The position numbers and the translations under genes were made by a program. The notes under the pieces are model-generated. The model had not been told where the DNA came from. It worked only from the letters and a program-made list of their open reading frames with translations, and searched no databases. Of a stretch of DNA of 43,356 nucleotides, positions 1 to 43,356 are shown piece by piece. This stretch comes from a virus. The stretch is from positions 1 through 43,356 of the IMG/VR virus record IMGVR_UViG_3300045996_004607; one strand, 5' to 3'. Positions within the stretch are counted from its first letter, which is position 1; the number at the start of each line of letters is the position of its first letter.

Positions 1-1227
1 TCAGCTGTGGGCGGCCGGTACGGATTCGGTACGACTCAGGTCCAGCGCCGCGTCCAGCAGCCCCCGCGTGCTGTCGCGCTCGTCGCCCGGCCAGTACCCC
101 AGGTACGTCTCCAGCGTGACCGACGGTGATGCGTGACCGCAGGCCATCTGCACCGTCTTCACATTCTTCCCGCCGTAGATCAACGCTGTCGCGAAGTAGT
201 GCCGCATCGACCGCAGAGTCAGCAGATCCGCTGGGATCTTCGCTTCCTCACACGCCGCTCGCCACACCTTGGACCAATCGGTCCGCCGAAACGGCTTGTT
301 TGTCGGGCCAGGGAACAAGAGGTGCGCAGTACGCCACCTCGGTTTGTGCGGGTTGGTCTTGTCGAGAACCTCGCAGGGTTTCGGCGGAAACTCGGCGATG
401 TGCCGCGACAGCATTTCCTGAACCAGTGTCGGCAACTCGGTAGTACGGTACGAGGTCTCGGTCTTTGGGGGCGCGAGAAAGGGAGCCCCCTTCGAGAGCT
501 CCGCAAGTTGGTGCGACACGCGGGCTTCCCGTCTGAGGAAGTCGACGCCGTCCAGCTCCAGGCCCATGATCTCCCCGGAGCGCCATCCGCAGCCGGCCGC
601 GAGGTACACCGCTGCCCTGTAGCGCCTGGGCACCGCGGCCGCGAGCGCGTGCACCTGGTCGACCGTGGGCAGGTCGTAGATCCCCTTCGGCAGTGGCGGC
701 AGCGCGACACCCCTGCAGGGCGACTCCCCGATGATCCTGTCGAGCACGGCCTGGGCGAACAAGGGGTGCACGGCGGCCGTGTAGATCTTGTGGATGGTCG
801 ACGGCGCGAGGGGCTTGTCCAGCGTCAGACACCTCTGCACCCATCGCTTGATCGTCCCGGACCGCACCGCGGACATCGCCATCCCACCGAACACCGGCGC
901 CACGTGGAGACGGTGCGCGCGCTCCACTTCCTCCTTTGAGGACTCGCGCAGGAGCAGGCCGGCTCGGAAGAGCACGGCGTACTCGTTGACGGTGATGCGG
1001 CCGCTGGCGGGGTCGAGGTACGCGCCGCGTCCGATCTGCGCGCGGATCTCCGCGTCGAACGCCTCAGCCGGAGCCTTCTTCGCGAACGCCTCGGTCCGGA
1101 CGCGGCCGGTGTCGGGATCGTCCCACGACACACGCCACCGCTTCCCGCGTCCGTGTCGCGAAGAGGGGACAGGCTTGCCGGTGACGGGGTCCCGGTCCTT
1201 GCGGTACCAGAGGTCCTGTACTGCCAC
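1..1227 (-). CDS. int: Tyrosine recombinase (integrase) of AICE/actinophage type
   Basis: A 408-residue phage-type integrase that should catalyse site-specific integration and, with an excisionase, excision of the element. The catalytic set is visible: Arg216 in CGWRSGEIMG, Arg342 and His343 in LRSMRHYFA, His365 in GHAS, and the nucleophile Tyr375 in TLETYLGYW. The usual first His of the HxxR box is Arg339, a variant I recall from actinobacterial element integrases. The N-terminal 60 residues are basic and look like an arm-binding domain; residues 70-170 fit the SAM-like core-binding domain. The start is GTG at 1227 with AGGAG seven bases upstream. The stop codon is the first base triplet of the window, so an att site beyond int would lie outside. 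It lies 32 bp downstream of the 1260-1568 gene and is probably cotranscribed with it. Family assignment is secure; the target is unknown. Confidence 0.95.
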   Translation of the reverse strand: MAVQDLWYRKDRDPVTGKPVPSSRHGRGKRWRVSWDDPDTGRVRTEAFAKKAPAEAFDAEIRAQIGRGAYLDPASGRITVNEYAVLFRAGLLLRESSKEEVERAHRLHVAPVFGGMAMSAVRSGTIKRWVQRCLTLDKPLAPSTIHKIYTAAVHPLFAQAVLDRIIGESPCRGVALPPLPKGIYDLPTVDQVHALAAAVPRRYRAAVYLAAGCGWRSGEIMGLELDGVDFLRREARVSHQLAELSKGAPFLAPPKTETSYRTTELPTLVQEMLSRHIAEFPPKPCEVLDKTNPHKPRWRTAHLLFPGPTNKPFRRTDWSKVWRAACEEAKIPADLLTLRSMRHYFATALIYGGKNVKTVQMACGHASPSVTLETYLGYWPGDERDSTRGLLDAALDLSRTESVPAAHS

Positions 1228-1259
1228 GTGCCGCTCCTGTTGAGGTCAGGTGCTGGAGT

Positions 1260-1568
1260 TCATCGGACGACGCGCAGGCGCGTCGTGGGGGGTGGTGGGC
1301 CACAGTCGCCGACTGCTCGGTTCCACGCGGGCGTGCCGTCCGGCGCCACCACGATGGTCTCGCCCGCGCACAACAGGCGCAGGCCTTCGGCCAGGGCGTC
1401 CCGCTGCTGCTGCGGGGTCAGACCGGGACGGACCCAGATCGTGGTGGTCCTGTGGTCGACGACGAGGTAGTCCCCGCCGTCGAGCGGAGCGACACGGAGA
1501 GTGACGGAACCGAGCAGGCTTGCGGCGGCGTAGCCATGAGCGATTAGCGCGTTTGGGTCCGTGGTCAC
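1260..1568 (-). CDS. Small protein, possibly a degenerate ImmA/IrrE-like domain
   Basis: A 102-residue protein upstream of int on the same strand. Residues 30-70 (DYLVVDHRTTTIWVRPGLT followed by an amphipathic helix) recall the strand-helix core of small ImmA/IrrE-like proteins. The HExxH zinc motif expected in that helix is absent; ALAEGLRLL stands in its place, so protease activity is unlikely. Its position between an XRE repressor and an integrase is where ImmA-type anti-repressors usually sit. That context supports a role near repressor control, but this is inference. The start is GTG at 1568; no strong Shine-Dalgarno box precedes it. The C-terminal 25 residues are Pro/Arg-rich and probably disordered. 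It could equally be an unrelated small protein. Confidence 0.6.
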   Translation of the reverse strand: MTTDPNALIAHGYAAASLLGSVTLRVAPLDGGDYLVVDHRTTTIWVRPGLTPQQQRDALAEGLRLLCAGETIVVAPDGTPAWNRAVGDCGPPPPTTRLRVVR

Positions 1569-1586
1569 CCAGATACCATGAGCATT

Positions 1587-1625
1587 CGGGCGGAATAACG
1601 CGAGTTACTGACGGGTATTCGCCCG
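1587..1625. repeat. Imperfect inverted repeat in the int-repressor intergenic region
   Basis: CGGGCGGAATA (1587-1597) and TATTCGCCCG (1616-1625) are inverted copies differing by one extra G, with an 18-bp AT-richer spacer. The 120-bp gap between the XRE gene and the 1260-1568 gene is the least GC-rich stretch of the left end. It probably holds the promoter of the int operon. The repeat may be an operator or integrase arm site; neither is shown. Confidence 0.35.
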
Positions 1626-1688
1626 TATGTTCTAACTGACTCACTGTAACGAGTGCAGCACGAGAACTCACGGTGTCGTCCACCGTGG

Positions 1689-2165
1689 TCAGCCCTGCTC
1701 CCCTCCGTTCCCCCATTGAGACGCTCGCCTCTCGCTCAACGAGTCGCTGCCCACTTCGTAACGCGACGGATCGGCGGCGATCTCCTGGCGGGTGGGTGGG
1801 CGCACGTCCGCTTGCGCTCCCGGCCGGTCCGCTCTGGTGGCCTCCAGCCTGCGGGCCAATTCGCGCAGCAGGGCTTGGTTCGTCAGCTGGCTCGTGTCGA
1901 GGAACTGGATCGCCACCGGTTGGTTGAGGTCGTCGGGGGAGAGGAAGCCGGCGGCCAGGTAGACCTGGAGCAGTGGCAGGTCTAACCCCTTGGCCACCGT
2001 CTTGGCCAGCTCGATCGTCGGCACGCTCCCCTTTCGCCAGTTCACCAGGCGCGGCTGCAGGATGCCCGTGTGCCGCTCGAAGTCGGCGCCGGTCCACCCA
2101 CGCCGATCCAGCTCGCCCTGGATGAAGAGCCACCAGTCGGTGGGCTGCGCCTCGGCCTGTGACAT
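1689..2165 (-). CDS. XRE-family transcriptional repressor
   Basis: A 158-residue protein with an N-terminal Cro/CI-type helix-turn-helix at roughly residues 10-65. The segment RRGWTGADFERHTGILQPR is the HTH, followed by VNWRKG and the conserved tail helix ending in LPLLQVYLAAGFL. The C-terminal 70 residues are polar and probably disordered, with no peptidase fold visible, so it does not look like a LexA/CI self-cleaving repressor. It is divergent from the HTH/xis operon across a 190-bp control region full of inverted repeats. This layout suggests it represses excision and transfer genes. The ATG at 2165 has no Shine-Dalgarno box but has a promoter-like TAAGAT six bases upstream, suggesting a leaderless transcript. 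Confidence 0.85.
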   Translation of the reverse strand: MSQAEAQPTDWWLFIQGELDRRGWTGADFERHTGILQPRLVNWRKGSVPTIELAKTVAKGLDLPLLQVYLAAGFLSPDDLNQPVAIQFLDTSQLTNQALLRELARRLEATRADRPGAQADVRPPTRQEIAADPSRYEVGSDSLSERRASQWGNGGEQG

Positions 2166-2200
2166 GGCGCGATCTTAGTTCTGTAGTTGCAACCTGCCCA
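2166..2200 (-). promoter_or_regulatory. Candidate leaderless promoter for the XRE repressor
   Basis: On the minus strand TAAGAT (2177-2172) keeps the key T, A, A and T of a -10 box. TGGGCA (2200-2195) is a weak -35 at 17-bp spacing. Only six bases separate the -10 from the ATG at 2165, and no Shine-Dalgarno box is present. A start of transcription at the start codon is therefore likely. Confidence 0.35.
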
Positions 2201-2264
2201 GGTCAAGGGGGGTGAGCATCGCGCCACACGAGTGACGGGGAGGCATCGAGCCGACGCGACTTGC

Positions 2265-2337
2265 AGTCTTTCTAGAGCGAAAGACTTGCATCCGTAGAAG
2301 CAGTGTGCCTACTCTTTCGTCAGCGAAACCGCTTTCG
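2265..2337. promoter_or_regulatory. Operator array of CTTTC/GAAAG half-sites
   Basis: AGTCTTTC (2265-2272) pairs with GAAAGACT (2279-2286) around a 6-bp centre. TTTCG (2315-2319), CGAAA (2324-2328) and TTTCG (2333-2337) form two overlapping inverted repeats with 4-bp centres. All share a CTTTC/GAAAG core. They overlap the candidate rightward promoter and lie just upstream of the HTH/xis operon. Binding by the XRE repressor or the Cro-like protein is the natural inference. Confidence 0.5.
2286..2315 (+). promoter_or_regulatory. Candidate promoter of the HTH/xis operon
   Basis: TTGCAT (2286-2291) and TACTCT (2310-2315) resemble -35 and -10 boxes separated by 18 bp. Operator half-sites overlap both boxes, consistent with a repressible promoter. 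No start site is known. Confidence 0.35.
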
Positions 2338-2353
2338 CCGAAGGAAGAAGGTG

Positions 2354-2662
2354 ATGACGATGGCGACTTCCCAGGACACCGATCTGGCGACTGAGCAGCA
2401 GACGGTGCCGCACACCATCAGGCTGCGGCGCTCCGCGCTGCAGAAGGCGATGGCCGTCGCCGGCATCGAGCTGATGTCCACGCTGCAGCGCCGAGCTGGC
2501 CTCAGCAGGTACGGCCTCGACCGCGTCGTGCGGCGTGGAGCAGCGCCCGGCGCGAAGTTCATCGGTTCCATGCTGACGGCGTTGCCCGGCACGACGTTCG
2601 AGGACCTCTTCGAGCTCGTGCCCGAGGAGGCCGTCGGCTGCGACGAGGCGGCGTCGGCATGA
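2354..2662 (+). CDS. Small Cro-like helix-turn-helix regulator
   Basis: About 102 residues from ATG 2354, with GGAAG just upstream; GTG 2351 and ATG 2360 are alternatives. The core IRLRRSALQKAMAVAG, then LQRRAGLSRYGLDRVVRRG and APGAKFIGSMLTALPG, matches the compact XRE-like HTH proteins of actinobacterial plasmids and phages, which usually end in FDDLFE. Here the ending is FEDLFELV. It is the first gene of a rightward operon and overlaps the excisionase start by an ATGA junction. It is divergent from the XRE repressor, a CI/Cro-like arrangement, so it may bind the same operator array and act as the opposing switch protein. DNA binding is well supported by family; the regulatory role is inferred from position. 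Confidence 0.75.
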   Translation: MTMATSQDTDLATEQQTVPHTIRLRRSALQKAMAVAGIELMSTLQRRAGLSRYGLDRVVRRGAAPGAKFIGSMLTALPGTTFEDLFELVPEEAVGCDEAASA

Positions 2663-2868
2663 GCGGGCGCCGGACCGGCACGGTCACCACGATCGAGAAG
2701 CGCCGTCCGCTCGCCACGCCCCAGCAGGTGAGCGAGTACCTGCAGATCCCCGTCGCGACGTTGAAGGACTGGCGCGTCAGCGGGCGCGGCCCGCGCTACC
2801 GCAAGGTCGGCCACGCCGTTCGCTACCTCTGGGCCGACATCGACGCCTACGTCGAGTCCGCGTCATGA
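2659..2868 (+). CDS. xis: Excisionase (HTH_17/MerR-like)
   Basis: A 69-residue protein with a MerR-type winged helix typical of excisionases. LATPQQVSEYLQIPVATLKD forms the HTH, WRVSGRGPRYRKVGHAVRY is the wing, and WADIDAYVES is the terminal helix. Proteins of this type bend DNA at att sites and direct the integrase towards excision. The ATG overlaps the previous stop (ATGA), so it is translationally coupled to the Cro-like gene. It is separated from int by about 1.4 kb and lies on the opposite strand, so excision would require both operons to be active. A general HTH regulator is the alternative. Confidence 0.85.
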   Translation: MSGRRTGTVTTIEKRRPLATPQQVSEYLQIPVATLKDWRVSGRGPRYRKVGHAVRYLWADIDAYVESAS

Positions 2869-2957
2869 CTCCCGACGACGAGAACCGCCCGCGCACCGGC
2901 GGCATCCGGCGCGACCGAGCGGTCCTCGCGATGACGAACACACAGGAAGGCACCCAC

Positions 2958-3452
2958 ATGTCCGAACACCACGACGGTACCGCCCACGGCGGCACCCATC
3001 AGCTCGACACGGCTCGACTCGCCGTGATCGACGCGTTCCGCGCGATCACGATGCTGATCACCCCGGTCGAGGAGCACGGTGCGGGCCTGCCCGTACCGAT
3101 CGGGATCGGCTTTACCCGCGCGATCAGCGAGCGTGGACCGATCCGGGTCACCCTCAGCAGCCTCGTCGGAACGGACGGCTTCCTGAGCTGGATCGAGTGC
3201 CTCGAGGACCCCGGCCCGGTGGTGCTCAGCGAGTACTCCTACGTCCAGGTCACCGGCAGGCTGCCGATGGGGCAGCAGCTGAGGATCGAAGCGCCGATGG
3301 GCCAGTCCGACCTGGAACGGTTCGGGCTGATCGAGCCGCTCGCTGCGCGGTCGTCGGTGACGGTGGCCGAGCTGCGTGAGCGTGCCCAGAACGTCATGTC
3401 CGACCTCGGTGAGCGTGCCGCGAACACGATGCGGGGTGAGCTTGGTGTCTGA
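2958..3452 (+). CDS. Protein of unknown function
   Basis: About 164 residues from ATG 2958, preceded by AGGAAGG at good spacing. An earlier in-frame ATG at 2865 overlaps the xis stop and would add 31 disordered residues. Residues 15-125 form a folded-looking alpha/beta region (DTARLAVIDAFRAITMLI, then VPIGIGFTRAI and IRVTLSSLVG), and the C-terminus is an amphipathic helix rich in Arg and Glu. I do not recognise the family. It is the first of six overlapping genes between xis and the rep-like gene. Confidence 0.65.
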   Translation: MSEHHDGTAHGGTHQLDTARLAVIDAFRAITMLITPVEEHGAGLPVPIGIGFTRAISERGPIRVTLSSLVGTDGFLSWIECLEDPGPVVLSEYSYVQVTGRLPMGQQLRIEAPMGQSDLERFGLIEPLAARSSVTVAELRERAQNVMSDLGERAANTMRGELGV

Positions 3453-3873
3453 TGCGCCGACGCAGGCTGCGCGCCTGCTGCGCCTGGCGTGCCACTACGA
3501 GCAGCACCCGAGCCTGACGCCGCTGCTGATCAGCGTCGCCGACGGCCTGTCGTGCATCGGTGACGAGGTCAGCGACGGTCCCACGCTGTTGGAGTGGGCG
3601 CGGTCGATGAGCAACTCGATCGGCCAGGTCAAGAACTACGACGAGGACGGCGAGACGCTCGTCGCGATCTGCGGCGGCATCGAGGGCGAGTCCGAGGTCG
3701 TCTGGGGCTCGTGCCCCGGTCTGGTCGACTACTGCGAGGTCGACGTGGCAGACGGCCGCGTGCCCCTGCCGATCGACGTGCTCGCCGAGTACGTCGACTA
3801 CGTCAGGACCGTCATGCCGCGCCCGATGATCGATGTCGAGCTGCCCGAGTGCGACGTGGCGGGTGACCGATGA
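3445..3873 (+). CDS. Protein of unknown function
   Basis: About 142 residues from GTG 3445, which has GGGGTGAG immediately upstream; GTG 3436 is an alternative. It overlaps the preceding gene by 8 bp and the following gene by 4 bp (ATGA). The product is acidic and mostly helical, beginning with APTQAARLLRLACHYEQHP. Four cysteines are present but not in zinc-knuckle spacing. No family recognised. Its place in an unbroken chain of overlaps implies a function shared with its neighbours, perhaps in copy control or establishment. Confidence 0.65.
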   Translation: MSDAPTQAARLLRLACHYEQHPSLTPLLISVADGLSCIGDEVSDGPTLLEWARSMSNSIGQVKNYDEDGETLVAICGGIEGESEVVWGSCPGLVDYCEVDVADGRVPLPIDVLAEYVDYVRTVMPRPMIDVELPECDVAGDR

Positions 3874-4310
3874 TCCGCATCAGGCTGACCTACCAGCCCC
3901 CCGTCCCCCGTTCGCCGATCCTGACGTGGCTCGGACGTGCATCCCTGTGCGCGTTCGCGCTGGCCATCACGTTCTGGTTCGTCGCCATGCTCCAGCCCTA
4001 CCTGGCCGTCGCCACCGCGATGACCTGGCTGGTCAACGACGGCCAGCCGATCACGCTCGCGATCGGCGCGCTCGGAGTGATCGGCATGGCCCTCAGCCAC
4101 GTTCTGAGCGGTGCCAGCCCGGCCGCGCCGAGCAACGAACGCCCGGTCGAGGTCCTGGACTCGCTGGGGTTCCTGTGGGACGTGCACGCAGACGGCACCG
4201 CCTCGTGCCGTCTCGCGCCGCACGTGGGCACCACGTGGACGCTGGCCGAGGTCGAGTCCGAGTTCGGGCCACTGACCCCGACCCGGTTCGTCACCGGGGA
4301 GGTCCGGTGA
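3870..4310 (+). CDS. Membrane protein of unknown function
   Basis: A 146-residue protein with two hydrophobic segments, about residues 22-45 (ASLCAFALAITFWFVAML) and 62-80 (PITLAIGALGVIGMALSHVL). They are followed by a soluble C-terminal domain of some 60 residues with WDVHADGTASCRL. This predicts a hairpin membrane anchor with a cytoplasmic tail. ATGA overlaps join it to the gene before and GTGA to the gene after. Small membrane proteins of this type are common in conjugative actinomycete elements (Spd proteins), but similarity to a named Spd family is not evident. Confidence 0.7.
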   Translation: MIRIRLTYQPPVPRSPILTWLGRASLCAFALAITFWFVAMLQPYLAVATAMTWLVNDGQPITLAIGALGVIGMALSHVLSGASPAAPSNERPVEVLDSLGFLWDVHADGTASCRLAPHVGTTWTLAEVESEFGPLTPTRFVTGEVR

Positions 4311-4684
4311 ACCGCCCCGCTCTCAGCACGCTGACCAACGACCTCGTCGCGGCGGCGAACCGCACGAGCATCGTGGTCAACGAGACCGCCGACGCCGTCG
4401 CCGAGCACGTGCAGGACCTGCGTTCGGAGGAGTTCGCCCACGCCACGGCCCACGCGACGTTGCGCGCCATCGAGCGGCTGGTGTCACTCGTCACGAGCTG
4501 GAGCGCACAGGCCGACGTGATGGACCAGGCCGACGTCCTGCCCGGCGACAGCGGCCCGGACGTGCGCCGACGCGCGTTCGCGCAGGCGGCCAGTGAGCTG
4601 CACGCCGCGATCGTCGAGATCGTCACCGACGCCCAGGCCGCTGTTGCCGAGCGGCTGCAGACCTCTTCGGACGGTGAACAGTGA
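4307..4684 (+). CDS. Helical protein of unknown function
   Basis: A 125-residue protein starting at GTG 4307 inside the preceding stop (GTGA). It is Ala-rich and almost wholly helical (LSTLTNDLVAAANRTSIVVN, then a helix with ATLRAIERLVSLVTSW), ending in a polar tail. It resembles a short coiled-coil bundle. No family recognised. Translational coupling on both sides places it in the same operon as the membrane protein upstream. Confidence 0.65.
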   Translation: MNRPALSTLTNDLVAAANRTSIVVNETADAVAEHVQDLRSEEFAHATAHATLRAIERLVSLVTSWSAQADVMDQADVLPGDSGPDVRRRAFAQAASELHAAIVEIVTDAQAAVAERLQTSSDGEQ

Positions 4685-4872
4685 GCCGGCCCAACTACAA
4701 CATCCGCACCAAGCGCGTCAGCGCTGGGCCGGTCAACGTGGCGCCCGCGGTCGCACAGCGGGCGGTCGTGGCGACGGCGGCCTACGCCACGGACGCCGAC
4801 GACCTGACCGAGCTGCTCGCCGCGCTCGGACTCCGCCCCGAACAGGGCCGCCCGCAGGGAGGCAAGGCGTGA
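4681..4872 (+). CDS. Small protein of unknown function
   Basis: A 63-residue protein from GTG 4681, overlapping the preceding stop (GTGA). The N-terminus is basic (RPNYNIRTKRV) and the middle is an Ala-rich helix followed by DDLTELLAALGL. Its only support is GC-rich third positions, tight spacing and coupling to both neighbours. No function can be assigned. Confidence 0.55.
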   Translation: MSRPNYNIRTKRVSAGPVNVAPAVAQRAVVATAAYATDADDLTELLAALGLRPEQGRPQGGKA

Positions 4873-5471
4873 AGGAGCACATCGTCCAAGGGCTGCCCCA
4901 GGAACTGGTGGACCGCGTCCTGGAGCGCGCCACCAGGCTCAGCACGATCGAGCCCCTGCTCGTCGGCGGCCGCGGGATCGGCCGTGCGGAGTGGCGCGGC
5001 AGCGCGACCACCTTCGTAGTTGAACCGGTCCAGCCCGGCGACACCACCGTTCGGATCGGCGTGGTCAACGCCAACGTCGCCTACGTGGCGGCCCAGCTGC
5101 AGGCGCAGCAGCTCCGCGAACTGGCGGTCGCTCTGCTCGTGCGCGCCGACTTCGTCGACACCGCGAGCACGGCCGCCGTCCGCGTGGTCGACGCCGACCC
5201 GCCCCGCGAGGGCCTGGTGTCTGCGGTCACCGCGACCCTCGGCGCCCTGGCCGAGGACACCGGCCCCGACGACGTGGCGCCCGACGAGATCCTGGTCCAC
5301 GAGTACGTGATCCACCTGCGCGACACGGGTCGCCTGGGCTACCTCGCCGCTTCGGACGAGTGGAGCGACGGTGCCATGCCCTTGCCGGCTGTGCTCCAAG
5401 ACGCCGCGCACGACCTGTGGCGAAACGGGCAGACCGGCAACGGCGACCTGACGCCCGAGGACCCCTCCTGA
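4869..5471 (+). CDS. Protein of unknown function
   Basis: A 200-residue acidic protein from GTG 4869, overlapping the previous stop (GTGA). It opens with KEHIVQGLPQELVDRVLERA, a helix that could be a dimerisation element, then alternates strands and helices. The C-terminal end includes a DDVAPDEILVHEYVIHLRDT segment. No known domain recognised. It is the last gene before a perfect 16-bp hairpin, so it closes the operon that begins with the Cro-like gene. Confidence 0.65.
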   Translation: MKEHIVQGLPQELVDRVLERATRLSTIEPLLVGGRGIGRAEWRGSATTFVVEPVQPGDTTVRIGVVNANVAYVAAQLQAQQLRELAVALLVRADFVDTASTAAVRVVDADPPREGLVSAVTATLGALAEDTGPDDVAPDEILVHEYVIHLRDTGRLGYLAASDEWSDGAMPLPAVLQDAAHDLWRNGQTGNGDLTPEDPS

Positions 5472-5472
5472 T

Positions 5473-5513
5473 GGTGGTGTGCGCGGCGCGCTTCCTCCGC
5501 CGCGCACACCACC
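5473..5513 (+). terminator. Hairpin terminator or attenuator before the rep-like gene
   Basis: GGTGGTGTGCGCGGCG (5473-5488) pairs perfectly over 16 bp with 5498-5513 around a 9-nt loop. No T run follows, as is common for high-GC actinobacterial terminators. It lies between the unknown-function operon and the rep-like gene. Confidence 0.6.
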
Positions 5514-5547
5514 GCACTGCCGTCTCTCACAGTTCAAGGAGGTCGCC

Positions 5548-6381
5548 GTGGACACCACGCACAACCCCCCGCCCACGGGCGACCAGCCAGACCTGATCCC
5601 CACCGGCCGCTTCGAGTGGGAACGCGTCGTGGCCAGGATCGAGATGCCCAAGCCGGTGAAGCTCGTCGCGCTGCTGATGGCGATGACCGCCGACCCGGAC
5701 GGGTCACGCGTCCGTCCCGGACAAGCGCTGCTGGCGGCCGAAACCGGCGACTCCGAGCGCAACGTCGCGCGCATCCAGAAGGTGTTGCGACAGAAATTCG
5801 GCCTGCTGGAACTGGTCTCCCGCGGTGGCGGTCGGGGCGGCACCGGCAAGACCGCGGAGTACCAGCTGACGATCCCCACCGATCTGCTGGAGCGCGCGAC
5901 GCTGATCGGTCCCCACGGACCGCTCGTGACACGGGGGAAGCAGCTCCACATCCCCGTATCACCGGACATCCAGACGTCACCTGAAACCAGCACCGCCGGT
6001 GTGGACAACAACGATCGACCGGACATCCAGACGTCATCCCGATCTTCTGTAGACGACTCGATTGACCGGACATCCAACGGTGCTCCGGAGGGATTGACCG
6101 GACATCCAGACCTCATTGACCGGACACCTGGATGTCCGACTACCAATGACCAACCACCTAACTACTCACCAACCCCTGGTCCTGACCCAGCGGAACCACC
6201 GGACGCGCACGGGGACGCGAACGCCGTGAACGACATCCCTGAGCCGAAGAAGTGCGCATCCCACGGTCTGGCGGCAGGACGCCGGGCGGACGGCCTGCCC
6301 AAGTGCGCGCTGTGCCGCCGCCAACTTCGTGGCGGCGGCGGCCGAGTCATCCAGCTCCGCGCCATCCCGTCGGCGCTGTAG
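5548..6381 (+). CDS. Winged-helix protein, candidate replication initiator
   Basis: About 277 residues from GTG 5548, preceded by AAGGAGG at 6-bp spacing. The N-terminal 110 residues hold a winged-helix domain of the kind in actinobacterial plasmid Rep and HTH proteins: VKLVALLMAMTADPDGSRVR, then LLAAETGDSERNVARIQKVL and FGLLELVSRG. A long disordered linker follows. It ends in a possible zinc knuckle with CASHGLAAGRRADGLPKCAL, in which Cys-x-x-His and Cys-x-x-Cys pairs are visible. The linker DNA carries iteron-like repeats in different reading frames, as expected if the origin lies inside its own initiator gene. It matches none of the usual AICE initiators (RepSA, RepAM, RepPP) in motifs I can see. 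A transcription regulator is the main alternative. Confidence 0.65.
   Translation: MDTTHNPPPTGDQPDLIPTGRFEWERVVARIEMPKPVKLVALLMAMTADPDGSRVRPGQALLAAETGDSERNVARIQKVLRQKFGLLELVSRGGGRGGTGKTAEYQLTIPTDLLERATLIGPHGPLVTRGKQLHIPVSPDIQTSPETSTAGVDNNDRPDIQTSSRSSVDDSIDRTSNGAPEGLTGHPDLIDRTPGCPTTNDQPPNYSPTPGPDPAEPPDAHGDANAVNDIPEPKKCASHGLAAGRRADGLPKCALCRRQLRGGGGRVIQLRAIPSAL
5961..6138. repeat. Iteron-like repeats, candidate replication origin
   Basis: The motif ACCGGACATCCAGACGTCA occurs exactly at 5961-5979 and 6018-6036, with one mismatch at 6097-6115, and as the 12-bp core ACCGGACATCCA at 6065-6076. An inverted core TGGATGTCCG lies at 6129-6138, next to a degenerate direct copy beginning at 6119. The copies fall in three different codon phases of the gene, so their conservation is at the DNA level. 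Several carry an ATTG prefix. Such clusters are the usual binding sites of plasmid initiators. Confidence 0.7.
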
Positions 6382-6518
6382 ACCGCCAAACCGGCTGAGA
6401 GCGCCGCTACGCCTCCAGCACCACCAGGTTGGGGGAGCGAGTCCATCCCGGCCCGCATAGATCGACTCCGGGGCAATCAGGCCCCGCCAGACCCACATCA
6501 CCCGAAGGGGATGCACAA

Positions 6519-6776
6519 GTGCGTGGACAGGAACTGCTCAACACCGTCATCGCCGCCATCCAGCAGCACTTCGACGACGACGTCGCGGACGCCATCCAGA
6601 GCGACCCCGACACGGTCGAGCGGATGGCCCGGCACCTCAACCATCTCGCCGGTGGCGACCCGGCCGGCATGAGCCGCGCGTTGGAGAACGTCGCCGGCCA
6701 GCTCGACGACGCCACCGCCGAGTGGCTCGTCACCCAGGCCGACAACCCGGCCGCCTACGTGTTCTCGAAGCTCTGA
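6519..6776 (+). CDS. Small acidic protein, paralogue of the next gene
   Basis: An 85-residue acidic helical protein from GTG 6519 with GAAGGGG at 8-bp spacing. Its second half (RALENVAGQLDDATAEWLV) resembles AHIQRAAGQLDHETAFRLA of the next gene, so the two look like a tandem duplication. No family recognised. The 137-bp gap upstream contains only a weak hairpin (CGGGGC 6469-6474 with GCCCCG 6481-6486). Position between rep and spd suggests an accessory role in maintenance or transfer. Confidence 0.6.
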   Translation: MRGQELLNTVIAAIQQHFDDDVADAIQSDPDTVERMARHLNHLAGGDPAGMSRALENVAGQLDDATAEWLVTQADNPAAYVFSKL

Positions 6777-6816
6777 CCAGCCAAAAGTCACACACCGACA
6801 CCGGAGGAGATCCACA

Positions 6817-7095
6817 GTGCACGCCAACGACCTGATCGACTGGCACGTCGCCGGCATGGCCGACGTCGTCGAGGAACTCTTCGACGACGCCGTCGCCGAG
6901 GAACTGATCCGCGACGAGGAGCGCTTCCGGGACCTGGTCGTGCAGCTCGGTCTCCGCTGCGACGCCGACCAGGACCTCATGGCCGCGCACATCCAGCGGG
7001 CCGCCGGCCAGCTCGACCACGAGACCGCGTTCCGGCTGGCCTACGACGAGGACGCCGACGCCATCGGCTGGCTGAACGACCACCTGCACGTCTGA
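6817..7095 (+). CDS. Small acidic protein, paralogue of the previous gene
   Basis: A 92-residue protein from GTG 6817 with GGAGGAG upstream. It is strongly acidic (VEELFDDAVAEELIRDEERF) and helical, and shares the AGQLD-x-x-TA core with its neighbour at the same relative place. Acidic small proteins of this sort can be DNA mimics or partners of basic proteins, and two strongly basic proteins follow directly; this is speculation. A hairpin follows the stop. Confidence 0.6.
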   Translation: MHANDLIDWHVAGMADVVEELFDDAVAEELIRDEERFRDLVVQLGLRCDADQDLMAAHIQRAAGQLDHETAFRLAYDEDADAIGWLNDHLHV

Positions 7096-7105
7096 CATCG
7101 CCCGA

Positions 7106-7143
7106 GGCGGGCGGCACTCGCACCTCAAGCAACGCCGCCCGCC
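7106..7143 (+). terminator. Intergenic hairpin
   Basis: GGCGGGCGGC (7106-7115) pairs with GCCGCCCGCC (7134-7143), 10 bp perfect with an 18-nt loop and no T run. It lies between the small paralogues and the Spd-like gene and may be a weak terminator or mRNA processing signal. Confidence 0.45.
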
Positions 7144-7172
7144 CCGGCTCAACACCCCCGAAAGGGCTCTGC

Positions 7173-8564
7173 ATGTCTACCACCGTGAACAGCGATGATC
7201 CACGCCCCACGCCCAGCGAGCGGGCGCAGTTGCAACTCGCCAAGGCGCAGGCCGACGTCCTGCGACGCGAAGCGGAGACCGCGCAGCGTGCGGCCGACAC
7301 CGCACGCGCCGCCCAGCGCCGCCGCGACCGCGAGCAGCTGCGCGCGGATCGCCGCGCCGCCCGCACCGAGCGCGCCGCACAGCGTCGTGATGAACGAGAG
7401 CAGCGCCGCGCGACCCGCTCCGCGGAGCGCACCGCTCGCCGCGCTACCCGGCGCGCCACGCTGACCGGCTTCGTACGCCGGGCCGCAGCGAACGCCGGCG
7501 ACCGCATCTACCTCGTGCCGCTGGCAGCGGCGACGTGCGGCGCCTGGTGGTACCAGGTTGAGGCGATGAAGGGTGCCGGCATCAACGCACCGGTCACCTA
7601 CGTCGTCGCCACCGCGTTGGAAGCGATGGGCCTCGCCCTGGGCCGGCTCTCGCAGAAGGCGCGCGCCGCAGACGACTCGCCGACGGTCTACCGCCTGGCG
7701 ATGTGGGCGGTCGTCGGCGTCGCGTCCGCGGTGAACTACCGCCACGGCAGCACCGACTGGAACGAGCCCGGCCTGACCGGCGTGGTGTTCGCCGTGCTGT
7801 CGATCGCCTCGGTGGGCGGCTGGGAACTCCGCGAGCGCCAGGCTCACCGCGCCCGGATCGCCGACCGGCTGCCCGCCAGCCGTCCGGCGTTCGGAGTGGC
7901 CCGCTGGCTGCGCTACCCGATGAGCACCGCAGCCGCCTGGTCTGTGGCGGTCCGCGACGGCCTCACCGACGCCGCCCAGGCGCTCGCCACCGCGCGCGCC
8001 GAGCGCGCCAGCCGCCGTGTCGGCCGCACGTTCCGGCGCGCGGACCGCAAGCTCGTCGCCGCCCGCATCGACGCGGCGGACCGCACCCGACTCACCGAGG
8101 CTCAGCGGGTCCTGAACGAGGCCGCGGCCATCGTCGACTCCTACGCCCTGCTGCTCGGACCGGACGCCCTGGTCTCGGAACCCGCGCCGGCGCCGCGCAA
8201 GGTGCGATCCGTCCGCGTCCGGGTGCCCGCCGACATCGTTCAGCAGTCGCTGATGACGTCCGGCCCGACGACGTCGTCCGGACGTCCGGACGCCCAGATC
8301 GCCAGCGTGCCGGACGTCACCGCAGCCGAGCCGCCCGCCGCGCCGCCCGTGCCAGCAGCACGACCGACGTCTGCCTTGACCACCGCACGGAAGTCCGGCA
8401 AGAAGTCCGTGTCGGACGAGGACATCCGGAACGAGATCGTCCGGCTGCAGCACGCTAACGGCGGCCAGCTGCCCTCGCCGTACCGTCTCAGGCAGGCCCT
8501 GGGCATCTCCCACGAGCGCGCCACCGAGCGCCTGGAGCACGCCCGGACCGAGGCAACGACGTGA
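7173..8564 (+). CDS. DUF2637/SpdB-like membrane protein
   Basis: A 463-residue protein. Residues 15-95 form a very basic Arg/Ala-rich coiled coil. Four hydrophobic segments follow at about 109-127, 136-155, 172-190 and 203-222, including MWAVVGVASAVNYRHG and LTGVVFAVLSIASVGGWELR, typical of DUF2637 proteins. These are found in Streptomyces plasmids and AICEs as Spd (intramycelial spread) proteins that act with TraB at the membrane. The C-terminal 60 residues contain a small helical domain (IRNEIVRLQHANGGQLPSPY then RLRQALGISHERATERLE) that looks like an HTH. Position upstream of traB supports a role in plasmid spreading. The gene overlaps the next by ATGA-type coupling (4 bp). Confidence 0.8.
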   Translation: MSTTVNSDDPRPTPSERAQLQLAKAQADVLRREAETAQRAADTARAAQRRRDREQLRADRRAARTERAAQRRDEREQRRATRSAERTARRATRRATLTGFVRRAAANAGDRIYLVPLAAATCGAWWYQVEAMKGAGINAPVTYVVATALEAMGLALGRLSQKARAADDSPTVYRLAMWAVVGVASAVNYRHGSTDWNEPGLTGVVFAVLSIASVGGWELRERQAHRARIADRLPASRPAFGVARWLRYPMSTAAAWSVAVRDGLTDAAQALATARAERASRRVGRTFRRADRKLVAARIDAADRTRLTEAQRVLNEAAAIVDSYALLLGPDALVSEPAPAPRKVRSVRVRVPADIVQQSLMTSGPTTSSGRPDAQIASVPDVTAAEPPAAPPVPAARPTSALTTARKSGKKSVSDEDIRNEIVRLQHANGGQLPSPYRLRQALGISHERATERLEHARTEATT

Positions 8565-9276
8565 CCGCGCCCCAGGTGGCCCCGAGCATGAAGCCCCGGT
8601 CAGCCCCCGCCAGCCCGTCATCGTCGCCCGCCGCGCCGTCGGCGACAGCAGATCCCGCTGTTCCAGCGCCGCCCCCGCTGCCGCAGTTCACCACTGCGGG
8701 CATCCCCGTGAAGACCGCAGTCGTGCGGATTGCTGTGCCGCTGGTCGTGATCGCGTTGGTGCTGGCCGCGCTGTTCGTGCCGCCGGTCGTGGCGGTCGTC
8801 CTCGGTGCACTGGCCGCGGTCGTCGCCGTGGGCTGGGCGGCGCACCGTGTGACCCGCGGCCGCCGCAACCGGCCGCGCGGATCGTCCGTCACCAGCAGGA
8901 GCGGTGGCTTCAGCGGACTGCGCGGTGGCCGGAAGCCCGGCGGTCGTTCCCTGGGCAAGTTCCTGCCCACCGGGACTGGACGATCTCGCGGGGCGAACGG
9001 CCGGTGGACGTCCGGCCCCGGTGGCAGCCGCAAGTCGTCCGGCACGAAGTCATCCGGCGCCAGGTCGTCCGGCACTGGCGGACGGTGGCCGTGGTCGAGG
9101 GGGAAGCGGACGTCTGCCGGCCGGTCCGGCACGAGCTCCGCGTTCGGGTCCACCGGCACGGCCCGCAAGACCGGCGGCCGCACCGCCACCACGTCGACCG
9201 GTCGCAGCACGGCTCCCCGGACGCCGTCGTCCGGACGTCCGGGAGGCCGAACACCGGCCACGTCCCGGACGTCCGG
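8278..9276. repeat. Three copies of palindrome CCGGACGTCCGG
   Basis: The 12-bp perfect palindrome CCGGACGTCCGG is at 8278-8289, 9231-9242 and 9265-9276. The first two share a longer match, GTCGTCCGGACGTCCGG. They lie inside two adjacent transfer-region genes. Serine-glycine codon bias contributes in the second gene, so a binding function is uncertain. Confidence 0.4.
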
Positions 9277-10234
9277 AACCACGCCGCGCGGCACCAAGCC
9301 CGCGACTCGAAGCGGCGGCGGCAGTGCTGGCACGCGCTCGTCCGGCTCGACCGGTCGCTCCACGAAGTCAACCGGTCACGCGTCCGGCTCGTCCGGCTCG
9401 ACGGGCCGTGCGTCCGGCGCGTCCGGGCGGGCCCGCTCCGGACCGGCCCGGACGTCCACCTACACCACCGCCCGTGACCCGCTGCCCTCCAGCGCGCGAG
9501 CGAAGGAACGGGACGCCGCAGACCGCGCATCGGACGACGACCAGGACGACGATCCCCGTCCCGGCCTCCTCGCCCGCGCTCGCTACCGCATCTCGGACGC
9601 CGTGCAGTCCGCAGAGCAGCGCCTGGGCGAGTCCTACGGCGACGGGCACGCCGTGCGCGCCCTGGGCGAGGCGCTCGTGCAGCCGCTGCGAAAGCCCGAC
9701 CCGCACCCCGACTTCGAGGTCGGAATCCCCGGCCCGGCGATGGTCTACCCCAACGTCGATCTGGACGAGCCCCCTGCGGCCCCGCCGCAGGTCCCCCCGG
9801 TGTGGAACGAGGAGTACGAGGTCGCCGTGCCGCGCAAGTGGCCCGACCGCGACCCCGATCCCGCACCGCAACCACCAACACCAGGAGAAACCACCATGAG
9901 CAACGACACCGTCACGAGCATCATCGACGCCGACAGCGTCGCCCAGTACGCCGATCACCTCGGTGACCTGTCCACGCCCGAGAGCCGTGGTCAGTGCTAC
10001 GAAGCTGCCGCGAACGCTGCCCGCCTGGACGCGCAGCGGTCGGAGGAAATCGCGCGGCAGCTGCGCCGCTCCGCCGCGGTGCTGGAGGCCATGAAGGGCC
10101 CGAAGCCCAAGGCCCAGGCCGCCGAGCAGCTCGAAGAGGCTCGCCGGGCATCCGTCGACGCGGTCAACCGGCTCGACGTCGCCGCCGGCTTCTCCCGCAT
10201 GGCCGAGGAAGCGCGCGCAGAACTGTCGTCCTGA
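8561..10234 (+). CDS. Low-complexity basic membrane protein, transfer-associated
   Basis: A 557-residue protein coupled by a 4-bp overlap to the Spd-like gene. Residues 48-92 hold two adjacent hydrophobic segments (AVVRIAVPLVVIALVLAALF, then VVAVVLGALAAVVAVGWAA). Residues 95-305 are extreme low complexity in Ser, Gly, Arg and Thr (repeated SSG units, strongly basic). An acidic region follows, then a helical C-terminal domain. An in-frame ATG at 9896 with AGGAG seven bases upstream could start a separate 112-residue protein (SNDTVTSIIDADSVAQYADH and a helical rest). The basic tract could bind DNA near the transfer pore; this is inference. No named family is evident. Confidence 0.7.
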   Translation: MTAPQVAPSMKPRSAPASPSSSPAAPSATADPAVPAPPPLPQFTTAGIPVKTAVVRIAVPLVVIALVLAALFVPPVVAVVLGALAAVVAVGWAAHRVTRGRRNRPRGSSVTSRSGGFSGLRGGRKPGGRSLGKFLPTGTGRSRGANGRWTSGPGGSRKSSGTKSSGARSSGTGGRWPWSRGKRTSAGRSGTSSAFGSTGTARKTGGRTATTSTGRSTAPRTPSSGRPGGRTPATSRTSGTTPRGTKPATRSGGGSAGTRSSGSTGRSTKSTGHASGSSGSTGRASGASGRARSGPARTSTYTTARDPLPSSARAKERDAADRASDDDQDDDPRPGLLARARYRISDAVQSAEQRLGESYGDGHAVRALGEALVQPLRKPDPHPDFEVGIPGPAMVYPNVDLDEPPAAPPQVPPVWNEEYEVAVPRKWPDRDPDPAPQPPTPGETTMSNDTVTSIIDADSVAQYADHLGDLSTPESRGQCYEAAANAARLDAQRSEEIARQLRRSAAVLEAMKGPKPKAQAAEQLEEARRASVDAVNRLDVAAGFSRMAEEARAELSS

Positions 10235-10241
10235 CCAGCAC

Positions 10242-10276
10242 GGACCGGGAGCCGCGCCCACCGCGGCTCCCGGTCC
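10242..10276 (+). terminator. Strong hairpin between transfer genes
   Basis: A perfect 15-bp stem (10242-10256 with 10262-10276) closes a 5-nt loop, without a T run. It ends 10 bp before the Shine-Dalgarno box of traB. It could be a terminator limiting traB expression or an RNA element controlling its translation. Confidence 0.6.
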
Positions 10277-10296
10277 GCCCCTTCGCGGAGGTACCG

Positions 10297-12399
10297 ATGC
10301 CCCACTCCGACACCGAGACCATCTCCACCAAGGCGTTCACCATCATCGTCGGCACCGTGACCAGCTTGATCCTCACGATCGTGTGGGCCCTGTTCGTCCA
10401 CCTCGCCGACGTGCCGATGCTTGTGCCCTACGCGGTCACCTGCGCGATGACCGTGTTCGTGCAGCGCCGGGCCCGGCGCATCCTCCTTGGTGGCGCGACG
10501 TTCGGCCAGATCCCCTACAGCGCTCGCGAGAAGACGCTGCGGTGGATCACCGCAGCGATCCTCTCCCACGCCGTGCTCGTGCTGCTCGCGACGATCCGCG
10601 TCGACCTGTGGTGGGCCTGGCTGCTCACCCTGATCGCGCTGGCCGGAATCGAGTACGTCATCGCCCGCGATCAGGAGTACCTGCTCACGCGGATCGCCCC
10701 GCCCATTGCTCCACCCGCCATCGTGCGCACCGAGCCGATCGACGTGGTGACCCGACCGGTCGAGCCGACTCGATCCCGCGGCGAGCAGCTGGTCCTCGAC
10801 GCCCTCGCCCGGACCACCTACGTGCACACCCAGATCGCCGGCGAGGTGAAAGAGCTGGAATACGGCGTCACCTGCGCTCTGCGCAACCCCAGCATCGCGG
10901 CTGCGTCGGAAGCTGCCGGCGTCCCGGTGACGAAGGTCGAGCCGCTCGGACCCGGTGCGGAGGTAGACATCGCCGTGGCCGTCAGCGAGGTCCTGGGCAA
11001 ACCGATCGAGCGGAGCTGGGTCGAGATCGCCGACTCCCGCTACGCGGGACTGGTGAGCATGACCATCACGCTCAAGGACGTGCTGTCGATGGCTCACCCG
11101 TACCCGCTGATCGTCGAGCCCGCGAAACCCGGCAGCCGCATCACGCTGGGCGTCCGCGTGAACGGTCAGCACGCCACCATCAACCCGCTGCAGCACGTCG
11201 TCATCGTTGGCAAGTCCAGGTCGGGCAAGACCTCGCTGGTCAACAGCTACCTCGCAGGGCTGGGACGACTGCGCGGCCAGAAGCGGCTCTGCGGCCGCGA
11301 GAAAATCTACGACATCGCAGGTCAGTGGCTGGACTGTCACCTCGACACCGACAACGTCCTGCCCATCGACCAGGTCGCAGAAGGCCAGGACGACACCCTC
11401 GTGATGCTGCGCGACCTCATGGACGAGGCGCGTGCCCGCCAAGCCCTGCCGCACGCCGAGCGCTCCGGCCTGGACCCCATCTGGTGCATCCTGGAGGAGG
11501 CGCCGGCCGCCCTCGCCGACCACACCCGGCGCATCGAGTGGGACGGCCGGACGTGGACCTGTTCCGACGCCGTGGCGCACCTGCTGCGCACCGCCGGGTC
11601 CGCCGGCATCCATCTCGTGCTGCTGGCCCAGCAGTACACCAACGCCATGTTCGGAGACCAGGCCAGCGCGATCAAGGCCAACATCGGCGCGATCCTGATC
11701 GTGCAGAGCACCTCGGGAGACGAGCGCAGCGAGGCCTTCGGCGCGGGCGCGGCGAAGCTGCCGAACCTCTGGAACCCCGGCCAGGTCTACATCCAGGACG
11801 GCGGACCGGTCTGGTCGTTCAAGGCCTGGTACATCCACGAGGTCGACTCCCGCATGCAGCGCCTGCACGACGGCCCGACGATCGTCGACGTCTCGATGGC
11901 CCGCTCCCGCATCGCCTCGCACCTCAACCAGGGCCGCATGATCACCACCGGCAGCAAGCAGTGGCGCGAGCGACCAGTACGCATGACCACCGAGTACCAC
12001 CTGTACCTGCGAGGTAAGAGCCGCGAACTGCCCGCCGCACCGAAGCGGACGCAGTTGTCGGTCGACGACGCACTGGCCGCCCTCGTCGCGTCCAAGATGG
12101 CCGAACAAGGCATCACGCCGACGTCCGCAGCGCCCGAGCAACCCGCCACCGAAACCGACGAACCGACCCCCACCGCCGTGCCGGTCAAGCGCTCGCGCAC
12201 CGCACAGATCGTGACCATCGTCGAGCAGGCCACGGCACCGATCAGCCGCGGCGACATCCGTGCCGCGCTCCAGGCCGACGGCGACGACGTCAGCGTCGGC
12301 GTCCTCGACAACACCCTCAGCAAGCTCGTCGCGGCCAACCGCCTACGCCGCGCCGACACCGGCCTCTATGAGCTCTCCACCGCACTCCAGGGCACGTGA
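10297..12399 (+). CDS. traB: TraB-like FtsK/SpoIIIE-family DNA translocase
   Basis: About 700 residues from ATG 10297 with GGAGGT just upstream. The N-terminus has four hydrophobic segments within the first 125 residues (for example TIIVGTVTSLILTIVWALFV). The ATPase domain shows Walker A GKSRSGKT at 305-312 and a Walker B-like WCILEEAP near residue 395. The LLAQQYT segment and the following GAILIVQ strand fit the FtsK/HerA core. The last 70 residues (QIVTIVEQATAPISRGDIRA and a wing with LRRADTGLYEL) form a winged helix like the FtsK gamma or TraB DNA-recognition domain. TraB proteins move double-stranded plasmid DNA between mycelial cells by recognising 8-bp clt repeats. A repeat cluster of that kind lies directly downstream. 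Assignment to the translocase family is secure. Confidence 0.92.
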   Translation: MPHSDTETISTKAFTIIVGTVTSLILTIVWALFVHLADVPMLVPYAVTCAMTVFVQRRARRILLGGATFGQIPYSAREKTLRWITAAILSHAVLVLLATIRVDLWWAWLLTLIALAGIEYVIARDQEYLLTRIAPPIAPPAIVRTEPIDVVTRPVEPTRSRGEQLVLDALARTTYVHTQIAGEVKELEYGVTCALRNPSIAAASEAAGVPVTKVEPLGPGAEVDIAVAVSEVLGKPIERSWVEIADSRYAGLVSMTITLKDVLSMAHPYPLIVEPAKPGSRITLGVRVNGQHATINPLQHVVIVGKSRSGKTSLVNSYLAGLGRLRGQKRLCGREKIYDIAGQWLDCHLDTDNVLPIDQVAEGQDDTLVMLRDLMDEARARQALPHAERSGLDPIWCILEEAPAALADHTRRIEWDGRTWTCSDAVAHLLRTAGSAGIHLVLLAQQYTNAMFGDQASAIKANIGAILIVQSTSGDERSEAFGAGAAKLPNLWNPGQVYIQDGGPVWSFKAWYIHEVDSRMQRLHDGPTIVDVSMARSRIASHLNQGRMITTGSKQWRERPVRMTTEYHLYLRGKSRELPAAPKRTQLSVDDALAALVASKMAEQGITPTSAAPEQPATETDEPTPTAVPVKRSRTAQIVTIVEQATAPISRGDIRAALQADGDDVSVGVLDNTLSKLVAANRLRRADTGLYELSTALQGT

Positions 12400-12403
12400 C
12401 GCG

Positions 12404-12495
12404 ACCTCACCTCACTCACTCACCTCACCAGGCCACACGGTGTTCTACCTGGGGCGGGATCGCCCCGTGGCCGGTGAGGTGAGTGGGTGAGGTGA
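12404..12495. repeat. Large inverted repeat with 8-bp motif, candidate clt transfer site
   Basis: The left arm (12404-12436) and right arm (12467-12495) form a nearly perfect inverted repeat of about 28 bp. The motif CACCTCAC occurs at 12408-12415 and 12421-12428, and its complement GTGAGGTG at 12474-12481 and 12487-12494. The loop carries its own hairpin (GGGGCG GGAT CGCCCC, 12451-12466). TraB loci of Streptomyces plasmids are recognised at clt sites made of 8-bp repeats near tra, which this resembles. A bidirectional terminator is the main alternative. Confidence 0.55.
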
Positions 12496-12518
12496 GAGCG
12501 GGCCCGCGACCAGCCAAG

Positions 12519-12554
12519 CACTATTTGCACAACATAGTGACTTCAGTGTTGATT
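12519..12554. other. AT-rich island at the conjugation-virion junction
   Basis: The 12400-12722 gap holds no convincing gene. After the large inverted repeat comes a stretch far richer in A and T than its surroundings. It includes an inverted repeat CACTAT (12519-12524) / ATAGTG (12534-12539). TTGCAC (12525-12530) and TTGATT (12549-12554) at 18-bp spacing could be a weak rightward promoter. It may also be an old recombination or att junction. Confidence 0.35.
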
Positions 12555-12722
12555 GAAACTAACGCTCTACGCGCGCGAGCAGCACCACCGAACAACAGCT
12601 GCGGACTCGCGGTGGGCCCATCCAGCGGCCCACCGCCGACTGACGGGGCCTATGCCCACCAGCGGGAAGTTGTCGGTGCGCTCCGGACAATCGAGCCAGA
12701 ACGCAGGTGAGGGGAGGCCACT

Positions 12723-13085
12723 GTGGATCGCAACGTCGTGCAGTTCCACCCGCCCGACGGCTACGCCCGCCGCCCGCGCGCGCCGCGCCGCCGCCGCGCG
12801 CCGGTCGCCCAGAACGACCGCGCGCCCGGCCAGCAGTTGAGCCTCGCGGTCAACGAGCGCCAGCTGCGGCGCCGCGCTGGCGAGCTGCACGCGTGCCCGT
12901 CCTGCCACGCCCCGGTTCGCCAGCCCTGCACCCGGCCACCGGTGATCGGCGAGAAGGGCCGGCAACCACTGACGCTGATGGGACACCACTCACGCGACGA
13001 GCTGGTGACCGATGCAGATCTGCAGACCGCGCGCACCGAGCTCGACGCGCTGCTCGACGAGACGGCCACCGATGGCCAGACGTGA
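12723..13085 (+). CDS. Phage zinc-finger protein
   Basis: A 120-residue protein from GTG 12723 with GAGGGGAGG upstream. After a basic N-terminus (RRPRAPRRRRAPV) it contains ACPSCHAPVRQPC and, further on, GHHSRDEL. The CPSC, PC and HH ligands match the small zinc-binding phage protein type (usual form CPxCGAPxGxPC followed by a His) common in actinophages. Nucleic-acid binding is likely. It is the first gene after the transfer module and begins the virion region. A hairpin follows it. Confidence 0.7.
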   Translation: MDRNVVQFHPPDGYARRPRAPRRRRAPVAQNDRAPGQQLSLAVNERQLRRRAGELHACPSCHAPVRQPCTRPPVIGEKGRQPLTLMGHHSRDELVTDADLQTARTELDALLDETATDGQT

Positions 13086-13231
13086 TCGGTCCGCCACTCG
13101 CCTACCCCGACGTGATCGACGTTGGCCTGGTCGTGCACGTCGGTGTTACCTGACTCGCTGATGCCGACGCGCCGCTCGTTTCGGACGGATCCTCACGTCT
13201 GAACAGGTCCTCGTGGGATCATCGGACGAGT

Positions 13232-13273
13232 GGCGCGCGGGGTGGTCGACCTGCGTCGGCCACCCCGCGCGCC
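13232..13273 (+). terminator. Hairpin terminator
   Basis: GGCGCGCGGGGTGG (13232-13245) pairs perfectly with 13260-13273 (14 bp, 14-nt loop, no T run). The 13086-13339 gap holds nothing else I can support. Confidence 0.55.
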
Positions 13274-13339
13274 GCCGCGCCGAGCTCCGCCAGGGGCGCC
13301 GCGCGCACTCCGCCGTAGGCCGACCTGGGGAGGCACCTC

Positions 13340-13450
13340 GTGAGCAGTGATCTGGCCGTCGACACCACCACCCTGACCCCCGACACCGAACACGACGGCA
13401 GCGGCGTGTGGATCGCCGTGCAGCACCGCATCACCGGGCGGCGCCCGTGA
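13340..13450 (+). CDS. Very small coupled ORF
   Basis: A 36-residue reading frame from GTG 13340 with GGGGAGG six bases upstream. It ends in a GTGA overlap with the start of the next gene. The product (SSDLAVDTTTLTPDTEHDG then VWIAVQHRITGRRP) has no known motif. It may be a leader whose translation couples to the downstream gene. Support is the Shine-Dalgarno box and the overlap only. Confidence 0.45.
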   Translation: MSSDLAVDTTTLTPDTEHDGSGVWIAVQHRITGRRP

Positions 13451-14157
13451 ACACCCCGCGGCCCTGCCTGCTGTGCCGCGCGCGCCCACCGGCCGACGGC
13501 GGCTACGTCACCTGCCAGCCCTGCGGCAGCGCCCTGCTCGCCACCCTCGAGGATCTCGCGCGGCTCTACCGCACCGTCGTCTGCGACGTCGAGTCGCTGC
13601 TGCCCAGCGGCGGCCGCCGCGGCGGCGGCAGCCACGCCTACGGTTCGAGCAGCCCGACCTCCGACGCGCTGCTCGACATCACCGACGCGCGCCCCGACGT
13701 CGACGGGCTGCGCCGCGACGTGCACGGCGTCCTGGCGGCCTGGGCCGATCACGTGCGCGAAGCCAGCGGCCTACCCGCCCGGCCGACCGGCCGGCGGTGC
13801 CGCACCGCCGCGGCGATGGCCGCCGGCACCGTCACCGGTGAGGTCGACCTGCTGCGGTCGCGGTGGCGATGGATCCGCGCGCAGCCCGCCGTGGTGCAGC
13901 TGGCCCGCGCGATCCACGGCCTGCACACCCAGGTTCTCACCGTCGCGGGGGAGCGTCCCGGCGCGGTGAGCATCGGCCGCTGCACCGCCACCGTCACCGA
14001 CGAGCACACCGGCACCGACGGGACGTGCGGACGTGTGCTGACCACCCGGGTCCGCGACCACGTCATCCGCTGCCGCTGCGGCGCGGTGTGGCCGCGCTCG
14101 ACGTGGCCCGCGCTGGGCAGGGACCTGCGCCGGTCTGCTCTGCGACGGTCGGCATGA
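13447..14157 (+). CDS. Double zinc-ribbon phage protein
   Basis: A 236-residue protein from GTG 13447, coupled to the small ORF before it and by ATGA to the gene after. The N-terminus has a zinc knuckle (CLLCRARPP, then TCQPCG) and the C-terminus a second set of cysteines (CGRVL, then RCRCGAVW). The middle is helical with a Gly/Arg-rich linker. Proteins of this plan occur next to a small HTH protein in many actinophages and prophages; their role is not established, but nucleic-acid binding is likely. Confidence 0.7.
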   Translation: MNTPRPCLLCRARPPADGGYVTCQPCGSALLATLEDLARLYRTVVCDVESLLPSGGRRGGGSHAYGSSSPTSDALLDITDARPDVDGLRRDVHGVLAAWADHVREASGLPARPTGRRCRTAAAMAAGTVTGEVDLLRSRWRWIRAQPAVVQLARAIHGLHTQVLTVAGERPGAVSIGRCTATVTDEHTGTDGTCGRVLTTRVRDHVIRCRCGAVWPRSTWPALGRDLRRSALRRSA

Positions 14158-14459
14158 GCGCCGACCCGATCCGGCCCCTGGAACCCGGCGAGCAGGTCGC
14201 CGACGTCGCCGCGCTGTCGGTGCTGCTCGACGACGTCCCCGTCGGCACCCTGCACTACTGGGCGTCGGTGGACCGCTGGCCGCGCCGCCACACCCGCACC
14301 GCGGCCGGCCGCCGCACCGAGTACTCCATCGACGCCGCGCAGGCGTCGATGGCGAAACGCCGACCCGGCGATGTCGACGTCGTGACCAGCGGCCAAGTAA
14401 CCTCCGGTGAGGCTGGTGATCTGCGTCCGTACGGCTACGGGTCCGCCGTCCGGATCTGA
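14154..14459 (+). CDS. Small HTH (MerR-like) phage protein
   Basis: A 101-residue protein whose ATG overlaps the preceding stop. The segment VADVAALSVLLDDVPVGTLH followed by YWASVDRWPRRHT and RRTEYSIDAAQASM reads as a MerR-like HTH with a short wing. It pairs with the upstream zinc-ribbon protein, a common actinophage couple. A 13-bp perfect hairpin follows. A regulator of the late genes downstream is possible but unproven. Confidence 0.7.
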   Translation: MSADPIRPLEPGEQVADVAALSVLLDDVPVGTLHYWASVDRWPRRHTRTAAGRRTEYSIDAAQASMAKRRPGDVDVVTSGQVTSGEAGDLRPYGYGSAVRI

Positions 14460-14491
14460 TCGATCGGCACCGGGGGTCGGCACCCGGACAC

Positions 14492-14522
14492 CGCGCCCCG
14501 CACCGCGATGGTGCGGGGCGCG
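14492..14522 (+). terminator. Hairpin terminator upstream of the tail-fibre-like gene
   Basis: CGCGCCCCGCACC (14492-14504) pairs perfectly with 14510-14522 around GCGAT. No T run. Confidence 0.6.
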
Positions 14523-14554
14523 CTGCTGTCGCCCACCCGCGATCGGAGGCAGCC

Positions 14555-15673
14555 GTGCTGAACCTGCGCCAGATCCGCATCGACCTGCGGCACCCGATCA
14601 CCGACGCCGGCGCGACCGGCAGCGTGACCTGGTACCGCCAGCCCGCACTGCGCACCGACGCGCCACCGGTGCTCTACGGCGCGCCGCCGATCGTCGTGCA
14701 GCTGGCGGGAGCGCCGGTCGTCGCGCAGGTCCCGCCGACCGACGACCCCGCAGTCGAGCCGACCGGCTGGAACTACCTCGTCGTCATCGACACCGACGTG
14801 CTCGTCGACCGCTACCTCGTCGAGGTGCCGACCGGCGGCGGGACCGTCGTCGAGTTCCGCGACCTGCTGCCCGCCACCGCCGCCACCGGCGGATCCACCG
14901 CGTACGCCTCCCTCGTGCAGCACCTGGCGCTCGCCGAGCGCGTCGAGGTGCTCGAAGGAGCCGACCCGCCCGACGGGTCCGGCGGCACCGGCGGCGTGCA
15001 GAGCATCGCCGCGACCGACGCCACGATCGTCATCACCGGCGCTCCGACCACGCCGTCGCTGCGAGTCGGCACCGTCGCGATCAGCTCCGTGACCGGCCTG
15101 ACCGGGCAGCTCGGCGACCTGGCCGCCGACGTCGCCAGCCTCACCGACCAGGTCGCCGCGCTGCCCGACCTCGACGCCCTGGCCGAGCAGGTCGCCAGCC
15201 TCACCGCCCAGATGGCCGCGACGCAGCCGCGGATCACCCGCACCTCTGCCCGCGTCACCGACGGCATCGGCCTGGGCAACCCGCTGCCGACCACCGGCGC
15301 GACGTGGCAGCAGTACGCCGGCGTCGGCCAGCTGGTGATCGCGGCCGCGCCCGGCGACGTGCTCGAGCTCGCCGGCGCGTGGATGACGCTCGCCGAGTCC
15401 GACACGTTCTACGACGTCGCCGCGATCGTCGACGACGCGCCGGTGTGGTGGGGATCCAGCGGTGCCGCCACCCCCGCGGTCGAGGGCGACCCGGCGCTGT
15501 ACCCGGGACTGCGGCCGGTGGGGTTCTACGTCGAGATGCCCGTCGACGAGCAGCACCTCGACGGCGGCCTGGTCCACCTCGCGCTGATGGTCCGCACCAT
15601 CAACAGCAACGGGAAGCTGTTCCACTCGGCGACGTTCCCGTTCCGCTGGCGCGTGATCAACCTGGGAGGGTGA
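14555..15673 (+). CDS. Putative minor tail / tail-fibre protein
   Basis: A 372-residue protein from GTG 14555 with GGAGG upstream. The N-terminal 110 residues (GSVTWYRQPALRT, YLVVIDTDVLVDRYLVEVPT, and a FRDLLPA end) match the N-terminal domain of actinophage tail-tip proteins. Residues 150-230 form a short heptad coiled coil (LGDLAADVASLTDQVAALPD), typical of trimeric fibres. The C-terminal 130 residues are a beta-rich domain (VLELAGAWMTLAESDTFYDV and RTINSNGKLFHSATF), likely receptor-binding. Its place before the terminase, far from the other tail genes, is unusual. Confidence 0.65.
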   Translation: MLNLRQIRIDLRHPITDAGATGSVTWYRQPALRTDAPPVLYGAPPIVVQLAGAPVVAQVPPTDDPAVEPTGWNYLVVIDTDVLVDRYLVEVPTGGGTVVEFRDLLPATAATGGSTAYASLVQHLALAERVEVLEGADPPDGSGGTGGVQSIAATDATIVITGAPTTPSLRVGTVAISSVTGLTGQLGDLAADVASLTDQVAALPDLDALAEQVASLTAQMAATQPRITRTSARVTDGIGLGNPLPTTGATWQQYAGVGQLVIAAAPGDVLELAGAWMTLAESDTFYDVAAIVDDAPVWWGSSGAATPAVEGDPALYPGLRPVGFYVEMPVDEQHLDGGLVHLALMVRTINSNGKLFHSATFPFRWRVINLGG

Positions 15674-15674
15674 G

Positions 15675-15881
15675 GTGCAGACGCGATCGCTGTTCGACCC
15701 GCACGTGCTCGACGCCGTCGAGCGCGCCCAGGTCGCCCGCCAGCTGCGGGACCTGGCCGACCGCTACGCCAGCGGCGAACTCGGCACGATGCCGGTCGGC
15801 GCGCACACCCGCACCGCCCAGCTGCGGCCCGCGCCCGGCGTCACGATCAGCGTGGCCCACACCTGCAACGGCAGCTGCTGA
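15675..15881 (+). CDS. Small phage protein, paralogue of 16231-16521
   Basis: A 68-residue protein from GTG 15675 with GGGAGGGTGAG upstream. ERAQVARQLRDLADRYASGE then TMPVGAHTRTAQ and GVTISVAHTC can be aligned with EQRAQVSGYLRTLAEQVEQS, IPAGMSERRHVAE and GVQVSMVCVR of the gene beyond the HNH gene. Its stop overlaps the HNH start (TGATG). Function unknown. Confidence 0.65.
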   Translation: MQTRSLFDPHVLDAVERAQVARQLRDLADRYASGELGTMPVGAHTRTAQLRPAPGVTISVAHTCNGSC

Positions 15882-16207
15882 TGCCGCGCCGCGGCAGCAG
15901 GTCGACCACCGCGCGCGGCCTGGGCTGGGACCACCAGAAGATCCGCCGCCGGCTCCTGGCCCGCCACGTCGACGGCACGCCGTGCGAGTGGTGCGGTGAG
16001 CCGATGTGGAAGGGCACCCAGGAGCTCGACGCCGACCACACGGTGTCCCGCAGCCAGGGCGGCCGCCGCGCCGACCGCCTGCTGCACGCGCTGTGCAACC
16101 GCAGCCGCGGCGACGGCACCCGCGACGCCGACCGCGCACCGACCGCCGCCACCGTCACCGACGGCTGGGCCGACCGTCAGCAGTGGTGCGTGCTCAACTG
16201 GACCTGA
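15881..16207 (+). CDS. HNH endonuclease
   Basis: A 108-residue HNH nuclease. CEWCG (Cys35, Cys38) begins a zinc knuckle. The HNH core is ELDADHTVSRSQGG (Asp52-His53) followed by LHALCNRSRGDG with Asn73. HNH proteins encoded beside the terminase help DNA cleavage and packaging in HK97-type phages; homing endonucleases are the alternative. It starts in a TGATG overlap and sits between two paralogous small genes, just before TerS/TerL, which fits either role. Family assignment is secure. Confidence 0.88.
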   Translation: MPRRGSRSTTARGLGWDHQKIRRRLLARHVDGTPCEWCGEPMWKGTQELDADHTVSRSQGGRRADRLLHALCNRSRGDGTRDADRAPTAATVTDGWADRQQWCVLNWT

Positions 16208-16230
16208 CGACTCGACCGGAGGAGCGCGCC

Positions 16231-16521
16231 GTGCCCGTCCCGATCCACCAGCCCGACCAGTCCGCGCCGCAGACCCTGACCGTCGAGCAGCGCGCCCAGG
16301 TGTCCGGCTACCTGCGCACCCTGGCCGAGCAGGTCGAGCAGTCCGGCGCGGCCGACATCCCCGCCGGCATGTCCGAGCGGCGGCACGTCGCCGAGCCGGT
16401 CGCGGGTGTGCAGGTCAGCATGGTGTGCGTGCGCACCTACACACCGCGGCCCGACGTCGCGAACACGCCGCAGCCCGGCGCGCCGGGCGCGGTCGTCTGC
16501 GAGGGGCTCACCGACTGGTGA
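16231..16521 (+). CDS. Small phage protein, paralogue of 15675-15881
   Basis: A 96-residue protein from GTG 16231 with GGAGGAG at 6-bp spacing. The shared core (helix with RAQV-x-x-x-LR-x-LA, then P-x-G and a GV-x-x-SV strand with Cys) aligns with the 68-residue protein upstream of the HNH gene. A C-terminal extension of about 25 residues is unique. Function unknown. Confidence 0.65.
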   Translation: MPVPIHQPDQSAPQTLTVEQRAQVSGYLRTLAEQVEQSGAADIPAGMSERRHVAEPVAGVQVSMVCVRTYTPRPDVANTPQPGAPGAVVCEGLTDW

Positions 16522-16650
16522 CGCGCCGGCGCTGCTGCGGTCGTCGGGCCCGACGGGGACGACTTCCCCGCGCGGGGTGGCGGGCGGTCGCGCTGCCTGC
16601 TCCCGACCGGGTCGCACCCGGTGCACCGCGATCTGCGGCAGCCCGCAGCC

Positions 16651-16692
16651 GGTCGGTCCGGGGTCGACTGCCTCCTCGACCCCGGACCGACC
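16651..16692 (+). terminator. Strong hairpin in the gap before TerS
   Basis: A perfect 17-bp stem (16651-16667 with 16676-16692) closes an 8-nt loop. The 16522-16830 gap otherwise contains no gene I can support. A 63-codon frame from GTG 16518 overlaps the previous stop but is Arg-rich, has poor third-position GC and runs through this hairpin. The gap ends in a T/C-rich tract (16752-16800) that may hold the late promoter. Confidence 0.65.
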
Positions 16693-16830
16693 ACCCGGCA
16701 GGCCTGTGACCTGCGGAAACGCATCCGCAGGGCTCTGACCTGCAAAAATGTCGACCCCCCCTCTTCCTGACCCCCATCGCCGCTAGTCATTTCTCTCCCC
16801 GCGGCTGAAATGGTGGGTGCGAAAGGCCAG

Positions 16831-17322
16831 GTGAGCGCCGTGGACGACATCGACGACGAGTTCGACGACGACGAGTTCGACGACGACGACCTGGGCGGCT
16901 ACCCGGCTCCCGCAGGCCTGCGGGAGCGCGGCACGCAGCTGTGGCAGGACCTGGGCGGTGCGATCGAGCCGGACGCTGGGAACCGGCTGCTCATCGCTGA
17001 GGCAGCACGCATATCCGACCGACTCGAGCAGCTCGACCGCATCCTGTGCGGCGACACCGACCTGTGGCTCGAGGTGCAGCTGCCGCGCAGGGCCGCAGAC
17101 GACGAAGTGCTCGTGCTGCGGGTCGACGCCGCGATGATGGAAGCCCGGCAGCAGCTCGGCGTGCTGCGCCAGGTGCTGCTGCAACTCGCTCGCACCCGCG
17201 ACGCCGACCGCGCGGCCGGCGGCAGGGCGCGCACCGGATCCGGAGCACCTACGGGGGGTGGCGTCCTTGACGAGATCGCTGCCCAGCGGGCTGCGCGGCA
17301 AGCAGCAGCCCAGATTTCTTAG
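16831..17322 (+). CDS. terS: Terminase small subunit
   Basis: About 163 residues; GTG 16831, ATG 16810 and GTG 16840 are all possible starts. The N-terminus is a run of Asp, Glu and Phe. The core GLRERGTQLWQDLGGAIEPD followed by LLIAEAARISDRLEQLDRIL is the pattern of actinophage small terminases. A long helix (EARQQLGVLRQVLLQLAR) fits the oligomerisation region. It would select phage DNA for packaging with TerL, whose gene it overlaps by 65 bp. Confidence 0.82.
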   Translation: MSAVDDIDDEFDDDEFDDDDLGGYPAPAGLRERGTQLWQDLGGAIEPDAGNRLLIAEAARISDRLEQLDRILCGDTDLWLEVQLPRRAADDEVLVLRVDAAMMEARQQLGVLRQVLLQLARTRDADRAAGGRARTGSGAPTGGGVLDEIAAQRAARQAAAQIS

Positions 17323-18790
17323 CGCTCCCCCCGCGCCGACGTCGGCCGGCAAGGAGGCCATCGACCTGGCTCGTCAAGCCGGGCTCGACCTCGACCCGTG
17401 GCAGCAGCTCACGCTCACCACGGCGATGCAGGAGAACGCCGACGGAAAGTGGTCGGCGTTCGAGGTGGGCATTGTCGTCGCCCGGCAGAACGGCAAGGGG
17501 TCGATCATCGAGGCGCGCGAACTCGCCGGATTGTTCATCCTGCCCGAGAAGGTCATCGTTCACACCGCGCACACCTTCGAGACGAGCCTCGAGGCGTTCA
17601 CGCGGCTGTGCGCTCTGATCGAGGGAATGCCCGAGCTCGACCGGCAGGTGCGCCGTGTGTCGCAGGCACACGGCAAGGAGGGCATCCAGCTGCGCAACGG
17701 CAGCCGGATCAAGTTCAAGACCCGCACGCCGTCCGGTGGTCGTGGCCTGTCGGGTGACCTGGTCATCCTCGACGAGGCGATGATCCTGTCGGCGACCGCG
17801 ATGGGCACGCTGATGCCGCTCGTCTCGGCGCGGCCCAACCCGCAAATCTGGTACACCGGCAGCGCGGTCGACGCCGATGTGCACGTCGCCGGAACGGTTT
17901 TCTCCGGAATCCGCAATCGCGGCATCAAGGGCGGCGATCCGCGACTCGCCTATCTGGAGTGGTCGTGCGACAAGGACGTCGACCGCGACGATCCGCACGC
18001 CTGGGCGGAAGCGAACCCAGGAATGGGATATCGAATTTCCCCCGAGTACATCGCCGACGAGCGCAACTCCCTGCGGGCGCTGGGCCGCACGTGGGAAGTT
18101 GAGCGGCTGTCGATCGGCAACTGGCCCGACCCGGACCCGACGGCGGCCGACCGGGCGCTGCCGCTGGAGAAGTGGCGCACCCTGGTCGACCGGGCGCCGA
18201 AGCTGGGCAAGGGCGTGTGCATCGCGCTGGACATGACGCCGGACCGCACCTGGCTGACGATCGCCGCGGCGGCGCGACGTGCCGACGGCGGGGTGCAGGT
18301 CGAGGTCGGGTACCACGGCGATCCGTCGACGAGCCGGGTGCTGCGCATCGTGCTGTCGCTCCTCACGCGCTGGGATCCGGTCGCGGTGGTGATCGACAAG
18401 GCGTCGCCGGTCGCGGCGATGCTGCCTCATCTCGCCGACGCCGGCATCGAGGCGGAGACCACCGGCGCGGCCGAGCTGGCGCAGGCCGCGGGCGGCCTGT
18501 TCGACGCGGTGCGCGACGGCACCGTCTGGCACACCGGTGACCCGCTGCTCGAGGCCGCCGTCGAGGGCGCGGCGGAGCGGAAGTTGAGCGGCGCCTGGGC
18601 GTTCACGCGCATCGGCGATGCGGTGATCTCCCCGGTGGTGGCCGTGTCGCTGGCGCGGCTGGGCCTGTTGAAGTTCGGGGCGGCCGTCGCGCCGCCGCCG
18701 GCGACGCCGCAGCAGGAAGAGCTGTCGTCGAGCTCGTGGAGCTCGTCGGCCGGTCGGGACGCTGCCGACCTGCTGACCACCGCATTCTGA
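17258..18790 (+). CDS. terL: Terminase large subunit
   Basis: A 510-residue packaging ATPase/nuclease from GTG 17258, overlapping the end of terS. The ATPase half has a Walker A-like VARQNGKGS (76-82) with the Arg-first form seen in many actinophage terminases, and Walker B LVILDEAM (Asp173, Glu174). The nuclease half begins with CIALDMTPDRTW, whose Asp is expected to bind metal, and continues with VAVVIDKASP. The C-terminal 40 residues are Ser-rich and end in DAADLLTTAF. Length and domain order are typical. It is the best marker of the virion module. Confidence 0.95.
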   Translation: MASLTRSLPSGLRGKQQPRFLSAPPAPTSAGKEAIDLARQAGLDLDPWQQLTLTTAMQENADGKWSAFEVGIVVARQNGKGSIIEARELAGLFILPEKVIVHTAHTFETSLEAFTRLCALIEGMPELDRQVRRVSQAHGKEGIQLRNGSRIKFKTRTPSGGRGLSGDLVILDEAMILSATAMGTLMPLVSARPNPQIWYTGSAVDADVHVAGTVFSGIRNRGIKGGDPRLAYLEWSCDKDVDRDDPHAWAEANPGMGYRISPEYIADERNSLRALGRTWEVERLSIGNWPDPDPTAADRALPLEKWRTLVDRAPKLGKGVCIALDMTPDRTWLTIAAAARRADGGVQVEVGYHGDPSTSRVLRIVLSLLTRWDPVAVVIDKASPVAAMLPHLADAGIEAETTGAAELAQAAGGLFDAVRDGTVWHTGDPLLEAAVEGAAERKLSGAWAFTRIGDAVISPVVAVSLARLGLLKFGAAVAPPPATPQQEELSSSSWSSSAGRDAADLLTTAF

Positions 18791-18804
18791 GGAGGTGACC
18801 ACCT

Positions 18805-20040
18805 GTGGTCGACGCCGCTGCACCACCCGCACCGACTCACGAGATCGGCGCGGCGAACCTGTCGGGGGACTGGTGGACCGTCGATCTCGAGACGACACCG
18901 GAGCTCATGTGGCCGCGGTCGCTGGCGGTGTACGACGCGATGGTCAGCCAGGACGCGCAGGTGATGTCCGTGCTGCGCGCGGTCACGCTGCCGGTGCTGC
19001 GCACGTCCTGGCGGATCAACCCGGCCGGCGCGCGGCCGGAGGTCGCCCGGCACGTGGCGCGCGACCTGGGGCTGCCGCTGCTGGGTGAGAAGGAGACGCC
19101 GCTGGCGCGGACCCGCGGACGGTTCTCCTGGTACAAGCACCTGCGCTACGCGCTGCTGATGATGCGGTACGGGCACGCCTACTTCGAGCAGGTGTACCGG
19201 ATCGACTCCGACGGCTGGGCCCGGCTGCGCAAGCTGGCGCCGCGGGCGCCGCGCACGATCGCCAGGATCAACGAGGCGCGCGACGGCGGTCTGATCTCCG
19301 TCGAGCAGTACCCGGTCGCCGGCGAGTTCCGCAACGCCGTGATCCCGGTCGACCGGCTGGTCGCCTACGTCCACGACCAGGAGTCGGGCGGCTGGCTGGG
19401 CCGCAGCCTGCTGCGTCCCGGCTACAAGAACTGGCTGCTCAAGGACCGGCTGCTGCGGGTGCAGACCACGACGATCGAGCGCAACGGCATGGGCATCCCG
19501 GTCTACGAGGGGGCGGAGCACGAGCAGGACCTGACCGAAGGACGGAAGATCGCCGCGGCGTACCGCGCCGGCACGGACTCCGGAGCGGCGATCCCGAACA
19601 CGGCGCGGCTGCGCCTGCTGGGCGTCGAGGGCAACCTGCCCGACGCCGACAAGGCGATCCGGTACCACGACGAGCAGATCGCCCGCACCGTCCTGGCGCA
19701 CTTCCTCAACCTGGGCACGCAGACCGGCAGCTGGGCGCTGGGCTCGTCGTTCATGGACTTCTTCGTCGCGAGTCTCCAGACCGTCGCGGAGAACCTGGGC
19801 GACACCGCGCAGGCGCACGTCGTCGAAGACATCGTCGACGTCAACTACGGGCCCGACGAGCCCGCGCCGCTGCTGGAGTTCGACGAGATCGGCAGCCGGC
19901 AGTCGGCGACCGCGGAGGCCATCAAGATGCTCGTCGACGCGGGCATCCTGTTCCCCGACCGCAAGCTCGAGGAGTTCCTGCGCACCGCCTACGGCCTGCC
20001 GTCCAAGGACACACCGCCCCCGACGGGGGGCGACTCGTGA
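18805..20040 (+). CDS. Portal protein (DUF935/Mu gp29-like)
   Basis: A 411-residue portal from GTG 18805 with GGAGGTGA upstream. The order PELMWPRSLAVYDAMVSQDA, an Arg-rich stretch, GSSFMDFFVASLQTVAENLG and VEDIVDVNYGPDE matches the DUF935 portal family of Mu-like and many actinophage heads. It would form the dodecameric DNA entry ring at one capsid vertex. It overlaps the protease start by GTGA. A Mu-type protease follows, which agrees with this portal type. Confidence 0.88.
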   Translation: MVDAAAPPAPTHEIGAANLSGDWWTVDLETTPELMWPRSLAVYDAMVSQDAQVMSVLRAVTLPVLRTSWRINPAGARPEVARHVARDLGLPLLGEKETPLARTRGRFSWYKHLRYALLMMRYGHAYFEQVYRIDSDGWARLRKLAPRAPRTIARINEARDGGLISVEQYPVAGEFRNAVIPVDRLVAYVHDQESGGWLGRSLLRPGYKNWLLKDRLLRVQTTTIERNGMGIPVYEGAEHEQDLTEGRKIAAAYRAGTDSGAAIPNTARLRLLGVEGNLPDADKAIRYHDEQIARTVLAHFLNLGTQTGSWALGSSFMDFFVASLQTVAENLGDTAQAHVVEDIVDVNYGPDEPAPLLEFDEIGSRQSATAEAIKMLVDAGILFPDRKLEEFLRTAYGLPSKDTPPPTGGDS

Positions 20041-21452
20041 GCGACGTCGTCGTGCCGGAGCGGCCGGTGCTGGTGCAGATCCCCGCGGTCGAGCTCATCC
20101 ACACCGGGTTCTGGCAGATCAGCACGGGCCCCTGGGAGGTCACCAGCGACGACCTCTACGCCGCGGTCGCCGCTCTGGAGTGCCCGGCGGTGCGCCGCCC
20201 GGTGCTCAAGTTGGGTCACGTCGACCCGCGGTTCGACGGCGAACCCGCGGTCGGCTGGGTCGACAACCTGGCGGTGAGCGCGTCGGGCACCGAGCTGGTG
20301 GGGGACTACTGCGGGCTGCCGGCGTGGCTGGGCGACGTGCTGGCCAGCGCCTACCCCGACCGCTCGATCGAGGGCTACTACGACTGGCGATGTCAGATCG
20401 GGCACGTCCACCCGTTCTACCTCGACGCGGTCGCGCTGCTGGGCGTCGAGCGGCCCGGCGTCGGCACCCTCGAGTCGTTGCAGGACATCGCCGCTCTGTA
20501 CGGGGTGGCCGCGGCCACCGACACCACCACCGCCGGCGCGTTCCGCGTGCGGGTCAACGCGAAGGGATCTCCCATGACCAGGCCAGCGTCACCGGCCGTG
20601 TCCGCATCGGCCACCGTGGAGGAGGTGCGGCGCTCGTTCTACGACGGGCCCGCGGCGAACAACTGGTGGTGGATCGAGGCGCTGTACGTCGACCCGCTCG
20701 AGGTGATCGCCATCGACGACGCCGACGGCGTGCTGTGGCGGCTGCCGTTCACCGTCGCCGACGACGGCGAGATCACCTGGGGTGAGGCGCAGCAGGTGCG
20801 TCGCGAGTACGTCGCGGCCAGCACCGGCCTGCGCGCCCCGATGGCGTCCTGGGCCACCCGCGCCGAGTCCCGGCCGGCCGCGCCCCGCGCCAGCACCGAC
20901 CCGACCGGACCGCCGGCGGGCACCACAGAGGAGGACACCGTGCCGGACATCATCGACGAGGTGCGGACCAGGCTGGGCCTGCCCGCGGACGCGGACGACT
21001 CGACCGTGCTCGAGGCGCTGAACGAGCGCCTGCCCGCCGAGCAGCCCACCACCGACCCCGCGCCGGTCGCGCCGCCGGCCGCACCGGCGCCCGTCCCGCA
21101 GACGGACGGCACCGTCACCGTCGACGCCGCGACCTGGTCGCAGTTGCAGGCCTCCGCGCAGCGCGGTGAGGAGGCGCGGGCCCGCCAGGAGCAGGACGAC
21201 CGCGTCGCCCTGGTCAGCGCCGCGGTGGCCGACGGCCGGATCCCCCCGGCGCGCCGCGATCACTGGCTGTCGCTGCTGGCGGCCGATCCCGGCGCGGCCA
21301 CCACGCTGGCCGGACTCGCCAAGGGCGTACTTCCGGTGTCCGAGATCGGGCACGGCGGCAACCCGGCGGCCAGCGCGACCGGCAGCACCGACGACCTGGG
21401 GTGGTTCGCGTCCGTGACGCCGGCCAACCCCACCAACAAGCAGGGGGTCTGA
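20037..21452 (+). CDS. Head maturation protease with C-terminal scaffold region
   Basis: A 471-residue protein from GTG 20037. Residues 1-180 resemble Mu I-like head proteases: KLGHVDPRFDGEPAVGWVDN and YPDRSIEGYYDW, where a Ser and a His are plausible catalytic residues. Residues 190-280 form an extra domain (FYDGPAANNWWWIEALYVD), followed by a linker. The last 170 residues look like a scaffold: a helical start, an Ala/Pro linker and VAAAVADGRIPP-like VSAAVADGRIPPARRDHW. An internal in-frame GTG at 20940 has a strong Shine-Dalgarno box. As in Mu, the protease would process and remove the scaffold during head assembly. Confidence 0.8.
   Translation: MSDVVVPERPVLVQIPAVELIHTGFWQISTGPWEVTSDDLYAAVAALECPAVRRPVLKLGHVDPRFDGEPAVGWVDNLAVSASGTELVGDYCGLPAWLGDVLASAYPDRSIEGYYDWRCQIGHVHPFYLDAVALLGVERPGVGTLESLQDIAALYGVAAATDTTTAGAFRVRVNAKGSPMTRPASPAVSASATVEEVRRSFYDGPAANNWWWIEALYVDPLEVIAIDDADGVLWRLPFTVADDGEITWGEAQQVRREYVAASTGLRAPMASWATRAESRPAAPRASTDPTGPPAGTTEEDTVPDIIDEVRTRLGLPADADDSTVLEALNERLPAEQPTTDPAPVAPPAAPAPVPQTDGTVTVDAATWSQLQASAQRGEEARARQEQDDRVALVSAAVADGRIPPARRDHWLSLLAADPGAATTLAGLAKGVLPVSEIGHGGNPAASATGSTDDLGWFASVTPANPTNKQGV
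20940..21452 (+). CDS. Probable nested scaffold protein (internal start)
   Basis: GTG 20940 is in frame inside the protease gene and is preceded by AGAGGAGGA four bases upstream. It would make a separate 170-residue protein beginning PDIIDEVRTRLGLPADADD. Mu (I/Z) and lambda (C/Nu3) make scaffolds from such nested starts. The segment is helical with a long Pro/Ala linker, as scaffolds are. Expression from this start is inferred. Confidence 0.55.
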   Translation: MPDIIDEVRTRLGLPADADDSTVLEALNERLPAEQPTTDPAPVAPPAAPAPVPQTDGTVTVDAATWSQLQASAQRGEEARARQEQDDRVALVSAAVADGRIPPARRDHWLSLLAADPGAATTLAGLAKGVLPVSEIGHGGNPAASATGSTDDLGWFASVTPANPTNKQGV

Positions 21453-21453
21453 G

Positions 21454-21828
21454 ATGGCGAACGAGAACGTCGGCGTGTACGAGCCGGGACGCAACATCAC
21501 CGGTCACACCACCGCGGCCGTGACCGGGAAGCGGTTCCTGAAGATCACCGGGAACCGCACCGACGGCAACATCTCCGTCGCGCACGCCGACGCCGCGGGC
21601 AGGGTGTGCGGGGTGTCGGAGTTCGACGCCGCGATCGGTCAGAAGGTCGGCATCGCGCGCGGCAACAGCCGCGTCACGTTCGTGACCGCCGGTGGCGCCA
21701 TCGCGGCGTTCGCGGAGGTCGAGGTCGGTGCCAACGGCACGGCCGTCACCAAGGCCGCCGGCATCGCCGTCGGCTACGCCATCACCGCAGCAGCCAACGC
21801 CGCTGACGCCGAGATCAGCCTGTACTGA
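21454..21828 (+). CDS. Capsid decoration (DUF2190-like) protein
   Basis: A 124-residue protein from ATG 21454, one base after the protease stop. It has a beta-barrel composition with GVYEPGRNITGHTTAAVTGK, VCGVSEFDAAIGQKVGIARG and GTAVTKAAGIAVGYAITAAA. This is the pattern of capsid cement proteins of the DUF2190 type, which bind the outer shell after maturation. Position between protease and major capsid is the usual one. Confidence 0.78.
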   Translation: MANENVGVYEPGRNITGHTTAAVTGKRFLKITGNRTDGNISVAHADAAGRVCGVSEFDAAIGQKVGIARGNSRVTFVTAGGAIAAFAEVEVGANGTAVTKAAGIAVGYAITAAANAADAEISLY

Positions 21829-21839
21829 GGAGTAGCACC

Positions 21840-22748
21840 GTGACTGCACCGGCACCGGTGGCGTTCCCGCTCGGAGCGCCCGTCGTCACCCAGACCACGT
21901 TGACCGTCGACATGGCGCTCAACTCCCCGACCAGGATCACCCGCCGGATCGCGGACCTGACGCTCCAGAACTTCATCGTCGACCGCATCTTCGCGTCGTC
22001 GGGGCAGACCGTCGCCGGTGGCGCGGTCGTGTACGACCAGGCCACCGCGAACGAGCTCTACACCACCCGCGACGTCGAGCGCGTCGCGCCCGGCCAGGAG
22101 TTCCCGATCGTCGGTGGCGAGCGGCGCGGCCCGCGGGTGGCCGAGGTCGAGAAGTGGGGCGGGAAGTTCTTCGTCACCGACGAGGCGCGCCGCCGCAACA
22201 ACGTCGCCCACTTCAACAACCTGGTGACGCAGCTGGCGAACACCATCGTGCGCAAGGTGAACGCGCGCGCGGTGGCGGAGCTCGAGGCCGCGATCACCGC
22301 GCTGGGCGGCGCGGGCACGTTCATCGGCCACGACTGGTCCACCGCGATCACCAACGGCACCAACGCCACCCCGAACGCGGAGCTGCCCGCAGCCGACTTC
22401 GCGCAGGCGCAGCTCGTCGCCGACCAGGAAGAGCTGGGCGTCACGTTCGACCTGTGGCTGCTCAACCCGCGCGAGCTGGCCGCGCTGCGGGTGGTCTACG
22501 GCAACGGGTTCCAGCAGCTGCTGGACTCCTACAACCTCGAGGTGTTCGCCAGCAACCGCGTGGCGCCCGGCACCGCCTACGCCGTGGCCCGCGGCCAGGT
22601 CGGGTTCCTCGACTACGAACAGGGCCTGGCCACCGAGACCTACCGCAAGCCCGAGAACGAGCGGACCTGGGTGCAGTCCAGCGTGCTGCCCGTCATGGGC
22701 GTGACCAACCCCTACTCCATCAAGAAGATCACCGGACTGGGGGGCTGA
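21840..22748 (+). CDS. Major capsid protein
   Basis: A 302-residue protein from GTG 21840 with GAGGAG upstream. RIADLTLQNFIVDRIFASSG opens the fold, and GPRVAEVEKWGGKFFVTDEA with ARRRNNVAHFNNLVTQLANT matches actinophage major capsids of HK97 fold. A helix AQLVADQEELGVTFDLWLLN and the ending SSVLPVMGVTNPYSIKKITG complete it. Position after protease and decoration protein supports the call. It would form the icosahedral shell. Confidence 0.88.
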   Translation: MTAPAPVAFPLGAPVVTQTTLTVDMALNSPTRITRRIADLTLQNFIVDRIFASSGQTVAGGAVVYDQATANELYTTRDVERVAPGQEFPIVGGERRGPRVAEVEKWGGKFFVTDEARRRNNVAHFNNLVTQLANTIVRKVNARAVAELEAAITALGGAGTFIGHDWSTAITNGTNATPNAELPAADFAQAQLVADQEELGVTFDLWLLNPRELAALRVVYGNGFQQLLDSYNLEVFASNRVAPGTAYAVARGQVGFLDYEQGLATETYRKPENERTWVQSSVLPVMGVTNPYSIKKITGLGG

Positions 22749-22749
22749 C

Positions 22750-23418
22750 GTGCCACGCAGGACCATCGTGCACGCCCTGTTCAACTACACCGACAGCAAG
22801 GGCGCCCGGCGCACCGCCTACCGCGGTGAGACCGTCCAGCTCGGCAAGGTCGACATCGAGCGCGGAGAGGCGCACGGCGCGTTCGGCCGCCCGGAGGACG
22901 TCCTGCCCGGCGGGCCCCCGCTCGAGCGGACCACCGACGCGCCCGCCGCGCCGAAGCTCGTCGACCGGGCGGCCCTGACCGAGGTCATCGTGCGGGAGCG
23001 CCTGGGCGTTCCCGCCGACGCGGACACCGCCACCGTGCTGGCCGCGCTCGACGCCGCGCTGGCCAGCCCGCCTCCCGAACCCGAACGGCCGGTCGTGGCC
23101 CAGGCCGTCGACAGCGGCCAGGCCGACGAACCCGATCAGCCGGCCCCGCCGGTCGTCGAGACCGACGCCGACGGGGACCATGTGCCCGTCGACGAGCTGG
23201 GCGCCGGAACCGTCGACGGCGACCAGGTGCCCGTCGACGAGCCGGGGGAGCAGGACGACGAGACGCCCGTCGACGGCGGTGTCGCGGGACGGCCGTTGCA
23301 GGCGGCCCGCCGTGACCTGTGGGTGGCGTTCGCCGTCGCGTCCGGCATCCCGGAGGAGCAGGCCGCCAAGGCGAGCAAGGCGTGGTTGATGGCGAACACG
23401 CCGGGCGCTCCGGGCTGA
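22750..23418 (+). CDS. Head-region protein of unknown function
   Basis: A 222-residue protein from GTG 22750. The first 45 residues form a small beta domain (RRTAYRGETVQLGKVDIERG). The motif RERLGVPADADTATVLAALD repeats the pattern RTRLGLPADADDSTVLEALN of the scaffold region. A Pro/Asp-rich linker with a doubled VPVDE unit follows, and the C-terminal 35 residues are a helix (AARRDLWVAFAVASGIPEEQ). It sits where a head-tail joining protein is expected, but no family is recognised. Confidence 0.65.
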   Translation: MPRRTIVHALFNYTDSKGARRTAYRGETVQLGKVDIERGEAHGAFGRPEDVLPGGPPLERTTDAPAAPKLVDRAALTEVIVRERLGVPADADTATVLAALDAALASPPPEPERPVVAQAVDSGQADEPDQPAPPVVETDADGDHVPVDELGAGTVDGDQVPVDEPGEQDDETPVDGGVAGRPLQAARRDLWVAFAVASGIPEEQAAKASKAWLMANTPGAPG

Positions 23419-23420
23419 CG

Positions 23421-23786
23421 ATGAGCGGCGACAACGGCCTGGTGACGCGCGCCGAGCTGGCGAACGCCCTGCAACAGGATCCGGCCCAGGTCGTCGACGC
23501 CTGGGCCGATTCAGCCATCCGCAAGGCGGAGGGCTGGCTGCGCGGCTGCACCCACTTCCAGACGTGGCCCGAACCGCGTCCGGAGGACCTGTGGTCCTGG
23601 GCGGTCGAGCTGGCCGGCCTGGCGTACTCCAACCCGGAGGGCGTCCTGTCGACCACCACGGGCGGCCAGTCGATCACCTGGCCGGCGGCGCGGCGTCGGG
23701 AGATCCTCGACGCCGCGGCCGCGGCCTACCCGAAGTCGAGGCCGCAGGCGTGCTTCCCGCCGGCGCAGGACTGGCCGCGCGGATGA
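23421..23786 (+). CDS. Head-tail connector (adaptor-like) protein
   Basis: A 121-residue helical protein from ATG 23421. VTRAELANALQQDPAQVVDA, WADSAIRKAEGWLRGCTHF and LWSWAVELAGLAYSNPEGV form the helical bundle typical of gp6/gp15-like connector adaptors that bind the portal ring. It is the first of the neck genes after the capsid. The second half of the product is more variable. Confidence 0.72.
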   Translation: MSGDNGLVTRAELANALQQDPAQVVDAWADSAIRKAEGWLRGCTHFQTWPEPRPEDLWSWAVELAGLAYSNPEGVLSTTTGGQSITWPAARRREILDAAAAAYPKSRPQACFPPAQDWPRG

Positions 23787-23797
23787 GGAGGTGAGCG

Positions 23798-24151
23798 GTG
23801 CCACCGCTGTTCACGGAGACGATCGTGGTGCTGCGGGCCCCGACCACCGGCCGTGACTCGCAGGGCAACGTCGTGCGCGACTGGTCCGCGGCCGCGCGCA
23901 CGACCTACCGGCAGGTCAGCGTGCAACCGCGGACCTCGACGGAGTCGCGCGGCGAACCGCGCAGCCGCACGGTCACCGGCTGGCGTATCCAGTCGCGCGC
24001 CGGCGTCGACATCGACGTCGTCAGCACCGACCGCGTCGAGTGGGCCGACAAAGTGCTCGAGGTGCTCGGCGACGTCGACCGCTGGCCGCACCCGATCCGG
24101 CCCGGCAGTGTCCACCACGTCGAGTTCGACGTGCAACGGGTGAGGGGATGA
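23798..24151 (+). CDS. Head closure protein
   Basis: A 117-residue beta-rich protein from GTG 23798 with GGAGGTGA. TETIVVLRAPTTGRDSQGNV begins it, and VEWADKVLEVLGDVDRWPHP with HHVEFDVQRV ends it. This is the pattern of SPP1 gp16-like head-closure (stopper) proteins, which seal the capsid before tail attachment. Order after the adaptor gene is as usual. Confidence 0.75.
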   Translation: MPPLFTETIVVLRAPTTGRDSQGNVVRDWSAAARTTYRQVSVQPRTSTESRGEPRSRTVTGWRIQSRAGVDIDVVSTDRVEWADKVLEVLGDVDRWPHPIRPGSVHHVEFDVQRVRG

Positions 24152-24155
24152 GCCG

Positions 24156-24449
24156 ATGGCGCGCGCGAACGTGAGAGTCCAGATCAGCACGGACCTGTTC
24201 CGCCAGGTCGTCGACATGCCGGTCGTGCGGCAGCGGTGCCTCGAGGTCGCGCAGTCGATCGCCGGCACCGCGCAGGCCATCGCCGACGCCGAGCAGGTCG
24301 ACACGGAGATCACCGTCGAGGACGGCACCCGCCCGCGAGGGCGTTCCTACGCGCGGGTCACCTCGAGCAACGTCGACGCCGAGCACGGCACGGCGGCGAC
24401 ACCGCGGCGGCGCGTGCTGGGCCGCGCCGCCGGCATCCCGACCGACTGA
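24156..24449 (+). CDS. Neck protein (HK97 gp10-like position)
   Basis: A 97-residue protein from ATG 24156. RVQISTDLFRQVVDMPVVRQ and a helix are followed by the strand pair ITVEDGTRPRGRSYARVTSS and the ending VLGRAAGIPTD. Short proteins with this RSYARVTS segment occur between head closure and tail terminator in actinophages. Exact role is uncertain; a neck role is inferred from order. Confidence 0.65.
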   Translation: MARANVRVQISTDLFRQVVDMPVVRQRCLEVAQSIAGTAQAIADAEQVDTEITVEDGTRPRGRSYARVTSSNVDAEHGTAATPRRRVLGRAAGIPTD

Positions 24450-24459
24450 GGAGGTAGCA

Positions 24460-24924
24460 GTGCACATCATCCACACCTTCGCCCCGATCACCAGCGGCCG
24501 GCAGGGCACCGTCGAGGACGTCGAGCAGGCGGAGGCCAAGGCGCTGATCGGCGCCGGACGCGCGCGCGCGGCGACCGAGCAGGAGATCCTCGACGCCGAG
24601 CGGACCGACGAGCAGCACGGCGACGCCGGCGACACCATCGCGGTGAGCACGGGCGTCGAAGACGTCGAGTCCGCGCCGTCCACGGCCGGCGGCGAACAGC
24701 AGGTGCCCGCCGGTGCCCCGCCGGCCGCTACCGGGGACGCCGCGGCCACCACCAGGAGCACCGGCCGCCGCGGCGGCGCGGGCACCAAGACGACCAGCTC
24801 GTCGACGCCGGCGGCACCGTCGACGCCGCCCAGCGCGGAGACCGGAGAGGGCACCTCGACCTCGACGTCGACGAGCACGCCGGCGCCCAGCTCGTCGACG
24901 GCACCGGCGCCGCCGTCGCCGTGA
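24460..24924 (+). CDS. Low-complexity protein of unknown function
   Basis: A 154-residue protein from GTG 24460 with GAGGAGGTAG upstream. The first 50 residues are folded (HIIHTFAPITSGRQGTVEDV, then AEAKALIGAGRARAATEQEI). The remaining 100 are Ser, Thr, Ala and Pro rich, including TSTSTSTST, and surely disordered. The N-terminal part resembles small proteins beside phage neck genes that mimic the end of portal or capsid accessory proteins. No function assigned. It overlaps the tail terminator gene by GTGA. Confidence 0.6.
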   Translation: MHIIHTFAPITSGRQGTVEDVEQAEAKALIGAGRARAATEQEILDAERTDEQHGDAGDTIAVSTGVEDVESAPSTAGGEQQVPAGAPPAATGDAAATTRSTGRRGGAGTKTTSSSTPAAPSTPPSAETGEGTSTSTSTSTPAPSSSTAPAPPSP

Positions 24925-25331
24925 GCGCGTCCCCGGACGCCGAAGCGCTGATCGTGGCCTGGCTGCTGGCGGCCATGCCGGATGAGTCGGTGTCCACCGA
25001 CGTTCCCGGCACGCTCGGCGATCCGGACACCCCGCGCGCCATCACCGTCAACGCCCTGCCCAGCACCGGCGCACCGCCGGCGTGGAACGGGCCCGTGCTG
25101 CTGCACCCCGTCCTGGTCGACCTCGATTTCTTCGCGCCGACCCGGAGCGCGGCGGCCGACCTGGGCAGGGCCGTGCTCGAGGTGCTGCCCGGCCTGCGCG
25201 GTCACAGCAGCGAGCACGGCAGCGTCGCGCAGGTCGTGCCGCCGGCGTCGATCAGCTGGCGGCCGGACTACAACGACCAGGTCCGCCGCTACGGCGCGAC
25301 GGTGTCGCTGGTGCTGCGCCCCGTCACCTGA
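24921..25331 (+). CDS. Tail terminator / completion protein
   Basis: A 136-residue protein from GTG 24921 (GTGA overlap). DAEALIVAWLLAAMPDESVS opens it. The central LLHPVLVDLDFFAPTRSAAA helix-strand and the ending YNDQVRRYGATVSLVLRPVT match actinophage tail terminators (HK97 gp10/lambda U position). It would cap the tail tube and join it to the head. It lies directly before the major tail protein, as expected. Confidence 0.75.
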   Translation: MSASPDAEALIVAWLLAAMPDESVSTDVPGTLGDPDTPRAITVNALPSTGAPPAWNGPVLLHPVLVDLDFFAPTRSAAADLGRAVLEVLPGLRGHSSEHGSVAQVVPPASISWRPDYNDQVRRYGATVSLVLRPVT

Positions 25332-25403
25332 CCGGCCGACCTCGAGATCATCCACGCCCACACCGCCGGTGCGGGTCATCGTGCTGCAAAGGAGCGTTTT
25401 CGC

Positions 25404-26003
25404 ATGTCCGCACCTGTGACGGGTCTCGACCCGGATTTCGCGCGCCTGGGCGTGACCGGCGCGCTGCGCACCGGCCCGCTCGGCGTCACCCTGCCCACCG
25501 ACCTGGGCACCTGGGGATCGACGATCGTCAACCTGGGCTACATCTCCGACGACGGCATCACCGAAGCGGCGTCCACCGACCGGACCGAGTTCATCCCCTG
25601 GCAGGGCGTGGCCCCGATCCGCACGGAGGTCACCAAGAACACCAAGACGTTCGCCGCGACGCTGTGGGAGTCCAACTGGGAGGTCGTGTCCCTGTACTAC
25701 GGCGTCGGCGTCGACGACGTGGTCGTCACCGGCACCGGCGACGCCGCCGTGGTCGTGTTCGACGAGTACGGCAAGCCGAAGCGCGACCTGCGGATGTTCG
25801 GCATCGACGTCATCGACGGCGTGTACGCGCGACGGATCATCGTGCCCTACGGCGAGGTGACCGAGAAGGGCGACATCACCTACAAGAGCGACACGCTCAT
25901 CGCCTACCCGGTGACCATCACCGCCTACGTCGGACCCGACGGCGTCAGCGTGCGCCGCATGTTCCGGGAGGGCTGGGCGCCGCCCGCCGTCGAGGGTCCG
26001 TGA
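25404..26003 (+). CDS. Major tail protein
   Basis: A 199-residue protein from ATG 25404 with AAAGGAG nine bases upstream. The N-terminus contains the GVTLPTDLGTWGSTIVNLGY segment and TEFIPWQGVAPIRTEV. The middle has the WESNWEVVSLYYGVGVDDVV strand, and the end YKSDTLIAYPVTITAYVGPD. This is the usual pattern of actinophage tail tube proteins. It would polymerise around the tape measure. A hairpin follows it, consistent with high expression relative to downstream genes. Confidence 0.88.
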   Translation: MSAPVTGLDPDFARLGVTGALRTGPLGVTLPTDLGTWGSTIVNLGYISDDGITEAASTDRTEFIPWQGVAPIRTEVTKNTKTFAATLWESNWEVVSLYYGVGVDDVVVTGTGDAAVVVFDEYGKPKRDLRMFGIDVIDGVYARRIIVPYGEVTEKGDITYKSDTLIAYPVTITAYVGPDGVSVRRMFREGWAPPAVEGP

Positions 26004-26026
26004 CCGCGCTCGTTCACCGCTGACCG

Positions 26027-26089
26027 GGGGTCGGCGCGGCCCTGGCGGGGTGCTGCGTCGGCCCCCTCCCACACCACCCCGCCGACCCC
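26027..26089 (+). terminator. Hairpins after the major tail protein gene
   Basis: GGGGTCGGCG (26027-26036) pairs with 26080-26089, and GCGGGGTG (26045-26052) with 26075-26082. The two stems overlap and exclude each other. A partial terminator after the major tail gene would reduce expression of the chaperones downstream. Confidence 0.5.
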
Positions 26090-26108
26090 GCCGGACAGGA
26101 GAACGACC

Positions 26109-26456
26109 GTGGCTGAGTACAACCTGAACGTGATCATCGAGCAGCGCACCGAAGCGGTGGGCGGCGAAGAGGTCACCTTCACCTGGAACGAGCAGCAGTT
26201 CAGCTTCCCGCACCCGCTGCTGGCCGACGACGCGTGGAAGGAAGGACTGTCCGACGTCACCGGCGACGTCGAGTTCGGGCAGTACGTGCTGGGTGAGCAG
26301 TACGACGCGTTCATCGCCGCCGGTGGCCGCTCGTCGTACCTGGCCATCCTCATGGACAACATCCGCAAGGACTCCGAAGCCAAGGACGGCAAGGGCCGCC
26401 CTACACGATCGTCGGTCTCCTCGCGGGCGCCGAAGAGGCCACAGAAGCGGACCTGA
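26109..26456 (+). CDS. Tail assembly chaperone, upstream part (gpG-like)
   Basis: A 115-residue protein from GTG 26109 with CAGGAGAA upstream. VTFTWNEQQFSFPHPLLADD and LSDVTGDVEFGQYVLGEQYD, with FIAAGGRSSYLAILMDNIRK, fit the first tail chaperone of actinophages. The zero-frame tail after residue 95 is basic and of low information, as expected beyond a frameshift site. It lies between the major tail protein and the tape measure gene, which fixes its role with good confidence. Chaperones of this type hold the tape measure during tail tube assembly. Confidence 0.82.
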   Translation: MAEYNLNVIIEQRTEAVGGEEVTFTWNEQQFSFPHPLLADDAWKEGLSDVTGDVEFGQYVLGEQYDAFIAAGGRSSYLAILMDNIRKDSEAKDGKGRPTRSSVSSRAPKRPQKRT

Positions 26457-26959
26457 TCGCCACCTACGGCGGCAACCCGATCGCGGAGTACTGGCGCAAG
26501 GAGATCTCCTTGCGCCAGCTGCGCGTCATGATCGAGGGGTTGCCGCCTGGCGGCCCGCGCGCGCGGGCCCTGGTCGGCCACCACTGGGGCGACCAGGAGC
26601 AGCTGCTCGCGATCATCGGCGACCGGATCGCCGAGGTCGGTGTCGCCCTGGTCAAGACGATGGGCGGCAAGGCGCGCGCCCCGAAACCACTGCCCCGACC
26701 GGGGCAGAAGCCGACCGGGCACATCGGCGACCGCGCCGGCCGATCGGTCAGCGACGTGATCGCCTACCTCGACTCGCTCGTCGAGGCACCCGCGGCCGCA
26801 CCCGGCCCGGCGGCCGACGAGCCAGCACCGACGACACCGGTGTTCGTCGAGCCCGTCGCGGCCGACGCACAGCCGCAGATCCAGCAGCTGCGCGACCAGC
26901 ACGGCCAGCTCGTCGAGCAGAACACCGCCGTGCTGCGCGCGATCTCCGACGAGCTGTGA
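26402..26959 (+). CDS. Tail assembly chaperone extension (gpT-like), -1 frameshift
   Basis: The second chaperone reading frame is open from 26402 to 26959 and is in the -1 phase relative to the gene at 26109. Its conserved start, YTIVGLLAGAEEATEADLIA then TYGGNPIAEYWRKEISLRQL, lies before its first internal ATG (26510) and has no start codon of its own. A fusion made by -1 slippage near 26391-26402 (AAGGGCCGCCCT) is the likely source. The middle helix VALVKTMGGKARAPKPLPRP and a coiled-coil end (QIQQLRDQHGQLVEQNTAVL) follow. The product would be a 26109-26959 fusion made at low frequency. Confidence 0.75.
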   Translation, partial: YTIVGLLAGAEEATEADLIATYGGNPIAEYWRKEISLRQLRVMIEGLPPGGPRARALVGHHWGDQEQLLAIIGDRIAEVGVALVKTMGGKARAPKPLPRPGQKPTGHIGDRAGRSVSDVIAYLDSLVEAPAAAPGPAADEPAPTTPVFVEPVAADAQPQIQQLRDQHGQLVEQNTAVLRAISDEL

Positions 26960-26984
26960 CGACGACCCAGATCAAGGGGGACCG

Positions 26985-29900
26985 GTGGCATCACGTACGA
27001 ACGCGTCCGCCGTCTGGGTCGACGTCATCCCGTCGATGGCTGGATTCGGCGCCGAGCTGGGCAAGGCCGCGGCCGGCGCGGGCACCAGCACCGGCAAGGC
27101 CGTCGGCGTCGAGCTCGAGCGCGCCGCCGAGCGGGCGGGCAAGGAAGCCGGCGCGCGCCTGGGTGGCGGGCTGGCCGCCGCCCAGGCGCAGGTCGACCAG
27201 CTGGCCGCAGCCCTACAGGCCGCCCGGAACAAGGAGCAGGACGCCGCCGGCCGGGTCCGCATCGCCGAAGCGAAGCTGCAAGAGGTCCGCGACAGCGGCA
27301 AGGCGACCGGGTCGCAGCTCGCCGCGGCTGAGGAGCGTCTGGCCGCCGCCCGGCGCGCCGCCGGCACCGCCGCGGACAACGTCACCCGCTCCACCAAGGC
27401 GCTCGAGCAGGCGCAGCAGCGGGCAGCCACCGCGACCGACGAGGTCGACCAGGCCACCGGCCGCAGCGGCGGCAGCATGGACGGCTACGGCACCAAGCTC
27501 GGCGGCGCGGCCAAGGCCGCCGCCGGGTTCGCGCTGGCGATGGCCGGTGTGCAGGGCGGCCTGTCGCTGGTCACCGACGCCCTGGCCGCCAGCGACGTCG
27601 ACGCCGCGATGTCGGCCAAGTTGGGCGCTACGCCGCAGATGGCCGCGGAGTTCGGGCAGATCGCCGGCAACCTCTACGCCCAGAACTACGGCGACAGCCT
27701 GGGCGCGGTGTCCGACGCCCTGGCCGCCGTCACCCGCTCCGGGGCGGTCATGGAGGACGCCACCGCCGAGCAGCTCGAACGCATCACCGGGCGCGCGCTG
27801 AACCTCGAGCGCGTGTTCGGGGTGCAGGTCGCGGAGAGCATGCGGGCGGTCGGCGTCATGATGCGCACCGGCATGGCGCCCGACGCCGAAACCGCGCTGG
27901 ACATCGTCACCCGCGGGATGCAGCAGGGCGTCAACGTCGCTGACGACTTCCTCGACACGATCAGCGAGTACTCGACGCAGTTCCGCAAGTTGGGCCTCGA
28001 CGGGGTGAGCGCGACGGGCCTGCTGTCGCAGGGACTCAGGGCTGGCGCGCGCGACGCCGACGTCGTCGCCGACACGCTCAAGGAGTTCAGCATCCGGGCG
28101 CTGGACGGGAGCAAGACCACCATCGCCGGGTTCGAGGCGCTGGGCCTGAACGCGGAGGAGATGGCCGCCCGAATCGGCGCCGGTGGCGCGTCGGCGTCGG
28201 AGGGCCTGGCGCTCGTGCTCGACCGGCTGCGCGGCATCACCGACCCCGTGGACCAGGCGCAGGCCGCGGTCGGCCTGTTCGGCACCAAGGCCGAGGATCT
28301 GGGTGCGGCGTTGTTCGCGCTCGACCCGCGCACCGCTGCCGGGGCGCTGGGGGAGGTGACCGGCGCCGCCGAGCGGATGGGGGAGACCCTGGCTGGCACG
28401 CCGTCGCAGGCGCTGGCGGCGTTCGGGCGGGAGGCGCAGACCTGGCTGGTCGACCTGCTCGGCGGTCACGTGGTCCCGATCCTGGTCGACGTCGTCGGGT
28501 GGCTGCGCGACAGCGTCGTGCCCGCCCTGGCCGCGACCGGCGCGTGGTTCCAGCGCAACCAGGAGTGGCTGGTCCCGCTCGTGATCACCCTGGGCACGTT
28601 CGCCGCGGTGTACCGGGCGATCACCATCGCCACCGAGCTGTGGGCCGCCCGCACCGCGATCATGACGGCGGCGCAGTGGGCGCTCAACGCAGCCCAGGCC
28701 GCCAACCCCGTCGGGCTGGTGATCGCCGCGATCGTCGCCCTGGTCGCCGGGTTCGTGTACCTCTGGAACACCTCGGAGGGCTTCCGCGGGTTCTGGATCG
28801 GCCTGTGGGCGGGGATCCAGCAGGCAGCGCTGTGGGCGTGGACGACGGTGCTGCAACCCACCTGGAACGCGATCGTCGTCGGCCTGCGGTGGATCGGCGA
28901 CGCCGCGGTGTGGCTGTGGCAGTCCGCGATCGTGCCGGCGTTCTCGTTCATCTCCGAGGCCGTCCGGATCGCCGCCGCGGTGATCACGACCGTGCTCGTC
29001 GCGCCCGTGATGATCGCGATCAACCTGCTGGGCGCGGTGATCGGCTGGCTGTGGTCGACCGTCGTGCAGCCGGTGTTCGCCGCCATCGGCGCGATCGCCA
29101 CCTGGCTGTGGCAAACGATCTTCGTGCCGGTGATCGACGGCATCGTCGCCTACGTGCAGCTGTGGGCCGGCATCCTCACCTGGCTGTGGGACACCGTCGC
29201 CATGCCGGTGTTCGGCCTGATCGGGTCCGCGGTGTCCGCGGTGGCCAGCGCGTTCGCCTGGGCCTGGGGGGCGGTGATCCAGCCGGCGTGGTCGGCCCTG
29301 GGCGCGTTCCTGGGCTGGCTGTGGTCAGCCGTCGTGCTGCCCGTGTTCGACGCGCTGCGCGCCGGCGTCGACGCGGTCGGCGCGGTGTTCTCCTGGGTGT
29401 GGAACAGCGTGATCCAGCCGGCGTGGTCGGCCCTGGGCGCTGGCGTCGGCTGGGTGTGGGACAACGTCGTCCGGCCCGCGTTCGACGCGATCAAGGGGGG
29501 CGTCGACGCCGTCGGACGCGCGATCTCCGACGCCGTCGACTGGATCGGCCGCGTCTGGGACAGCATGAAGTCCAAGCTCGAGGGCCCGGTCAACTTCATG
29601 ATCAACGCCGTCTACAACGACGGCGTGCGGGCCGTGTGGAACAAGGTCGCCGGGTTCCTGTCGATCGCCGAGCTGCCGCGCGTGGACCCGATCCGGTTCG
29701 CGCACGGCGGCGTGCTGCCCGGCTACGCGCCGGGCGTCGACTCGATCCCGGTGCTGGCCTCTCCCGGTGAGGGCTGGCTCGTGCCCGAAGCGGTCCGCGG
29801 CCTGGGCGCCGGGTTCGTGGGCTGGGCGAACCGGTTCTTCTCGCGCGGCCGGTCCAGCGGCGGCCAGGGCACCGGCGGCCAGGGGTTCGCGCACGGCGGG

Positions 29901-30689
29901 GTGGTGCAGCGGTTCGCCGACGGCGGCGTCGTGGGCAACCTGCTGGGCTGGGTGCCCGGCATCGGCGACGACCTCAAGGCGCTGTGGACCGACCCGAAGG
30001 GCTGGATGCTCTCCCGCGTCGGCGGCAACCGCTGGGTCGAGATGCTGGCGACGCTGCCGGCACAGCTGATCGACAAGGGCGCCACGTGGCTGTGGGAGAA
30101 GATCAAGAGCACGTTCTCGTTCAGCAGCGACGACGCGGCCGCGGCGGCCGGACGCGCCGGCGGAGCCCCGTCGGGCTGGCAGGCCATGTGGTCGATCATC
30201 TCCGCCCAGTTCCCGTCCGCGACGCGCAACAGCGATTTCAGGCCCGGCGACCCCGGCTACCACGGCAAGGGCCGCGCCATCGACATCGGCGGCCCGATGG
30301 ACGCGGTCAACCGCTGGATCGCGCAGGTGTACCCGAACAGCACCCAGCTGATCTACACGCCGGGCGTGAACCTGCTCAACGGCCGGCCGTTCACCTACGA
30401 CGCGCCCACCCGCGCGGACCACTACGACCACGTGCACTGGGCGTTCGACGAGGGCGGATACCTCCCCGAAGGGGTGTCGACGGTGTTCAACGGCACCGGC
30501 CGCCCGGAACCGGTGCTCACGCCGCAGCAGTGGGAACAGCTCGGCGCGCAGCCGCGCGCCGGCGACCTCGAGGGGATGCGCATCACCGGGTCGCTCGACC
30601 TGGGCGACGGGCTCGTCGGGCTCGTCGACGGGCGAATCGAATCCGCTGGCCAGGCCACCGGCACGGCCATAACTCAACGACGGAGGTAG
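26985..30689 (+). CDS. Tape measure protein with C-terminal M15-like peptidase domain
   Basis: A 1234-residue protein from GTG 26985 with AAGGGGG upstream. The N-terminal 180 residues are Ala-rich helices. Residues 500-860 are strongly hydrophobic and Trp-rich, with repeated WLW-x-x-x-V-x-P units. Near the C-terminus, GYHGKGRAIDIGG (His1093, Asp1100) and HYDHVHWAF (His1149, His1151) are the zinc ligands of an M15 D,D-peptidase-like domain. That would cut peptidoglycan during DNA entry. At about 0.15 nm per residue, the length predicts a tail of roughly 185 nm. Its order after the chaperones is standard. Confidence 0.92.
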   Translation: MASRTNASAVWVDVIPSMAGFGAELGKAAAGAGTSTGKAVGVELERAAERAGKEAGARLGGGLAAAQAQVDQLAAALQAARNKEQDAAGRVRIAEAKLQEVRDSGKATGSQLAAAEERLAAARRAAGTAADNVTRSTKALEQAQQRAATATDEVDQATGRSGGSMDGYGTKLGGAAKAAAGFALAMAGVQGGLSLVTDALAASDVDAAMSAKLGATPQMAAEFGQIAGNLYAQNYGDSLGAVSDALAAVTRSGAVMEDATAEQLERITGRALNLERVFGVQVAESMRAVGVMMRTGMAPDAETALDIVTRGMQQGVNVADDFLDTISEYSTQFRKLGLDGVSATGLLSQGLRAGARDADVVADTLKEFSIRALDGSKTTIAGFEALGLNAEEMAARIGAGGASASEGLALVLDRLRGITDPVDQAQAAVGLFGTKAEDLGAALFALDPRTAAGALGEVTGAAERMGETLAGTPSQALAAFGREAQTWLVDLLGGHVVPILVDVVGWLRDSVVPALAATGAWFQRNQEWLVPLVITLGTFAAVYRAITIATELWAARTAIMTAAQWALNAAQAANPVGLVIAAIVALVAGFVYLWNTSEGFRGFWIGLWAGIQQAALWAWTTVLQPTWNAIVVGLRWIGDAAVWLWQSAIVPAFSFISEAVRIAAAVITTVLVAPVMIAINLLGAVIGWLWSTVVQPVFAAIGAIATWLWQTIFVPVIDGIVAYVQLWAGILTWLWDTVAMPVFGLIGSAVSAVASAFAWAWGAVIQPAWSALGAFLGWLWSAVVLPVFDALRAGVDAVGAVFSWVWNSVIQPAWSALGAGVGWVWDNVVRPAFDAIKGGVDAVGRAISDAVDWIGRVWDSMKSKLEGPVNFMINAVYNDGVRAVWNKVAGFLSIAELPRVDPIRFAHGGVLPGYAPGVDSIPVLASPGEGWLVPEAVRGLGAGFVGWANRFFSRGRSSGGQGTGGQGFAHGGVVQRFADGGVVGNLLGWVPGIGDDLKALWTDPKGWMLSRVGGNRWVEMLATLPAQLIDKGATWLWEKIKSTFSFSSDDAAAAAGRAGGAPSGWQAMWSIISAQFPSATRNSDFRPGDPGYHGKGRAIDIGGPMDAVNRWIAQVYPNSTQLIYTPGVNLLNGRPFTYDAPTRADHYDHVHWAFDEGGYLPEGVSTVFNGTGRPEPVLTPQQWEQLGAQPRAGDLEGMRITGSLDLGDGLVGLVDGRIESAGQATGTAITQRRR

Positions 30690-30695
30690 AACCCG

Positions 30696-31436
30696 ATGGC
30701 CGCGATCCGCGCGATGCGCAACTACGTGATCGGCTCGCTCAGCGTGGCGGCGACGATCAGCACGACCACCCTCAACAGCGCAGGGTTCGCCGCGCTGCCG
30801 GACACCTACAGCGCGACGCAGTACCTGCCGCTGACGTTGCAGGACCCGCTCAGCGGCGAGTACGAGATCGTCTGGGTCACCGCCCACACCGCGGGCGACA
30901 ACAACGTCACCGTCGCCCGCGGCAAGGAGGGCAAGGCCGCGCGTGCCTGGCCGCAGAACACGCAGATCGGCTGCAACCCGACCCTGCGCGACATCCTGAG
31001 CTGGGGAGCGTCCGGAGCGCGGCCGGCGGATGCGCATCTCGGCATGCACTGGGTCGACACCGACACCAAGCAAGAGCTGACGCTCACGGAAACGGCGGGG
31101 TGGCAGGCCGCCGTCGGCATCGCGCGGGCCGCGCAGGTCGGCCCGCGCCGCAGCGGTGCGGCGATCCCGTCCACGGCGACGATCCTCGAGAAGCCGGGGC
31201 ACGTGACCTCGATCGCGACCAACGGCGCGGGACTGTGCACGGTCACCTACTCGGTCGCGTTCCCGACCGCGACGATCGGCTGGGTCGCCACGCCGACCAA
31301 CGGCATCGAGTTCAACGGCACGTTCACGATGGACGCCGAGACGGCCAGCGGCTTCACCGCCTACGCCTGGCGGCACGACGGGCTGCCCCACACCAACAGC
31401 ACCGTCAGCTTCTACTACGTGGCGACCGGGTACTGA
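30696..31436 (+). CDS. Minor tail protein
   Basis: A 246-residue protein from ATG 30696, six bases after the tape measure stop. RNYVIGSLSVAATISTTTLN opens it, and TYSATQYLPLTLQDPLSGEY with EIVWVTAHTAGDNNVTVARG follows, the usual fold of actinophage small tail proteins with a linking helix. The C-terminal 90 residues form a beta-sandwich-like domain (HVTSIATNGAGLCTVTYSVA). It is probably part of the tail tip or a short fibre. Confidence 0.7.
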   Translation: MAAIRAMRNYVIGSLSVAATISTTTLNSAGFAALPDTYSATQYLPLTLQDPLSGEYEIVWVTAHTAGDNNVTVARGKEGKAARAWPQNTQIGCNPTLRDILSWGASGARPADAHLGMHWVDTDTKQELTLTETAGWQAAVGIARAAQVGPRRSGAAIPSTATILEKPGHVTSIATNGAGLCTVTYSVAFPTATIGWVATPTNGIEFNGTFTMDAETASGFTAYAWRHDGLPHTNSTVSFYYVATGY

Positions 31437-31439
31437 CCG

Positions 31440-32849
31440 ATGGCGCTCGGCACGAGCTACCTGGGCGGGGCACCGCTGGCCGGAGAGCCGCTGTCCCCGC
31501 AGACCACGCCGGGCGTCCACCCGACGCCGGGCGGCGACGGAGCGTTCCTGTGGACGATCCTGCCGTACTGGGCGCCGCTGGCCGGCGGCGTGCTCGCCGG
31601 CGGCGCGCTCTACCCGACGTACCCCGGCGGGGGAGTGACCCTCGAACCCGATCCGGAACACGGCGTCATGCGGGTCCGGGTGTGGTGGCCCAACGCCGCG
31701 GCGTTGCAGATCCTGCGGGTGGACGCCGCCGGCGTGCGTACACCGGTGCGCGGCGGCTACCCGCTGGTCGTGCAGGGCAGCACCCGCACCAACCGCTCGA
31801 CCAACCCGACCATCACCAGCGGGCTGACCGGCTACACCGCGGGCACCGGCGCACCGACCCTGGCCGCGGTCGCGCGCACCGACGAGGTCGGCGGCCAGGC
31901 GGTGCGCGCCACCGTCGCCGCGGCCGGCACGGACGAACTCGTCGTGCCCGGCGTGCTGGGCCGCACCACCGCGGTGACGATCGGCGTCGACCTGTGCCTC
32001 TCGGCGCTGCCCAGCGGCGTCACCATCACCGTCGCCTGGGTCAACGCGGCTGGCACCGCGCTGGCCTCGACGACGGCGACGCTGACCACCGACCAGGTCA
32101 CCGCCAGCGTCGACCAGTACTACCGCCAGGTCGTGCGCCTGGTGCCGCCGGCCAACGCGAACGCCAGTTCGTCGATCCGGATCGCCGCGACCGGCATGCC
32201 GGCGGGCGGGTGGCTGGCGGTCGACCGCGTCACCCTCGACGAGCAGGACACCGACGGCAGCTACATCGACGGCAACTCGGTCGGCGCCCGCTGGACCGGA
32301 ACGCCGGAGCTGTCCACGTCGGTGCTGGCACCGCAGCAGGTGCTCGTCGACGGCGAGTGTCCGCTCGACGTGCCCGTGCAGTACCTCATCGCCTCACCCG
32401 GCCTGGCCGGCGGCGCGATGCTGTCGGCCGTCGGCGTGCTCGACAGCCTGGGCCGCACCTGGCTGACACACCCGTCGTGGCCGGACGCGCCGCGGGTGGT
32501 GCAGGTGCAGGGCAGCGCGCCGGTGCTCACCTACGGACTCGAGCAGGGCGTCTTCCGGGTGCTCGACCGGGCCCGGCCGATCGTGCGCAGCGCGGCGGTG
32601 CGGCAGTCGGCCACGGGCACGATCAACCTGGGCGGCCTGAGCATCGAGGAGAAGTACACGCTCGAGGCCATGTTCGCCGACCTGTCGCCGCTGCTGCTGC
32701 GCACGCCGGCCGACTACGACCCGGACGACCTGTGGATGTCGCTCGGCGAACTGACCAAGGACCCGGAGGGCCGCAAACCGTGGCAGGAGACGCGGGTCTA
32801 CCGGGCGCCCTTCGTCGAGGTCGAAGCGCCCGACCCTGCGCTGACGTGA
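31440..32849 (+). CDS. Minor tail protein with inserted carbohydrate-binding-like domain
   Basis: A 469-residue protein from ATG 31440. The first 100 residues and the last 150 (EEKYTLEAMFADLSPLLLRT and WQETRVYRAPFVEVEAPD) form one distal-tail-like fold. Residues 115-290 look inserted. They start with TNRSTNPTITSGLTGYTAGT, contain AVRATVAAAGTDELV, and end in GWLAVDRVTLDEQDTDGSYI. This is the pattern of CBM4/9-like sandwich domains found in phage tails. It would connect tail tube to tip and bind host cell-wall polymers. The insertion is inferred from composition and position. Confidence 0.7.
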   Translation: MALGTSYLGGAPLAGEPLSPQTTPGVHPTPGGDGAFLWTILPYWAPLAGGVLAGGALYPTYPGGGVTLEPDPEHGVMRVRVWWPNAAALQILRVDAAGVRTPVRGGYPLVVQGSTRTNRSTNPTITSGLTGYTAGTGAPTLAAVARTDEVGGQAVRATVAAAGTDELVVPGVLGRTTAVTIGVDLCLSALPSGVTITVAWVNAAGTALASTTATLTTDQVTASVDQYYRQVVRLVPPANANASSSIRIAATGMPAGGWLAVDRVTLDEQDTDGSYIDGNSVGARWTGTPELSTSVLAPQQVLVDGECPLDVPVQYLIASPGLAGGAMLSAVGVLDSLGRTWLTHPSWPDAPRVVQVQGSAPVLTYGLEQGVFRVLDRARPIVRSAAVRQSATGTINLGGLSIEEKYTLEAMFADLSPLLLRTPADYDPDDLWMSLGELTKDPEGRKPWQETRVYRAPFVEVEAPDPALT

Positions 32850-32859
32850 GGGGGACCGC

Positions 32860-33978
32860 ATGTGGCCGCTGACGAGCCGCGTCGAGACCGCGCTGCGGCA
32901 GTCGCACACCTTCGTCCTGCGCGCCACCGCGTACGGCGCCTACGGCGTGCGGTCGATCCCGATCAACTCGACCGGGTCGCGCACGAGCGACTCGTCGTCG
33001 CAGGTGCGCGGTCAGGCGTCGATCGAGACCGACATCGGGCTGTGGGACGTCGACCCGCGGTCGATCATCTCCACGACCGGCACGGAGATCCAGGTCGATT
33101 TCGGGATCGTGCTGCCCGGCCGCGGGCCCGTCGACGCCCGCACGACGTGGATTCCGCAGATCCGCGGAGTCCTGGCCAAGGCCTCTCGCGAGCGGCCGAT
33201 CCCCGCCGGCGGCGCGATGCCGCTGCACCTGTTCGACCGGTCGCTGCGGATCGCGGAAGATCGTCTCACCGCGCCGACGCAGACCGTCAGCGGTGCGCTG
33301 ACCACCGCCGAGATCCGGCGGCTGATCCAGCGCACGTTCGGCCTGTCGCAGACGGTGCGGGACCTGACCGGCTCGACGAAGGTCGCACCCGTGCTGGACA
33401 TCGAGCGCGACGTCTGGGCCGACGGCGTCGAGAAGCTAGCCGACTCGATCAGCGCAGAGGTGTACGCCGACCCCGTCGGCGACTTCGTGATCAGGCCGCA
33501 GCCGCAGCTGGGCGACAACCCGGTGTGGGTGGTCAACAGCGGGTCCGGCGGCATCCTGGTCCGCCGCGGCGACGAGGTGTCGCGCGAGCAGGTCTACAAC
33601 GGCGTCGTCGTGCGCGGCGAGCGCACCGACGGCACCGCGCCGGTGACCGCGACCGTGTGGGACGACGACCCCGCCAGCCCGACCTACTACCTGGGCCCGT
33701 TCGGCAGGAAACCGCGGTTCTACTCGTCGCCGCTGCTGACCAGCGTGCAGCAGTGCATCGACACCGGGCGGGCGCTGCTGGCCAGGGTCAAGGGCGCCGG
33801 CGCGACCGTCGCGCTCGACGCCATCGTCAATCCAGCGCTGGAAAGTGGTGATGTCGTTGTGGTCCACGACGAAGGAGTCCGGCAGACGCACATGCTGGGC
33901 AGGGTCAGTGTGCCGTTCTCGCCGAGCAGCACGCAGCCTCTGGAGACTCGCACGCTCGATCTGCCGCAGGAGACGTGA
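32860..33978 (+). CDS. Tail hub/minor tail protein (DUF5047-like)
   Basis: A 372-residue protein from ATG 32860 with GAGGGGGACC upstream. RVETALRQSHTFVLRATAYG and the QASIETDIGLWDVDPRSIIS strand region match the actinophage DUF5047 tail proteins. Further on are RLIQRTFGLSQTVRDLTGST and the ending SPSSTQPLETRTLDLPQET. These proteins form the tail hub or baseplate. The position after the distal-tail-like gene agrees. Confidence 0.75.
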   Translation: MWPLTSRVETALRQSHTFVLRATAYGAYGVRSIPINSTGSRTSDSSSQVRGQASIETDIGLWDVDPRSIISTTGTEIQVDFGIVLPGRGPVDARTTWIPQIRGVLAKASRERPIPAGGAMPLHLFDRSLRIAEDRLTAPTQTVSGALTTAEIRRLIQRTFGLSQTVRDLTGSTKVAPVLDIERDVWADGVEKLADSISAEVYADPVGDFVIRPQPQLGDNPVWVVNSGSGGILVRRGDEVSREQVYNGVVVRGERTDGTAPVTATVWDDDPASPTYYLGPFGRKPRFYSSPLLTSVQQCIDTGRALLARVKGAGATVALDAIVNPALESGDVVVVHDEGVRQTHMLGRVSVPFSPSSTQPLETRTLDLPQET

Positions 33979-33979
33979 C

Positions 33980-34213
33980 GTGGCCTCCACCGAAGACGCG
34001 GTGCAGGAGAGGTTCGATGACCTGGTCGACAGCCTGCTCCAGATCGGCAAGGTCACCGGCACCGCCGTGGGCGGCAAGGTCGTCGTCTCCCTGCGCGGCG
34101 GCACGATGACCCTGCCGCGCCTCAAGTCCTACACCCCGACGACGAACGACGCCGTGCTCGTGCTGTGCGTCAAAGGCGCATTCGTCGTGCTGGGCACCGC
34201 CGCCACCACCTGA
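33980..34213 (+). CDS. Small tail-associated protein
   Basis: A 77-residue protein from GTG 33980, one base after the previous stop. DAVQERFDDLVDSLLQIGKV opens it, then VTGTAVGGKVVVSLRGGTMT and YTPTTNDAVLVLCVKGAFVV, an OB-like small beta fold. Similar short proteins follow the DUF5047 gene in other actinophages. Exact role unknown. Confidence 0.65.
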   Translation: MASTEDAVQERFDDLVDSLLQIGKVTGTAVGGKVVVSLRGGTMTLPRLKSYTPTTNDAVLVLCVKGAFVVLGTAATT

Positions 34214-34238
34214 TCCCCACCTGAACGGAGTCCGCCCG

Positions 34239-34571
34239 ATGGCCCTCGACAACCTGGACAAGATCGCCGCGCTGGCCGCGCGCACCTCCTACGTGGAACG
34301 CGTGCGCGTCGCCGCGGTGGCGCACGCCGTCACCGTGGCGAAGGAGCTCGACGCGGACCCGACGCGCGACGCGCTGCGGCGCAGCCTGGCGCAGCGCGTG
34401 CTCGAGGCACCGGAGGACTACGCGCCGAAGTTCGCCTACGCCACGGCCGCCAACCTGGCGGTCAACCCCGACGTGAACCAGGACAACCCCACCGCCGAGC
34501 ACATCGCGTACGCCGTCGGAGACGTCTGGAACGCGTTCGCCGGCGCGGCGCCCACGGCGCCGCAGGCCTGA
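34239..34571 (+). CDS. Phage protein of unknown function
   Basis: A 110-residue helical protein from ATG 34239. DNLDKIAALAARTSYVERVR opens it, and the body AKELDADPTRDALRRSLAQR with DVNQDNPTAEHIAYAVGDVW follows. The segment APKFAYATAANLAV is the most family-like. No function is known to me; it lies between tail and lysis genes and precedes a strong hairpin. Confidence 0.65.
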   Translation: MALDNLDKIAALAARTSYVERVRVAAVAHAVTVAKELDADPTRDALRRSLAQRVLEAPEDYAPKFAYATAANLAVNPDVNQDNPTAEHIAYAVGDVWNAFAGAAPTAPQA

Positions 34572-34576
34572 CGGGC

Positions 34577-34609
34577 GACCGCCTGGCCGTCCCGCGCGGC
34601 CAGGCGGTC
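34577..34609 (+). terminator. Hairpin terminator between tail and lysis genes
   Basis: GACCGCCTGGCC (34577-34588) pairs perfectly with 34598-34609 (12 bp, 9-nt loop). No T run. Confidence 0.6.
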
Positions 34610-34676
34610 ACACCTCGTCGGGGCAGGTGTTCCTGGTCCTGGTCGCTCCTCACGACTTCCGACCGGGGAGGCCTGT

Positions 34677-35012
34677 GTGCTGTCACATCGAGCGCTGGCT
34701 GCGCTCACCAGCGTGATCGCCCTGCTGTGGGTGGTGAACGCGGTCGTCGGGTGGATCGATCCGACGCGCCGCCAGGACACCGTCAGCGCCGCGTTCATGT
34801 TCGTACTCGCGATCCTCTACCGCGGCCTGCAACGCAAGGCCGCAGCGCTGCCGGGCGCGCCGGACGCGCCGGACGACCCCGACGACCCCGACGCTCCGGA
34901 CCCGCAACCGGAGGACGACCCGCCGGCGCTCAACCGCGTACGCCGCGCCCTGGGCGACCTGGTCGCCGGAGAGGCACCTGCACCACGTCGAGGGCAGGAG
35001 GACGACTCGTGA
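34677..35012 (+). CDS. Small membrane protein (holin-like position)
   Basis: A 111-residue protein from GTG 34677 with GGGGAGG upstream. Two hydrophobic segments, about residues 6-27 (ALAALTSVIALLWVVNAVVG) and 37-55 (TVSAAFMFVLAILYRGLQ), precede a long acidic Pro/Asp-rich tail. Two membrane spans before the endolysin suit a holin or antiholin. It overlaps the next gene by GTGA. Holin activity is inferred only from plan and position. Confidence 0.65.
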   Translation: MLSHRALAALTSVIALLWVVNAVVGWIDPTRRQDTVSAAFMFVLAILYRGLQRKAAALPGAPDAPDDPDDPDAPDPQPEDDPPALNRVRRALGDLVAGEAPAPRRGQEDDS

Positions 35013-35563
35013 TCCTCGACTGCCTGCAATCGGTGATCACCTGCGCGGCCTGGTCGATGGTGGGCGCCACCCTGGGCGTGCTCGTCGACCGGGCCGCGTG
35101 CCGTGATCACCCACTCAACCGTGCGGAGGTCAGCATGCACACGAGCGACGATCAGGTGCCCGTCGGGCCGCGCCGCTGGCGCTGGTGGTGGCGGCCGACC
35201 ACCAGCCCGATCGTGCCGTTGTTCCTGGTGCTGATGGCGATGTTCACCGCAGGCCAGGCGGTGCAGAACCGGTCCCGCAACGACGCCCAGGACGTCGAGA
35301 CGCGCCGGGTGCTGGCCTGCCAGGTCGTCTACGCCAACGCCGTGGCCGACGCGCTCGACGCGCGCACGCAGGCCAGCGGTGAGGCGCAGGCGGCACTCGA
35401 CCGGCTGGTGACCGCGGTCGCCGAGACGCTGCGGACCGGTCCGCAGGCCAACCAGCGCGTGCAGCAGGCCGTCGAGGAGTACCTCGAGGCGCGGGCCCGC
35501 AGCCGCGACGCCCAGCAGCGCAACCCCTACCCCGCACCACCGCGCGAGGTGTGCACGAAGTAG
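35009..35563 (+). CDS. Membrane protein of the lysis region
   Basis: A 184-residue protein from GTG 35009 (GTGA overlap). Hydrophobic stretches are at 4-25 (DCLQSVITCAAWSMVGATLG) and about 68-85 (SPIVPLFLVLMAMFTAGQAV). The C-terminal 100 residues are a long helix with ETRRVLACQVVYANAVADAL and VQQAVEEYLEARARSRDA, probably coiled coil. Membrane-anchored coiled-coil proteins next to actinophage endolysins can act as spanin-like or holin-like proteins; the role here is not established. Confidence 0.65.
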   Translation: MILDCLQSVITCAAWSMVGATLGVLVDRAACRDHPLNRAEVSMHTSDDQVPVGPRRWRWWWRPTTSPIVPLFLVLMAMFTAGQAVQNRSRNDAQDVETRRVLACQVVYANAVADALDARTQASGEAQAALDRLVTAVAETLRTGPQANQRVQQAVEEYLEARARSRDAQQRNPYPAPPREVCTK

Positions 35564-35591
35564 CGCGGCCCCCGACTGGAGAGGTGACGAC

Positions 35592-36677
35592 GTGGGCACA
35601 CGAGGGATCGACGTTTTCCGTATCTACCAACAGGTTCAGGACTGGCGCGCCGTCCGCAACGCCGGCGTCGAGTACTGCTGGGCCAAGGCCACCAACGGCA
35701 CCAGGATCGCGTTCAACAACGACGCCGCGCGCACCCCGGCGCCGGCCGACCCGACCGTCGCCGGGTGCCGCAGCGTCGGCATCGCGCCCGGCCTGTACGG
35801 CTACGCGCTGCCCGGCGACCCGATCGCCCAGGCCGACGCCCTGGCCGACGAGGTCATCCGGCTGGGCTGCCGCGGGCCCGGCACGCTCCCGCCGGCGCTC
35901 GACCTGGAGGAGCCCGGCACGAAGTCCACGGACTTCGCGGTCAGGTTCCTGCGCCGGCTCCAGGAGCGCATCGGCCAGCAGCGCGTCGCCATCTACATGA
36001 GCGCGTCGTGGGCCGCGGAGCTGCGGCCCGACACCTGGAACGTCCCCGGCCTGATCATCTGGATCGCCGCCTACGGCAGCAACAACGGCGCCCGCGGCGC
36101 GGTCCCGTACTACCGCGGGCGCACCGACGTGCACCAGTTCACCTCGACCGGCCTGCACCTGGTCCCCGGCATCAGCTCGTCGGGACTCGACGTCAACGAA
36201 GCGGACATCGCACTGAGCACCCTGCTCGGCGGAGAGGATGACGACATGTTCACGGACAACGACCGCGCCAAGCTCGACCGGCTGAACGCCTTCCTGGCGG
36301 AGTCGGCCAACGCGCCCGGCGGACAGACCGTGCACGACGCGATCTGGCGCAACGGCGACGCCCTGGCCCAGGTGATCGCCAACCAGGGCGCGCAGAACGA
36401 GGTGCTCGCCCAGGTCGCCCGGAACCCGGAGATCACCGCCGACGCGCTGGGGGAGCGCATCGACACCGCGGTCGCCCGCGCGACCACCGGCCTGGCGCAG
36501 ACCCTGGTCGAGCGCCTCAGCGCGCAGCTGATGGCCGCCGTTACCCCCGCGCTGCTCGAGGTCGTGGGCCAGGACAACGCCGAGCAGGCCGACGCCGTCG
36601 TCGAGGCGCTGGCACGGCGCCTGAACGCCCAGCACGGCACCATCATCGCCCAAGTGACCGGGGGCGACGATGCCTGA
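35592..36677 (+). CDS. GH25 endolysin (lysozyme)
   Basis: A 361-residue protein from GTG 35592 with GGAGAGGTGA upstream. Residues 3-205 form a glycoside hydrolase 25 domain: GIDVFRIYQ (Asp7), PALDLEEPG with the catalytic pair Asp104/Glu106, IYMSASWAAELRPDTW, and HQFTSTGLH followed by GLDVNEADIA. It would cleave peptidoglycan between N-acetylmuramic acid and N-acetylglucosamine. Residues 210-361 form helices with no known wall-binding repeats. It has no signal peptide, so it needs a holin. It overlaps the holin-like gene that follows. Confidence 0.92.
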   Translation: MGTRGIDVFRIYQQVQDWRAVRNAGVEYCWAKATNGTRIAFNNDAARTPAPADPTVAGCRSVGIAPGLYGYALPGDPIAQADALADEVIRLGCRGPGTLPPALDLEEPGTKSTDFAVRFLRRLQERIGQQRVAIYMSASWAAELRPDTWNVPGLIIWIAAYGSNNGARGAVPYYRGRTDVHQFTSTGLHLVPGISSSGLDVNEADIALSTLLGGEDDDMFTDNDRAKLDRLNAFLAESANAPGGQTVHDAIWRNGDALAQVIANQGAQNEVLAQVARNPEITADALGERIDTAVARATTGLAQTLVERLSAQLMAAVTPALLEVVGQDNAEQADAVVEALARRLNAQHGTIIAQVTGGDDA

Positions 36678-36999
36678 GTACCTCTCCCTGGCGTCCCTGC
36701 TGGGCCTGCTGATCACCGTCGCGATCCCGATCGCGAACGGCCTGCTGACCCGATGGGACGCACCCGGCGCCCGCGCGGTGTTGCAGCTGGTGCTCAACGG
36801 CGCGAACGGCTTCCTCGTCGAGTGGCTCGACAGCCTCGACGGCCTGGGCAGCGGCAACGCGTTCAACGTGGGAGAGGCGCTGGTGCGCGCGGTGACGTCG
36901 CTGGTCCTGGCGATCGCCGTGCAGTCCGGTGTCTGGGCGCCGCTGGGCGTGTCCGACCGCGCCAAGGCGGCCGGCGTCGGTGCCCGCTCGGCACCCTGA
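36670..36999 (+). CDS. Holin
   Basis: A 109-residue protein from ATG 36670, inside the endolysin stop region. Two hydrophobic segments (YLSLASLLGLLITVAIPIAN at 4-23, and VRAVTSLVLAIAVQSGVWAP near 73-92) match small actinophage holins following lysin genes. It would let the endolysin reach the wall. The gene ends just before the strong hairpin that closes the virion operon. Confidence 0.75.
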   Translation: MPEYLSLASLLGLLITVAIPIANGLLTRWDAPGARAVLQLVLNGANGFLVEWLDSLDGLGSGNAFNVGEALVRAVTSLVLAIAVQSGVWAPLGVSDRAKAAGVGARSAP

Positions 37000-37013
37000 G
37001 ACCGTAGGCAGAC

Positions 37014-37057
37014 AACGGCCTGGTGTCGCACGCGTGAGCGTGCGGCACCAGGCCGTT
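37014..37057. terminator. Bidirectional terminator at the end of the virion module
   Basis: A 20-bp stem (37014-37033 with 37038-37057, one G-T pair) closes a GTGA loop, with TTT at the 3' end of the plus strand. It separates the plus-strand late genes from convergent minus-strand genes. Confidence 0.8.
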
Positions 37058-37066
37058 TCGTCGTGA

Positions 37067-37276
37067 TCAGGCGGTGTGGTCCAGCGCGATGCTGGTCAGG
37101 CACCCACCGCGCGGGTTGCCGAGATCGCTGACCTTGAACGGGACGGCCTTGCCCCGAACGACCAGATCGCCGGGCAGCATCAGCGTGTCGGCCACGGCGA
37201 CGAGGTCGCGCAGCTCCGCCAACGTCACGGTCCGGTGGCTGCTGCTGGCCACCGTCGAGGGCAGTTCAACGGGCAC
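37067..37276 (-). CDS. Small protein of unknown function
   Basis: A 69-residue protein from GTG 37276 with AGGAG at 6-bp spacing. VELPSTVASSSHRTVTLAEL and DLVVRGKAVPFKVSDLGNPR are the main features; it looks like a small alpha/beta domain. It lies alone between the closing terminator and the recombinase operon, on the minus strand. No family recognised. Confidence 0.6.
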   Translation of the reverse strand: MPVELPSTVASSSHRTVTLAELRDLVAVADTLMLPGDLVVRGKAVPFKVSDLGNPRGGCLTSIALDHTA

Positions 37277-37417
37277 GGCGTACTCCTGTCGATCGAACGG
37301 GCGATGTGGTCGGTGCTGCGGCGTGTCGGGTGTACGCGGCGCGCGAGACGTGGTGTTCTCTGCGCCTACGAGAACGCCGCGCCGACGCACCCCCATCGGG
37401 CAGCGGCACCGCATTCC

Positions 37418-37448
37418 CGGCGCCCGCACGCTCTCCGTGCGGGCGCCG
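37418..37448 (-). terminator. Hairpin terminator of the minus-strand operon
   Basis: CGGCGCCCGCACG (37418-37430) pairs perfectly with 37436-37448 around CTCTC. It follows the stop of the 37468-37866 gene on the minus strand. Confidence 0.6.
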
Positions 37449-37467
37449 GTCGTTGCAGGGGCACGGA

Positions 37468-37866
37468 TCACGCTGCCGCACTGCCGAGCTGCACCAGCTG
37501 CACGGCGTTCTGCACGAACTGGTGGGCGGTCGGCCGCGGTGGAAGCTGGGTCAAGCCGTTCTGCACGAACAGCACCCTGCGCTGCACCACCTCGTCGAGG
37601 GCGTGCAGCTGGATCCCCGCCGCTGTCCACGCCCAGCCACCTACACGGTTCCAGCACCACCCGCGCACCGTGCTGCCCGGCGACGACCAGCTCGACACGA
37701 CGAACGTCGTCCGGTCCATCACCAGCACGCGCAGCTCGAACGCCACCGCGCCCCGGTAGCTCACACCGATGCGGGCGCGCTCCGCCAGGGCGCGCAGACA
37801 CTCGCTGACGTAGGGAATCGCGTCACCGTCCGGCATCACCGCAGCCGTTGCCCATCTCGCAGCCAT
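37468..37866 (-). CDS. Protein of unknown function, last gene of the recombinase operon
   Basis: A 132-residue protein whose ATG (37866) overlaps the recombinase stop. AARWATAAVMPDGDAIPYVS opens it, and a strand-rich middle (GAVAFELRVLVMDRTTFVVS) leads to a helix with LHALDEVVQRRVLFVQNGLT. No known motif. Coupling to the recombinase suggests a shared role, or simply cotranscription. Confidence 0.6.
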   Translation of the reverse strand: MAARWATAAVMPDGDAIPYVSECLRALAERARIGVSYRGAVAFELRVLVMDRTTFVVSSWSSPGSTVRGWCWNRVGGWAWTAAGIQLHALDEVVQRRVLFVQNGLTQLPPRPTAHQFVQNAVQLVQLGSAAA

Positions 37867-38921
37867 CAGAACAGCCTCTCTTCCTGGTCCGGGTGATCGG
37901 CCAGCAGCGCGCGACCGATGTCGTGCACCGGGCTCATCTTGATTCGCAGGCGGTTGTGGTCGTACCGGCGCGTCGTGCGCGGATCCGAGTGGTTCAGCGC
38001 GACCTGTAGGTGATCCAGCGAGCACCCCCGGTCGAGCGCCAGCGTCGCGAACGTGTGTCGCAGGCTGTGCGGGGTCAGCCGCGCCGGATCCGGGATGGCC
38101 GCGGCGATCGCGACCTTGCGGATCACCGAGAACACCCACGACCGCCGCACCTGGCCGCCGCTGCGCGTGCTGAACAGCCACCCCTCCTGGCCCTGGCGTC
38201 CCACCAGCCGGCGGTCGATCAGCTCGGCTGCCGGACCCAGCGGCATCGGCTGCCACACACCACCCTTGCGCAACACGTTGATCACGCGCTCGCCGTTCTG
38301 GTACCCCAGCTTCTCGAGGCGCATGCCGCAGACCTCCGACACCCGCGCGCCGGTCGTCAGCATCACCGCGACGATCACGCTGTCGCGGTCGGCCGCCCGC
38401 CGCGTGTCCGCACCGCGTGCCTGCGCCACCAGACCGAACGCGGCCCTGGTAACCCGCCGCGCCTCGTCGAGCGTCAGCCACGACGTCGTTGACGCGCTGG
38501 AATCGATCTCCGGGCGGTCGACGTAGTCCATCGGGTTGCGAAGCAGCACCTCGCGCTTCACCGCCAGGTCGTAGAACGAGGACACGGCTGCCAGGCGGCG
38601 CGCCACCGTCGCCGGCGCGGGAACCCTCCCACCGCGCACCGGCGTGCTCTCCAACCACCGTGCGTAGAGCGCGGCGTGCACTCCCCGCACCTCGAGCGGC
38701 GTCAGTTCGACGTGCTCGTCGAGCCACCCGATCCACCGATCCCAGTCGCGCGCGTACGCCTCCCGGGTGTTGTGGCTGCGCTGCTTCGCGATCCACTCGA
38801 CGTAGAGCTCGTCGACCACGGACTGCCGCGGGTCGGCGATCCTGACCTCAGCGCCCGGATCGTCCGCCGGCAGCAGCTCGCCCTCGAGAACCTCGTGCTC
38901 GTCGGTGTGCTCGTCGGTCAC
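37866..38921 (-). CDS. XerC/D-like tyrosine recombinase (second recombinase)
   Basis: A 351-residue recombinase from GTG 38921, inside the preceding stop (GTGA). All catalytic residues are present: Arg193 in TTGARVSEVCGM, Lys219 in VINVLRKGG, His285 and Arg288 in TPHSLRHTFAT, His311 in LNHSDPRTTRRY and Tyr320. Residues 35-130 form the core-binding domain (DELYVEWIAKQRSHNTREAY). The plan is XerC/D-like and differs from the left-end integrase. It is embedded in an operon with no free flank for an att site, so dimer resolution of a circular form or DNA inversion is as likely as integration. Confidence 0.92.
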   Translation of the reverse strand: MTDEHTDEHEVLEGELLPADDPGAEVRIADPRQSVVDELYVEWIAKQRSHNTREAYARDWDRWIGWLDEHVELTPLEVRGVHAALYARWLESTPVRGGRVPAPATVARRLAAVSSFYDLAVKREVLLRNPMDYVDRPEIDSSASTTSWLTLDEARRVTRAAFGLVAQARGADTRRAADRDSVIVAVMLTTGARVSEVCGMRLEKLGYQNGERVINVLRKGGVWQPMPLGPAAELIDRRLVGRQGQEGWLFSTRSGGQVRRSWVFSVIRKVAIAAAIPDPARLTPHSLRHTFATLALDRGCSLDHLQVALNHSDPRTTRRYDHNRLRIKMSPVHDIGRALLADHPDQEERLF

Positions 38922-39577
38922 GCCCCGCCCCCGTTCGGCCGCCACCGACTCCGCCGGGGACTGTGCGGCGCCAGATACCGCGCGATCACCAGGTCGTTGA
39001 GGCGCTGCTGATGCGGCCTGTGCCGGACGATCGGGCCCGGAGTCACGTCGACGCGGTAGCCGTCGTCGGACCACCGTTGGCCGCAGTCCACCGCGTACCG
39101 ACGTTCGTCGTGGTGGGGGAGCGGCAACACCGGCTGCTGCACCTCCCAGCGCCCGGTGTGCCATGCCCGGCCGCGGCCCGGCCACCCGCTGCGACGAACC
39201 GACTCGAGGTCAGGCCACACCCGGTCCGCGGCCGACGAGAGCAACCACGTGATGATCTCGTCGACGTAGATCCGGTCGGCCCGCATGCCGCGGCCGGTCG
39301 GCTGCGCCTGGAACGACCGCACCGCCCGCTGGTACTCGGCGGCCAGCTTGTGCGCCGCCGACGTCCGGATCATCGAGCGCATGGTCTCCGACCGTGCCAG
39401 ATGACCTCGCAACGCGTCGTAGAAGCCCGCCACGTCCGGCCGCGCAGCGAGATCGGCGGACCTGCGCACCAGCATCTCGTCGTGGAACAGGTGACACGCC
39501 CCGCAGTACGCGCGACGAACATCCTCCGGGTGCCAGGACTGCCGACCGCACTGCGGGCAGGTGATCGAGCCGCTCAT
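38918..39577 (-). CDS. Zinc-ribbon protein of unknown function
   Basis: A 219-residue protein from ATG 39577 (ATGA overlap), with AGGGGGGACGGGC upstream. CPQCGRQSWHPEDVRRAYCG and ACHLF give a four-cysteine zinc ribbon, a type common in small actinobacterial proteins. Residues 90-160 are helical, then the end is Arg-rich with IVRHRPHQQRLNDLV. It may bind DNA or RNA. Coupled to the recombinase by GTGA. Confidence 0.7.
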   Translation of the reverse strand: MSGSITCPQCGRQSWHPEDVRRAYCGACHLFHDEMLVRRSADLAARPDVAGFYDALRGHLARSETMRSMIRTSAAHKLAAEYQRAVRSFQAQPTGRGMRADRIYVDEIITWLLSSAADRVWPDLESVRRSGWPGRGRAWHTGRWEVQQPVLPLPHHDERRYAVDCGQRWSDDGYRVDVTPGPIVRHRPHQQRLNDLVIARYLAPHSPRRSRWRPNGGGA

Positions 39578-39846
39578 GCCCGTCCCCCCTGCCACCGCTG
39601 CGCACGCACCCAGCGGCGCACGGTCATCTCGCAGCCGCTGATCAGCACGCCGCCGTTCGCCGCGCCCAGGTGCGTCGAGCGCTGCCGGCAGCCGCAGCGA
39701 CACCTGGTGCGCGACCGGGCGCCGACCGGCACGAGGTACCGGCGGTGCTGGGACGCCGACGACCAGGTTCCCCACGTGTCACCGTCCCCGTCGAGGAGCA
39801 CCAGGGCGTGCTGCCGATCGTGCAGCCGGCGCGCGGTCGCGTTCAC
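39574..39846 (-). CDS. Small conserved zinc-binding protein
   Basis: A 90-residue protein from GTG 39846 (GTGA overlap). RCRCGCRQRSTHLGAANGG and ISGCEMTVRRWVRAQR resemble a small conserved family in actinobacterial phages and mobile elements, with a CxCxC cluster, a His and a last Cys as likely zinc ligands. Function is not known to me. Coupled on both sides. Confidence 0.68.
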   Translation of the reverse strand: MNATARRLHDRQHALVLLDGDGDTWGTWSSASQHRRYLVPVGARSRTRCRCGCRQRSTHLGAANGGVLISGCEMTVRRWVRAQRWQGGRA

Positions 39847-40613
39847 GACTCACCGCCGGCCTGCTGCGCCATGAGGGACGCGGCACGCTGCGCCGTGAGG
39901 GCTGCGGCGCGGTACCTCCGCATGTACTCGCCGGTAACTTCCAGCTCTCCCGACGCGCCCAGCCGCCACACCCCGCGCGTGCGCGGAGCGTCGCACTCGT
40001 AGCGGACGAACCGAGTTTCACTGACCGCCACGTCCAGCGACTCGAACGGCCGCGCGTCGCTGTGCGCCAGGTTCGGCCACCGGGCGACATGCCCGTCGAG
40101 TTGACCGCCGTAGAACCGCAGCACGTGGTCGTCGGGCGCGGCCGCCGCGGGGAAGAGCTCCTGCCACCACTCCGCGGCGTAGGGCGGCACGTGGTCGCAC
40201 CCGGCCTGACACAGCGCATCGCCCTGCGGACCGTCCGACGGCAGCTCGTCGTCGGACGCGGCCGGATCGGGGGAGAGCTCCCGCAACGGCTCTGCACCGT
40301 CGAGCGTGTCGCGCAGACCGTAGGGCTCGTCGGGCACGCGGCCCCACTGCTGGGCCCAGGCGATCCAGTCCTCGATGCGCTCGACCGCGGCCTGCGCCTG
40401 GGGAGTGTCGGCCCAGATCACCACCGCGCGCTGAAACCTGGCCCAGTCCGCCGCGCCGGGCACGGGCGGCAACACGTCGAAGTCGCCGCGGTCGAGCACC
40501 GCACGAAACGCGGCGTCGGCTCCCCGGTCGACGTCCTGGCGCGGTTCGCCCTGGTCAGGAACTTCCTCGTCTGAGTCAGACGGGTGATCCTCAGATCCAA
40601 TAGTTCTGTCCAT
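39843..40613 (-). CDS. Protein of unknown function, first gene of the recombinase operon
   Basis: About 256 residues from ATG 40613; ATG 40622 would add three residues. Neither start has a Shine-Dalgarno box, and a CATAAT box ends eight bases upstream of 40613, so the message may be leaderless. The N-terminus is acidic and disordered. Residues 50-110 are helical (RFQRAVVIWADTPQAQAAVE, then RIEDWIAWAQQW), and the C-terminus has GVWRLGASGELEVTGEYMRR. No family recognised. Confidence 0.62.
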   Translation of the reverse strand: MDRTIGSEDHPSDSDEEVPDQGEPRQDVDRGADAAFRAVLDRGDFDVLPPVPGAADWARFQRAVVIWADTPQAQAAVERIEDWIAWAQQWGRVPDEPYGLRDTLDGAEPLRELSPDPAASDDELPSDGPQGDALCQAGCDHVPPYAAEWWQELFPAAAAPDDHVLRFYGGQLDGHVARWPNLAHSDARPFESLDVAVSETRFVRYECDAPRTRGVWRLGASGELEVTGEYMRRYRAAALTAQRAASLMAQQAGGES

Positions 40614-40626
40614 AACATGCATTATG
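40611..40626 (-). promoter_or_regulatory. Candidate leaderless promoter with near-palindromic start region
   Basis: CATAAT on the minus strand (40626-40621) matches the -10 consensus at five of six positions; the -35 region is poor. CCATAACATGCATTATGG spans the first codons and is nearly palindromic, so a regulator could bind there. The 40627-40746 stretch between divergent genes holds no other clear signal. Confidence 0.4.
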
Positions 40627-40746
40627 GTCTGAACTCACGAGGCGAAGGGGGAAGCGCGTCGAGTTCGGAATTCGGTTGCGCGCGCCATGCCGACAGCCAA
40701 CACCACACCTCGCTGCTGCGAGGTCAACGACACGCAGGAGAACAAG

Positions 40747-40944
40747 GTGGCCGACGAGAACGCCAAGGGTGTCATCTTCACCAACGCGGCCAGCCGGGAG
40801 TACCGGTTCGACGATGGGCGCAGGATCGACGTCGACGCACACGGCAACCTGCTGGTGATGGACGAGAACAGTCTCACCATCGCGATCATCAGGGTGGGCT
40901 TCTGGACCGACGCCCGCCTCGGGGACACCCCGACCAACTTGTGA
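40747..40944 (+). CDS. Small protein of unknown function
   Basis: A 65-residue protein from GTG 40747, with AGGAG at 6-bp spacing; an ATG at 40687 would add 20 residues without a Shine-Dalgarno box. GVIFTNAASREYRFDDGRRI and VDAHGNLLVMDENSLTIAII suggest a small beta fold. It is the only plus-strand gene of the right end and is followed directly by a perfect hairpin. Confidence 0.6.
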   Translation: MADENAKGVIFTNAASREYRFDDGRRIDVDAHGNLLVMDENSLTIAIIRVGFWTDARLGDTPTNL

Positions 40945-40953
40945 GCGCTGGCC

Positions 40954-41000
40954 GTGAGCGAAGAGGGCCCCGCACATCGTGCGGGGCCCTCTTCGCTCAC
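40954..41000. terminator. Perfect 22-bp bidirectional terminator
   Basis: The arms 40954-40975 and 40979-41000 are perfectly complementary over 22 bp around the 3-nt loop ATC. It sits between convergent genes ending at 40944 (+) and 41009 (-). Confidence 0.8.
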
Positions 41001-41008
41001 GTTGGTGG

Positions 41009-41668
41009 TTACGAGCGCACGACTTGTTCGTCCTCGGCGAGGCCGAGCGCCACGTCGGACACCATCGACAGGTTCCGCACGGCGTCCGGCCAGGAGAGAC
41101 CGCCCTCGATCGGAGGGGCGTCGGCATCCGGCGAGGTGGTGTAGGACCACGTCACCCGCAACCGGTCGTCGGTGATCGTCGGCCACAGCTCACCGGCCCA
41201 GCGGCCGCGGGCCTCGCCGGTGTACGGCGGCCGCGCTCCGCCGGCGGTGAGCAGCACGCACCCCCGGTCGTGATCCGGCCACGCCGAGCGGTACCTGCCG
41301 TCCGCCGTGGTCAGCACGGCACCGCCACCGCCCAGCACGATGGTCCACGTCGCGGCCCCCTCGTGGTACTGCTGCTCGTCCCGCGGCACCAGCAGCCACG
41401 CCTCGGCCAGGCGGCGCGCGCTCAGGGCGGTCGATCCCAGCTCCGGGCCCAGCCTGTAGGCGACGTGCTGCGCCTCGGCCCAGTCCTCGTCGTCGAGGTG
41501 CGGGTGCACCCGGAAGTGCCAGCCCGGCGACGTGTCGCCGAGCTCGCGCGCCCACCGGGCGCTGACCCTGACGAGCTGGTGCACGCGGTCGCCGTGGTGC
41601 ACCGCGCCGTACCGGCCCTCACCGGTCCGCGACCACCGCAGGAAGTCCCCGAACCACTGCCTGCTCAC
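41009..41668 (-). CDS. Protein of unknown function
   Basis: A 219-residue protein. GTG 41668 has GGAGGT at good spacing; a GTG at 41728 would extend it 20 residues over the end of the previous gene. RQWFGDFLRWSRTGEGRYGA, a helix with EDWAEAQHVAYRLGPELGST, and strands including ATWTIVLGGGGAVLTTADG are visible. No catalytic motif or family recognised. Last gene of the right-hand minus operon. Confidence 0.62.
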   Translation of the reverse strand: MSRQWFGDFLRWSRTGEGRYGAVHHGDRVHQLVRVSARWARELGDTSPGWHFRVHPHLDDEDWAEAQHVAYRLGPELGSTALSARRLAEAWLLVPRDEQQYHEGAATWTIVLGGGGAVLTTADGRYRSAWPDHDRGCVLLTAGGARPPYTGEARGRWAGELWPTITDDRLRVTWSYTTSPDADAPPIEGGLSWPDAVRNLSMVSDVALGLAEDEQVVRS

Positions 41669-41711
41669 GCCCGGACCTCCGTATCCTCGCCATCGCGCGG
41701 GTTCCCGATCG

Positions 41712-41909
41712 TCATCGCTGATCACCACGTCCGGCGCGTACCCCAGAGCTGCTGATAGTGATGCTGTCGATAGTCCCGGCCTGCACCGCGTTGCCGCTGA
41801 CCTCGGTGATGCTGTTCGACACCTCGCCGTCGGGCGCGCTGGCGTCGCCGATGCGCCCGGCCTGAACGGCGTGACCGGTCACCTTGCCGATGCTGTTGCG
41901 TGTGCTCAT
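41712..41909 (-). CDS. Tandem RHIM/BASS3-like amyloid-motif protein
   Basis: A 65-residue protein from ATG 41909 with GAGGTAG upstream. It has two copies of one motif, 27 residues apart: NSIGKVTGHAVQAGRI (5-20) and NSITEVSGNAVQAGTI (32-47). The N-x-I-x-x-V-x-G-x-x-VQAG-x-I pattern resembles the RHIM-related bacterial amyloid signalling motif (BASS3) that couples NLR-like immune sensors to effectors in actinobacteria. Almost nothing else is in the protein, so it is a bare motif carrier. In phages or elements such a peptide could seed, or compete for, amyloid signalling of host defence. The motif is seen; the role is inference. Confidence 0.65.
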   Translation of the reverse strand: MSTRNSIGKVTGHAVQAGRIGDASAPDGEVSNSITEVSGNAVQAGTIDSITISSSGVRAGRGDQR

Positions 41910-41964
41910 CGCGCTACCTCCGGGTAGGGGGGACCATCTAACTCGTGGATGATCGGGGTGGTGG

Positions 41965-42600
41965 TCATCGGCCTGGTGAAGGCTCGGCGGTGTCCTCGCG
42001 CATCGCGATCACGTACGCCGACGGGTTCTCGTGGATGGCGCGCTGCGCGATCACGATGAACTCCTCGGGGGGTGGCGTCTTCGACGACAGGTTGCCGAGT
42101 TCGTGCCACTCGACATCGCCGTTCGCGACTCGCGCCTTGTCCTCGAACTGCGTGATGTCGAACGGCCGCAGGCAGTAGGCCCACCCCGTGCTCTCGCTGT
42201 ACCGCCACCCGGCGATGATCGTGCCCGGCTCGCTGTAGAAGTCGAATACCTCGACGCGCTCGTTGGAGACCTCGACCTCGAACGGCTTGATCGCGATGCC
42301 GGAGTTGGGGTGCTGCTCGCGCAGCAGTGCGAGCACGCAGCGCGTGGCGTAGCTCATCGACGTCTTCGACCGCAGCGCCGCGGCGAGCCGCAGGCACCGG
42401 ACGTCGGCGTTGCCGAAGAGCAGGGTGCCGCCGTCGCGGAAGTGGATGCCGATCGCGTCGAGCACGAGCGCGGACGACCGTACGAAGTCGTCCTCGTCGT
42501 ACACGTGGTCGGCGAGCGCTGCGCCGGCGTCCGCGCGTAACGCCAGTCCGAACCGGCGACGTGCCTCGTCGGCATCGGCCGGCGGCTGGTTGGTGGTCAT
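41965..42600 (-). CDS. Protein of unknown function
   Basis: A 211-residue protein from ATG 42600 with GGAGGTTCC directly before it. The N-terminal part is helical (DEARRRFGLALRADAGAALA), then alpha/beta with LVLDAIGIHFRDGGTLLFGN and strands ending in TIIAGWRYSESTGWAYCLRP. No active-site motif identified. Directly upstream of the tandem-motif gene in the same operon. Confidence 0.65.
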   Translation of the reverse strand: MTTNQPPADADEARRRFGLALRADAGAALADHVYDEDDFVRSSALVLDAIGIHFRDGGTLLFGNADVRCLRLAAALRSKTSMSYATRCVLALLREQHPNSGIAIKPFEVEVSNERVEVFDFYSEPGTIIAGWRYSESTGWAYCLRPFDITQFEDKARVANGDVEWHELGNLSSKTPPPEEFIVIAQRAIHENPSAYVIAMREDTAEPSPGR

Positions 42601-42608
42601 GGAACCTC

Positions 42609-42806
42609 CTACGGTGCGGGGCTGTCAGCTGCCTGCGCATCCGCTGCGCGGCAGAAGTAGCAGTGCGGTCGCTCGTCGACCTCGAGGCGCTGGACCCGGT
42701 CGGCCAGCGTGGTGCGGCCGCACAGGGTCGACAGCACGCCTGACCGCGGCTGTGTCGGGTACAGGTGCATCGCCTGGTCGTCCAAGCAGAGTCGCCACGT
42801 CCACAT
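42609..42806 (-). CDS. Small zinc-binding protein
   Basis: A 65-residue protein from ATG 42806 with AGAGGTAGC upstream; ATG 42857 and TTG 42884 are earlier in-frame starts. WTWRLCLDDQAMHLYPTQP opens it, followed by STLCGRTT and HCYFCRAAD, a pattern of single Cys plus C-x-x-C common to small actinobacterial zinc proteins. Function unknown. It lies 8 bp upstream of the 41965-42600 gene. Confidence 0.6.
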   Translation of the reverse strand: MWTWRLCLDDQAMHLYPTQPRSGVLSTLCGRTTLADRVQRLEVDERPHCYFCRAADAQAADSPAP

Positions 42807-42877
42807 CGCTACCTCTTCGCCGTCGACCGAACTAAGCACAGCGATGCGGTGCGCCATAGCGGATTTGTCGTTTTTGA

Positions 42878-43120
42878 CTAGCAAGTGGGGGGCTCGCCAA
42901 CGTCGATGACGTCGGGCCTCTCCCGGCGGGCCTGGGCGCGCTTGAGCGCTCGTCCCAGGCCGATCAACTGCTCCCCCAGGTCGTCTTCGACCTCGTGCAG
43001 CGGCGTGGTGAACTCGATGCTCCCCGTCTCGGTGTCGAGCACGCGGAAGATGTACTTCGCGATGGCCTGATTGGCGACCGTGAGCTGTGAGAGCAGCAGG
43101 TGGTCGGGGCGCGAGATCAT
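42878..43120 (-). CDS. Small protein of unknown function
   Basis: An 80-residue protein from ATG 43120 (ATGA overlap) with GAGGTGATC upstream. HLLLSQLTVANQAIAKYIFR, DTETGSIEFTTPLHEVEDDL and LIGLGRALKRAQARR suggest a strand-helix protein, possibly dimeric. No family recognised. Confidence 0.6.
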   Translation of the reverse strand: MISRPDHLLLSQLTVANQAIAKYIFRVLDTETGSIEFTTPLHEVEDDLGEQLIGLGRALKRAQARRERPDVIDVGEPPTC

Positions 43121-43356
43121 CAGATCACCTCGATCGTGCTGAGCCGTGGTGAGCGCGAGGTCGAAGCGCTCGCGCTCACCACGATCCGGTGCCGCCCTGC
43201 TGCGCGGTTGCAGGGCGGCTGCCTGGGGATGGCAGCCCGTGCCGCGTTGGCTGCGGCCTCGGTTGCCAGATTGCTGGCCCACACGTCCTGGTGTGTGGCC
43301 ATGAGCGCGCGGATCTCGGTGACTCGCCTGCGGCGGTGCAGGCGGCCGCGGATCAC
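43120..43356 (-). CDS. Protein of unknown function, probably cut by the window edge
   Basis: A reading frame of 78 codons ending at 43120 and open to the right edge; the GTG at 43356 may be internal. RGRLHRRRRVTEIRALMATH and NLATEAAANAARAAIPRQPP are basic and helical. Coupled by ATGA to the next gene of the operon, which therefore starts beyond the window. Confidence 0.5.
   Translation of the reverse strand: MIRGRLHRRRRVTEIRALMATHQDVWASNLATEAAANAARAAIPRQPPCNRAAGRHRIVVSASASTSRSPRLSTIEVI

Follow-up and report, generated by a model that had tools for sequence, protein, structure and literature searches.

Why should a rep-like gene carry, within its coding sequence, a repeated DNA unit that is read in three different phases? 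The gene in question lies in a 43,356-base virus record, which was analysed over its whole length and is referred to below as the window. The record represents a tailed temperate phage of a GC-rich host, which appears to be an actinobacterium. Profile matches place the genes for the portal, the head protease and the tape measure 3' of the terminase gene. The answer developed here, which we regard as very likely, is that 5548-6381 encodes the phage replication initiator and that the DNA coding for its linker forms an intragenic iteron origin of the lambda O type. The features on which the argument draws are collected in Table 1.

Table 1. Position, strand and basis of the features discussed in the text
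Feature	Position	Strand	Basis
Tyrosine integrase	1-1227		Scan of ten window proteins
Rep-like gene, 277 aa	5548-6381	+	Open reading frame; GTG start at 5548 chosen from sequence
Winged-helix (wHTH) DNA-binding domain, residues 15-116	5590-5895	+	AF2 pLDDT ~75-92 over most of the domain
Predicted disordered linker, residues 117-230, holding the iteron array	5896-6237	+	AF2 pLDDT mostly <50
Iteron 1, ACCGGACATCCAGACGTCA exact	5961-5979	+	Sequence
DnaA box TTGTCCACA, between iterons 1 and 2	6000-6008	-	Only perfect TTRTCCACA in the window
Iteron 2, identical to iteron 1	6018-6036	+	Sequence
Iteron 3, left 12 nt exact (core), right half degenerate	6065-6083	+	Sequence
Iteron 4, one mismatch relative to iteron 1	6097-6115	+	Sequence
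Iteron 5, dyad CGGACA-CCTGGA-TGTCCG at 6121-6138	6119-6138	+	Sequence
Candidate AT-rich unwinding element, 3' of the last iteron	6133-6172	+	53% AT against 29% AT for the genome
C-terminal Cys/His-rich domain (CASHG...CALCRR), zinc-ribbon-like, residues about 231-262	6238-6333	+	AF2 pLDDT ~80
Terminase	16810-18790		Profile matches

According to its sequence and an AF2 model, the protein consists of the wHTH domain, the disordered linker and a small Cys/His-rich domain, the Cys/His positions of which are common to two homologues, L013 and L023. The mean pLDDT of the model is 63.9, and only its domains are therefore usable. Among the viral Foldseek matches of the model are a 'replication initiator protein' and, from Escherichia phage Min27, a 'putative replication protein O' (E 3.8e-5), while fold and sequence searches of the PDB returned generic winged-helix matches only, with the initiators 4pt7 and 5kbj among the weak ones. 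PHROG matches of the window protein are weak (replication initiation, E 0.0015; O-like, E 0.0047); its homologues match the O-like PHROGs better (5e-6 to 7e-8), and homologous wHTH proteins match many PHROGs named replication initiation, O-like or DnaD-like. HTH_36 is weakly detected in all eight aligned homologues, together with several replication-initiation PHROGs. Used as a query, the full protein retrieved no relatives from phage records, viral contigs or genome contigs.

The original prediction described the repeats as two exact copies and one near-exact copy of the unit, accompanied by a core copy and an inverted core copy, and all of these are indeed found. It had missed the DnaA box as well as a fifth direct half-copy, ACCGGACA at 6119, which makes up the left side of iteron 5, the right side being the inverted core CTGGATGTCCG (6128-6138). 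The dyad of iteron 5 is symmetric at 14 of 18 positions; in iterons 1-4 the right half is degenerate, and the copies in L023 and L013 are clear inverted repeats. Successive iterons are spaced by 57, 47, 32 and 22 bp, and relative to the GTG at 5548 they fall in phases 2, 2, 1, 0 and 1. All three phases are thus present, as predicted, with copies 1 and 2 sharing one because 57 nt equal 19 codons. No 12-mer of the 43-kb window other than ACCGGACATCCA occurs in four exact non-overlapping copies within 300 nt, and CCGGACATCC is found nowhere else in the window. A looser score (10-mer, one mismatch) reaches at least five copies in 14 of 431 scanning windows along the phage (~3%), and the stricter 12-mer test was therefore used for the window alone.

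Relatives of the domain were recovered with a two-sequence domain alignment and then with an eight-row profile run on whole genomes. They are found in a Micromonospora phage-like plasmid, M. abscessus prophages, phage IdentityCrisis, 10.9-kb Mycolicibacterium phages, a Mesorhizobium phage, a viral contig and two Nocardia genomes (L008 to L015, in this order), and each carries an array of four to six copies directly after the domain, with a unit sequence of its own. The profile search of ~790 actinobacterial genomes yielded ~35 further loci. Arrays were called throughout the family by one scoring rule, requiring at least five copies in 300 nt, with matched upstream and downstream controls. Just 3' of the wHTH domain, an array is present in 11 of 11 loci scoring at least 100 bits, in 21 of 25 scoring at least 55 bits and in 33 of 48 overall; the other 15, mostly weaker matches, have fewer than five copies. 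Control regions contained arrays in 0 of 48 cases upstream and in 1 of 46 cases 500 nt further downstream (downstream versus upstream arrays, Fisher P ~4e-14, with loci that are not all phylogenetically independent). Close homologues, in which an absence of repeats was to count against the original prediction, thus do carry them: all of the strongest matches have an array, and L023 has the same unit and spacings. The expectation that related elements would show the same repeats was borne out for the place of the array but not for the unit sequence, which is usually different.

The array is also accompanied by other origin-like elements. In the window, the candidate unwinding element ranks among the top 0.3% of 40-mers of the record in AT content. 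In 33 homologues, the 40-65 nt that follow the array show a peak in AT content of ~12-13 points. Of the 48 homologues examined, 13 have exact DnaA boxes close to where the array lies. In a separate observation, the ORFs of L008, L017, L018 and L022 end just past the winged helix, the array being mostly non-coding, and TTATCCACA boxes lie in or flank it. These data bear on the possibility that the array serves as an operator and has no part in replication as an origin. In that case the winged-helix protein would be a transcription regulator and, by binding within its own gene, would block or control the early operon. Winged-helix proteins of the GntR, MarR or Crp type are detectable by the profile, and plasmid initiators often autoregulate too. 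However, in all strong homologues the array is situated mid-gene and 3' of the domain, AT-rich DNA follows it, DnaA boxes often lie within it, and the specific PHROG matches are to replication initiators. Moreover, a scan of 5300-6600, by consensus only, detected no promoter-like site. An operator is therefore an unlikely explanation. Upstream of rep, immediately after the preceding stop codon, a perfect 16-bp inverted repeat (GGTGGTGTGCGCGGCG) with a 9-nt loop occupies 5473-5513 and is possibly a terminator or attenuator, though it has no T-run.

A second alternative would seek the cause of the repetition in the protein, as repeated peptides in a low-complexity tail, or in mutation, as a by-product of local duplication. 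It could call on copies 1 and 2, which both encode PDIQTS in their shared phase, and on L036, in which six copies all use one phase. Against it stand the three phases of the window and the use of more than one phase in 28 of the 29 loci that have three or more copies in frame. In four short-ORF homologues (L016, L017, L018 and L022), the array even lies mostly beyond the stop codon and is non-coding. Furthermore, 1,000 protein-preserving shuffles never attained the observed array, the best of them reaching a maximum of four copies as against five. Multiple phases and copies beyond a stop codon argue for a constraint on the DNA, and the prediction that selection acts at this level is upheld; the peptide or duplication reading, already disfavoured, is scarcely credible.

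If the repeats are binding sites for the encoded protein, how do the two vary together? Similarity between repeat units is 0.87 for pairs with more than 70% domain identity and 0.30-0.36 for pairs below 50%, and it rises with wHTH identity (Mantel P 0.003), although the Spearman correlation is weak at 0.15. In 27 of the 33 arrays the last spacing measures 21-24 bp, and spacings also peak near 33 and 45 bp. That the repeat sequence follows the wHTH protein also speaks to the proposal that the array is a partition site (a parS-like centromere) or an incompatibility site bound by another protein. In some extrachromosomal mycobacteriophage prophages, direct repeats near rep do act as parS (PMC7157519), and an FtsK-like gene is located downstream in the window. 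Nevertheless, no par gene was noticed among the window proteins scanned, and since the window encodes a tyrosine integrase the prophage is probably integrated. We consider a partition or incompatibility site very improbable and retain the reading of the array as an origin.

The closest homologue with the repeat unit of the window, L023, comes from a genome belonging to the order that also contains Nocardia and encodes a protein 47.5% identical to that of the window. It carries ACCGGACATC at spacings of 48, 57, 47, 32 and 22 bp, the last four of which equal those of the window, and as in the window the DnaA box is offset by 39 nt from the preceding iteron. Its first copies are full dyads of the form CGGACATC-CA-GATGTCCG. 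When 32 other window proteins were tested, the 55 kb surrounding L023 gave no match to any of them, which suggests that the gene and its array move together. A second, frame-broken rep homologue (L064, near 15128-15307; G114:C1 about 8565128) is situated at the extreme end of the L023 contig.

The genes around rep were also surveyed. A DUF2637 membrane protein (7173-8564) and an FtsK/SpoIIIE-like protein (10231-12399) are encoded between rep and the terminase gene, both of them gene types usual in actinomycete conjugative elements. From these neighbours, the RepAM of AICEs was a first candidate and was dropped; no Pfam match to RepAM (DUF3631) or Prim-Pol was obtained on the ten proteins scanned, rep included. 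AICE replication modules comprise RepAM (DUF3631), RepSA or a Prim-Pol domain (PMC3218068), of which RepSA has no Pfam model and hence falls outside the Pfam scan as such. No lambda P-like loader was recognised beside rep: the two reading frames at 6519-6776 and 6817-7095 have no PHROG family match at E 0.001, though either could still be an unrecognised loader. Queries with the terminase or the FtsK-like protein found no related viral contigs. Elsewhere in the window, a 135-bp unit is repeated ~2.3 times at 29180-29520 within the tape-measure gene, which also strongly matches an endolysin family.

We infer that the encoded protein binds the repeats, that melting starts on their AT-rich side, and that helicase loading and replication take place at this site. 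The initiator would occupy all five iterons, probably as dimers on dyads of 18-20 bp of which the left half, CGGACA, is best kept; dimer binding is assumed here, given that the right halves of the first four iterons are poorly preserved. Host DnaA would occupy its box between the first two iterons and may help in the process. Once filled, the array would bend the DNA and open the AT-rich stretch immediately 3' of iteron 5, at which the host helicase would be loaded. A probable replication origin of this phage is thereby located to ~200 bp. Applied to dozens of prophages of actinobacteria, those of Mycobacterium abscessus and Nocardia among them, the same rule indicates where their origins would lie.

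On a broader scale, we lean, though only slightly, towards a large and largely unannotated family of initiators in actinobacterial prophages and plasmids, with the origin inside or just past their own gene. Their iteron sequence would change rapidly with the winged helix under a shared ruler of wide steps (~57, 45 and 33 bp), a final 22-bp step and AT-rich DNA beyond it, a DnaA box being a frequent addition. If so, genomes could be read directly both for origins and for the specificity codes of initiators. Iterons that change under a family-wide spacing rule are the more interesting part, more so than the single new origin. Since the sequence of the array varies while its position and spacing are constant, the homologues provide natural initiator-iteron pairs for testing how winged helices choose their sites; they are also candidate small replicons for vectors in GC-rich hosts. 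No account of this origin family in actinophages emerged from a search of the open-access literature.

Among known systems, the PHROGs annotated as 'replication initiation protein' or 'O-like' (phrog_270, 345, 391 and 1032) are matched over the wHTH domain by the window protein and its homologues, although the match of the window protein itself is weak (E 0.0015-0.005). In Streptomyces, the rep1 origin of plasmid pSLA2 is of a 'phage-like' kind. The plasmids pFP1, pFP11 and pWTY27 have rep-iteron loci (PMC3583192) and resemble the window in that an actinobacterial Rep binds iterons at a theta-type origin there, whereas the iteron of pWTY27 was mapped as a separate fragment, at 338-606 bp on the plasmid. 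Like the window protein, RepA of the extrachromosomal mycobacteriophages has an HTH domain and belongs to the replication proteins of actinobacterial phages. The study of these phages dealt with prophage maintenance, found no repeated motifs in the region examined around repA and suggested an origin within or next to repA, as in lambda (PMC7157519). The window differs from them in having clear repeats and an integrase.

The nearest parallel is with lambda, phi80 and the Stx lambdoid phages, in which, as proposed for the window, the origin lies within the initiator gene and 3' of the DNA-binding domain and comprises four to six iterons, ~20-24 bp apart, and then A+T-rich DNA. Their iterons have dyad symmetry, which in the window is clear for iteron 5. 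In lambda, O dimers bind four inverted repeats of ~19 bp in the middle of the O gene, and the 40-bp A+T-rich tract that follows these repeats opens (PMC5043065, PMC7466680). The lambda iterons are spaced by 20, 24 and 23 bp, whereas copies 1-4 of the window are more spread out and the last step alone is of this size. The window also differs in its unrelated unit sequence, in the DnaA box inside the array and in the Cys/His-rich C-terminus. Of the features that define the lambda type, the adjacent helicase-loader gene (P, DnaC/DnaI type) was not recognised; with weak sequence similarity in addition, the protein is not classed as a lambdoid O by descent. The N-terminal winged helix, the several intragenic iterons 3' of it and the adjoining A+T-rich tract are all present, and by analogy with this plan the proposed origin of the window most likely works like ori-lambda.
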